NCBI RefSeq assembly: GCF_030532325.1
Contig: NZ_JAUNLS010000018.1
Location: 1-47,069 of the forward strand
DNA: 47,069 bases
From: Corynebacterium sp.
GTDB lineage: Bacteria > Actinomycetota > Actinomycetes > Mycobacteriales > Mycobacteriaceae
Direction of reading: 5' to 3'
Below the pieces are notes generated by a model. The model was given only the letters and a program-made list of their open reading frames with translations. It was not told where the DNA came from and ran no database searches. The position numbers were made by a program, and so were the translations under genes. This document shows, one piece after another, positions 1 through 47,069 of the stretch. The number at the start of each line of letters is the position of its first letter. Position 1 is the stretch's first letter.

Positions 1-77
1 GGGTGTATCCCGGCCAGACCACCGAGCAGGCCGTAGCCGCCCAACGCGCCAAGCAAGCAGCCCAGCAAACAGCCTAG
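1..77 (+). CDS. C-terminal end of an unknown protein (partial)
   Basis: The reading frame that enters the window at base 3 stays open to a TAG at 75-77 and encodes an Ala/Gln-rich tail (VYPGQTTEQAVAAQRAKQAA and so on). The other plus frames either stop early or read through unlikely sequence. A GC hairpin follows about 50 nt after the stop, which fits the 3' end of a gene convergent with ilvC. I do not recognise the protein. It may be chance, because only 25 codons are visible. Confidence 0.35.
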   Translation, partial: VYPGQTTEQAVAAQRAKQAAQQTA

Positions 78-123
78 GCAGCGCCACCCGCCACAGCACC
101 CAGCAGACACCACGCACCCAGCA

Positions 124-147
124 GGGGAACCGGAAGACCGGTTCCTC
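124..147 (+). terminator. Hairpin downstream of the partial gene
   Basis: GGAACCGG (126-133) and CCGGTTCC (138-145) form a perfect 8-bp stem with an AAGA loop, extendable by a G-T and a G-C pair. It sits between the partial plus-strand gene and the convergent ilvC. No clear T tract follows, so terminator function is inferred. I see nothing else in 148-304. Confidence 0.4.
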
Positions 148-304
148 TACACGCCGTGCCCAAGCACGGTGAAGCGTTCGAAGCCTTGGGCATCCGCAGC
201 GCCACTGATACCGGGTGCGAGCGCGCGATCCGGCGAGACACTGGCGCGCGGTTCGGCGGTGATGCGCGCAGTGGTGACGCGCGCGGGGCGTCGCTAAGCG
301 GGGC

Positions 305-1354
<1,050 letters not shown>

Positions 1355-1362
1355 TCAGTTGT

Positions 1363-1395
1363 ATCATACCGCGGGACGCGATGTCCGCAGTATGA
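1363..1395 (-). promoter_or_regulatory. Inverted repeat and putative internal promoter before ilvC
   Basis: TCATACCGCGG (1364-1374) and CCGCAGTATGA (1385-1395) are near-perfect inverted arms: 10 of 11 pair and the other can form G-U in RNA, with a 10-nt loop. On the minus strand the downstream arm includes TATGAT (1368-1363), a good -10 hexamer about 44 nt before the ilvC ATG. The same sequence could be an operator over an ilvC promoter, or an ilvN-ilvC hairpin for partial termination or RNA processing. From memory, C. glutamicum ilvBNC gives several transcripts including ilvC alone. Confidence 0.5.
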
Positions 1396-1399
1396 GATG

Positions 1400-1921
1400 T
1401 TAACTCTTGTTGATGGGCGTGGTCTGCTTCGGCCCGCGCGCCAGCGCCACGTGGCCAGACATCACCAGCTCCTTGATGCCAAAGGGCTCAAGAACCTGGC
1501 GCAGCGCGCGCAGCTTGCCCGGCGTGCCGGTGGCCTCAATCACCAGGGACTCCGGCGCCACATCGACCACGCGCGCGCGGAAGATGTTGACGGCGTCGAC
1601 CACCTGCGGGCGGTTGGTGTTATCGGCGCTGACCTTGACCATCATGAGCGCTCGCGCGATCATGGCGTCTTCCTCCAGCTCCACCACCTTGAGAACCGGG
1701 ACCAGCTTGTTGAGCTGCTTATTAATCTGCTCCATGACCACGTGGGAGGCGTCCACGACGATGGTCAGCCGGTTTACCCCGGGGGTCTCAGTGCGGGCCG
1801 AGACCAGCGAGATGACGTTATAGCCGCGGCGGGAAAACATGCCCACCACGCGGGAGAGGATGCCCTCCACGTCTTGAACCAGGACGGACAGGGTGTGTCG
1901 GGTGACGTCGTTCGGTGCCAT
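1400..1921 (-). CDS. ilvN: Acetolactate synthase small (regulatory) subunit
   Basis: Regulatory subunit of acetohydroxyacid synthase. It raises the activity of IlvB and confers feedback inhibition by branched-chain amino acids. The N-terminal ACT domain is clear (HTLSVLVQDVEGILSRVVGM, then FSRRGYNVISL). A C-terminal IlvN-type domain follows (IEATGTPGKLRALRQVLEPF, then GIKELVMSG). At 173 aa it matches the corynebacterial subunit. It begins 3 nt after the ilvB stop, so the two are almost certainly co-translated. Confidence 0.97.
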   Translation of the reverse strand: MAPNDVTRHTLSVLVQDVEGILSRVVGMFSRRGYNVISLVSARTETPGVNRLTIVVDASHVVMEQINKQLNKLVPVLKVVELEEDAMIARALMMVKVSADNTNRPQVVDAVNIFRARVVDVAPESLVIEATGTPGKLRALRQVLEPFGIKELVMSGHVALARGPKQTTPINKS

Positions 1922-1924
1922 GGC

Positions 1925-3745
1925 TTAGGCCTCCTCGAGGGTCTGATGGATGTCAGTGATTTCTTCGGCTGCGGATTCGTTCTCATCGAACAGCGGCCGC
2001 AGCCCGCGCGCGTATTCAATCTCCTCGTTCGAGGCGCCGCCGCCGATCATCGGCCAGACCTGCGCGTCCTGGCCCACGATGAAATCGATGACCACTGGGC
2101 GGTCGTTGATCTCGCGCGCCCGCTCGATGGCCGGGGCCACCTCCTCCGGGGTGGTCACGCGGATGGCCACGCAGCCCATCGCCTCCGACAGCCGCACAAA
2201 GTCCGGCACAAACGCATCCGGCTCGCGCAGCTTGGTATTGGAGTAATTCTGGTTGAAAAACAGCGTCTGCCACTGGCGCACCATGCCCAGGTTGCCGTTG
2301 TTGATCACGGCCACTTTGATGGGAAAGCCCTCGACGGCGGCGGTGGTCAGCTCCTGGTTGGTCATCTGGAAGCAGCCGTCTCCGTCGATGGCCCACACCT
2401 CCCTATCCGGGCAGGCGGCCTTAGCACCGAGCGCGGCGGGGACGGCGTAGCCCATCGTTCCCGCACCGCCGGAATTGATCCAGCTGCGGGGGTGCTCGAA
2501 GTCGATGAACTGGGCGGACCACATCTGGTGCTGGCCCACGCCCGCACAATAGGTGGCCTCCGGTCCCGCGATGCGACTGAGCTCCTCGATGACGTACTGC
2601 GGGTTGAGCAGCCCGTCCGGGGTGGGCTCGTAGCCGCGCGGGAAGCGCTCGCGCATGCCCTGCAGGTAACCCATCCACTCCTCAATCTGTGGCCGCTCCA
2701 GCGCGCTATCGGACTGGTAGACCTTGAGCAGGTGGCGCAGCACCTCGCGGGCATCGGCCACGATGGGCACGGTAACTTCGCGGATCTTGCCAATCTCCGC
2801 CGGGTCCACATCCGCGTGGATGACCTCGGCGTGCGGAGCAAAGGTCTCGGTATCGCCGGTGACGCGGTCATCGAAGCGCGCGCCGATGGCAATGATAAGG
2901 TCCGCGCGCTGCAGCGCGGCCACGGCGGGAACCGTGCCGTGCATGCCAGGCATTCCCATGTGTTGCGGATGAGAATCCGGGAAGGAGCCCAGCGCCATGA
3001 GGGTGGTCACCACCGGGATGCCCGTGAACTCGGCAAACTCGCGCAGCTCCTGGGAGGCGTTGGCCTTGATGATGCCGCCGCCGGCGTAAATCACCGGGCG
3101 CTTGGCCTGCGAGATGAGGCGCACGGCCTGCTGAATCTGGCGGCGGTGCGGGGTCACCGTGGGCTTGTAGCCCGGCAGGTCCAGCGGGGTGGGGCCGGCG
3201 TAGTCCATCGCGGAGTTCTGGATGTCCTTCGGGATATCCACCAGCACTGGGCCCGGGCGGCCGGTGGAGGCCAGGTGGAAGGCCGCGGCGATGGTCGCCG
3301 GGATTTCGTCGACGTCCGTGACGATGAAGTTGTGCTTGGTAATCGGCATCGTGATGCCGCGGATGTCGGCCTCCTGGAAGGCGTCGGTGCCCAGCAGGGT
3401 ACGGCCCACCTGGCCGGTGATGGCCACCACCGGCACGGAGTCGAGGTAGGCGTCGGCCAGCGGCGTGACCAGGTTGGTAGCACCCGGCCCGGAGGTTGCG
3501 ATCATGACGCCGACCTTCCCGGAGGCCTGAGCGTAGCCCTCTGCGGCATGGCCCGCGCCCTGCTCGTGGCGGGTCAGGACGTGGCGCAGCTTCGTGGACT
3601 CAAAGAGGGCGTCGTACAGCGGAAGTACGGCGCCGCCGGGGATGCCGAAGACGAGGTCGGTGCCGAGGTCTTCCAGGGTGCGGACAATTGCATGGGCCCC
3701 AGTCATGCGCTCGGGCGCCTGTGTGGGCGGAGTTGAAGCTGCCAC
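1925..3745 (-). CDS. ilvB: Acetolactate synthase large (catalytic) subunit
   Basis: Thiamine-diphosphate enzyme that condenses two pyruvates, or pyruvate and 2-ketobutyrate, as the committed step of Val/Leu/Ile synthesis. Visible are the catalytic glutamate in [13 protein letters not shown], the FAD/central domain, and the ThDP-Mg motif [20 protein letters not shown] running to the NN pair. The frame is open to 3862, but I chose GTG 3745 (606 aa). AAGGAG lies 10 nt upstream, the resulting N-terminus [17 protein letters not shown] resembles C. glutamicum IlvB, and the extra 39 codons would be the leader RNA with its terminator hairpin. Expression is probably set by the upstream attenuator. Confidence 0.97.
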
Positions 3746-3805
3746 GATGGTTGTACTCCTTGCTGATAGAGGGTTGGGCTGACCACAGATGACCACATAT
3801 GACAA

Positions 3806-3844
3806 CGCCCTCGTCTCACCTTCCGCTGGGAAGGGGCGAGGGCG
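3806..3844 (-). promoter_or_regulatory. Attenuator terminator hairpin of ilvB
   Basis: Outer arms CGCCCTCG (3806-3813) and CGAGGGCG (3837-3844) enclose inner arms CCTTCC (3819-3824) and GGAAGG (3829-3834). In the ilvB transcript this is a two-part stem followed by CGUUGUC, a weak U tract. The 3' arm ACGAGGGC can instead pair with GCCCUCGU at 3879-3872, which spans the last leader codons and the stop. This gives mutually exclusive antiterminator and terminator folds. Pairings were found by eye; function is inferred by analogy with the C. glutamicum ilvBNC attenuator. Confidence 0.7.
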
Positions 3845-3869
3845 CTTGCTTGTCGACGTCACGAGGATG

Positions 3870-3923
3870 TCACGAGGGCAAACGCCGCCGCGGTACTACT
3901 ACGTGAAGTCGAAGAATGATCAT
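3870..3923 (-). CDS. ilvB leader peptide (17 aa)
   Basis: ATG at 3923 opens [17 protein letters not shown], ending in TGA. Eight of 17 residues are Ile, Leu or Val, including Ile-Ile-Leu and Val-Val-Val. It resembles the C. glutamicum ilvBNC leader peptide, which as I recall begins MTIIRLVVV and is translated from a leaderless message. Here too there is no ribosome-binding site: TATAGT lies at 3936-3931, exactly 7 nt before the ATG, so transcription should start at the initiator codon. Ribosome stalling at the Val or Ile/Leu codons would leave the 3879-3872 segment free to block the terminator. Confidence 0.8.
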
Positions 3924-3930
3924 GCGTCAA

Positions 3931-3936
3931 ACTATA
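3931..3936 (-). promoter_or_regulatory. -10 element of the ilvBNC promoter
   Basis: On the minus strand TATATAGT contains TATAGT 7 nt upstream of the leader-peptide ATG, matching the TANNNT consensus for housekeeping sigma factors. No good -35 hexamer is seen at 17 nt, which is common in corynebacteria. Confidence 0.65.
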
Positions 3937-4056
3937 TACCGATAGAATTAAGCTCGCAGCCATTACCCCCGTTTTTGAGATCGTTTTCCCACATATCGGG
4001 ATATAACAGGTGGGGGCGTTCGCTCCCCCGCCACCCGTGAATTAACATAGCTAACC

Positions 4057-4584
4057 ATGACGTCCACGAACCCACAGTCCGCACAGCCCGCCGCGAGCCC
4101 GGCTCCGGCCACCTTCCGCCCCACTCGCGAGCACGTCCTGGGCATTATCATCCTCTCGCTCATCGCGCTGCTGAGCATCGGATGGGCCCCCAAGTACCTG
4201 GCCTGGCTGTTTATCATCCCCGTCCTCGGCCTGTGGTGGGTCCTGCGCTCCAAGACGCGCGTCGACGAATCCGGCATCTCCATCACCTACGCCTTCCGCG
4301 GCTCCCGCTTCGTGCCCTGGGAGAAGTGCGAGGGCGTGGGCTTCCAGCGCGCCACCGCCTTCGTCAGCACCGGCGGGCAGCGCCTGAGCATGCCCGGGGT
4401 GACCTTCAACTCCCTGCCGAAGCTCTCCGAGGCCTCCCGCGGGCGCATTCCCGACGCCCTTAGCGCCGGGCGCGCCGCGGCCGACGAGAAGGTGGTCATC
4501 ATCCACCGAGACGGCCAGCAGGTCCTGCTCACCAAGGAGGAATATGCCGAGTACCTCAAACAACACCCCGAACTAGATCACTAA
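4057..4584 (+). CDS. Membrane-anchored PH-like domain protein, Cfp6 family
   Basis: 175 aa. A basic/polar N-terminus leads into two hydrophobic segments at residues about 27-57 ([18 protein letters not shown] and [17 protein letters not shown]), forming a membrane hairpin. A bacterial PH-like domain follows ([29 protein letters not shown]). This is the organisation of the Mtb low-molecular-weight antigen Cfp6 (Rv3004), which, as here, is divergent from ilvB. Biochemical function is unknown. TAACAT lies 8 nt before the ATG, and a GGGGG/CCCCC hairpin (4012-4029) lies just upstream. ilvD follows after 26 nt and may be co-transcribed. Confidence 0.8.
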
Positions 4585-4610
4585 TCTCCATCACAGAAAG
4601 ATCTCCCACC

Positions 4611-6464
4611 ATGTTCCCTTTGCGTTCCAAAGTCACCACCGTCGGCCGCCAGGCCTCGGGAGCCCGCGCCCTGTGGCGCGCCACCGGCACCCAGGAGCAC
4701 GAGTTTGGCAAGCCCATCGTGGCGATTGCTAACTCCTACACCCAGTTCGTGCCCGGCCACGTCCACCTCAAGAACGTCGGTGACATCGTGGCCGACGCTG
4801 TGCGCGCCGCCGGCGGCGTGCCCAAGGAGTTCAACACCATCGCTGTCGACGACGGCATCGCCATGGGCCACGGCGGCATGCTCTACTCCCTGCCCTCGCG
4901 CGAGATCATCTCCGACTCCATCGAGTACATGGTCAACGCACACACTGCCGACGCCCTCGTGTGTATCTCCAACTGCGACAAGATCACCCCGGGCATGCTC
5001 AACGCCGCACTGCGCCTCAACATCCCCACCATCTTCGTCTCCGGCGGCCCGATGGAGGCCGGCAAGGCCGTGGTGGTCGACGGCATCGCCCACACCCCGA
5101 CGGACCTCATTACGGCCATCACGGCCTCGGCAAGCGACGCCGTCTCCGACTCCGATCTGGGCACCATAGAGGAATCCGCCTGCCCCACCTGCGGCTCCTG
5201 CTCCGGCATGTTCACCGCCAACTCCATGAACTGCCTGACCGAGGCCCTCGGCCTAGCCCTGCCCGGCAACGGCACCACCCTGGCCACCCACAGCGCGCGC
5301 CGCGGCCTCTTCGAGCAGGCCGGCCAGGTCATCGTGGACATGTGCTCCCGCTACTACGGCGAGGAGGACGAGTCCGTGCTGCCGCGCTCGATTGCCACCA
5401 AGGAGGCCTTTGGCAACGCCATGGCGCTGGACATGGCCATGGGCGGCTCCACCAACACCATCCTGCACACCCTGGCCGCCGCCCAGGAGGGCGAGGTGGA
5501 CTTCACGCTCGATGACATCAACGACATCTCCTACCGCGTGCCCTGCCTGTCCAAGGTGGCCCCCAACGGCACCTACCACATCGAGGACGTGCACCGCGCC
5601 GGCGGCATCCCCGCCATCCTGGGCGAGCTGCGCCGCGCCGGTCACCTCAACCTCAAGGTGCACACGGCGCTCTATGACAACGCCGAGCAGTGGCTCGATG
5701 ACTGGGACATTCGCGGCGGCCAGGCCACCGACGCCGCCGTTGAGCTCTTCCACGCCGCTCCCGGCGGAGTGCGCACCACCGAGCCCTTCTCCCAGTCCAA
5801 CCGCTGGGAGTCCCTCGACACCGACAGCGCCACCGGCTGCATCCACGACGCCGAGCACGCCTTCTCCTCCGACGGCGGGCTCGTGGTGCTGCGCGGCAAC
5901 CTGGCACCCGACGGCGCCATCGTCAAGGCGGCCGGCGTGGAACAGGAGCTGTGGACCTTCTCCGGCCCGGCCCGGGTGGTGGAGTCCCAGGAGGAGGCAG
6001 TCTCCATCATCCTCAAGCGCGAGGTGCAGCCCGGCGAGGTCATCGTCATCCGCTACGAGGGCCCCGCGGGTGGCCCGGGCATGCAGGAGATGCTGCACCC
6101 CACCTCCTTCCTCAAAGGCTCCGGCCTGGGCAAGGCCTGCGCCTTGATCACCGACGGACGCTTCTCCGGCGGCACCTCCGGGCTGTCCATCGGGCACATC
6201 TCCCCGGAGGCCGCCCACGGCGGACTCATCGGCCTGGTGGAAAACGGCGACACCATCACCATCGACATCCACCAGCGCGCGCTCACGCTGGACGTGGATG
6301 AGGCGGAGCTGGAGAGGCGTCGTCAAGCGCAGGAGGCCCGGGAGAAGCCCTGGACGCCGCTTAACCGCACGCGCCCGGTGACCAAGGCGCTGCGTGCCTA
6401 CGCGACGATGGCCACCTCGGCCGACCGCGGCGCGGTGCGCATGGTCGACGGCTCAGTACACTAA
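4611..6464 (+). CDS. ilvD: Dihydroxy-acid dehydratase
   Basis: Dehydrates 2,3-dihydroxy-isovalerate and -methylvalerate to 2-keto acids, the third common step of Val/Ile synthesis and also used for Leu. At 617 aa it has the full family length. Iron-sulfur cysteines lie in [11 protein letters not shown] and [20 protein letters not shown]. The C-terminal barrel contains [12 protein letters not shown] and the catalytic-serine region [22 protein letters not shown] precedes the ATG. It is divergent from ilvBNC, so the pathway genes here form two transcription units. Confidence 0.98.
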
Positions 6465-6514
6465 CCCGCGCCGATTCCAAGTCCGCGCAGCGCAGCGCCT
6501 AAGGTGTTAAGGCG

Positions 6515-7795
6515 ATGAAACAAGCCACGAATCCTGCGCTGCGCTACGCGCTGACCGCCCTCGGCCTGCTGGCCGGGTTGGGCGGCGTCATTGCGCACAC
6601 ACTCATGACTGATTTCCCGGTGGATATGGTCATCTACCGCGAGGGAGTCAAAGCTTTCCTCGAGGGCCGCGAGGTCTACTCCGAGCCGATGTACGCCGGG
6701 GACCTCGCGCTGCCCTTCATCTACCCACCCTTTGGCGCGCTGGTCATGGTGCCGCTGACCATCTTTGACTGGATGAGCCACGACATGGCCGGCAACGTCA
6801 TGATCGTGCTCTCCGATCTGCTGGTGCTGGCCTGCCTCTACCTGCTCTTCCGCGCCGTGCTCCAGCACAAACAGTGGCTGCTGCCGGTGACCGCTCTGAC
6901 CTGGGCAGTGACCATGGCCTTTGAGCCCGTCCGCCTCAACAACGGCTTCGCGCAGATCAACATCGTGATCATGGCGCTGGTCATGTTCGATCTACTGCCG
7001 CGCAGGCGCCGCCTGCCGCAGGGCTGGCTCATCGGCCTGGCGGCGGCCATCAAGGTCACTCCCCTGGCCATGCTGCTCTATTTCCTGCTGCGCAAGGAGA
7101 TCAAGCCCATCCTCACCGCGGCGGTATCCGCCGTGCTGGCCACCCTGGCCGCGGCGGCGTTTCGCTGGGATGCCTTCGTGGAGTTCTTTACCTCCAAGCT
7201 GCTGGCCATGGGCTCCGGCGAAGACTTCGGCGTGGGTACGTCCTACCAGTCCAACTCCTCGCTCAAGGGCGTGCTGCAGCGCCTGTGCACCTCCGATGAG
7301 GCGATGAAGGATAACGGCACCCTGCTCAACGTCCTCTGGCTGGTGCTGGTGCTGGTGGTCATCGGGTTGGGCTCGCGCATCATCCTGGCGCAGCTCAGGC
7401 GCGGCCTGCTAGTCGACGCCCAACTGACCACCGCCGTCATCATGCTGCTCATCTCGCCAGTGTCCTGGTCCCACCACTGGGTGTGGCTGGCGCTGGCGCT
7501 GCCGCTGTGGATCCTGCGCGCCTGGCAGTGGCGCACCACGCACTGGGCGGCGGGCTCCCTGCTGGCGGTGCTGGCCGCCTGGGTGGCCATGCTGGTCACC
7601 GTCCCGCCGAAGTGGTGGTTCGGGGATTCGGTGGATGTTTACGCCATGCCCTTCTACCAGAAGTTCCTGGTGGATGACTTCGTGTGGCTGTCCGTGGTCA
7701 CGCTGGCGCTGTATTGCTTCCTGCTGCGCTTCGTGCCGGTGCGTGGCCTAGGCGCCAGCAGCGATCTGCTCCAGCGCCGCGACGTGCGCAGCTAA
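6515..7795 (+). CDS. Polytopic glycosyltransferase, GT87-like
   Basis: 426 aa with about ten hydrophobic segments and an early periplasmic loop VDMVIYREGVKAFLEGREVY, followed by the family-typical LPFIYPPFGALVM. This matches GT87/DUF2029 polyprenyl-phosphate-mannose-dependent alpha-mannosyltransferases that decorate lipomannan, lipoarabinomannan or related glycolipids. A conserved SWSHHWVW segment lies near residue 315. The donor and acceptor are not deducible. AAGG lies just before the ATG, 50 nt after ilvD. The last 48 bp overlap the convergent gene at 7748-8056. Confidence 0.75.
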   Translation: MKQATNPALRYALTALGLLAGLGGVIAHTLMTDFPVDMVIYREGVKAFLEGREVYSEPMYAGDLALPFIYPPFGALVMVPLTIFDWMSHDMAGNVMIVLSDLLVLACLYLLFRAVLQHKQWLLPVTALTWAVTMAFEPVRLNNGFAQINIVIMALVMFDLLPRRRRLPQGWLIGLAAAIKVTPLAMLLYFLLRKEIKPILTAAVSAVLATLAAAAFRWDAFVEFFTSKLLAMGSGEDFGVGTSYQSNSSLKGVLQRLCTSDEAMKDNGTLLNVLWLVLVLVVIGLGSRIILAQLRRGLLVDAQLTTAVIMLLISPVSWSHHWVWLALALPLWILRAWQWRTTHWAAGSLLAVLAAWVAMLVTVPPKWWFGDSVDVYAMPFYQKFLVDDFVWLSVVTLALYCFLLRFVPVRGLGASSDLLQRRDVRS

Positions 7796-8056
7796 GGCCC
7801 GCTGGCCGGCGGCGGTCAGTGAAAGCCATACGGTGTCCTGCTTGCTGCCGTATTCGCGGAAGCTGCTGATGAATCCGGCCTCCTCCAGGGCCGCGAGGTG
7901 GCGGCCGAACTCCTGCTGGGTGAGCTCGGCGTGCTTGGCCAGCTCGGTGGACTTCATCTCGCGGTTGATCTCGCCCTGGGTGGCGGCGAAGGCGTCGAGG
8001 GTGGCGCAGAGCTTGAAGCCCTCCAGCGGAATAAGCAACGGGTGAAGAGCTGGCAT
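7748..8056 (-). CDS. Small winged-helix DNA-binding protein
   Basis: 102 aa. A helix-turn-helix is evident (STELAKHAELTQQEFGRHLA then ALEEAGFI), followed by a wing (SKQDTVWLSLTAAGQRALA). This is the MarR/HTH_34-like pattern of one-domain winged-helix regulators whose best-known relatives control adjacent membrane proteins. Its ATG overlaps the stop of the upstream membrane protein by 1 nt (TAATG), so the two are translationally coupled. The 3' end runs 48 bp into the convergent glycosyltransferase gene. The target is unknown. Confidence 0.8.
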   Translation of the reverse strand: MPALHPLLIPLEGFKLCATLDAFAATQGEINREMKSTELAKHAELTQQEFGRHLAALEEAGFISSFREYGSKQDTVWLSLTAAGQRALAAHVAALEQIAAGA

Positions 8057-8571
8057 TAGGCGTCCTTTCCGAGGTTCTTGCGTGCGTTGCGGCCGGGCAG
8101 ATCAAAGGCTCGAGAGTAAAGCACCCAGAAGATGGCCAGCCCCAGCAGCACGCCGCCGATGGGTGCGAGCACCGGGTGGTCCTCGACGAAGGTAGTGAGG
8201 ATCTGTGGCAGCATGATCGCCGCGATGCCCAGAAAGAACGGGCCGTCCGGGCGGACATCCTGGCGCGGGTTCTGCTTATAGGAGGGCCGCACCTTAGGCC
8301 GGCGCAGCAACCAAGGCCCGAGAAGCGCGAAGAGAATGACCCCGCCGGCAACTACCGCCGCGATCACGATGGCCGGGATGCTCTCCACGGTCCACATCAG
8401 GTAGTAGGCCAGCGCGAAGACCACGGCCAGGACCGCCGAGCTCAGCGGGTGCGGGGCGCGGCGGGCGCGTTTCGTCTGCTCGGCGTAGAAGTCCAGCGCC
8501 GCGCGGGCGCTCGCCCTGTCTACCTGGGTGTCCTGTTGAGGCTGCTCCTCTACGTGCTTGTGCTGGCTCAT
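8056..8571 (-). CDS. Conserved four-helix membrane protein
   Basis: 171 aa. A polar N-terminus is followed by two hydrophobic segments (residues about 42-90), a basic loop (RRPKVRPSYKQNPRQD) and two more segments ending LLGLAIFWVLYSRAF. No catalytic motif was recognised. GGAGGAGAAC precedes the ATG. It is the first gene of a two-gene unit with the winged-helix protein and may be its sensor or target; that is inference from coupling only. Confidence 0.7.
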   Translation of the reverse strand: MSQHKHVEEQPQQDTQVDRASARAALDFYAEQTKRARRAPHPLSSAVLAVVFALAYYLMWTVESIPAIVIAAVVAGGVILFALLGPWLLRRPKVRPSYKQNPRQDVRPDGPFFLGIAAIMLPQILTTFVEDHPVLAPIGGVLLGLAIFWVLYSRAFDLPGRNARKNLGKDA

Positions 8572-8675
8572 GTTCTCCTCCAGTGCGCGTCAGTATCGTT
8601 TCCTCCTAGCCACTATGGGCGCTCGGTGAGGGCGACACCAGGCTACGAACGTTCCCCTCCCCCCGGATTGAGTAC

Positions 8676-8707
8676 GCGGGCCGTGCCGATCTCTTAGCAC
8701 GGCCCGC
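8676..8707 (-). terminator. Hairpin downstream of the DoxX gene
   Basis: GCGGGCCGTGC (8676-8686) and GCACGGCCCGC (8697-8707) form a perfect 11-bp stem with a 10-nt loop, about 30 nt after the DoxX stop codon. There is no strong T tract. It separates the DoxX gene from the next minus-strand gene. Confidence 0.6.
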
Positions 8708-8736
8708 TGCGGATCATCAGTGAGCGAGAAGAAGTC

Positions 8737-10014
8737 CTAGGCCACGGGGTTCACGCCCGCGCCGAACCACCAGATGGCCACCAGGGCGGCAATGCCCAGC
8801 AAGACGAAGACCCACGAGGTAGCCAGAGGACGGCGCGCCCAGGAGCGTTTGAAGTCCAGGGACACAAACCCGGGGCCGGTAAACTGCAGAGCCACCGCGA
8901 TGACGAAGAGCACCAGCCCCAGCCAGACAGCCTCGGACCAGGCAAACACATTGAGCCCGGCATGCGAGGTATACAGCGCGTCCAACGCCGAGAAGCCCGT
9001 GACCACCAGGCCGAACATGGCCGCCAGCGGGGTCACCAGGCCGAAGAGCAAGAAGGCGCCGGCGATGAGCTGCAGGGTGGGCACGCCGATGGCCAGCACG
9101 GAGGCCATGGAGTAGTCAGCGAACTGCGCCTCCAGGCCGGACAGGCCCTCATTGCCGCCCAGCTTGAAGAAGGTGCTAGCACCCGCGATGAGCAAGTAGG
9201 CGCCCAGCGCCAGGCGCACGAAGAAGAGGCCGAAGTCCATGGTGCCGCGGCGCCCGTAGGTGCGGTAGCCCTCGCGCTCAGCGGCGGCTTCCTCTTCGGC
9301 GCGAAGACGCGCTGCCTCCTCCTCCGGCGATTCCGCGGGCGCTGCCTGCTGCTCCGGCTCCCCGCCAGCCACGGCGGCGGTGGCGCCGGCAGTGGCCGCA
9401 ACAGAGGCAGTGGCTGCCGCAGGCGCTTCCTCGCGTGGGAAGGCGGTGGTCTCCGGCTCAGCGGATGCCGCATCCTGCTGCGCAGCGGCGCTGTCAAAGC
9501 TCAGGCGCTCGGTGCGCGCCTCGGCTGCATCAGCGGCGGCGGGAGAAGCAAAGACCTCGGTCTCCGCGGCCTCAGAAGTTTCCGCGGCTGCTGTCTCCGA
9601 CGCATCCGCGGCCAGCTCGGTGGTGGCCTTCTCTTCGACGGCTGGTGCTGCAGCGGCGGCCTCCTCGCGCGGGGCGCGCGGCTTGATCACCTGCGGCTCG
9701 GCGCGGCCCGCGCGCTCGAAGAGCGAGCTGCGCTTCGGAGCATCAGACGTAGCGGCAGGCTGCGATTCAGGCTCGGTCTCAGCCTCCGCAGAGGTCTCGG
9801 CATCAGCTACAGGCGCGGTCTCCCCTGCTTTAGCCTCTGCCTTCTTTGCGGCCACATCTTCTGCTGCCACATCCGATTTTTCGTCTGCTGCGGGGCCCGC
9901 GGCCGTATCCGCCTTTACCTCCTCGGCGGGCGTCGCGCGCGATGGGTCGTAGGTGGGCACATCGAAGTCGTCGTCAAATTCGGTGGCCTTGTCCGGCACA
10001 TTCTTATCGCTCAT
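8737..10014 (-). CDS. DoxX-family membrane protein with long acidic/Ala-rich N-terminus
   Basis: 425 aa. Residues 1 to about 250 are low-complexity, rich in Ala, Glu, Thr, Ser and Pro and probably disordered and cytoplasmic. A DoxX four-helix domain follows (FGLFFVRLALGAYLLIAGAS, LIAGAFLLFGLVTPLAAMFG, AVWLGLVLFVIAVALQF), with an extra C-terminal helix. Its position near ilv and gat genes fits the M. tuberculosis Rv3005c DoxX, described as part of a membrane oxidoreductase complex with SodA and SseA; a similar role here is inference. TAGGTT lies 6 nt before the ATG, consistent with a leaderless transcript. Confidence 0.85.
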   Translation of the reverse strand: MSDKNVPDKATEFDDDFDVPTYDPSRATPAEEVKADTAAGPAADEKSDVAAEDVAAKKAEAKAGETAPVADAETSAEAETEPESQPAATSDAPKRSSLFERAGRAEPQVIKPRAPREEAAAAAPAVEEKATTELAADASETAAAETSEAAETEVFASPAAADAAEARTERLSFDSAAAQQDAASAEPETTAFPREEAPAAATASVAATAGATAAVAGGEPEQQAAPAESPEEEAARLRAEEEAAAEREGYRTYGRRGTMDFGLFFVRLALGAYLLIAGASTFFKLGGNEGLSGLEAQFADYSMASVLAIGVPTLQLIAGAFLLFGLVTPLAAMFGLVVTGFSALDALYTSHAGLNVFAWSEAVWLGLVLFVIAVALQFTGPGFVSLDFKRSWARRPLATSWVFVLLGIAALVAIWWFGAGVNPVA

Positions 10015-10078
10015 GCCTTAAACCTAAGGCAGCGAGCTGCACCGATGGCGCATTCGCCTCGGCGCGGCGGCGAAAGAA

Positions 10079-10094
10079 GGCCGTAAAGACGGCC
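10079..10094 (-). terminator. Intrinsic terminator of lysG
   Basis: GGCCGT (10079-10084) and ACGGCC (10089-10094) form a 6-bp stem around a tetraloop. In the lysG transcript the stem is followed by UUCUUUC, a reasonable U-rich tract, about 13 nt after the lysG stop. Confidence 0.7.
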
Positions 10095-10107
10095 GTAAAC
10101 TAAGCGT

Positions 10108-10965
10108 CTACGAGCGCATGACGCTCGCCGCGGCCACCACGTCACGGGTCAGTGCGGCCAGCACCTCGGATTCCAAGCGCCAGCGTTGCCAGTAGAGGTT
10201 GATATCCATCGGTTCGGAATCGAGGATGACGAGCTCGCCGGCGTCGATAAGCTCGCGGGCCTGCAGCTCCGTGATGAGGCCCCAGCCCATCCCGTGGCGC
10301 ACGGCCTCCAGGTAGGACTCCGAGGAGGGAAACTGCGAGACCCGCGCGCGCAGGACGTTGGGGTCGATGGAACGCGCGTGCATGGCCTCCTTGAGCACCT
10401 CGTCATTGGAGCCCAGGGAGACCACGGGCATCGTCTCCCAGCTATCGAATTCCTCGGCCAGCCGCGGCGAGGCCATCGCGCGGTAGCGGGCAGTGCCCAC
10501 GAACGTGGACTCGCAGCCGGAGACCGGGGTCTTTTCCCTGGTGATAGCGCCCAGCACGTCGCCGCGGCGCAGCATCTTCAGAGTGTGGGCCTCGTCCTCG
10601 ATCTTGATGTGCAGCGCGGCGTGGCCTCGGCGGGCGGTATCGCGGATGACCTGCCGGAACCACGTGGCCAGCGAAGCCGAGTTGATGGCCACCGTCATGG
10701 GCACACGCGCCAGACGGGTGGACAGGCGGGCGTTGGCCTCCGCGCGCACCAGCGCCATGCGGCGGGCGGCTTGCACGAGCACCTCACCCGCCTCGGTGGC
10801 GCGCACCGGGGAGCCGCGCCGCAAAAGCACGCGGCCAGTGGAGGTTTCTAGCGCCTTGATGCGCTGGCTCACCGCCGAGGGAGTGATTCCCAACACCGCC
10901 GCGGCGACTTCAAAAGAGCCTTCCTCCACGATGGCCAGCAAAGTTTCCAAGTGCACCGGGTTCAT
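10108..10965 (-). CDS. lysG: LysR-type activator of the lysine exporter
   Basis: 285 aa, LysR/ArgP family. The N-terminal helix-turn-helix is evident (FEVAAAVLGITPSAVSQRIK, residues about 19-38) and an effector-binding domain follows. It is transcribed away from lysE across a 70-bp gap, the same arrangement as C. glutamicum lysG-lysE, where LysG with Lys, Arg or His activates lysE. TAGAAT (10977-10972) lies 6 nt before the ATG, suggesting a leaderless message. Confidence 0.93.
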   Translation of the reverse strand: MNPVHLETLLAIVEEGSFEVAAAVLGITPSAVSQRIKALETSTGRVLLRRGSPVRATEAGEVLVQAARRMALVRAEANARLSTRLARVPMTVAINSASLATWFRQVIRDTARRGHAALHIKIEDEAHTLKMLRRGDVLGAITREKTPVSGCESTFVGTARYRAMASPRLAEEFDSWETMPVVSLGSNDEVLKEAMHARSIDPNVLRARVSQFPSSESYLEAVRHGMGWGLITELQARELIDAGELVILDSEPMDINLYWQRWRLESEVLAALTRDVVAAASVMRS

Positions 10966-11035
10966 GAAGCCATTCTAAACCAACTGTAGATTCATTAACT
11001 GGACTTCAAAGGACGCGCTATGCACACTACTTGTC
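10966..11035. promoter_or_regulatory. Divergent lysG/lysE promoter and LysG operator region
   Basis: Holds the lysG -10 TAGAAT (10972-10977, minus). A weaker -10-like CACACT (11023-11028, plus) lies 7 nt before the lysE ATG. The AT-rich centre (10981-11005) is the likely LysG binding zone by analogy; I could not define a clear dyad by eye. Confidence 0.6.
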
Positions 11036-11716
11036 ATGACGGTTCTGCTCGCAGGTTTTGCACTAGGTTTGTCCCTCATCATCGCTATCGGCCCCCAAAA
11101 CGCCTACATCATCAAGATGGGCGTTAAACGCGATCATGTCGGCCCCATTGTGTTTGCGTGCTTTCTTTCCGACGTCATCCTCATCAACGCCGGCGTGGCG
11201 GGCGTGGGCATCTTGGTGGAGAAGTTCCCCACCGGCTTGGTCATCATCAAGTATCTGGGCGCCGCCTACCTCATTTACTTTGGCTTTACGTGCTTCCGCG
11301 ACGCCTTCAAGAAGCAGCAGGAAGCGCTCATCGTCGAGGAGACCGCGCCGGTGGCAGAGACCGGCGAGCCCTTCGGCGGCACCGGCTCTACTACCCTGCT
11401 CACCCGCACCCGCCAGCGTGTGAGCTCCCAGAGCTGGGTCAAGCCGGTCATGGGCGCCATGGCCCTGACCTGGCTCAACCCGCTGGCCTACGTTGACGTC
11501 CTGGTGATGCTCGGCGGCATTGCCAACCAGTACGGCGATCTGCGCTGGGTCTTCGGCGCCGGCGCCATCATGGCCAGCGCGGTGTGGTTCCCCTCCCTGG
11601 GCTTTGGCGCCTTCAAGCTCTCCAAGGTGCTGGCTAAGCCCACCACGTGGCGCTACGTCAACTTCGGCATCGGCTGCGTCATGATGCTGCTCACCGCGAA
11701 GCTCCTGCTGCACTAA
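11036..11716 (+). CDS. lysE: L-lysine/L-arginine exporter
   Basis: 226 aa, LysE superfamily. The signature GPQNAYIIKMGVKRDHV is in the first loop. Hydrophobic helices cover the protein except for a charged cytoplasmic loop at about residues 90-140 (FKKQQEALIVEETAPV). The second half contains MALTWLNPLAYVDVLVMLGG. It exports basic amino acids using the proton gradient and protects against toxic Lys build-up, for example from peptides. It is divergent from lysG. Confidence 0.95.
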   Translation: MTVLLAGFALGLSLIIAIGPQNAYIIKMGVKRDHVGPIVFACFLSDVILINAGVAGVGILVEKFPTGLVIIKYLGAAYLIYFGFTCFRDAFKKQQEALIVEETAPVAETGEPFGGTGSTTLLTRTRQRVSSQSWVKPVMGAMALTWLNPLAYVDVLVMLGGIANQYGDLRWVFGAGAIMASAVWFPSLGFGAFKLSKVLAKPTTWRYVNFGIGCVMMLLTAKLLLH

Positions 11717-11746
11717 TCCTGCACCTACTCCTCACGCACGAAACGA

Positions 11747-11780
11747 AACGCCGGCGCTACGTCCTAGCGCTGGCGTTCTT
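11747..11780 (+). terminator. Intrinsic terminator of lysE
   Basis: AACGCCGGCGCTA (11747-11759) and TAGCGCTGGCGTT (11765-11777) form a 13-bp stem with one G-U pair and a 5-nt loop, followed by CTTGTGT. It probably also helps stop transcription from the convergent gene. Confidence 0.8.
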
Positions 11781-11845
11781 GTGTGCCCAGACGTGAGCTA
11801 TATGGCCCGGGCAGCTCAGGGCTTGTTCGTGGCCCTCTTCTCGGC

Positions 11846-13294
11846 CTAGCTCTTGGCCTCGTCCTTGGAGCTTTCGCCCTGCTCTGCTTCCTTTTCCTTC
11901 AGCTCGTCGAGGGGATCGCCGGTGGCATCGTTTTCCTCCACCCAGGCTTTGATCTCCTCCGGGGAGCGGTCCGTTTCCACGGCGTCGCGCTCGGTGTAGT
12001 AGCTGGCGTCGTTGCGCTCCTCCTCGTAGTCCTCCTTGTCAAAGTCCACGTCCTCATCGGAGTGCAGCTCTTCGACGACCTCCCCCACCAGGTCCTCGTA
12101 GAGTGCCTCGTCCTCCATGTTGGAGTCCGCGATCTGCTGGCCGATCTCGTCGTCGTAGCGCTTGGCGTCGTACTCGTAGTCCGGGTGCAGCTTGAGGTGC
12201 AGCAGCGCGCGGATACGCTCGCGGCGCAGCCCCTCGTCACGGATCTGGCTCAGGGAGCGCACCCAGCCGAAGACCAGGACGGCAACCAGGAAGATGCCCA
12301 GGTAACCCAGCACCGGGTAGACGTACTGCATAAGTGCCTTGAAGCCTGCGAAGGACACCGCAAAGCCAGCCAGGCAGCCGGCGATGAAGATGATGCGGTA
12401 CTTGGATTCCTTGCCAGAGGAAAGGCGCTTGCCCAGCGCGTAGAACATGCCGATGGCCGTGTTGAAGATCATCAGGAAGATGATGATGGCCATGATGAAG
12501 CCCAGCGTCGGGTGGACGTTATCCACCAGGGTGAGCATCGGAATGTCCGAGTCACCAACGGACTCAGCATTCATCAGCAACGAGAAGCCGGCAATAGCCA
12601 TGAGCACGGAGTACACCGCGCCGCCGATGACGCCACCCCAGCCGGCCTCACGCGGGCTGATGTTATCACCGCCGATGACCAGGGACATGGACACCGCCAG
12701 GATGAGCGCCAGGCCGTTGTAGTTGAGCGCGGAGACCAGCCAGTTGGAAATCGGAGACTCGGTGGCCTCAGCCGCAGCCACCGCGGCGGAGACATCCGCC
12801 GGCATGTGCGTCAGCGTGTACACGCCCGCGAAGATCACCGCAATAATGATCGTCGGCGTGAGCATGCCGATGACGTTGGACACCCTGTTGACATCCATCA
12901 TGCCCGTGATCATCACCAGGATGAGCATGAGCGCCGAGCCCCACCAGGACTCCCAGCCGAACTGCTGCTGCATGTTGGAGCCAGCGCCGGCAAGCATGAC
13001 GAAGCCGATGGCGAAGAGGGTGAGCACCACGGAGACGTCGAGAAGCTTGGAGATGATGGGGTGGGTGACCTGGCGGAAGACCTGGTTGTGCTCAGAAGCG
13101 TGGAAGTAGCTACCCAGCTGCAGGAACACGGTTCCGGCCAAGGTCATGACGATGCCCGCAACGAGGATGCCCCACATGCCATTGATGCCGAAGGAGGTGA
13201 AGTACTGCACCACCTCTTGGCCGGTGGCAAAGCCGGCACCCACGAGCAAGCCCACGAAGGACAATGCGATAGACAGGATGTTTTTCTTAGACAC
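11846..13294 (-). CDS. YkvI-like membrane transporter with acidic C-terminal tail
   Basis: 482 aa. The start GTG (13294) has AAGGA 5 nt upstream. About eleven hydrophobic helices cover residues 1-345, beginning ILSIALSFVGLLVGAGFATG followed by QEVVQYFTSFG, the signature of the YkvI family (COG3949, APC-like fold). The C-terminal roughly 130 residues are highly charged and acidic (SDEDVDFDKEDYEEERND), likely cytoplasmic and disordered. The substrate is unknown. The gene stands alone between the lysE and gatB terminators. Confidence 0.75.
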   Translation of the reverse strand: MSKKNILSIALSFVGLLVGAGFATGQEVVQYFTSFGINGMWGILVAGIVMTLAGTVFLQLGSYFHASEHNQVFRQVTHPIISKLLDVSVVLTLFAIGFVMLAGAGSNMQQQFGWESWWGSALMLILVMITGMMDVNRVSNVIGMLTPTIIIAVIFAGVYTLTHMPADVSAAVAAAEATESPISNWLVSALNYNGLALILAVSMSLVIGGDNISPREAGWGGVIGGAVYSVLMAIAGFSLLMNAESVGDSDIPMLTLVDNVHPTLGFIMAIIIFLMIFNTAIGMFYALGKRLSSGKESKYRIIFIAGCLAGFAVSFAGFKALMQYVYPVLGYLGIFLVAVLVFGWVRSLSQIRDEGLRRERIRALLHLKLHPDYEYDAKRYDDEIGQQIADSNMEDEALYEDLVGEVVEELHSDEDVDFDKEDYEEERNDASYYTERDAVETDRSPEEIKAWVEENDATGDPLDELKEKEAEQGESSKDEAKS

Positions 13295-13336
13295 AGTTTC
13301 CTTAAATATCGGTTATGCGTAAATCAGCGTCCGTCT

Positions 13337-13389
13337 ACCCTGTCCCGCGCGCAGGGTGCGCAATCTATGCACGAAGTTATGCATCGTGC
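13337..13389 (-). promoter_or_regulatory. Putative promoter and leader of the YkvI-like gene
   Basis: On the minus strand TAGATT (13367-13362) is a possible -10. The inverted repeat GCACGA (13369-13374)/TCGTGC (13384-13389) overlaps the -10/-35 zone and could be an operator. Downstream in the 5' UTR, ACCCTG/CAGGGT (13337-13342/13352-13357) forms a small hairpin. All found by eye and of modest strength. Confidence 0.35.
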
Positions 13390-13514
13390 TTCCCGAGTTC
13401 ACGCTGTCCCCTTCGCGGTGAAGAGCAGGTCTGACGACGCAACATCGATCCACGGTACGCGCCGTGCATAAAACAAGCGAATAAAACGGCCGTGAGATTC
13501 ATCCGGCACCCCCG

Positions 13515-13552
13515 AAAAGTTGAGCGGGATCACCTTCACAGTGATCCCGCTC
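13515..13552 (-). terminator. Intrinsic terminator of gatB
   Basis: GAGCGGGATCAC (13522-13533) and GTGATCCCGCTC (13541-13552) form a perfect 12-bp stem with a 7-nt loop. In the gatB transcript the stem is followed by AACUUUUC. It lies about 32 nt after the gatB stop. Confidence 0.85.
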
Positions 13553-13584
13553 GCAATGTGCGCGCAGTGCAGCGCGCTCTGGTT

Positions 13585-15090
13585 TTAGCCCAGTTTCTGC
13601 GCGATGAGCTTGTTCACCTGGCCCGGATCGGCCTTGCCCTGGGTGGCCTTCATTACCGCACCAACGATGGCGCCGGTGACCTTCTTGTTGCCCGCGCGGT
13701 ATTTCTCCACGATGTCCGGGTTGGCGGCCAGGGCGTCATCCACGGCCTTCTCGATGGCACCGTCATCGCGCACCACCTCGAGGCCGCGCTTAGCGACGAC
13801 CTCGTCGACGTCACCCTCGCCGGCCAAGACACCATCGACGGCCTGGCGGGCCAGCTTGGTGGTGAGCTTGCCCTCCTTGACCAACGCAACCACGCGCGCC
13901 ACCTGGGCCGGGGTAATGGGCAGCTCGCTCAGCTCCTGGCCTGCCTCGTTGGCCTTACCGGTGAGATAAGACACCCACCAGGAGCGGGCCTCGTCCGGGG
14001 AGGTGCCCTCCTCGACGGTGGCGATGATGAGATCCAGCGCGCCGGCGTTGACCAGATCGCGCATCTCCTCGTCCTTAAGCCCCCACTCCTCCTGGATGCG
14101 GGCGCGGCGGATCCACGGCATCTCCGGCAGGGTCTGGCGGATCTCCTCCACCCACTCGCGGGAGACGATGACCGGGGGCAGATCCGGATCGTTGAAGTAG
14201 CGGTAGTCCTCCGCGGTCTCCTTCGGGCGACCCTTGGAGGTGGAGCCGTCGGTCTCCTGGTAGTGGCGGGTTTCCTGGATGATCTCGCCGCCGTCGACAA
14301 GCACCTGCGCCTGGCGCTGCATCTCGAAGCGCACGGCCTGCTCCACCGAGCGCAGGGAGTTGATGTTCTTGGTCTCCGTGCGGGTGCCGAACTCCTCCTG
14401 GCCAATCGGGCGCAGGGAGAGGTTGGAGTCCACGCGCATCGAGCCCTGATCCATGCGGGCATCGGAAACGCCCAGGGCGGCGACCAGCTCGCGCAGCGCG
14501 GAGACGTAGGCGCGGGCTACCTCGGGGGCGCGCTCACCGGCGCCGATGATGGGCTTGGTCACGATCTCGATCAGCGGGATGCCGGCGCGGTTGCAGTCCA
14601 CCAGCGAGGAGGTAGCACCGTGGATGCGGCCATCGGCGCCGCCCAGGTGGGTGAGCTTGCCGGTGTCCTCCTCCATGTGGGCGCGCTCGATTTCCACGCG
14701 CCACTCGGTGCCGTCCTCGAGGACGACGTCGAGGTAGCCGTCGTAGGCAATGGGCTCGTCGTACTGCGAGATCTGGTAGTTCTTCGGCTGATCCGGGTAA
14801 AAGTAATTCTTGCGGGCAAAGCGGGAGGACTCAGCGATTTTACAGTTGAGCGCGAGGCCAATCTTGATGGCGCCCTCGACACCCTTGGCGTTGACTACCG
14901 GCAGTGCGCCCGGCAGGCCCAGGGAGACGGGATCAACGTTGGAGTTCGGGGCTGCGTTGAAGTTGGTCGCGGAGGTCGAAAACATCTTGGTCTTCGTATT
15001 GAGCTCCACGTGGACTTCCATGCCCATCACGGGTTCGAACTTTTCCAGGACTTCGTCGTAGTCCATCAGGTCATACATCGCAGCAGTCAT
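13585..15090 (-). CDS. gatB: Asp-tRNA(Asn)/Glu-tRNA(Gln) amidotransferase subunit B
   Basis: Binds misacylated tRNA and activates its acyl group so that ammonia from GatA gives Gln- or Asn-tRNA. The 501-aa form starts [19 protein letters not shown] and contains the signature MGMEVHVEL. The C-terminal part is the GatB/YqeY tail domain. The frame is open to 15171, but only ATG 15090 gives the corynebacterial N-terminus. TAAGAT lies 7 nt before it, so the message is probably leaderless; ATG 15099 is a possible alternative. gatB is separated from gatCA by pfkA, an MFS gene and others. Confidence 0.95.
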
Positions 15091-15215
15091 GCGTGCCATC
15101 TTAGTATGACGCAGCGCGCCCGCGCTCATCCCCCTACCGTGGGTGGATAAAGCGCGGGCGCGCTGCACCACGGGCCGCAGGCTCGCCCTGGCGCCGTGGC
15201 GATTGACGGGGTGTC

Positions 15216-16247
15216 TTAGCCGAAGAGCGCCTGGGCGTTGGCGTAGCGCTCCTGCGGCACCACCTTGAGCTTGCCGACGGCGTCCTCCAACGGCACCAGC
15301 TCAATCTTCTCGCCGTGCAGGGCCACGCACATGCCGGATTGGCCGCTGTGCGCGGCGCGGGCGGCGTGGGTGCCGTAGCGGGTGGCCAGGACGCGGTCGT
15401 AGGCGGTCGGGGTGCCGCCGCGCTGGATGTGGCCCAGCACGGTGGTGCGCACGTCGTAGCCCGTGCGCTTCTTGATCTCGTCACCGATGACCTGGCCGAT
15501 GCCATTGAAGGTCTGGTGGCCGAACTGGTCCACGCCGCCCTCCTCGAAGTCCATCGTGCCCTCCTTGGGCAGCGCGCCCTCGGCCACGCAGATGATGCCG
15601 TACTTCTCTCCCATCTGGAAACGGCGCTCCATGGCCTTGGTGATCTCCGCAATGTCGAAGGGGACTTCGGGGATCACGGTGTAGTGCGCGCCGCCGGCCA
15701 TGCCGGCGTGGAGGGCAATCCAGCCCACGTGCCGGCCCATGACCTCGACGATGAGGATGCGATTGTGGGACTCCGCGGTGGTGTGCAGGCGGTCGATGGC
15801 GTCGGTCGCCACGGAGACGGCGGTGTCAAAGCCGAAGGTGTAGTCGGTGGCGTTGACGTCATTGTCGATGGTCTTGGGCACGCCGACGACGGGGATTCCG
15901 TTATCGGACAGCCACTTGGCACCCTTCAGGGTGCCCTCGCCGCCGATGGCCACGAGGGCGTCGACACCGGCGTCCGCCATGTTCGCCTTAATGGTGTCGA
16001 GGCTCGCCTTAAACTTATCGGGGTGCAGGCGGCCGGTGCCCAGGATGGTGCCGCCGCGCAGAAGAATACGGTCAATTTCGGCGTCGTCATACAGGTCACG
16101 GCGGCGATCCTCAATGAGGCCCACCCAGCCGTCCTCGTAGCCGACGACGGTATCGCCGAATTCGTTCGACGCGGTGCGCACCACCGCACGGATAACAGCA
16201 TTCAGTCCGGGGCAATCGCCACCGGAAGTCAAGACAGCAAGACGCAT
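15216..16247 (-). CDS. pfkA: 6-phosphofructokinase
   Basis: Phosphorylates fructose-6-phosphate in glycolysis. 343 aa, same length as the C. glutamicum enzyme. Motifs are [15 protein letters not shown] (residues 5-19), [13 protein letters not shown] near 100, the catalytic PKTIDNDV, and [13 protein letters not shown] in the substrate site. I start at ATG 16247 because the family begins [14 protein letters not shown]; the upstream 12 codons are not conserved. TATCTT (16260-16255) lies 7 nt upstream, so the mRNA may be leaderless, though GGGGGA just before the ATG could also serve ribosomes. Confidence 0.95.
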
Positions 16248-16296
16248 ATCCCCCAAGATACCCGGCGAAGTGCTCACTCGCACCGCCGGGAGGAAA

Positions 16297-16318
16297 GCGC
16301 GCGCTCAGCAACGCGCGC
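16297..16318 (-). terminator. Terminator hairpin between the MFS gene and pfkA
   Basis: On the minus strand, GCGCGCG (16318-16312), a 7-nt loop and CGCGCGC (within 16304-16297) form a GC-only stem followed by UUUCC, starting 2 nt after the MFS stop codon. A second dyad CCCGGCG/CGCCGGG lies at 16261-16267/16284-16290. Confidence 0.65.
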
Positions 16319-16319
16319 C

Positions 16320-17717
16320 CTAGGCCACCGGACGCGTGCTCTCGGCGTGCAGGGTGTTGCGGAAGAACAGCGAGGAAACCAGCCCGGCGCAGAGCATGGC
16401 GATGATGACGCTGAAAGCAGTGGGGATGGCGGCGACCTGCATGACCGCCGAGACCGCCGCCACGCCGATGACCGAGCCGACTTGGCGGGAGGTGTTGTAC
16501 ACGCCCGAGGCCGCGCCCATGAGCTCCGGGGGAACGTCGCGCATGGTGGTCGCGGCATTCGAGCCCCAGATGAAGGACTGCCCCGCCCCCAGCAGCGCGG
16601 CGGGCAGCGCCACCCACCAGGCGTGGTGATCGGAGTCCATCATCCACCACAGCAGCGCAAAGGCGCCGACGAGGATGCCAAAACCGGTCAGCGCTAGGCG
16701 ACGCGGGTCGAGCTTGTCCGCCAGGATGCCCGCCAGCGGCGAAACGCCCAAGGAGACCACCGCCATGGGCGTGACCACCAGGCCCGCCTGGCCGGCGGAG
16801 AGCTCCTTGACTGATTGCAGCCACATCATCGTCGGAATCATCATGGAGGCCGCCATGAAGCCCATGGCAAAGATGGCCACCGAGCCCGCGGAGTAGTTGC
16901 GGTCCTTAAAAAGCTGCAGCGGGATGAGGGCCTCGGCGCCGCGCTGATCTGCGCTGGCCTGCAAGCGCGCAAAGAGGACGAGCGCGAGCGCCCCGACGAG
17001 CAGCACCACCCAGTTCCACAGCGCCCAGTGCGTCTCCGGGCCCTGCTGGATGGCAAAGACGAGGCAGCTCAGCGCCACGAAGGACACGGCCACGGACGCG
17101 CTATCGATGCTGCGCGCCGTGGTCCTGAGCGTGGGCACCCACAGTGCTGCCAGCACCACGGCGGCGGCCACCAGCGGGACGTGCACCCAAAACACCGCCT
17201 GCCAACCGAAGGCCCCAACGAGGAAGCCGCCGAGCAGCGGGCCGGTCAGCGAAGCCACCGAACCCACCACTCCCCACACGCCTAGGGCTCGGCCGCGGCG
17301 CTCGCGAGCAAAGATGCGGTTGATCACGGCCATGCTCTGCGGCATCTGCAGGGATGCGCCGATGCCCTGCACCGCGCGGGCGGCGATGAGCACACCGATT
17401 GTCGGGGCCAGCGCGCAGGCGATAGCGCCCAGGCCGAAGATGCCCACTCCAAGCTGAAAGATGCGCTTTTGGCCGTAGATATCCCCCAGGCGCCCGGTAA
17501 AGAGCAGGGGCACCACCACCGCGAGGAGGTAGATGGCAGAGACCCACATGATTTCATTGACCCCCGCGCCCAGCCCCTTCTGGATGCCGGGCAGGGCCAC
17601 GGCGATCATCGACTGATCCAGCAGGGAGACAAAGAAACCGAGGGAGAGCGCAAACATGGCGCGCCAGGCGTCGCGCTCCGGTGGCAGCTGGGAAGCGGGG
17701 GTACTCGACACGGTCAT
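16320..17717 (-). CDS. MFS drug/solute exporter, DHA2 (EmrB/QacA)-like
   Basis: 465 aa with about 14 hydrophobic segments. Motif D1-like SLLDQSMIAVALPGIQKGL sits in helix 1. Motif A GRLGDIYGQKR is near residue 75 and motif C-like GPLLGGFLVGAFGW near 158. This is typical of proton-driven multidrug or metabolite exporters; the substrate is not deducible. TACACT (17730-17725) lies exactly 7 nt before the ATG, indicating a leaderless transcript. It is divergent from the small gene at 17764. Confidence 0.85.
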   Translation of the reverse strand: MTVSSTPASQLPPERDAWRAMFALSLGFFVSLLDQSMIAVALPGIQKGLGAGVNEIMWVSAIYLLAVVVPLLFTGRLGDIYGQKRIFQLGVGIFGLGAIACALAPTIGVLIAARAVQGIGASLQMPQSMAVINRIFARERRGRALGVWGVVGSVASLTGPLLGGFLVGAFGWQAVFWVHVPLVAAAVVLAALWVPTLRTTARSIDSASVAVSFVALSCLVFAIQQGPETHWALWNWVVLLVGALALVLFARLQASADQRGAEALIPLQLFKDRNYSAGSVAIFAMGFMAASMMIPTMMWLQSVKELSAGQAGLVVTPMAVVSLGVSPLAGILADKLDPRRLALTGFGILVGAFALLWWMMDSDHHAWWVALPAALLGAGQSFIWGSNAATTMRDVPPELMGAASGVYNTSRQVGSVIGVAAVSAVMQVAAIPTAFSVIIAMLCAGLVSSLFFRNTLHAESTRPVA

Positions 17718-17763
17718 TATCCGGAGTGTAGCTACATCTCGAATACGGACCTAAACTTGGCCC
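17718..17763. promoter_or_regulatory. Divergent leaderless promoters
   Basis: Only 46 bp separate two divergent start codons. Each has its own -10: TACACT for the MFS gene (minus, 7 nt spacing) and TAAACT (17752-17757, plus, 6 nt before ATG 17764). The -35 zones would overlap, so the promoters may compete. Confidence 0.55.
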
Positions 17764-18087
17764 ATGGCAATGATGAAGATCAAGAAACCCAAGGAAGTAT
17801 CCACCGCCACCACCGTGGCCCTCGGTCTCATCGGCGGCTGGCTGACCGCCCGCGAGACCGGCATCCGCCCGCTCGGCGGCGTTGTGCTGGGAGCCGCTGG
17901 CCTGTGGGCCGGCCGCAGCTGGCTGGCTAAGACCAACCCGGCCACCACCGCGGGCCTCAGCGCACTCTACGCGGGTGCCTTCGGAGCCTCCCACCCGCTG
18001 GCCAAGAAGATCGGCTCCTGGCCGGCCGTGCTCACCGTCACCGCCGTGGCCGCTGGCGCCGCCTACGCGCTCTCCGATTCCAAGTAG
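17764..18087 (+). CDS. Small conserved membrane protein of unknown function
   Basis: 107 aa. A basic start (MAMMKIKKPKEV) is followed by Ala/Gly-rich hydrophobic segments (TATTVALGLIGGWLTA, PLGGVVLGAAGLWAG, VLTVTAVAAGAAYALS), likely three or four membrane helices. I recognise no domain; it resembles hypothetical proteins found only in corynebacteria. Codon use matches its neighbours and a -10 lies 6 nt upstream. Confidence 0.65.
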   Translation: MAMMKIKKPKEVSTATTVALGLIGGWLTARETGIRPLGGVVLGAAGLWAGRSWLAKTNPATTAGLSALYAGAFGASHPLAKKIGSWPAVLTVTAVAAGAAYALSDSK

Positions 18088-18130
18088 ACCAGGAGCCACG
18101 GCCTATCCCGAGATATATCAACCCTAAAAG

Positions 18131-18223
18131 TCTAGCCCTGGAAAACGAGACCTGCAGGTCGCGGTGCGTTGGGCCGTGGGCTCTGCGCTTGGCGACGTCG
18201 AGGTCTGTACTTCCAGGGCTAGA
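18131..18223. repeat. 93-nt length-symmetric imperfect palindrome (hairpin element)
   Basis: The element sits between the convergent genes at 17764 and 18265. Outer arms TCTAGCCCTGGAA (18131-18143) and TTCCAGGGCTAGA (18211-18223) are perfect. Inside, paired blocks follow at equal distances: AGACCT/AGGTCT, GTCGC/GCGAC, GCG/CGC, and GGGCC/GGCTC with one G-U. They are separated by 4x4, 4x4, 3x3 and 2x2 internal loops, with a GTG apex at 18176-18178. Every block is in register, so the whole element folds as one rod. It may be a terminator, a structured RNA, or a copy of a palindromic mobile repeat. Confidence 0.7.
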
Positions 18224-18264
18224 TATCTGAGTTAGATTCCTGCGGCGCGCTCAGTGACTGGAGC

Positions 18265-18885
18265 TTAGTTGGCCGGCTCCACCGGCTGGCGCTCCTCCAG
18301 GTTGAACATGATGGCCGCGTCCTTGGTGCCCAAGGCCACGAAGCCGCCCTCGCCGGTGAAGACCGACGGGTTGGACTTAAGCAGGTTGAGCAGCTCAGCG
18401 CGGTTGTGGTCGGTGGCCGGGTCGCAGGCCTTGAGGGTGGAGGCGAAGTCGCCCACCTTGAGGGTGCCCTGCGGGGTCACCTCGTAGTCGGAGGTGTTGA
18501 GGTTGCAGCCGTCGTGCGCGCGCACGGTGCCGTCCTCGTTGAAGTTGACCACCACGGCGCCGTCTTGCGCCACGCTGCGCAGGTTGCCGGAGGTCAGAAC
18601 TTGCGTGGCTGTCTCAGCATCGGCCTTCTGCAGGCCCGCGCCCAGCGGGGAGATGAGGTTCACGTGCTGGGAACCGTCACCCTGCGGTGTGGTCTCGCCG
18701 GGCTGGGCGGTGGAGGAGCCGAGGGCCTCGGCAGCTGCCTTGACCACGGCGTCGGCGTTGAGGTTGCTCGAGTTCACGTCAAAGGGAAAGGGGTTGGAGG
18801 GCTCGGCCGCCTGGGCAATTCCCGTACCCAGCACAAGCGCGGTCGAGGCTGACAAAGCTACGGTCGCAAACTTTTTGATGTGCAT
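18265..18885 (-). CDS. Secreted META-domain protein
   Basis: 206 aa. A Sec signal peptide (MHIKKFATVALSASTALVLG, then TGIAQA before AEPSN) suggests cleavage around residue 26. The second half is a META/HslJ-like domain (VVVNFNEDGTVRAHDGCNLN through VGDFASTLKACDPA), with two Cys that could form a disulfide. META domains occur in secreted stress- or motility-related proteins; exact function unknown. ATG 18885 is preferred over TTG 18894: TAACTT lies 7 nt before it and the signal peptide then begins properly. Confidence 0.75.
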   Translation of the reverse strand: MHIKKFATVALSASTALVLGTGIAQAAEPSNPFPFDVNSSNLNADAVVKAAAEALGSSTAQPGETTPQGDGSQHVNLISPLGAGLQKADAETATQVLTSGNLRSVAQDGAVVVNFNEDGTVRAHDGCNLNTSDYEVTPQGTLKVGDFASTLKACDPATDHNRAELLNLLKSNPSVFTGEGGFVALGTKDAAIMFNLEERQPVEPAN

Positions 18886-18895
18886 GGCCCACAAG

Positions 18896-18931
18896 TTATC
18901 CCCCGCTGATCACTCAATCAACGGGGGATAA
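18896..18931 (-). promoter_or_regulatory. Inverted repeat over the META-protein promoter
   Basis: TTATCCCCCG (18896-18905) and CGGGGGATAA (18922-18931) are perfect 10-bp arms, with further pairing TGAT/ATCA inside. The proximal arm overlaps the -10 TAACTT (18898-18893), so this reads as an operator. It could also act as the gatA terminator, since it begins 34 nt after the gatA stop. Confidence 0.55.
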
Positions 18932-18964
18932 ACAACAGTTACTCAATTGGCAGCTGCGCCACAG

Positions 18965-20455
18965 CTAGTCCAGCTGGCGGCCAGCTTCATAGGCGGCACC
19001 CACCTTGTAGAGGCGGTCGTCCTCAAAGGCCGGGGCCATGATCTGCAGGCCGGTGGGCAGGTTGCTGTCCGAGGCCATGCCCGAGGGCACGGACATGCCG
19101 CATACGCCCGCCAGGTTCAGCGGCAGGGTGCACAGGTCGAAGTTGTACATCGCCATCGGGTCCTCGACCTTCTCCCCCAGCTTGAAGGCGGTGGTCGGGG
19201 TGGTGGGCGAGACAAGCACGTCGACCTTCTCAAAGGCCTGGGCAAAGTCCTGGGCAATGAGGGTGCGCACGCGCTGGGCTTGCAGGTAGTAGGCGTCGTA
19301 GTAGCCCACGGACAGCGCGTAGGTGCCCAGCATGATGCGGCGCTTGACCTCCGGGCCGAAGCCGGCCGCGCGAGAGAGCGACATGACCTCCTCGGCGGAG
19401 TGGCTGCCGTCATCGCCCACGCGCAGGCCGTAACGCATGCCGTCAAAGCGCGCCAGGTTGGAGGAAACCTCGCAGGGCATGATGAGGTAGTAGGCAGCCA
19501 GGGCGTCGTCAAAGTGCGGGCAGTCCACCTCGACGGTCTCCGCACCCTGGGAGACCAGCTGATCGACGGCCTGGTGGTACGCCTCCATCACACCCGGCTG
19601 CCAGCCGTCGCGCTCGAACTGCTTGATGAGGCCGATCTTCACGCCGCTGAGGTCACCCTTGGCGCCCTCCTTGGCCGCGGCCACCACTGGGGCCACCGGC
19701 TTGTCCACGCTGGTGGCGTCGAAGGCGTCGTGGCCGGCGATGATCTCGTGCAGCAGCGCGGTGTCCAGCACGGTGCGGGCGGTGGGGCCTGCCTGGTCCA
19801 GGGAGGAAGCGGCGGCGATGAGCCCGTAGCGGGACACGGTGCCGTAGGTGGGCTTAACGCCCACGGTGTTGGTCAGCGCGGCAGGCTGGCGGATGGATCC
19901 GCCCGTGTCGGTGCCGATGCCCAGCGGTGCCTGGCCGGAGGCCAGCGCGGCCGCGGTGCCGCCGCCGGAACCACCCGGGGTGCGCTCGGTGTCGTAGGGG
20001 TTGCGGGCCGGGCCGTAGGCGGAGTTCTCATTGGAGGAGCCCATGGCGAACTCGTCGAGGTTGGTCTTGCCCAGGATCGGGATGCCGGCCTCGCGCAGTT
20101 TGGTGACCAGGGTGGCGTCGTAAGGCGAGATCCAGCCCTCGAGCATCTTGGAGGCGGCGGTGGTGGGCGCGTCGGTGGTCACCAGCAGGTCCTTGAGCGC
20201 CAGCGGCACGCCGGCCAGAGAGGAGGCAGGCTTTTCACCGGCATCCAGGGCCTTATCGACGGCGTCGGCAGTAGCCAGGGCCTCCTCGGCGCCGACGTGC
20301 AGGAAGGAGTTGAGCTCGCCGTTGGTCTCCGCGATGCGGTCAAGGAAGGCCTGGGTGACCTCGCGGGAGGTCAACTCACGGGAGTGGATCTTCTCCGCCA
20401 GCTCGGCGGCGGTCATAGACACAATGCCCTCGGCGGGCGTGATAAAGGTTGCCAT
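18965..20455 (-). CDS. gatA: Asp-tRNA(Asn)/Glu-tRNA(Gln) amidotransferase subunit A
   Basis: Amidase subunit that releases ammonia from Gln or Asn for GatB. 496 aa with the amidase-signature Ser-Ser-Lys triad: Lys in [10 protein letters not shown] (near residue 80) and the serine stretch from [20 protein letters not shown] to [12 protein letters not shown] (near 155-185). The ATG is 2 nt after the gatC stop, so the two are co-translated. Confidence 0.97.
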
Positions 20456-20457
20456 AA

Positions 20458-20760
20458 TTATTCGTCTCCTCCACCCAGAATCTGCGGCACTACGAAGCGG
20501 TCATCCTCCGCGTCCGGCGCCTGGTCCAAGGCCTGCTCGGCGGTGAGCAGGCGCACGATCTCATCGGGGCGCATCGGGGCGTCAACAGAGTGCGGGTGAG
20601 ACATGGGCTCGACGCCCTCGGTGTTGACCTGGCCCACTGCGGACACGGAATCCACAATCTTGTCGATCTGGGTAGCGAAGTGCTTCAGTTCCTCTTCACT
20701 GAGCGCAAGCCGTGACAGCTTGGCCAAGTGCGCGACCTCATCACGCGAAATCTCAGACAC
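20458..20760 (-). CDS. gatC: Asp-tRNA(Asn)/Glu-tRNA(Gln) amidotransferase subunit C
   Basis: 100 aa. Small subunit that wraps and stabilises GatA-GatB. The N-terminal family pattern is [20 protein letters not shown]. The start is GTG 20760, with AAGGATGGAG as ribosome-binding site 6-10 nt upstream. It is the first gene of gatC-gatA. Confidence 0.95.
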
Positions 20761-21009
20761 GCGAACTCCATCCTTTTAATTCAGGTAGACGGTTTGTAGC
20801 TAAGCAACCATCGTACTGCACGCGCCGGCACGCGCCATCACTGGCTGGATACGTGCCGGGCTGCTTTCGGTGCTCGGCCGCAGCCTGCCGCCGGGCAGCG
20901 ATAACTCGAATTAATCTACGCAGGTTATTGAATAGTATTCGGCCGGGCAGGTAGCATGAAGACCGCTTAGTACAGAATTTTCTATTAGAGAGTCAACAAA
21001 GAGTTAGCC
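20761..21009. promoter_or_regulatory. Divergent intergenic region between gatC and the ACT gene
   Basis: 249 bp. A possible gatC -10 is TACGAT on the minus strand near 20810. A dyad CCGGCACG (20825-20832)/CGTGCCGG (20852-20859) and a short CTGCC/GGCAG hairpin follow. The AT-rich stretch 20910-21000 probably holds the plus-strand promoter. No reading frame here looks coding. Confidence 0.4.
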
Positions 21010-21672
21010 ATGTCCTTCCTCGTTCGTGTCCTTCTTCCTGATTCGCCCGGCAGCCTGGGCCTGCTTGCCGACTCCCTCGGTGGCATCGGCGCCAACATCC
21101 AGTCCGTGGATATCGTTGAAAACTTTCCCGAGGGGACGGTGATGGACGACATCGTCGTCGAGCTGCCCCAGGGCACCATGGCCGATGAAATCATCACCGC
21201 CGCCCAGGGTGTGGAAGGCGTGGTCATCGACTCGATCCGCCCCTTCAGCGGGCGCGTGGACCGCCGCGGGCAGATCCACCTGCTGGCGCACGTGGCCTCG
21301 AAGAAGGACGTCACCGCCGCCATGACGGAGGTCTGCGCAGCCATCCCCCGCGCGCTGACCTCCAACTGGGCCATCGTGATCGAAAACGCCGATCCGATCC
21401 GCCGCATTGCCTCCTCAGACGCCGCCCCGGAGGATGACGGGACTATTCCCACCAACATCGACGTCGAGCGCGCCCGGGTGCTCAACCCGGAGCGCGAGGA
21501 ATGGATTCCGGAGGCCTGGGCGCTGCTCGATTCCGCGCTGGCGGCCGCCCCGCTGACCGGCACCGACTACGTCATCGTCATGGGCCGCGTGGGCGGGCCG
21601 GATTACCTGGCCTCCGAGGTGGAGCACCTCGGTGACCTGGGCACCATCCTGGGCGCGTTCCTACGCAACTAA
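21010..21672 (+). CDS. ACT-domain amino-acid-binding protein
   Basis: 220 aa. The N-terminal ACT domain is plain (SFLVRVLLPDSPGSLGLLAD, SLGGIGANIQSVDIVENFPE). A second ACT-like half is possible around residues 90-120. The C-terminal part ends in VIVMGRVGGPDYLASEVEHL. No catalytic domain is fused, so a ligand-sensing regulatory role is likely. A homologue sits between gatC and ligA in mycobacteria (Rv3013, from memory). The ribosome-binding site is weak (AAAGAG). It converges on ligA with only 6 bp between stops. Confidence 0.8.
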   Translation: MSFLVRVLLPDSPGSLGLLADSLGGIGANIQSVDIVENFPEGTVMDDIVVELPQGTMADEIITAAQGVEGVVIDSIRPFSGRVDRRGQIHLLAHVASKKDVTAAMTEVCAAIPRALTSNWAIVIENADPIRRIASSDAAPEDDGTIPTNIDVERARVLNPEREEWIPEAWALLDSALAAAPLTGTDYVIVMGRVGGPDYLASEVEHLGDLGTILGAFLRN

Positions 21673-21678
21673 CTCTGC

Positions 21679-23760
<2,082 letters not shown>

Positions 23761-23775
23761 TCAGAAGCGTTCTCA

Positions 23776-25035
23776 TCAACTCCGCCACAGGTAGGACATC
23801 GGCAGGGCGATGAGCTTTTCTCCCAATGGTTGCACGCGATCAATGGGAGCCAACACGAAGCCTCCTACAAACTTCTTGCCCAGCTTCTCCCGAAGAACCG
23901 CGAGGTGCTTGGCGTGGTCACTTTTCACCGTTGACCCAGACTTCACTTCGACAGCCACAATGTTTCCATCTGCGTACTCGATGATCGCGTCTACTTCCAT
24001 TCCCCCGCTTTCACGCCAGTGGAGAATCCGGTAGTCAGTATCCGCCCATCCCTGCTGGGCACAGAGCTCTTGAAGGACAAAGCCCTCGACCAGATGGCCA
24101 AAGTTGGAGCTGGCCATCGGGTTCATGAGTGCCGATTCCTCTTGACCTGAGAGCCAGCATGCCAATCCAGAATCAGTGACCCAGGCCTTTGGTTTGGAAA
24201 CCTCCCGGGCTGTCAGGTTATTTTTCCACGCCTTGGCTTGCGAAAGCAGAAACAGCCGCGCAAGCGTATCCAGGTAGCTGCGCACGGTCGATGCCGGAAT
24301 ATCAGCTTCCCTGGCCAACTTCGAGGGAACCAACTCCCCCGCCTGGTGCGCTGCTGACAGACGCATGAGTGACTGGAGACGCCCAGGTTGCGCACGCTCC
24401 TGCGCCAGCGTCTCTTCCACGACGGTCATGTGCCCTAGGTAGGAGTCAAACCACAGCTTGCGCATCCGCGGACTCAACTCCAGCACGGGCGGATACCCGC
24501 CTCGAAGGAGCATGCCTACCAGTTCTTTTCGCGTGACAACCTCTGGTGCTACTGTTTGCGAGCTCAGGGAAAGAAGCTCCGGCACTCTATCAACAAAAGT
24601 CCCCATGTCCAGGGTCCCAGCCACCTCCTGTTGTGCCAGGGGGTGAAGATGCAGATCAACCATCCGGCCGGCTAGCGAATCCTTGCGCCCTAATCCGCGC
24701 GCAAAATCAGAGGACCCCGTTATGACAAAACGGCCGGGGCGCCGATCTGCATCGACTTCCGCTTTCAAGGCCAAGCTCAACTCCGGCAAGCGCTGGATCT
24801 CATCAATGATGAGCGCTCGATCACCACCCTGTTTCACAAAATACAGTGGGTCATCCTGAGCCAAGGACAGTGCAGCGGGATCATCGAGCGTGACGTAGAC
24901 CGCCTCATCCAAGCCGAGGTGTTGAGTCAGCGTTGACTTGCCCACCTGACGGGAACCGGTGACATGCAAGATAGGAGAAAACTCAAGAACCTCCCGCGCC
25001 AGCTCTTCAAGACCTCGCCGAATGTATGAATTCAT
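23776..25035 (-). CDS. AAA-family ATPase with DUF4143 C-terminal domain
   Basis: 419 aa. The Walker A motif GSRQVGKSTL (near residue 30) and Walker B ALIIDEIQRLPEL (near 95) lie in an AAA_14 core. A winged-helix/DUF4143 part follows. A PD-(D/E)XK-like motif GMEVDAIIEYADGNIVAVEV then KSGS lies near 345-365. Such COG1373 proteins are common accessory genes of unknown role, often suspected in defence or toxin-like systems. I favour ATG 25035: TAGGAT is exactly 7 nt before it (25044 is the longer choice). GC content looks lower than the flanking ligA, suggesting acquisition. A 22-bp repeat array lies directly upstream. Confidence 0.85.
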   Translation of the reverse strand: MNSYIRRGLEELAREVLEFSPILHVTGSRQVGKSTLTQHLGLDEAVYVTLDDPAALSLAQDDPLYFVKQGGDRALIIDEIQRLPELSLALKAEVDADRRPGRFVITGSSDFARGLGRKDSLAGRMVDLHLHPLAQQEVAGTLDMGTFVDRVPELLSLSSQTVAPEVVTRKELVGMLLRGGYPPVLELSPRMRKLWFDSYLGHMTVVEETLAQERAQPGRLQSLMRLSAAHQAGELVPSKLAREADIPASTVRSYLDTLARLFLLSQAKAWKNNLTAREVSKPKAWVTDSGLACWLSGQEESALMNPMASSNFGHLVEGFVLQELCAQQGWADTDYRILHWRESGGMEVDAIIEYADGNIVAVEVKSGSTVKSDHAKHLAVLREKLGKKFVGGFVLAPIDRVQPLGEKLIALPMSYLWRS

Positions 25036-25058
25036 AGAGCCCATCCTACCTGCCGATA

Positions 25059-25190
25059 GTCATTTCACAATACTCTATCCGTCATTCTGCAGAACCATGT
25101 CTGTCATTCTGCAACATCGAGTTCGTCATTCTACAGAGACACGTCTGTCATTCTGCAGCACCGAGTTCGTCATTCTGCAGGACTCACAGT
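25059..25190. repeat. 22-bp tandem repeat array upstream of the DUF4143 ATPase
   Basis: Five clear units, each starting GTCATTCT, begin at 25081, 25103, 25125, 25147 and 25169. A degenerate sixth (GTCATTTC) is at 25059. Spacing is exactly 22 bp throughout. Units alternate in their second half: GTCT endings (25081, 25125) and CGAGTTC endings (25103, 25147), giving a 44-bp super-period. The core often contains the palindrome-like TTCTGCAG. In the ATPase direction the motif is GCAGAATGAC. The degenerate unit overlaps the ATPase -35 zone, so the array is positioned as a regulatory site. The divergent exonuclease promoter is on the other side. Confidence 0.85.
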
Positions 25191-25254
25191 GCCAGTCTCG
25201 CGGACTTTCGAACACCGCGCCGCGCTGTCCGGGCTAGGCACTAGAGTGAAACGC

Positions 25255-25926
25255 ATGAACTTCGACGCCACCCGCATGCTTTCCTTCGATTTGGAGACCA
25301 CCTCCACCAACCCCAAAGAAGCCCGCATTGTCACCTCCGCGCTCGTGCGCATTGATGGCCGGGATGTGACCAAGAAAGAAACCCTGGCGGATCCCGGCGT
25401 GGAGATCCCGGAGGCAGCCGCCAAGATCCACGGCATCACCACGGAAAAGGCCCGCGCGGAGGGCCGCCCGCACGAGGAAGTCCTCAAGGAAACCGTGGAG
25501 GCCATCTACCAAGGCTGGGAGGAAGGCCTCACGCTTGTTGTCTACAACGCGGCTTATGACCTTTCCGTCCTGCGCGCGCTGACCGGGGACTTCACCGTCA
25601 ACGGGCCAGTCTACGATCCCTTCGTCATCGACCGCGTCAAGGACAAGTGGCGCAAGGGCAAGCGCACGCTGACTGACGTCTCCGCGCACTACGGCGTGCA
25701 GCTGGATAACGCCCACGAGGCCACCTCGGATGCACTCGCCGCCGCCCGCGTGGCGTGGAAACAGGTGCGCCAGCACTACCCAGAGCTATCCCAGATGGAC
25801 ACCACGGAGCTCATGGAGTTCCAAGCGGTCGAGTGGTACAAAGACCGCGAGTCCTTCAAGAAGTACCTGCAGGGCCAGGGCAAGGCTGCCTCTGACGTCT
25901 CCGCCGCGTGGCCGATGATTTCTTAA
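25255..25926 (+). CDS. DnaQ-like 3'-5' exonuclease
   Basis: 223 aa. The DEDD nuclease pattern is visible: Exo I LSFDLETTSTNPKEARIV (residues about 9-26), Exo II LVVYNAAYDLSVL near 100, and Exo III HEATSDALAAARVA near 155 with its His (DEDDh). Proofreading or repair exonuclease related to the Pol III epsilon subunit. I use ATG 25255, not the upstream codons, because TAGAGT lies 7 nt before it and homology starts there. It is divergent from the DUF4143 ATPase across the repeat array. Confidence 0.88.
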   Translation: MNFDATRMLSFDLETTSTNPKEARIVTSALVRIDGRDVTKKETLADPGVEIPEAAAKIHGITTEKARAEGRPHEEVLKETVEAIYQGWEEGLTLVVYNAAYDLSVLRALTGDFTVNGPVYDPFVIDRVKDKWRKGKRTLTDVSAHYGVQLDNAHEATSDALAAARVAWKQVRQHYPELSQMDTTELMEFQAVEWYKDRESFKKYLQGQGKAASDVSAAWPMIS

Positions 25927-25964
25927 GCCCGGCACAGGAGCTATTTCCCTCCAGCGGTTACCAT

Positions 25965-25992
25965 AATTCTAGAGTTCTTTAATTCTAGAATT
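25965..25992 (+). promoter_or_regulatory. Double palindromic operator before the regulator gene
   Basis: AATTCTAGAATT (25981-25992) is a perfect 12-bp palindrome touching the start codon at 25993. AATTCTAGAGTT (25965-25976) is a second copy with one mismatch, 16 bp upstream. TAGAGT inside the first copy can be a -10. The pattern fits autoregulation by the encoded winged-helix protein. Confidence 0.6.
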
Positions 25993-26520
25993 ATGAAAGC
26001 GACCGACCTTGAAGCACGCCTGGCTGAGCTTGAGCGCCGCATCGAAGCGCTCGATTCCGGCAACGGCATTTCCAGCCCCACTTCCCCTCAACACCACACC
26101 GTCTCCTCCCCGGATGCCGATCGCTTCTGGCTCGTCAGCGCCCTGCAGAACGGCCCGGAGATCCCCGATGGCTCCGTCATCTTCGGCGGCGACGTCAGCT
26201 TTGGTGGCAAGCGCTTTGCCTACCAGTGGCAGCGCCCCACCCACTTCATCGCGGATGAGTCTTGGTCCGACAAACTGGAGCGCCTCGCCGCGCTGGCCCA
26301 CCCGGTGCGCGGTGAGATCCTGCGCAGGCTCCTCTGCGCGCCTGCCACCGCGGCGGAGCTCGTAGAGGAAGAGGTAGTCAGCTCCACCGGCACCGCCTAC
26401 CACCACCTCGGCGCATTGCAGTCCGCCGGCTGGGTAGCCAAAGACGAGGGCCGGTGGTCCATCCGCCCCAGCAGGGTCGTCCCCCTGATGAGCATCGTTA
26501 TCGCGGCGGAGGATCACTGA
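25993..26520 (+). CDS. ArsR-like winged-helix transcriptional regulator
   Basis: 175 aa. An N-terminal short coiled segment (LEARLAELERRIEALD) is followed by a roughly 50-residue linker and strand-rich region. The HTH starts around residue 95 (WSDKLERLAALAHPVRGEIL, RRLLCAPATAAELVEEEVVS) with recognition helix and wing (GTAYHHLGALQSAGWVAKDE). No metal-binding Cys motif is seen. Its TGA overlaps the ATG of the serine hydrolase by 1 nt, so it probably controls that gene and itself through the upstream palindromes. Confidence 0.8.
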   Translation: MKATDLEARLAELERRIEALDSGNGISSPTSPQHHTVSSPDADRFWLVSALQNGPEIPDGSVIFGGDVSFGGKRFAYQWQRPTHFIADESWSDKLERLAALAHPVRGEILRRLLCAPATAAELVEEEVVSSTGTAYHHLGALQSAGWVAKDEGRWSIRPSRVVPLMSIVIAAEDH

Positions 26521-27575
26521 TGAGCCACGCAGCACACAATCACACAGCGCACAATACTGAACCCGTACGGCGCCGCCCCCTGACACTGGTCCTCGCCATC
26601 CTCGTCGCCCTCATCCTGGCCGGGGCCCTGATACTCATCGGCCCCAAGCCCATCACGCTCTCTACCCAGCGCACGGGCGACGCCGACCTTGCCGGGGCCA
26701 TCGACAAGCACGCGCAGCGCGGCTTCCGCAACGTCACTGCCTTTACCCTCAACGGCGATGAGACCACCTTTGCGGGCCTGGGCGCAGACGCGCACACGGA
26801 GGTAGAGATCGGCTCGGTGACCAAGATGTTCACCGCGGAACTGCTCCACCAGGAGGTGGCCGCTGGGCGGCTGAGCCTAGACACCACCGTGGGCGAGGTG
26901 CTCGACGTCGGCGATACACCCATCGCCACGGTCAGTCTGCGCGAGCTGCGGGATCACACCTCGGGCCTGCCGCGGCTGGCCAGCACCAATGCGCTGAGCA
27001 ACATCACGGACATGATCACCGGCGCCAACCCTTACGAGGGCGAGAGCGTCCATGACATCATGGAGGCGGCCACCGACGCCGAACTTTCTGGCCGCGGGGA
27101 GGAAAGCTACTCCAATCTGGGATACGCGCTGCTCGGCCACGTCCTCGAAACCGAGGCCGGCGTGCCCTACGAGCAGCTGCTGCGCGAGCGGATCTTCCAC
27201 CCTGCCGGCATGAGCGAGACCTACCTCATGACCCCGGGTAGCGTGCCTGCCGATGCCCCACGCGGCATCATGGCCAGTGGCCGTGCCGCCCAGCCCTGGG
27301 AAATGGAGGGCTCCGCCCCCGCCGGCGCGATTCGCTCCACCGCCGCTGACATGTCGAAGTTTGCCCAGTGGATGATGAGCAACGGTGACGTCACCTACGG
27401 CTGGGAGGTCAACGCGCCGGAGGACGGTGGCGGCTACTGGCACGACGGCGGAACCTACGGCTATTCCACCATGCTGATCATCGACCCAGACACCCGCCAT
27501 GCGGCCTTTGCCAACAACGACACCTTGATGGGCACTGAGAGCCTTGCCCACGAGCTGTTCAAGGAGATGAGCTAG
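26520..27575 (+). CDS. Membrane-anchored serine hydrolase, beta-lactamase/PBP4* family
   Basis: 351 aa. One N-terminal hydrophobic segment (LTLVLAILVALILAGALILI) acts as signal anchor. The extracellular domain has the class C-like triad: SVTK near residue 98, YSN in SYSNLGYALLG near 197, and HDG in YWHDGGTYGYST near 310. It may be a DD-peptidase, esterase or beta-lactamase-like enzyme; sequence alone does not decide. ATG 26520 has GGAGG 7-10 nt upstream and overlaps the regulator stop (TGATG). Confidence 0.85.
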   Translation: MSHAAHNHTAHNTEPVRRRPLTLVLAILVALILAGALILIGPKPITLSTQRTGDADLAGAIDKHAQRGFRNVTAFTLNGDETTFAGLGADAHTEVEIGSVTKMFTAELLHQEVAAGRLSLDTTVGEVLDVGDTPIATVSLRELRDHTSGLPRLASTNALSNITDMITGANPYEGESVHDIMEAATDAELSGRGEESYSNLGYALLGHVLETEAGVPYEQLLRERIFHPAGMSETYLMTPGSVPADAPRGIMASGRAAQPWEMEGSAPAGAIRSTAADMSKFAQWMMSNGDVTYGWEVNAPEDGGGYWHDGGTYGYSTMLIIDPDTRHAAFANNDTLMGTESLAHELFKEMS

Positions 27576-27650
27576 ACCATGTTTCTCTTCGCCCCCATCT
27601 TGCTCACCCGGCCCGCACCCGCGCACCCGGCCGCCGCCCGCCAGGAGGCA

Positions 27651-27704
27651 AAGTCTCCCGAATCTCCGGCGCATTAAAAGTCTCCGAAATCTCCCAAGTC
27701 TCCA
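27651..27704. repeat. 9-bp phased repeat array upstream of the ATP-binding protein
   Basis: The hexamer RTCTCC occurs at 27653 (G), 27662 (A), 27680 (G), 27689 (A) and 27698 (G). All are in 9-bp register, with one degenerate unit at 27671. G and A alternate, so the higher period is 18 bp (AGTCTCCGAAATCTCCC). The array ends 8 bp before the -10 TATACT (27712-27717) and occupies the -35 position, so it is placed to regulate the ATPase gene. Confidence 0.8.
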
Positions 27705-27711
27705 CTCGCGC

Positions 27712-27717
27712 TATACT
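27712..27717 (+). promoter_or_regulatory. -10 element of the ATP-binding protein gene
   Basis: TATACT ends 6 nt before ATG 27724 and no ribosome-binding site is present, so a leaderless transcript is expected. The -35 position (about 27689-27694) is one of the repeat units. Confidence 0.65.
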
Positions 27718-27723
27718 GGCGAC

Positions 27724-28851
27724 ATGACTGCGCAGAACCCCTTCCGCCCCACCTTCGGCGCCCCGCCCCTGTTTTGGGTGGGGCGCTCGGTTGTCCTCGA
27801 TACCTTCCGCGGGGCGCTGCACGCTCAGGCAGGAACCGCGGGCCGCTCGCTGGTCATCAGCGGTGCGCGCGGAATCGGCAAGACGGTCCTGCTCAACGAG
27901 CTCGAGGATATCGCCGAGACCCAGGGCTGGATCACGCTGCGCGCCTCCGGCCGCAGCACCATGGTCGAGGAGCTGGTCAACACCACCATCCCGCGCATCA
28001 TCGAGCGCCTCTCGCCCTCCGATAAGCGCAGAATCAACCGCCTAGGCATCGGCGGGGTGGGCTCCATCGGCATCGAGCACACTACCGAGGTGCCCTTCAC
28101 GCACAACCTCAACACCCGCCTGCGCGAGCTGCTGTCCCTGCTGCGCGGGGTGGGGGTGCTGCTTAGCATCGACGAGGTGCAAGACGCCCACACCGAGGAT
28201 CTCACCACCATCGCGGTGACCTATCAGGACCTCGTGCGCGACGAGCTGGACGTGGCGATTGTCGCCGCCGGGCTGCCGCAGGGCATCAACAAGCTGCTGG
28301 ATCTGCCCGGCGTGACCTTCCTGCGCCGCGCCCAGAAGTTCGTCCTTGGCCCGCTCTCCCCCGCCAACGCCGCCGAGGCCTTTACCGCCACCGCCGCCAA
28401 CTCCGGGCTGCAGTTCACCGGGCCCGCCGTCAGCGCCGCCGTGGAGCTCTCCCGCGGCTACCCCTACCTGGTCCAGCTGGTGGGCTCCCTGGCGTGGTCG
28501 CGCGCCGAGCGCCTGGGCACGAGCCACATCGAGGCCGAGCACGTGGAGGCGATTTCCCAGCAGGCCATCACCACCCTGGGAGTCCAGGTGCATCAGCCGG
28601 CCACCACGGCCCTGCCGCCGGCGCAGCGCGAGTTCCTCGAGGCCATGTCCGCGGTCATCACCGGCGGTGTGGCGGACATCGCGGACATCGCTGCGCACCT
28701 CCAGCGCACGGTCCGCTCGTTATCGGCCACGCGCCAGCGGCTTATCGACGCCGACCTCATCGAACCCATCGCCCACGGCCAGCTCCAATTCGTCATCCCC
28801 TACATGGAGCGCTACTTCACCGGAACGGACCGGCTGGGGAGAGTCGACTAG
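27724..28851 (+). CDS. P-loop ATP-binding protein, AAA/STAND-like
   Basis: 375 aa. Walker A GARGIGKT is at residues 47-54 and Walker B VLLSIDEVQDA near 148. A sensor-like VAIVAAGLPQGIN lies near 185. A helical lid (GYPYLVQLVGSLAWSRAERL) and a C-terminal winged helix (ADIAAHLQRTVRSLSATRQR, LIDADLIEPIAHGQLQFVIP) follow. The architecture resembles Orc/Cdc6-like and STAND signalling ATPases found as solitary accessory genes. Function unknown. It is preceded by the 9-bp repeat array, and no partner gene is adjacent. Confidence 0.8.
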   Translation: MTAQNPFRPTFGAPPLFWVGRSVVLDTFRGALHAQAGTAGRSLVISGARGIGKTVLLNELEDIAETQGWITLRASGRSTMVEELVNTTIPRIIERLSPSDKRRINRLGIGGVGSIGIEHTTEVPFTHNLNTRLRELLSLLRGVGVLLSIDEVQDAHTEDLTTIAVTYQDLVRDELDVAIVAAGLPQGINKLLDLPGVTFLRRAQKFVLGPLSPANAAEAFTATAANSGLQFTGPAVSAAVELSRGYPYLVQLVGSLAWSRAERLGTSHIEAEHVEAISQQAITTLGVQVHQPATTALPPAQREFLEAMSAVITGGVADIADIAAHLQRTVRSLSATRQRLIDADLIEPIAHGQLQFVIPYMERYFTGTDRLGRVD

Positions 28852-28852
28852 A

Positions 28853-28876
28853 GCGGTTGGCTCAAGGAGCCCCCGC
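28853..28876. terminator. Bidirectional terminator-like hairpin
   Basis: GGCTC (28859-28863), AAG, GAGCC (28867-28871) form the inner stem. GCGG and CCGC extend it with a small bulge. It lies right after the ATPase stop and before the convergent MetE-like stop. Confidence 0.5.
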
Positions 28877-28904
28877 TAGCTCACGCCGCGCCGATAAACC
28901 CCGT

Positions 28905-29816
28905 CTAGAGGTCCCCGGCGTCGCGCTCGAGCATGCCGGCGGTCGCCGCCGCCGAGCGCAGCGTGGCCGCATTCGCCGCGACCGGATAGACGTCCACGTG
29001 ATCCACCAGCAACTCGCGCGGCATGCCCATGCGGTCGAAATGACGAGCAATGGCTATCGCCTCGGCGCGGGCATCCCTGCCTGCAACGCCGAAGCCGATG
29101 CGCTTACCCGCGCTGAGGTGCTCGCCGAGGCCGTCGAAGTGCTCGCCGGTGTCGAGCCCAGCGAAGTCAGTGAGGAAGGTGCCTGCCGCGCGGGCGGCCT
29201 CCCACACCGGCGGTGCGTAGAGGTACTCGGCCTCGAAGGGCGCCAGCCGCTCGAGTGCCGCCTCGGCCGGCAGCGGCGGGATGGTATCAAAGTCCGTGGT
29301 GCCGGGCACCTGCCCCGCAATAAGCTGCGCCAGCAGTGGCTCGTCGAGCTGCACCGCCACCTCGGCATGGAAGCGACGGGCCACGTCGGCCGCGTGCTCG
29401 GCCACGCCTGCGCGCAGGGCCTCGGTGAGTTCCTCTAGCGCGCCGCGATCTGTGAGCACCCGGTGCCCATTGGAGAGCTCAATGCTCGCCGCCAGCGACC
29501 ACGGGCCCATCGCTTGCACCTTGATGCGCTGCACGCTCTCGCCCCAGGCCTCCTGGATCTCGTCGAGATCGCGCTCCAACCTGTCCCAGATCCTGCGAGT
29601 AAGCAGCTGCGGGCGCGCGGTCATCCGCCACGCGCGTGGGCCGCGGTCAATGCTGATGGCCGCGAGCATGCTGGCGGTGCGCCCCACCGCATCCGATCCC
29701 AGCCCACGCTGCGGGAGCTGCGGGATGGCGGGCAGCTGGCCTGTCTCCCCCATGATGATGTCGGCGGCCTCGGCAATGGACAGGCCCGGCATGGGGCCGC
29801 GTGCAAACCCAGTCAT
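28905..29816 (-). CDS. MetE-like (B12-independent methionine synthase family) protein
   Basis: 303 aa, a single UROD/MetE-like TIM barrel with QAMGPWSLAASIEL near residue 100 and a VAVQLDEPLLAQLI strand near 155. The protein contains no cysteine at all, so the zinc ligands of true methionine synthases are missing and that activity is unlikely. Its ATG directly abuts the mnmA stop (TAG then ATG), implying translational coupling. Homologues in the same neighbourhood exist in mycobacteria (Rv3015c, from memory). Function unknown. Confidence 0.75.
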   Translation of the reverse strand: MTGFARGPMPGLSIAEAADIIMGETGQLPAIPQLPQRGLGSDAVGRTASMLAAISIDRGPRAWRMTARPQLLTRRIWDRLERDLDEIQEAWGESVQRIKVQAMGPWSLAASIELSNGHRVLTDRGALEELTEALRAGVAEHAADVARRFHAEVAVQLDEPLLAQLIAGQVPGTTDFDTIPPLPAEAALERLAPFEAEYLYAPPVWEAARAAGTFLTDFAGLDTGEHFDGLGEHLSAGKRIGFGVAGRDARAEAIAIARHFDRMGMPRELLVDHVDVYPVAANAATLRSAAATAGMLERDAGDL

Positions 29817-30911
29817 CTATGCGGCTCGTGAGGTTGCGCAAATGGTGCCCGAACCCAGCACGATATCGCCCAGCTCGTCGGTGCTCGGCAGGTAGAGCAC
29901 GGCCGCCTGCCCGCGGGCCACGCCCTGCAGCGGCTCCTTGAGTTCGAGCACCATGCGGTCAGCCTCGCGGTCAACGTGCGCGCGGCATGGCACCACCGAA
30001 CCGTGGGCGCGCACCTGCACCTCGCAGTCAAACTCCCCCTCCATGGCCGGGTGGAGGTACTTGAGGCGGTCGGCCTCAATGCCGCTGACGCTAAGATCCG
30101 CGCGCGAGCCGACGGTCACCGTGCCGGACTCGGCGTCGATGTCCGTGACGTAGCGCGGGCTGCCGTCGGCGGTCGGGGTCTTAATGTCCAGCCCCTTGCG
30201 CTGGCCAATGGTGAAATTCCACGCGCCGTCGTGTTCCTTGAGCTCCTGGCCCTCCGTGTCTACGATCATGCCCGGGCGCATGCCGATGGACTTGCCCAGG
30301 AAGGCCTGGGTGTTGCCGTCCGGGATGAAGCAGATGTCGTAGGAGTCGGGCTTGGTGGCCGTTGAGAAGCCATGCTTCTTGGCCTCCTCGCGTATCTGGG
30401 GCTTGGGCGTATCGCCGATCGGAAAGAAGCAGTGATCCAGCTCCTCCTTGGTGATGACCCCCAGCACGTAGGACTGATCCTTGTTCTCATCAAGGGAGCG
30501 GCGCATGTAGCCGTTCTCATCGATGGTGGCGTAGTGGCCGGTGGCCACGGCATCGAAGCCCAGCGCCATGCCCTTGCGCAGCAGCGCAGCGAACTTGATC
30601 TTCTCGTTGCAGCGCAAGCACGGGTTCGGGGTCTCACCGCGGGCGTAGGAGTCCACGAAGTCCCCGATGACGGCCTCCTTGAATTCCTCGGAGAAGTCCC
30701 ACACGTAAAAGGGAATGCCCAGTTTGTCGCACACGCGGCGGGCATCGGCAGAATCCTCCAGGGAGCAGCAGCCGCGGGCCTTCTCTCGGGTTTGCTGGGC
30801 GTCCTTGTGCAGCGCGAGGTGGACCCCCACCACGTCGTGACCGGCCTCGACGGCGCGGGCCGCCGCAACGGAGGAATCCACGCCGCCGGACATTGCTACT
30901 AGAACTCGCAT
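29817..30911 (-). CDS. mnmA: tRNA-specific 2-thiouridylase
   Basis: Inserts sulfur at U34 of Lys, Glu and Gln tRNAs using persulfide from a cysteine desulfurase (iscS is 6 kb away). 364 aa. The ATP-pyrophosphatase loop is [12 protein letters not shown] at the N-terminus. Catalytic cysteines are in [12 protein letters not shown] and [14 protein letters not shown] 30911 chosen: CATACT lies 7 nt upstream and the family starts at this Met; the upstream 12 codons are not conserved. Confidence 0.95.
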
Positions 30912-31027
30912 GCCTAACAGTATGGACTCCTCGTGAGCACAGTCCAAACGCTCCCGTCTGGCTCAGTCCACGCCTTCTCAGTCCACGCAATTCGGCGCCC
31001 GCGCGTGCTGCGACTAGTTCTGGGGCA

Positions 31028-31915
31028 ATGGGTAGAAAACGAGGCAGCGGAGGTTCCAGCAGCGCAGGCGCGGGCAAAGCGACGAAGAGCATCGCGGGCA
31101 CCTACGCCATTTCCACTGGGGAGCTCGTGGTGGAGGCGGACACCTTCCGGGAGGATGCCTACATCCTCAACATCAACGGGGTTCCTTCCTCGCACATCGT
31201 GCTGGGCCAGCCGCGCGAGCTGGAGTTCGAGTACATGCGCTGGATCGCCGCTGCCTTGGAGTCCCTCTCACCTGGCAGGCGCCTGTTGCACCTGGGCGGC
31301 GGGGGCTGCTCGCTGCCACGGTATGTCGCGGACCTGTGGCCGGATTCCCACAACACCGTGGTGGAGCTCGACGCTCGCCTGGGCGAGCTCATCCGCGAGC
31401 TCTTCGATATCCCCAAGGCCCCGCGGGTCAAGATCCGCGCCGGCGAGGCCAGGGAGGTCACCGAGGGCTTCCCGCCTGGGCGCTTCGACGTCATCATCCG
31501 CGACGTCTTCGCCGGTGCCGAAACACCGCAGCCGCTGACCACGGTGGAGTTTTTCCACCACGCCCACCGGGTGCTTAGCCCGGGCGGGCTCTACGTGGCC
31601 AACTGCGGCGATCACTCGGATCTGCGCGGGGCAACCGCGGAGCTGGCCGGAATGCGGGAGGTCTTCGAGCACGTCGCGTGCATTGCCGATCCCCCTATGC
31701 TCAAGGGTCGGCGCTACGGCAACATCATCCTCATTGGCTCCGACGCCGAACTACCCGCCGAGGGCTCGCCGGAGGCCGCCGCCCTGGCCAAGCCCCTGCT
31801 CTCCGGGGCGGTTCCCGCCCACTACAAGGACGAGGCGTGGACGCGCAGGTTCATCGACGCCGCGCAGCCGCGCTGGGATCCTCCGGTAAAATCTGCTGAG
31901 GTCAGCGCCGACTAG
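31028..31915 (+). CDS. Spermidine-synthase-like class I SAM-binding protein
   Basis: 295 aa. A basic, Ser/Gly-rich start (MGRKRGSGGSSSAGAGKATK) precedes a Rossmann core: motif I RRLLHLGGGGCSLPRYVADL, acidic VVELDARLGELIREL, then FDVIIRDVFAGAETPQPLTT, the typical DxF/xG turn of the spermidine synthase fold. Many actinobacterial members are fused or orphan and not proven to make polyamines. ATG 31028 fits with GGGG just upstream. The frame is open further 5', but that part overlaps mnmA antisense. It shares a CTAG stop with the convergent muramidase. Confidence 0.75.
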   Translation: MGRKRGSGGSSSAGAGKATKSIAGTYAISTGELVVEADTFREDAYILNINGVPSSHIVLGQPRELEFEYMRWIAAALESLSPGRRLLHLGGGGCSLPRYVADLWPDSHNTVVELDARLGELIRELFDIPKAPRVKIRAGEAREVTEGFPPGRFDVIIRDVFAGAETPQPLTTVEFFHHAHRVLSPGGLYVANCGDHSDLRGATAELAGMREVFEHVACIADPPMLKGRRYGNIILIGSDAELPAEGSPEAAALAKPLLSGAVPAHYKDEAWTRRFIDAAQPRWDPPVKSAEVSAD

Positions 31916-33135
31916 TTGAGGGCCTGGTTGACCGCGCCGGCCACCTGGACGTGATCCACGTCCGGGGTCTCCACGCCGGCGGCGTCGGCCATCTCGGAGG
32001 CGGCAGCGACGTCCTCGGCGTCGACCTCGATGTCGGACACAGCCGCGGCGTTGCTCTCATCGCCACCCTGATCGGCGGCGCCTGCCTCCGGGGCGGCGCC
32101 GGTGTTGGCAGAGCTCATCTGCTGCAGATGATCGGCGTTGTCTAGGAAGATGGCCAGGTCGCTCACGGTGGCGTCGTTGCTGATGAGCTTCTGCAGGTCA
32201 TCGGTGGTGATGGCGCCGTCGTTGAGCAGCTGCTCGGCCTGGGTGGCCAGGCCCTGCGGGTCGATGCTGATGCCGGCGTCGGCAGCCGCGTCCACCACCG
32301 CGGGCATGAGGGCGGCACCGGCGGCCAGGGCGATAATCGCGCCGATGAGCGCGGTGGCGTCCTCGCCGAGGTCCAGGCCAGGCACGGTCATCTCACGCAG
32401 CACACCGCCGAAGTCGATGTAGTTGCCGGCGGAGAAGGACTCCAGCTGGGCGTGGGTGCCGTTGAAGAGGTTCATGTCCACGTCGGTCTCCACGCCGGCC
32501 ACGCGGCCGGAGCCGGAGCGCTGCCAGAAGGCCAGCTTGTCCCAGCCGCCGACGGGCTCCGGGGCGGTGTCCTGATAGGCGGCCAGCCACAGCGGGTACT
32601 CGGAGAACTCGGTGGTGTTGCCCATCTCGCCCATCCAGAAGTACTTGTAGGTGTAGAGCATCGGGGTGCGGCCGGTGAGGTGCTTGACCTCAGTCATAAA
32701 GGTGTCAATCCACTCGGTCAGCTGCGCCTGGCTCAGCCCTTCGCTGACCTCGATGTCGAGCACCGGCGGCAGGGTCTGGCCGGGCACCAGCGCGATCTGG
32801 GATGCGAAGTTGGCAGCCTGGTACTTGGCGTCGCCAGCGGGGCGGGCGTAGTGGTAGGCGCCCACCTTAAGCCCAGCCACGCGGGCGGCGTTGGCGTCGC
32901 CCACGAACTTCTCGTTGACGTAGCCAGTGCCCTCGGTGGCCTTGACAAAGGCGTAGGACTGGCCGTCGGACTTCACGGCGTTCCAGTCGATGCCACGCAG
33001 CGAGGCGTGGTTGTTGGAGGAGACGTCGATGCCCGAGGGCGCGGTGGACGGGATTGCGGCGGCAGGGGACAAGGAAAGTGTCAGGGCAGTCACAGCGGAA
33101 ACGGCGATGGCAACAAGGCGGCGTGCATAGGTCAT
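31912..33135 (-). CDS. Secreted GH25 muramidase (lysozyme)
   Basis: 407 aa. Signal peptide MTYARRLVAIAVSAVTALTL to SPAAA near residue 27. The GH25 domain spans about 35-240, with catalytic acids in GIDVSSNNH and PPVLDIEVSEG, plus YHYARP and DVDMNLFNG. It cleaves the MurNAc-GlcNAc bond of peptidoglycan. The C-terminal roughly 165 residues contain a hydrophobic Ala-rich stretch (ATALIGAIIALAAGAALMPA) and an acidic tail without known cell-wall repeats. ATG 33135 is preferred over GTG 33144 because of the promoter spacing. Confidence 0.9.
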   Translation of the reverse strand: MTYARRLVAIAVSAVTALTLSLSPAAAIPSTAPSGIDVSSNNHASLRGIDWNAVKSDGQSYAFVKATEGTGYVNEKFVGDANAARVAGLKVGAYHYARPAGDAKYQAANFASQIALVPGQTLPPVLDIEVSEGLSQAQLTEWIDTFMTEVKHLTGRTPMLYTYKYFWMGEMGNTTEFSEYPLWLAAYQDTAPEPVGGWDKLAFWQRSGSGRVAGVETDVDMNLFNGTHAQLESFSAGNYIDFGGVLREMTVPGLDLGEDATALIGAIIALAAGAALMPAVVDAAADAGISIDPQGLATQAEQLLNDGAITTDDLQKLISNDATVSDLAIFLDNADHLQQMSSANTGAAPEAGAADQGGDESNAAAVSDIEVDAEDVAAASEMADAAGVETPDVDHVQVAGAVNQALN

Positions 33136-33142
33136 GCGCGCC

Positions 33143-33170
33143 ACAGTACCGGCTTAGTCCCATTTGTCAC
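33143..33170 (-). promoter_or_regulatory. Promoter of the GH25 muramidase gene
   Basis: On the minus strand GTGACA (33170-33165), a 16-bp spacer and TACTGT (33148-33143) form the best -35/-10 pair in the window. TACTGT is 7 nt before the ATG, so the mRNA should be leaderless. Confidence 0.65.
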
Positions 33171-33202
33171 GTTCACAACACGCGAAACATAGATAACTTT
33201 CT

Positions 33203-35638
33203 TCACACTTGCCGCACACGGGCACGAGCCTGGCGCCAGGCCTTCACCGCGCGGGCGGCGTCAGCAGGGCGCATCTGCGGCAGGTAGGCATGCGCCACCG
33301 CCATACCGATGGCCGGCAAGGCCAGCTCGTCCTCGTAGACCACATACCAGGTGTGCTCCTGCGGCTGGAACTTGCGCTTCGAGGCCGCCAAGGAACGAAA
33401 GCCGTACACCGGCTCCATGCCCTGCCCCAGCCGAGCGAGCAGAGCGTCCACCAGGCCGGGGTTCTCCGGGTGCGCAGCTAGCGGGGCGCCCGAGAGCGAA
33501 ATCCACCCGCAGCCCTCCTCCTTGGCCACAAGGAGCGCCTCGGAGATGAGAAACTCCATGACTCCCTTGAAGCCGCCCTCCGCTCGCCGCATGACGTCAA
33601 GGGTGTAGCCCACCAAGCGCCCCTCCTCGCGCACCGGCAGCCAAGAGGTCACCCCGTGCAGCGCGCCTTGCTTATCCACACCCACCAGCAGCCGCGTGCC
33701 CGGCACCTGCATCTCGGCCAGCCCGCCAAGGGTAAAGCCCATCTCGGGCAGGGCCTTGTCCACCACCCAGGACTCGGAAAGCTCGCTGATGCGCGATTGC
33801 ATTACCAGGCTCAGCTCCTCCCACGTACTCCAGTAAGTCCGTACTCCTTCCGTGACTGCACGGTTGCGGGCGGTGCGCACGTTCTGGAACTTCTTGCCCT
33901 TAAAGTCCGCGTGCTCGGTGGAGAGCACGGCCTCCTCGGCGACCTCCACGCGGCTAAAGCCGGGACGCTGAAACGAAGCCCCCACTGAGTACCAGGCAGG
34001 CCGCAGCCCCTGCTCGCGGGCGAAGGCCTCAAACTCCTCGGCCACCTGCGCGCGCTCGCACCCCACCGGCTCCCCCAGCGTCAGCGCTACCCCGCCCCAG
34101 GCCCGATAGGCCACGTAGCCCGTACCGGCCGCGTTAAAGAAGTAGCGGTTTCCCGGCCACAGGGACATGAAAGAGAGGTGGTCGCCACTGCCCTGATCCA
34201 GCACCGCGCGGGCCCGGGCACGGGTAGCCTCGGCCGCCGGATCCGCCGGGGTGGCGAACATCCGGTAGGCCACCCAGGCCACCGCGAGCCACAGCACCGT
34301 GCCCGTCCACTCGTAGAGCATCCAGCTCGCCGCGCTGTTCGGGACCATCCAGTAGGGAAACATCAGCCCCACCACCGGCGGGAGGAAGCGCAGGGGCAAC
34401 TCGCCGAGGATCTCCGGCCAGCCAGCCCCACCCAGGAAGGACTCGCGCAGCCCGTAGGCTCCGGCGCACCACACGCCCGCACACAGCGCCGCCACCGCCA
34501 GCACCCGGCGCAGGGCGCGGCGCAGCTCAGCGCGGGATTCGCGCACGCTGAAGGCCCGCCGGTTCCACAGCAGAACCACCAGGCAGGCCAGCCACGGCAG
34601 TACCACCGTGGCGAGGTTCACCCCGTAGAGCACTATCCCGTCAGCATCAAGATCCGCCAGCTGCGTCAAGAGCACAGCCATGACAATGGGCTGGATGGCA
34701 CAGGCCGCCCACCACGCCGCGCGCCGGCCGCGCATGAGCCCGAAGCACACCACCAACTGGATCACCGCAGGCATGAGGTTGGCCACCAGCGGCCCGAGCC
34801 CGGAGACGCGGCTGAAATCCACCGCCTCCCGGCACAGCTGCGAGGCGCTATCCGCCGCGCAGGCCGCCTGCGCCTGGTAGGCCGATACGTCACCGGACCA
34901 CATCAACTGGGTCACCGGGCTGAAGGGCCCCTCCGCGGCCGGGTTGAGCGCCACCAACAGCGGGCCCAGCGCCACCGCCCCCACCACGATGGCGGTGAGT
35001 ACGCGCTTCTCGCTTGTCGACGCCCACCCCACCGGCATCACCCCGCCTTCCGCACGCCCCCGGCACAGCAGCGCCCAGGCGATGCCCGCTGCGATCGACA
35101 TGAACGCTGCGGTGGTACCGAGGACGTCGGCAAGCGAGCCCGAGTACAGCGCCATGGTGGCCATGAGCGCGAGGATGACCACGCGCACGCGGCGCTGCCA
35201 CAGCCGCGGCATCCACGCCGAGGCGCAGCCCGCCGCACCTACGATGAACGCGATGGGGGTCAGCTGCGTGGAGTGCAGGAGGTCCTCGCCCCAGCGGTTG
35301 AGCCCGGCCAGCTCGATACCGCGGGCGGCCACCAGAGCGACGGGCACTGCGAGCAGCTCGATGCCCAGCCCCGCCAGCAGCATGCCCCGCGATCCCAGCA
35401 CCCGCTCCGCGGGAATGCACAGCGCCAGGGCCAGAAGGCTCAGCGAGGCCAGCCCGCCGAGCGTGGAGGCTGTCAAGAGCGCAGGCAGGACCGGCGGGAG
35501 CACCCCGCGCGCGGCAAAGGCCAGCCACATGCTCAGCAGCAGGCCGCAGGTGACGGGGACACCGGCGGCGAGCGTGCGGGCGCGCCACAGCGCGGCAGGG
35601 ATGGTCTTGGTGAATGTCTCAGAGGTGAACATCGTCAT
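33203..35638 (-). CDS. Aminoacyl-phosphatidylglycerol synthase, MprF-like
   Basis: 811 aa. The N-terminal roughly 450 residues hold about 12-13 hydrophobic helices (flippase-like and synthase membrane part). The C-terminal cytoplasmic DUF2156 domain (about 480-790) has LSFMSLWPGNRYFFNAAGTG, YRAWGGVALTLGEPVG and WISLSGAPLAAHPENPG. It transfers an amino acid from aminoacyl-tRNA to phosphatidylglycerol, lowering membrane charge. In C. glutamicum a similar protein makes alanyl-PG and is paired with an esterase (from memory), as here. ATG 35638 has GGAG 6 nt upstream and overlaps the esterase 3' end by 20 nt. Confidence 0.85.
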   Translation of the reverse strand: MTMFTSETFTKTIPAALWRARTLAAGVPVTCGLLLSMWLAFAARGVLPPVLPALLTASTLGGLASLSLLALALCIPAERVLGSRGMLLAGLGIELLAVPVALVAARGIELAGLNRWGEDLLHSTQLTPIAFIVGAAGCASAWMPRLWQRRVRVVILALMATMALYSGSLADVLGTTAAFMSIAAGIAWALLCRGRAEGGVMPVGWASTSEKRVLTAIVVGAVALGPLLVALNPAAEGPFSPVTQLMWSGDVSAYQAQAACAADSASQLCREAVDFSRVSGLGPLVANLMPAVIQLVVCFGLMRGRRAAWWAACAIQPIVMAVLLTQLADLDADGIVLYGVNLATVVLPWLACLVVLLWNRRAFSVRESRAELRRALRRVLAVAALCAGVWCAGAYGLRESFLGGAGWPEILGELPLRFLPPVVGLMFPYWMVPNSAASWMLYEWTGTVLWLAVAWVAYRMFATPADPAAEATRARARAVLDQGSGDHLSFMSLWPGNRYFFNAAGTGYVAYRAWGGVALTLGEPVGCERAQVAEEFEAFAREQGLRPAWYSVGASFQRPGFSRVEVAEEAVLSTEHADFKGKKFQNVRTARNRAVTEGVRTYWSTWEELSLVMQSRISELSESWVVDKALPEMGFTLGGLAEMQVPGTRLLVGVDKQGALHGVTSWLPVREEGRLVGYTLDVMRRAEGGFKGVMEFLISEALLVAKEEGCGWISLSGAPLAAHPENPGLVDALLARLGQGMEPVYGFRSLAASKRKFQPQEHTWYVVYEDELALPAIGMAVAHAYLPQMRPADAARAVKAWRQARARVRQV

Positions 35639-36908
35639 CGTGGACTCCATCGAAGGGATCAGTGGTGGTGCTCAGGCCGCCGCGGTAGGCCGCCCAGGCG
35701 AAGGTGTCGCGCAGCGCGGGGCGCCACACGTCGAAGGAATGGCCGCCAGGCCGGATGCCGTAAAAGGTGGCGATACCCGCCCGGCGGGCCTTTTCCGAGA
35801 GCTCGCGCAGCGCGTCCAGGGAGACCTCATCGCGGTTTCCGGTGATGAAGACGGCCTTCTTGCCCGGATAGCGCTGCGTGCTGAGCAGATCAGCGGGGTT
35901 GTTCGCCGCGAAGGCGCGCTCGCTGCCGCCGAAGAACTTCTCCACGGTGGCGCGGTGGCTGCCGATGGTCGGCTCGGGCTCGCCGGAGATGTCCACGATG
36001 GAGCCAAAGGCCTCGGGGTGGGTGGTGAGAACCTGCAGCGAGCACGTGCCTCCGTAGGAGAGCCCGGCCAGCGTCCAGTGCTCTTGGTCCTCGTCCACGC
36101 GGAAGAGTTGCTTGAGATCCTGGGGTACGTCGCGGCTGAGGTAGGTCATGACGTTGGCCATCGGCGAGTCCACGCAGATAGGGTTGGCACTCTCGCTGCC
36201 GGTGGCGTCCACGGCCACAACAATGGGGCTGAGTCCCCCGTTGGCGCGCTGGAAGGCATCGGCGGTCTCGGCGGCCTCCCCTGCGCCGAACCACTGCTCC
36301 GGGCCGCCGGGGTTGCCGTGCAGCAAGACGAGCACCGGCAGGCGCTGAGTCCAGTAGGCAGGCGGGAGGTAGGCGATGGCCTGGCGGGCGTGGAACCCGG
36401 AGGACCTGCCAGGCAGATCCACGTGCACAATGGCCGCCCCGGAGCCAGCCGCAGAGTGATCGGCGCCTGGGGACTCTAGGCCCCGCGAGCTAGACTCCGC
36501 GTAGCTCATCTCCGGGGCCACCGGCTGCGGGTCCAGGGAGCCGACGTCCGGGTAAGACTGGTACTCCACGTTGACCAGCCCAGCGGTGGCCACTGCGCTG
36601 ACGACGGCCACCGCGGCCATGAGCGCGCGGCGCCCCGAGTGGTGGATGAGCGAAATGACTGCTACCACGGGTACCAGCCCGGCGACGAAAAGATGCACCG
36701 GCACGTCCCAGCGGCGCAGCGCAGCGTAGGCGGCCACCACCAAGGGCAGCGCCAGCAGCAGGGAGAGGCCGTCGCGGCGCTTAAGCCTCCAAGCGATGAG
36801 CAGCGCGCCGAGCACGAGCACCGCCGTGTAGAGCGCGCCGTTGACCGGGCCCGTCAGGGGAAGGCGCAGGATATCGCGGAGGACCGGCACACCGACAAAA
36901 GAATTCAC
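35619..36908 (-). CDS. Membrane-anchored esterase (alpha/beta hydrolase), partner of the aminoacyl-PG synthase
   Basis: Up to 429 aa. About four N-terminal helices (residues 20-120) are followed by an extracytoplasmic esterase-D-like domain: oxyanion loop VLLHGNPGGPEQW, nucleophile elbow LAGLSYGGTCSL near 283, catalytic His in RPGGHSFDVW near 389. It likely hydrolyses aminoacylated lipids or transfers acyl groups, by analogy with the C. glutamicum alanyl-PG esterase. The start is uncertain: GTG 36908 lies inside the 3' arm of a terminator hairpin, and a GTG six codons later is an alternative. The 3' end overlaps the synthase. Confidence 0.82.
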   Translation of the reverse strand: MNSFVGVPVLRDILRLPLTGPVNGALYTAVLVLGALLIAWRLKRRDGLSLLLALPLVVAAYAALRRWDVPVHLFVAGLVPVVAVISLIHHSGRRALMAAVAVVSAVATAGLVNVEYQSYPDVGSLDPQPVAPEMSYAESSSRGLESPGADHSAAGSGAAIVHVDLPGRSSGFHARQAIAYLPPAYWTQRLPVLVLLHGNPGGPEQWFGAGEAAETADAFQRANGGLSPIVVAVDATGSESANPICVDSPMANVMTYLSRDVPQDLKQLFRVDEDQEHWTLAGLSYGGTCSLQVLTTHPEAFGSIVDISGEPEPTIGSHRATVEKFFGGSERAFAANNPADLLSTQRYPGKKAVFITGNRDEVSLDALRELSEKARRAGIATFYGIRPGGHSFDVWRPALRDTFAWAAYRGGLSTTTDPFDGVHDDDVHL

Positions 36909-36932
36909 CCGGTCAGACTATGACCGGGTGAA
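36904..36932 (-). terminator. Strong intrinsic terminator after iscS
   Basis: TTCACCCGGTCA (36904-36915) and TGACCGGGTGAA (36921-36932) form a perfect 12-bp stem with a 5-nt loop. In the minus transcript it is followed by UUCUUUUG. It ends the etfBA-iscS unit, but its 3' arm contains the first codon of the esterase frame. Confidence 0.85.
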
Positions 36933-36964
36933 AGAGAATGGGCTGCGAGAAGTCTGTGACTTTT

Positions 36965-38098
36965 CTACGAGACGCTGCGTGCGCGCTGGATGAGCTCCGG
37001 CAGCTTCTGGGCCACGTAGTCCACGTCCTCCTCGGTGGTCATCCTGCCCAGGCTAAAACGTAGGCTTCCCAGGCCGCGCTCCTCGCTGACCCCCATGGCC
37101 TCCAGCACGTGGGACATGCGGTTGACGCCCGCGTGGCAGGCAGAGCCCGCGGAGGCCTCGATGCCGGCAGAATCTAGCAGCATGATGAGGCTATCGCCGT
37201 CAGTGCCGGGGAAGGAGACGTGCAGGTGGGAGGCCAGGCCCGGCTCAGAAGAGTTGACCTGGACGTCCTCGATGGTGCTCACGATGGCCTGCTGCAGCTT
37301 ATCGCGCAGGCGGCGCACCTGGGCCTCCTCCGCTTCCATCTCAGCCACGGATTCGCGCAGTGCCGCGGCCAGGGCGCTGGCACTGGCCACGTCCACCGTG
37401 CCGGGGCGCAGGCCGCGCTCCTGCCCGCCGCCGAAAGTCAGCGGCTGCGGCACCGGGGTGCGCTTGGCCAGCAGCAGGCCAGTGCCGCGCGGGCCGCCGA
37501 ACTTGTGGGCACTAGCTGCCAGGGTGCTCATGCCGGCCGCGTGGAAGTTCACCGGGATCTTGCCTACGACCTGCACGCCGTCCACGTGCACCGGGGTGCC
37601 CACGGCGGTGGCCCGGGCGATGACCTCCTCGATGGGTTCGATCACGCCGATCTCGTTGTTAGCCCACATGCAGGTGGCTAGCGCGGCCGGGGTATCCAAC
37701 GCGCTGAAGTCGGTGACGCGGCCGTCGGCACCCACCGGCAGCAGCTCCACCTGCGCGCCCTCAGCCTTGCGCAGGTGCTCGACGGTCTGGCGCACCGCGG
37801 AGTGCTCCACCGGGGTGGAGATGATGCGTTGCCCGCCCTGCTCGCCGCGGCGGGCGCGGTAGAAGCCCTGCACCGCGATGTTGTCAGCCTCCGTGCCCGA
37901 AGCGGTGAAGATCACCTCGATGGGCTCGCACCCCAGCAGCTCGGCGACGGTCTCGCGGGCGTCGTCCAGCACGGAGCGCGCACGGCGGCCCGAGGCGTAG
38001 CTGGCGCCAGAGTTGAGCGCGCCCGCCGCCTCCACCCAGGCGTCAATGGCCACCTGGCGCATGGGCTGGGTGGCGGCGTAATCGAAGTAGTGAGACAT
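36965..38098 (-). CDS. iscS: Cysteine desulfurase, IscS/NifS type
   Basis: PLP enzyme that takes sulfur from cysteine as a persulfide for tRNA thiolation and Fe-S assembly. 377 aa. PLP lysine in LAASAHKFGGPRGTGLL near 198. Active-site Cys in IEASAGSACHAGVNRMS near 320. N-terminus SHYFDYAATQPMRQVAIDAW is typical. ATG overlaps the etfA stop by 1 nt (TAATG). It is a likely sulfur donor for MnmA encoded in the same window. Confidence 0.93.
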   Translation of the reverse strand: MSHYFDYAATQPMRQVAIDAWVEAAGALNSGASYASGRRARSVLDDARETVAELLGCEPIEVIFTASGTEADNIAVQGFYRARRGEQGGQRIISTPVEHSAVRQTVEHLRKAEGAQVELLPVGADGRVTDFSALDTPAALATCMWANNEIGVIEPIEEVIARATAVGTPVHVDGVQVVGKIPVNFHAAGMSTLAASAHKFGGPRGTGLLLAKRTPVPQPLTFGGGQERGLRPGTVDVASASALAAALRESVAEMEAEEAQVRRLRDKLQQAIVSTIEDVQVNSSEPGLASHLHVSFPGTDGDSLIMLLDSAGIEASAGSACHAGVNRMSHVLEAMGVSEERGLGSLRFSLGRMTTEEDVDYVAQKLPELIQRARSVS

Positions 38099-39036
38099 TA
38101 TGCGCGCGACTCCAATTCCTTGACCAGGGCCGGCACGATCTCGTGGACATCCCCCACCACGCCGAGATCCGCGATCTGGAAGAAGGGCTCGTCCTGGTCC
38201 TGGTTGATGACCACGATGGTGTCGGAGGTCTGCATGCCGGAGGTGTGCTGGATGGCGCCGGAGATGCCCAGCGCAATGTAGAGCTCCGGGGAAACGGTCA
38301 CGCCGGTCTGGCCGATCTGATGCGCGGGGTCGTAGTAGCCCAAATCCACCACGTCGCGGGTGGCGCCCACGGCGCCGCCGAGGGCGTCGGCCAGCGGCTC
38401 AACGATGGTGCCGAAGGCATCGCCCACACCACGGCCACCGGACACAACGACCTTTGCGGAGGTCAGCTCCGGGCGGGCGGTTCTCTCCGCCGGGGTAAAG
38501 GAGGTCACGGTGACGTCCTTGGCGGTGGCCGCGGGCAGCTCGAAGGGCGCCGGGGCGGCGGCCACCGGCTGGGGGTCGGCCTTCACGGAACCCGGGCGCA
38601 GCGTGTAGACGGCCGAGCCGGTGGCCGTGGAGGTGGTCTCGTAGGAGCCGCCGAAGATGGTCATGTGCGCGGAGCCGTCCGCGTTGATGGCATCCACGTT
38701 GGCCAGCACGCCCGAGCCCAGGCGGGCGGCCAGGCGGCCGGCGATCTCGTTGTTGGTGGGGGTGGCGGCTAAGACGACGGGCGCCGGGTTGTTCGCGGCC
38801 AGCGCGTGGAGGGCGTCCACCTCCGGGGTGATGAGGCGCTTGTTGTAATCGGCGGCGGTGGCCTGCACCACCTGGGCGGCGCCCAGGGCGCCGAGTTCGG
38901 CGTCGAAGGCCGCGGCATCGGGGCCGACCACCACGGCGGAGACCGTACCCAGCGCGCGGGCGGCGGTCACGAGCTCAGCGGTGACGGCGCTCAGCTGGCC
39001 TGCTTCGTGTTCTACAAGCACGTAGACGTGAGACAT
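38098..39036 (-). CDS. etfA: Electron transfer flavoprotein alpha subunit
   Basis: 312 aa. Together with EtfB carries electrons from acyl-CoA or other dehydrogenases to the quinone pool. The FAD-binding C-terminal domain is clear: [20 protein letters not shown], then [20 protein letters not shown] and [20 protein letters not shown]. It follows etfB by 36 nt and is translationally coupled to iscS. No partner dehydrogenase or ETF-quinone reductase is in the window. Confidence 0.95.
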
Positions 39037-39072
39037 TCTTGCTCCCTTTTCTTCTCTTCGCTTCGGTGGTGG

Positions 39073-39867
39073 CTAGATAAAGTTCTTCGCGGCCAGGAAG
39101 TCCGCGATCTTCGCCGCGGCCGTGGCTGCATCCGGCTCCGCGATGACCTCGCCGGCGGTGCGGGCTGGGCGCTGCGCGGCGGCGGTGACTGCGGTGGTGG
39201 CCGGCACGCCGTCGATGCCCAGCTCCGCCACGCTCAGCGTGGTGATCTCGGCCTTCTTGGCGGCCATGAGGCCCTTGAAGTTGGGGAAGCGCGGCTTATC
39301 CGCCTTATCGCCAAAGGAGGCGATGGCCGGCAGGGAGGCCTCGAGCTCCCAGTGGCCGTGGGCGTCCTCGCGGGTGCCGCTGAGGGTGCCACCGGCCAGG
39401 CTGGCGGAGTTGAGCTCGGTCAGCGCCGGCAGCTGGCGGTACTCCGCGAGCAGGCCGGCGAGCGCGCCGGTGCTGGCATCGGAGGAGGAGTTGCCCATGG
39501 TGATCAGCTGCACCTCCCCGAAGGTCTCCGCCACCTTGTTCACCGCGGCGTTGAGTACCCAGGCGGTGGCTAGGGCGTCGGCACCGGAGAGCGCGTCATC
39601 GCTGACGTGGACGGCCTCGTCCGCGCCCATGGCCAGAGCCTTGCGCAGGGACTCCTCGGAGACCGCCGGGCCCATGGTCAGGGCGACCACCTTAAAGTCA
39701 GACTCCGGGTTGGCCTCGCGCAGGCGCAGGGCTTGCTCGACGGAGTATTCGTTGACCTCGTCGATGACGTTATCCACGCTGGCGCGATCCAAGGTGTGAT
39801 CCGCCTCCAGGGTCTTGGTGGACCAGGTATCCGGTACGTGTTTGACCAGAGCCACGATTACTGGCAT
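39073..39867 (-). CDS. etfB: Electron transfer flavoprotein beta subunit
   Basis: 264 aa, adenine-nucleotide-binding subunit of ETF (also called FixA). Start MPVIVALVKHVPD. Family markers are NVIDEVNEYSVEQALRLRE, VVALTMGPAVSEESLRKALA and MGADEAVHVSD. AAAGG lies upstream of ATG 39867, 19 nt after the methyltransferase stop, so it belongs to the same minus-strand operon. Confidence 0.95.
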   Translation of the reverse strand: MPVIVALVKHVPDTWSTKTLEADHTLDRASVDNVIDEVNEYSVEQALRLREANPESDFKVVALTMGPAVSEESLRKALAMGADEAVHVSDDALSGADALATAWVLNAAVNKVAETFGEVQLITMGNSSSDASTGALAGLLAEYRQLPALTELNSASLAGGTLSGTREDAHGHWELEASLPAIASFGDKADKPRFPNFKGLMAAKKAEITTLSVAELGIDGVPATTAVTAAAQRPARTAGEVIAEPDAATAAAKIADFLAAKNFI

Positions 39868-39886
39868 GTGAGCACTCGCCTTTCCG

Positions 39887-41044
39887 TCAGAATTTTGTTG
39901 CGTAATTACCTTCGCCCGATACTACTCGGGGTCCGCACAACAACGCGATTCCCTGCGCGCCGATGCGCGTGATCACCACCGTCTTTGCCGTGCTGCCGCG
40001 CAGCTTGAGCTTCTTGCGCAGCTGGTCCGGGTCCACGTCCTGGCCGCGTACCAGGATTTCCAGGCTGCCCACGTCGTGCGCGGCCATCGCCGCCTTGAGC
40101 TTCTTCATGGGCACGGCCTCGATGAATGGAAAGCCGGAGGCCCCCTGCGGGATGCGCTCGCCGGTGAGGTAGGCAATGCGCGGGTCGAGCTGGCGCAGGC
40201 CCTCGCGAGCGGCGTAGTGGCGCACCAGGCCCGCGCGCACGACGGCGCCGTCGGGGTCGATAATGAAGCGCCCGATTTTACCGGCCTCGGGCAGGTCCTC
40301 CTCCGCGGCGGAATCGTCGAGGACGTCCACGCCCACCTCGCCGCCTTGCGTACGCAGCATCACCGCCCTCCTGCCCCGGCCGAGGACCGGGGTGTACAGG
40401 CAGGTTTCCTTCACCCCGCCGTCGAGGCTGACCACCGTGACCAGGCCCTCCCACTCGGAGTAGTCAATGCCCGGCGCGCACTTAACGGCCAGCTCCGCGT
40501 GGGCGCTAAGCAGATCCGGCAGGGGCGGCAGCAGCTGGTCCAGGCGGGTGATGCGGTTGCCCCCGGCGCGGCGCGCGGGATCCGCGATCACCACGGGGGC
40601 GGTGGTGGTTCTCGTCAACGCGTCCGCCTGGAAGACGGGGTGCGCGACGTTGTGCCGGGCCATCTCCACGCGCACGCGGTCGAGATCCGAGCCCACGTAG
40701 GTGCCCGGCCGATAGGCACTGCCCTCGGTGCCAATGGAGCAGGTGACGTCGTGGACGAGTTCCACCCCGGCCTCGCGCAGCAGCTGCGCGCGGTAGCGCG
40801 CTACCGGCAGCGGTGTGGCCTGTTGGGCGGAGTCGTGGTCCATGAGCCAGTGCCCGGGCAGCTTGTCCCCGCGGCGGGCTCCAGCCAGTTCCGCTACGGC
40901 GCGGCCGTGCTCGCCGAATTGCTTGCGCAGCGTGGCGACGTCCCCCACTAGCGACTTCTTGGTCAGCGGCAGGTCCGCGGTAGCGGCGGCGATATCCGAG
41001 GCGTGGGCGCGGAAGAAGGCGATGTCTGAGAGGGTATAGCTCAT
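39887..41044 (-). CDS. SAM-dependent methyltransferase with THUMP-like C-terminus
   Basis: 385 aa. A helical N-terminus (residues 1-85) precedes a Rossmann domain with an unusual motif I (VHDVTCSIGTEGSAYRPG), the acidic YVGSDLDRVRVEMARHN and the VIADPARRAGGNRI loop, resembling DPPR of RNA methyltransferases. The C-terminal THUMP-like region (about 300-385, VGSLEILVRGQDVDPDQLRK) suggests RNA as substrate. A homologue near etf genes is present in mycobacteria (from memory). The start overlaps the Nudix stop by 4 nt (ATGA). Confidence 0.78.
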   Translation of the reverse strand: MSYTLSDIAFFRAHASDIAAATADLPLTKKSLVGDVATLRKQFGEHGRAVAELAGARRGDKLPGHWLMDHDSAQQATPLPVARYRAQLLREAGVELVHDVTCSIGTEGSAYRPGTYVGSDLDRVRVEMARHNVAHPVFQADALTRTTTAPVVIADPARRAGGNRITRLDQLLPPLPDLLSAHAELAVKCAPGIDYSEWEGLVTVVSLDGGVKETCLYTPVLGRGRRAVMLRTQGGEVGVDVLDDSAAEEDLPEAGKIGRFIIDPDGAVVRAGLVRHYAAREGLRQLDPRIAYLTGERIPQGASGFPFIEAVPMKKLKAAMAAHDVGSLEILVRGQDVDPDQLRKKLKLRGSTAKTVVITRIGAQGIALLCGPRVVSGEGNYATKF

Positions 41045-41868
41045 ATGCGGTCTACGGGTTGGGTGGTGAAGTATTCGCGGTACAGCGGGTCCTCGGAGGG
41101 ATCCCCGATGATGGGGCGGAGGTCGGAGAAGGTGACGTCGTCAAGCACGGCCTTGACGCTGGGGTAGCGGGCCAGGCGCTGGATCTGCGCCCAGGTGGGG
41201 ATGGCCAGGCGGACCAGGCCCGCGCGCCAGCCCTCGAGGATGAGAGAGGGCGGGAACCAGCCGGCGTCGTCGGCCTCGGTGGTGCGCCCGTCGGGTTCTT
41301 GGCCCTCGGGAAGCACACCAATAAAGAAAAAGGTGTCATACCAGTGACCGCGGTCCTCCCCCACCCAGCGCGACCACGGGTGGAGCATGTCGGCGTCGAC
41401 GCGCATGCCGTTGTGGGAGAGGAACTCGGTAAAGGAAATGGTGTGGGTTTCCAGCATCTCGCGCTCGCGGTGGTAGCGCGAGGCGTCGGAGACGATGCCG
41501 TCCTCCCTGATGGCCAGCAGGGTGCCGGCCTCCTCGAAGAGCTCGCGAGCAGCAGCGAAGGTCAGCGCGTGGGCCTTGTACTTGGTCACGCCCAGGCGCC
41601 GGGCCATAGAGACTACGGACTTGCCCGCCCACAGCTCACCGGAATCCCACATGCGCGGTGGGAAGTCGCGCGGGTCTACCCCGCCGCCGGGGAAGACGGC
41701 GTGACCGGGGTAGGTGCGCATGGTGTGCACGCGCTCCTGCAGCCAGACTTCCAGCCCCTCGGCGCCGTCGCGCAAGAGCAGGACCGTAGCGGCGAGTCGA
41801 CCCCCGTTGAAACCGCCGGTGTCTGTGGGGTCGATCGCGTCGATACGGTCATGAATGGGTTGGGTCAT
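41041..41868 (-). CDS. Nudix hydrolase
   Basis: 275 aa. An early substrate-side motif (TVLLLRDGAEGLEVWLQERV, FPGGGVDPRDF) precedes the Nudix box core AARELFEEAGTLL near residue 108, which binds the metals. The long C-terminal part (to DRI) is typical of the actinobacterial Rv3040c-like group. The nucleotide or CoA-derivative substrate is not deducible. It lies 33 nt after the ABC ATPase gene and overlaps the methyltransferase start. Confidence 0.9.
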   Translation of the reverse strand: MTQPIHDRIDAIDPTDTGGFNGGRLAATVLLLRDGAEGLEVWLQERVHTMRTYPGHAVFPGGGVDPRDFPPRMWDSGELWAGKSVVSMARRLGVTKYKAHALTFAAARELFEEAGTLLAIREDGIVSDASRYHREREMLETHTISFTEFLSHNGMRVDADMLHPWSRWVGEDRGHWYDTFFFIGVLPEGQEPDGRTTEADDAGWFPPSLILEGWRAGLVRLAIPTWAQIQRLARYPSVKAVLDDVTFSDLRPIIGDPSEDPLYREYFTTQPVDRI

Positions 41869-41901
41869 GCATTGTTCCGAGGAGTTGCGAAGTTCCGAGA
41901 G

Positions 41902-42777
41902 TTAGCGAATCCGCCGGGCGAAGTAGCGCTCCCCGATGCGGTCCACCTGGATGGGTTGGTGGAAGGCCTTCGAGAGGTTGTCCGACGTCAGGACGGAGTT
42001 GATGAGTCCCTTCGCCACGACCTTACCCTCATCGAGGATCATTGCATGGGTAAACCCGTAAGGGATTTCCTCCACGTGGTGGGTGATCATGACGATGGCC
42101 GGGGCGTCGGCGTCCAGGGCCAGATCCCCCAGGTAGCCCACGAGGTCCTCGCGCCCGCCCAGGTCCATGCCGGCGGAGGGTTCGTCGAGGATGAGCAGCT
42201 CCGGGTTGGCCATGAGGGCGCGCGCCAGGATGACGCGCTTCTTCTCGCCCTCGGAGAGGGTGCCCCAGGTGCGCTCGGCGAGGTGGCTGGCGCCGACCTG
42301 CTCGAGGATCTCCTGGGCGCGGCCGAAGTCCATGTCCTGGTACTCCTCGCGCCAGCGGCCCAGGATGGCGTAGCCGGCGGAGACCACGAGGTCATCGACA
42401 CGCTCGTTGTCAGGGATGCGGTGCTGAACGGCGGCCGAGGAGATGCCGATGGCCGCGCGCAGGTCGCGCATGTCCGTCTTACCAATGCGCTCCCCCATGA
42501 GGAAGGCGGTGCCGGCAGACGGGTACTCCTCGGCGGCGGCCATGCGCACCAGGGAGGTCTTGCCGGCGCCGTTGGGGCCGATGATCACCCAGCGCTCGTC
42601 GAGCTCGACCTGCCAGTCGATGGGCCCGACGAGCGTGCGCCCGCCGCGGCGCAACTCGACGCCGCGAAAGTCAATGAGCCAATCGTCATCGGTGACGGGT
42701 TCTGGGGCTGCGTGGCGCGCGGTGTAGGCCGCCGCTGGCTGCTGTTGAGGATCTGCTGGAGTATTCACGGCTCCCAT
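41902..42777 (-). CDS. ABC-type ATPase without adjacent permease
   Basis: 291 aa. Walker A GPNGAGKTSL near residue 70, Q-loop region, signature LSEGEKKRV near 170, Walker B ELLILDEPSAGMDL, and the H-loop MITHHVEEI. Single nucleotide-binding domain, like Rv3041c and ModF/YbbL-type proteins. No permease gene is nearby, so it may serve a distant transporter or a non-transport role. I start at ATG 42777 (MGAVNTP); the frame is open 153 codons further, but that part overlaps glgE antisense and lacks family similarity. Confidence 0.88.
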   Translation of the reverse strand: MGAVNTPADPQQQPAAAYTARHAAPEPVTDDDWLIDFRGVELRRGGRTLVGPIDWQVELDERWVIIGPNGAGKTSLVRMAAAEEYPSAGTAFLMGERIGKTDMRDLRAAIGISSAAVQHRIPDNERVDDLVVSAGYAILGRWREEYQDMDFGRAQEILEQVGASHLAERTWGTLSEGEKKRVILARALMANPELLILDEPSAGMDLGGREDLVGYLGDLALDADAPAIVMITHHVEEIPYGFTHAMILDEGKVVAKGLINSVLTSDNLSKAFHQPIQVDRIGERYFARRIR

Positions 42778-42822
42778 TGTGGCCGATTCTTCCGCTACCC
42801 GGTGAAACTGACACAGCTGCAT

Positions 42823-42828
42823 TACTCT
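42823..42828 (+). promoter_or_regulatory. -10 element of glgE
   Basis: TACTCT lies 7 nt before ATG 42836. The intervening AAAGGGC could also act as a weak ribosome-binding site, so leaderless initiation is likely but not certain. Confidence 0.5.
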
Positions 42829-42835
42829 AAAGGGC

Positions 42836-44842
42836 ATGACTACACGCCTTGGTATCGATGATGTCCGCCCGTCCATTGCCGGCAACCTCGCCACAAAGGC
42901 GGTGGTGGGAGAGGTCATCCCCGTCACCGCGTTGGTGTGGCGGGAGGGCCACGACGCCGTCGCCGCTACCCTCTCGGTGTGGAACACCGAATCCCCCGCT
43001 GTGTCCTCCTCCACCATGAGCGTGGACCCGCAGGATCCTGACCGCGTCCACGGCGTGTTTAGCCCGGCGACGATGGGCCGCTGGTTCTTCCGCATCGACG
43101 CCTGGTCGGACCCGATCTCCACCTGGCGCAACGCGGTGACCAAGAAGATGGAGGCCGGCCAGGGCGTCGAGGAGCTGCGCAACGATCTGCTCCACGGCTC
43201 CGAGCTCTTTGACAAGGCCGCGATGCAGTCCCCCACCGATCACGCCGGCCCGCTCATGCAGGCGGCGACGGAGCTGGCGGACGAGCAGATGGACGTCGAC
43301 AAGCGTGTGCGCACCGCCCTCTCCCCGGAGGTGGCGGACATCCTGCACCACCACCCACTGCGCGAGCTACTGGTGGAGGGCGAAATCCACGAGGTCTACG
43401 TGGAGCGCCGCGAGGCCCTGTATAACTCCTGGTACGAGCTCTTCCCGCGCTCCACCGGCGGCTGGGACGAGGAAGGCAACCCCGTCCACGGCACCTTCAA
43501 GACCACCGCCGCCGCCCTGCAGCGCGTGGCGGACATGGGCTTTGACACCGTCTACTTCCCGCCGATTCATCCCATCGGCAAGGTACACCGCAAGGGCAAG
43601 AACAACTCCGTGGTGGCCGAGCCCGGTGACGTGGGCTCCCCCTGGGCCATCCAGGACCACCACGCCACCCACCCGGAGCTGGGCACGATGGAGGACTTCC
43701 GCGAGCTGGTGGCCCACGCCAACGAACTGGGCCTCGAGGTGGCTCTCGACCTCGCGCTGCAGGCCTCCCCGGACCACCCGTGGGCCACGAGCAACCCGGA
43801 GTTTTTCACCGTGCTGGCGGACGGCACCATCGCCTACGCGGAGAACCCGCCGAAGAAGTATCAGGACATCTACCCGCTCAACTTCGATAACGACCCCGAG
43901 GGCATCTACGCCGAGATCTACCGCGTAGTGATGCGCTGGGTGGACGCCGGCGTGCATACCTTCCGCGTGGATAACCCCCACACCAAGCCGGCGAACTTCT
44001 GGGCCTGGTTGATTGCCAAGGTGCACGTCACCCACCCCGAGGTCATCTTCCTAGCGGAGGCCTTCACCCGCGCGCCGCGCCTGTTTGGCTTGGCCAAGGC
44101 TGGCTTTACCCAGAGCTACACCTACTTCACCTGGCAGACCAGCAAGCACGAGCTCACCGAGTTTGCCCAGATGCACGTGGAGCAGGCCGATATCTGCCGC
44201 CCCAACCTCTTTGTCAACACCCCGGACATCCTCCACGAGTCCCTGCAGACCGGCGGGCGGGCCATGTTCGCCATCCGCGCCGCGCTGGCCGCCACGCTCT
44301 CCCCGCTGTGGGGCGTGTACTCCGGCTTCGAGCTCTACGAGCACCAGGCGGTGGCGCCCGGCTCCGAGGAGTACCTCGACTCCGAAAAGTACGAGCTACG
44401 CCCGCGTGACTTCCAGGCCGCGGTCAACTCCGGGGACTCGCTGGAGGCCTTCATCCGCCTGCTCAACATGATCCGCCGCGACAACCCCGCGCTGCAGCAG
44501 CTGCGTAACCTGCACTTCCACCAGGTGGACAACGAGGCCATCATGGCCTACTCCAAGGCGGATCCGGCCACCGGCAACGTCATCCTCGCGGTGGTCAACC
44601 TCGATCCGCGCAACGCGCAGGAGGCCACCGTCACCGTGGACATGTCCGCCATCGGGCGCGAGCCTGGCGATGTCTACGTGGTCCACGACGCCATCACCGG
44701 CGCGGCCTACCAGTGGTCCGAGCGCAACTTCGTACGCCTCGAGCCCATGCGTGATGTCGCTCACCTCTTTGTGCTGCCGCCCGCGGACCCGCACCGCCTA
44801 GAGCAGCTGGCCTGGCGCCACGTTGCTGATTACCGCCCGTAG
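42836..44842 (+). CDS. glgE: Maltose-1-phosphate maltosyltransferase
   Basis: 668 aa, GH13_3. Extends alpha-1,4-glucans using maltose-1-phosphate made from trehalose or ADP-glucose. An N-terminal domain (1-110) and helical insert precede the barrel. IHPIGKVHRKGKNNS is a family marker. The nucleophile Asp is in HTFRVDNPHTKPANFW near 378 and the acid/base Glu in VIFLAEAFTRAPRLFG near 407. C-terminal beta domain. glgB follows 54 nt downstream, the usual GlgE-pathway pair. Confidence 0.96.
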   Translation: MTTRLGIDDVRPSIAGNLATKAVVGEVIPVTALVWREGHDAVAATLSVWNTESPAVSSSTMSVDPQDPDRVHGVFSPATMGRWFFRIDAWSDPISTWRNAVTKKMEAGQGVEELRNDLLHGSELFDKAAMQSPTDHAGPLMQAATELADEQMDVDKRVRTALSPEVADILHHHPLRELLVEGEIHEVYVERREALYNSWYELFPRSTGGWDEEGNPVHGTFKTTAAALQRVADMGFDTVYFPPIHPIGKVHRKGKNNSVVAEPGDVGSPWAIQDHHATHPELGTMEDFRELVAHANELGLEVALDLALQASPDHPWATSNPEFFTVLADGTIAYAENPPKKYQDIYPLNFDNDPEGIYAEIYRVVMRWVDAGVHTFRVDNPHTKPANFWAWLIAKVHVTHPEVIFLAEAFTRAPRLFGLAKAGFTQSYTYFTWQTSKHELTEFAQMHVEQADICRPNLFVNTPDILHESLQTGGRAMFAIRAALAATLSPLWGVYSGFELYEHQAVAPGSEEYLDSEKYELRPRDFQAAVNSGDSLEAFIRLLNMIRRDNPALQQLRNLHFHQVDNEAIMAYSKADPATGNVILAVVNLDPRNAQEATVTVDMSAIGREPGDVYVVHDAITGAAYQWSERNFVRLEPMRDVAHLFVLPPADPHRLEQLAWRHVADYRP

Positions 44843-44896
44843 CCTCTTCCCCACAAAGCAGGGCGCGGCGCCCTGCAGCAAGGTACGTTGAATTTT

Positions 44897-47017
44897 ATGA
44901 CTATCCCCGCCTCCGACCTCGCTCGGCTCAACAGCTGCCGTCACCACGATCCACACGCCTTCTATGGCTGGCACGAGGGTACGGTGCGTACCCGCCAGCC
45001 GGGCGCGGAGGCGGTGGAGCTGGTGACCGCCTCCGGCTCGGTGCCCATGACCCCGGCGGGCCACGACATGTGGCAGGCCCCGCTTGAGCGCGAGGAGGAC
45101 TACCGCCTGCGCATCACCTACCCGGGCCAGCCGCCCCGCGAGGTGGCCGATGGTTACCACTTCCTGCCCACCCTGGGCACTTTGGACCTGCACCTCATCG
45201 GCGAGGGCCGCCACGAGCGCCTGTGGGAGGTACTGGGCGCCAACCTCAAGAGCTACGAGACGGACATGGGCACCGTCGAGGGCACGGCTTTTGCCGTGTG
45301 GGCGCCCAACGCCGAGGGTGTTGCCGTGGTGGGTGACTTCTGCGGCTGGAACCCCACCCAGTTCCCCATGCGCAGCCTGGGCTCCACCGGCGTGTGGGAG
45401 GTCTTCATCCCCGGCGTGGGTGCCGGCGAGCGCTACAAGTACGCCATCCAGACCAAGCACGCCGGCCGGGTGGACAAGGCGGATCCGCTGACCAAGGCCG
45501 CGGTGGCCCCGCCGGAAACCTCCTCGGTGGTCACCGCCTCGGACTACCAGTGGGAGGACGCGGAATGGATGCAGGCGCGCAGTGACGATCTCAACGTGCC
45601 GATGAGCATCTACGAGCTGCACGTGGGCTCGTGGAAGATCGGCTCCAACTACAACTCTCTGCGCGAGGAGCTCATCCCCTACCTGGTGGAGCACGGTTAC
45701 ACCCACGTGGAGTTCCTGCCTGTGGCCGAGCACCCCTTCGGCGGTTCTTGGGGCTACCAGGTCTCCGGCTACTACGCCCCCTCGGCCCGCTGGGGCAGCC
45801 CGGATGAGCTGCGTGCTCTTATCGACGCCCTCCACAACGCCGGCATCGGCGTCATCATCGACTGGGTACCGGCCCACTTCCCCAAAGATGAGTTCGCCCT
45901 GGGCCGCTTTGATGGCCAGGCCCTCTACGAGCACCCGGATCCGCGCCGCGGCGAGCAGGCGGACTGGGGCACCTACGTCTTTGACTTCGGCCGGCACGAG
46001 GTGCGCAACTTCCTGGTGGCCAACGCCTTGTATTGGGCGGAGGAGTTTCACGTCGATGGTCTGCGCGTGGATGCTGTGGCCTCCATGCTCTACCTGGACT
46101 ACTCCCGCGAGGAGTGGCTGCCCAACCAGTACGGCGGACGCGAAAACCTCGAGGCCGTGCAGTTCCTGCAGGAGACCAACGCCACCGTGCACCGCGCGCA
46201 CCCAGGCGTGCTGACCATCGCGGAGGAGTCCACCTCCTGGCCGGGGGTGACCGCCCCGACGGAACAGGGAGGCCTGGGCTTTAGCCTGAAGTGGAACATG
46301 GGCTGGATGAACGACACCCTGGAGTACTTCAAGCACGATCCCATCCACCGCAGCTACCACCACGGCGAGCTGACCTTCTCCATGATCTACGCCTACTCGG
46401 AGCGCTACGTCCTGCCCTTTAGCCACGACGAGGTAGTTCACGGCAAGGGCTCGCTGTGGGGCCGCATGCCTGGCGACGACTGGAACAAGGCCGCCGGCCT
46501 GCGCGCCCTCTACGGCTACATGTTCTCGCACCCGGGCAAGAAGCTGATGTTCATGGGCCAGGAGTTCGGCCAGACCAGCGAGTGGAACGAGTCCTACTCC
46601 ATCGACTGGGCCAACCTGGAGGGCTGGGGCAGCGAGTGGCACCACGGCATCAAGCGCCTGGTGCGCGACATCAACGCCGTCTACCGCGATACCCCGGCGC
46701 TGTGGTCCCAGGACTTCAGCGAGGAGGGCTTCCAGTGGGTCAAGGCGGATGACTCTTCCAACTCCATGCTGGGCTACGTGCGCTACGGCAGCGACGGCTC
46801 CGCCCTGCTGGCGGTGTGCAACTTCTCCGGCTCCTCCGTGCCGAACTACCGCCTGTGGGTTCCGCGCGACGGCGCCTGGGAGATGGTGCTCAACACTGAC
46901 GACGCCGTCTACCAGGGCGCCGGCAACGATCTCCCCCGCCACGTCCACTCCGCTGGCAACGAGATGGAGCTGCATCTGCCGGCCAACTCGGTACAGTGGT
47001 ACGCCTTCCGCGGCTAA
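44897..47017 (+). CDS. glgB: 1,4-alpha-glucan branching enzyme
   Basis: 706 aa, GH13_9. Adds alpha-1,6 branches to the linear glucan made by GlgE. The N-terminal carbohydrate-binding modules are [12 protein letters not shown]-like and [20 protein letters not shown]. Catalytic barrel: [17 protein letters not shown], nucleophile Asp in [18 protein letters not shown] near 389, acid Glu in LTIAEEST near 442, and [17 protein letters not shown] 44897 is preferred over TTG 44888: TACGTT (44884-44889) is 7 nt before it, suggesting leaderless translation. The remaining 47018-47069 shows no feature. Confidence 0.96.
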
Positions 47018-47069
47018 GCCCGCGCTGATCCAGTCCGTCCTACGCTCCACCCGCCCTGCGCCTTACCCG

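Follow-up and report, generated by a model that had tools for sequence, protein, structure and literature searches.

Promoter arrays of 22–23-bp tandem repeats co-evolve with DUF4143 ATPases and are probably their private operators

A DUF4143 ATPase gene of Corynebacterium sp. carries tandem 22-bp repeats at its promoter, and arrays of this kind were found upstream of most members of its family. The computations show three things: the linkage of array and gene across the family, the co-evolution of array and protein, and a characteristic promoter geometry. The reading that we prefer, at a probability of about 0.73, is that the ATPase binds the array as a private iteron operator and thus regulates itself. 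Our confidence in it was lowered by exceptions across clades and by rival residue pairs in the covariation analysis.

The array and its gene in the window

The window is the whole stretch of DNA that was analysed (47,069 nucleotides). The two top Tandem Repeats Finder scores in it belong to periods 44 (25080–25180, 87% matches) and 22 (25078–25180, 69% matches) of one array, so that the tandem repeats noticed in the first-pass annotation are real. Six cores lie within 25059–25179, 22 bp apart throughout. Read on the minus strand, as the ATPase gene runs, a unit consists of TGCAGAATGAC followed by 11 nt. The exact core occurs in units 1 (the distal one, 25169–25179), 2 (25147–25157), 4 (25103–25113) and 5 (25081–25091); unit 3 (25125–25135) has TGTAGAATGAC, with one mismatch, and the last, unit 6 (25059–25069), has the degenerate core TGTGAAATGAC. 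The exact 11-mer is expected in 0.0044 copies per strand of the window, and its four copies in the 2.49-Mb genome are all in this array. The second halves of the units had been described as alternating, with a 44-bp super-period. This is correct for four spacers, those among the five good cores: at distance 44 they match in 9/11 and 8/11 positions, and neighbours match in 3–4/11. The fifth spacer, before the degenerate unit, breaks the alternation (4/11 with its supposed partner). CRISPR repeats are about 24–48 nt long and have unique spacers, unlike this array with its 11-nt core in 22-nt units and four spacers of two alternating kinds.

The gene (23776–25035, minus strand, 419 aa) encodes an AAA_14/putative wHTH/DUF4143 (PD-(D/E)XK) ATPase, which is a candidate PDC-S01 protein in PADLOC. 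In the Pfam scan (E ≤ 1e-3), only AAA_14 (E 2.7e-24) and DUF4143 (E 1.2e-36), both above the cut-offs, and a weak HTH_IclR match at residues 232–268, below the cut-off, were found; no Rep family was among the matches. The protein is a PDC-S01 member by HMM, the PADLOC profile PDLC04790 covering positions 3–421 of 422 (E 1.9e-135). NCBIfam and PHROGs gave no match to it, and a PDB sequence search returned nanobodies and antibodies at E ≥ 0.0086, which were taken as spurious. The residues K36, D81, E82, D352, E366 and K368 of the Walker A/B and PD-(D/E)XK motifs are each conserved in 192–198 of 199 homologues (K36 in 198, D352 in 197, E366 in 192 and K368 in 194), so that an active ATPase and nuclease are expected in this family.

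The start codon, formerly placed at 25044, is likely to be at 25035: this position aligns with those of the orthologues L018–L020 and puts the hexamer TAGGAT 13 nt upstream. We regard TAGGAT (25043–25048, minus strand) as the −10 hexamer of a presumed leaderless promoter, on the basis of the family-wide peak of TANNNT at −12/−13. Relative to this start, the degenerate unit covers −34 to −24, and the earlier view that it overlaps the −35 zone is borne out. The lower GC content of the gene was likewise confirmed (0.571, against 0.661 for the window; the array has 0.459), GC content being the property through which the first-pass idea of an acquired module was assessed. The same intergenic region is shared by a divergent exonuclease gene on the plus strand (25255–25926; RNase_T, E 2.2e-14), and the other conserved flank is an ORF at 21679–23703 (minus strand), which we take to be ligA (DNA ligase). 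Both flanks are kept in 10 related genomes.

The window has a second ATPase gene with repeats at its promoter. This AAA_16 gene (27724–28851, plus strand; E 3.1e-14), for which PADLOC gave no match, is preceded by direct repeats AAAGTCTCC..AATCTCC at 27650–27723, with p 0.06 for the repeat at this locus itself. Homologues were found in 90 of 121 genus genomes. Upstream repeats reached p < 0.05 at 21 of the 24 best loci, as judged against 100 shuffles and not against control genes; their units are specific to lineages, being 8–9 bp long or pairs of 9-mers every 27–29 bp.

Arrays across the DUF4143 family

A DUF4143 homologue at E ≤ 1e-30 is present in 36 of 242 genus genomes, the own genome included, and 54 of 196 genomes of the class were positive for a homologue; further loci were taken from three families and from plasmids (12 of the 40 records listed among 383 with a match). 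Another search supplied 6 of its 40 listed records. The 246 loci were searched for full open frames, and 199 genes were left after removal of duplicates and incomplete proteins; they are mostly best-scoring matches rather than a random draw. For each gene, 200 bp upstream were compared with 200 dinucleotide shuffles. A significant tandem repeat (p < 0.05) was found in 179 of the 199 genes, 168 of them at the floor of 0.005, and in the remaining 20 none was found. The best lag was 22, 23, 44 or 45 bp in 174 genes, the set of lags having been picked after a first survey of arrays. Among 269 control genes of the same loci, 58 passed p < 0.05; 51 of these did so at multiples of three, which coding DNA gives, and only five of the controls had a lag of 22, 23, 44 or 45, four of them at 45. 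In 176 genes the repeats could be chained into arrays of 2–8 units (median 4), with spacings of 23 (440 intervals), 22 (157), 24 (17) and 21 (16) bp; the chaining admitted only 21–24 bp, and a lag scan over 12–45 bp found 22/23 best. Outside the main clade described below, the forward orientation of the unit was the better one in 62 of 107 cases.

The arrays are also found outside the class. Among 22 plasmid and viral-contig loci (none labelled as this class; 11 also among the 199), 13 had a significant repeat of 22, 23 or 44 bp within 140 bp: Agrobacterium, Azotobacter, Sphingomonas, Asticcacaulis, two similar Sulfitobacter loci, Qingshengfaniella, Prosthecochloris, Bacteroides uniformis pBUN1, Collinsella and three viral contigs. 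The other nine had no significant repeat of these lengths in the 140 bp. The Azotobacter repeat is marginal (p 0.04 on 140 bp; not significant on 200 bp). Viral contigs gave no locus in one scan and five in another, and three of the four examined have 22- or 44-bp repeats.

Some genes differ from this picture. A B. uniformis plasmid gene (L127) and a viral-contig gene (L264) have their best upstream lag at 32 rather than 22–23 bp. The 44-bp period, which outscores 22 in the window, recurs as a significant best lag of 44–45 bp in 11 of the 199 genes (L026, L035, L037, L085, L087 and others), which may be a sign that protomers pair along the DNA. Among 21 genes examined that lack a significant array, five (L117, L066, L126, L187 and L142) have a palindrome ending 0–12 nt before the start codon (p 0.01–0.04 against simple shuffles), and some DUF4143 subfamilies may thus use another operator layout. 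One of the five, L142, is the second DUF4143 gene of the own genome (contig 32): no 22-bp array was seen on reading it, and its inverted repeat TCTTTGCA-TTAAAG-TGCAAAGA abuts the start codon (p 0.04).

The position of the arrays relative to the genes was examined in the 176 genes with chained arrays. In 83 of them a TANNNT hexamer starts at −12 or −13, against about 4 expected (about 2 per offset), and Shine-Dalgarno-like motifs occur in 35; such a picture is typical of leaderless promoters. From the end of the last repeat core to the start codon the median distance is 22.5 nt (quartiles 12 and 35, with an arbitrary choice of core phase), and so the array would usually sit at the −35 region of a leaderless promoter.

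The repeats change with the protein. Three orthologues at 70–71% identity (L018–L020) have four units with the word and spacing of the window, two of the four carrying one mismatch in L020; most of the more distant homologues have other words at this spacing. A check of homologues had been proposed in the first-pass annotation, and its outcome is divided: arrays of the same period precede most of the family, but the word GCAGAATGAC itself is confined to near orthologues. Mean array similarity falls from 0.92 for proteins at ≥90% identity to 0.77 (80–90%), 0.68 (70–80%), 0.55 (60–70%), 0.47 (50–60%) and 0.32 (below 30%). Two or more arrays are present in each of 38 genomes, whose 78 paralogue pairs gave a mean of 0.38 and a maximum of 0.67; for the 60 of those paralogue genes that have a homologue of ≥80% in another genome, the mean was 0.86 and the minimum 0.48. 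One clade, with 69 genes, has the unit CG[G/A]C[A/C][G/A]A.C NN CCA. Its positions 10 and 11 are kept within arrays (0.70 and 0.75 bits) and not between genes (0.16 and 0.15), which gives them the look of a gene-specific recognition site. In many lineages, about half of each unit is conserved at a constant spacing. The features looked for in an autoregulatory operator, namely sites that lie at the own promoter and match the own protein in sequence, were thus found, with exceptions at the level of residues.

Covariation of protein residues and repeat bases

Covariation was calculated for 65 of the 69 clade genes (L223, L242, L060 and L063 were dropped), or about 24 effective sequences, with bases simulated along the protein tree as the null (400 simulations). 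In a first MI ranking the top places went to columns that hardly vary and have single changes; the later ranking needed at least four minority sequences. The p values are at or near the simulation floor and uncorrected for thousands of pairs. The top pairs include two regions of the protein. One is residue 346, six residues before D352 near the PD-(D/E)XK motif, which covaries with unit positions 5, 3 and 6 (z 7.0, 6.4 and 5.6). The other is residues 250–258 (PASTVRSYL), which we take, from general knowledge and the weak HTH match, to be the putative recognition helix: residue 252 covaries with positions 12 and 11 (z 6.0 and 4.6), 256 with 13 (z 6.0) and 250 with 12 (z 5.4). Rival pairs of like score were also found, namely 201 with 13 and 14 (z 6.6 and 5.3), 285 with 15 (6.1) and 188 with 13 (5.4), and 14 residues in total exceed z 4.

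At residue 346, R pairs with CGGCAG and K with CGACCA units. In the training set, R346 was accompanied by G3 in 40 of 40 genes, and K346 by A3 in 14 of 24, by G or T in two (one each), eight being unreadable. Among later genes, of which 37 of 49 were used and 12 dropped after inspection of their units (for distance or unreadable phase), K346 went with A3 in 18 of 19 (one unreadable) and R346 with G3 in 18 of 18; the K/R split in this set follows a subclade, and as a predictor of positions 3 and 5 residue 346 has many equals. One of the dropped genes, L348, is a real counterexample, having K346 with CGGC. No residue predicted position 11 better than 252 (24 of 34, a score shared by 208 and 192; the majority guess gives 12).

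In 49 disjoint sister pairs, training genes included, residue 346 comes first out of 422 at position 5, which is readable in 41 pairs, and only fourth at position 3 and sixth at position 6. Residue 252 ranks first for position 11 (all 6 base changes, 41 pairs) and 26th at position 12, where 314 is best. At position 13, residue 256 shares the first rank with 269 (3 of 3, 47 pairs). No simple code holds across clades: S346 occurs with TGCAGAA, TGCAAAT and TCGGTT units, and R346 also with TGCAAAA. The combination of S346 and TGCAGAA is seen in two lineages whose helices and second halves differ. A domain-level partial correlation did not single out the wHTH.

Taken as sequence evidence, the covariation points to the ATPase as the reader of the array, a conclusion that is supported rather than settled. 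The case that it reads its array with two parts, the helix with residues 252 and 256 and the region of 346, is good and not final. The suggestion in the first-pass annotation of a phased protein-binding array, perhaps bound by the ATPase, gains from this covariation, from the units of the orthologues and from the family-wide period.

A private operator and its alternatives

In the mechanism that we propose, the ATPase would bind the array directly, at about one protomer per 22–23-bp unit, and form a head-to-tail oligomer along the DNA; direct binding, oligomer formation and control by ATP are what we infer. The recognition helix of the winged helix would read the gene-proximal half of each unit, and in the PD-(D/E)XK domain a loop directly preceding the catalytic Asp would read the distal half. 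Because the array lies at the −35 zone of a leaderless promoter, its binding would set the transcription of the gene itself. The most likely effect would be repression, by which a potentially harmful nuclease is kept low until a signal changes the ATP state or draws the ATPase off. By analogy with effectors that limit themselves, we lean towards this negative sign, and activation, as with SARPs and MalT, would be the alternative. Regulated expression of a family member has been seen: the available part of one report tabulates the Thermus thermophilus DUF4143 gene TT_P0211 (value 6.6) under changes in gene expression with plasmid DNA (PMC4406477). A more far-reaching picture, to which we give a low probability, is that of a co-evolving 22–23-bp address that most members of this widespread candidate immune family would carry and that is read jointly by the winged helix and the nuclease domain, with an immune nuclease parked as an oligomer on its own promoter and freed when infection disturbs it.

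A different use of the same binding is possible, though we do not favour it: the ATPase may read the array as a self-label or leash, which holds the nuclease in an inactive oligomer until competing foreign DNA or a signal frees it, with transcription not being the main purpose. The conservation of the Walker and PD-(D/E)XK residues agrees with this, and because the residue near the catalytic Asp covaries with the array, the array may be the DNA on which the active site sits. Up to 8 units in an array also look, in our opinion, excessive for simple repression. However, the place of the array just upstream of the −10 hexamer and the palindromes at the start codons of some array-less members fit transcriptional control.

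That a host transcription factor binds the arrays is improbable. A SARP-type activator would be an example, for the heptamer CGGCAAG resembles the CGGCAGA of one clade, and the direct repeats to which SARP/LAL regulators bind lie on one face of the DNA close to promoters, according to the available text of PMC5930380. Against such a factor stand the unlike arrays of paralogues in one genome, the covariation of the units with ATPase residues, and a spacing of 22–23 rather than 11 bp. Moreover, a shared host-factor site was rejected by the distribution of the paired word, which in 242 genus genomes is confined to two settings, the present locus in 11 of them and a single diverged homologue.

Equally improbable is that the array belongs to a mobile or homing cycle, marking an insertion site beside which the gene comes and goes. 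This idea draws on genomes that have the array without the gene. The pattern TGCAGAATGACn11TGCAGAATGAC, with two mismatches allowed, was found in 12 of the 242 genus genomes: four with the gene, one with a diverged relative (G258) and seven without the gene, which have 2–4 units between the exonuclease gene and ligA. Repeats unlinked to such genes, which the first-pass annotation would have counted against a connection, thus exist, yet at this same locus. In the seven orphan arrays (L012, L265–L267 and L269–L271), 15 of 17 units are intact. The gene-less junction is C[T/C]GCAGGT followed by the sequence upstream of ligA; in the window, GCAGGT at 25048–25053 (minus strand) is the counterpart of the left microrepeat. 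On the exonuclease tree, which is built from one gene and carries no support values, the gene-less genomes with junctions of the same kind form two separate branches, and at least two losses of the ATPase gene are therefore likely, with recombination as another possibility. The GCAGGT microrepeats flank the gene in L018, with diverged forms in L019 and L020 and none clear on the right in the window, so that simple deletion suffices; in addition, the most distant member, that of the window, has the gene. In G258, the homologue (L268) was matched over residues 8–121 at 47% identity and has the similar yet distinct unit TGCAGAATCAC; no further ATPase match was found in 1.1 kb downstream, and the gene may be truncated.

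That the repeats are a transcribed small RNA or neutral tandem duplications is very improbable, for nothing beyond the repetition itself speaks for it, whereas no Rfam match to an RNA element was found in 23000–26600, leaderless transcripts would begin downstream of the array, and about half of the unit is kept at fixed spacing.

The private operator that we prefer has parallels in known systems. With plasmid iterons and their Rep initiators, as with ORC/Cdc6 and DnaA, tandem repeats (in some cases about 22 bp long) are bound by winged-helix or AAA+ proteins, which are often autoregulated; unlike iteron replicons, the DUF4143 ATPase shows no Rep family in Pfam, and its arrays are at promoters. 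The C proteins of restriction-modification systems are a case of a defence system that controls itself via an operator at its own promoter; the regulator there is a small HTH protein distinct from the effector, and its boxes are palindromic, whereas in the DUF4143 family the candidate effector seems to be the reader and the sites are direct repeats. SARP and SARP-LAL regulators carry SARP-type DNA-binding and BTAD domains and no known nuclease domain, use heptamers of about 11-bp period and have targets other than their own gene, and MalT serves a regulon. In contrast, the window ATPase has no SARP-type or BTAD domain in the Pfam scan (E ≤ 1e-3), the arrays have a 22–23-bp spacing rather than about 11 bp and a gene-specific unit, and one private array serves one gene, whose product also has a nuclease domain. 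The likeness lies in the mode of binding: as far as the accessible parts of the sources go, cooperative binding to direct repeats close to the promoter is seen with PimR, AfsR and related regulators, of which some contain an ATPase domain (PMC5930380), and the STAND ATPase regulator MalT forms an ATP-dependent multimer that binds MalT boxes cooperatively and recruits RNA polymerase (PMC4381067).

Membership of PDC-S01 makes the ATPase a candidate anti-phage protein. PDC-S01, which occurs in PMC12988326, PMC13356809 and PMC12733099, is given in the first of these as the fourth most common defence across prokaryotes, most PDCs awaiting experimental validation; the same source reports the family to be abundant in archaea. 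The part of PMC12988326 that was available mentions no promoter array, and a search of the open-access literature, preprints being outside its scope, gave no description of repeat arrays with such ATPases; the array, the co-evolution and the candidate reading residues are new here. For what is counted among the commonest candidate defence systems, a self-matched array offers immediate access to the mechanism. Each protein is thereby assigned a predicted DNA ligand, and binding, oligomer state, nuclease control and specificity become jointly testable, and well over a hundred natural protein–site pairs are available for decoding recognition. The array is also a sequence signature by which members of the DUF4143 family can be found and annotated, and other ATPase families, such as that of the AAA_16 gene in the window, may follow the same principle.
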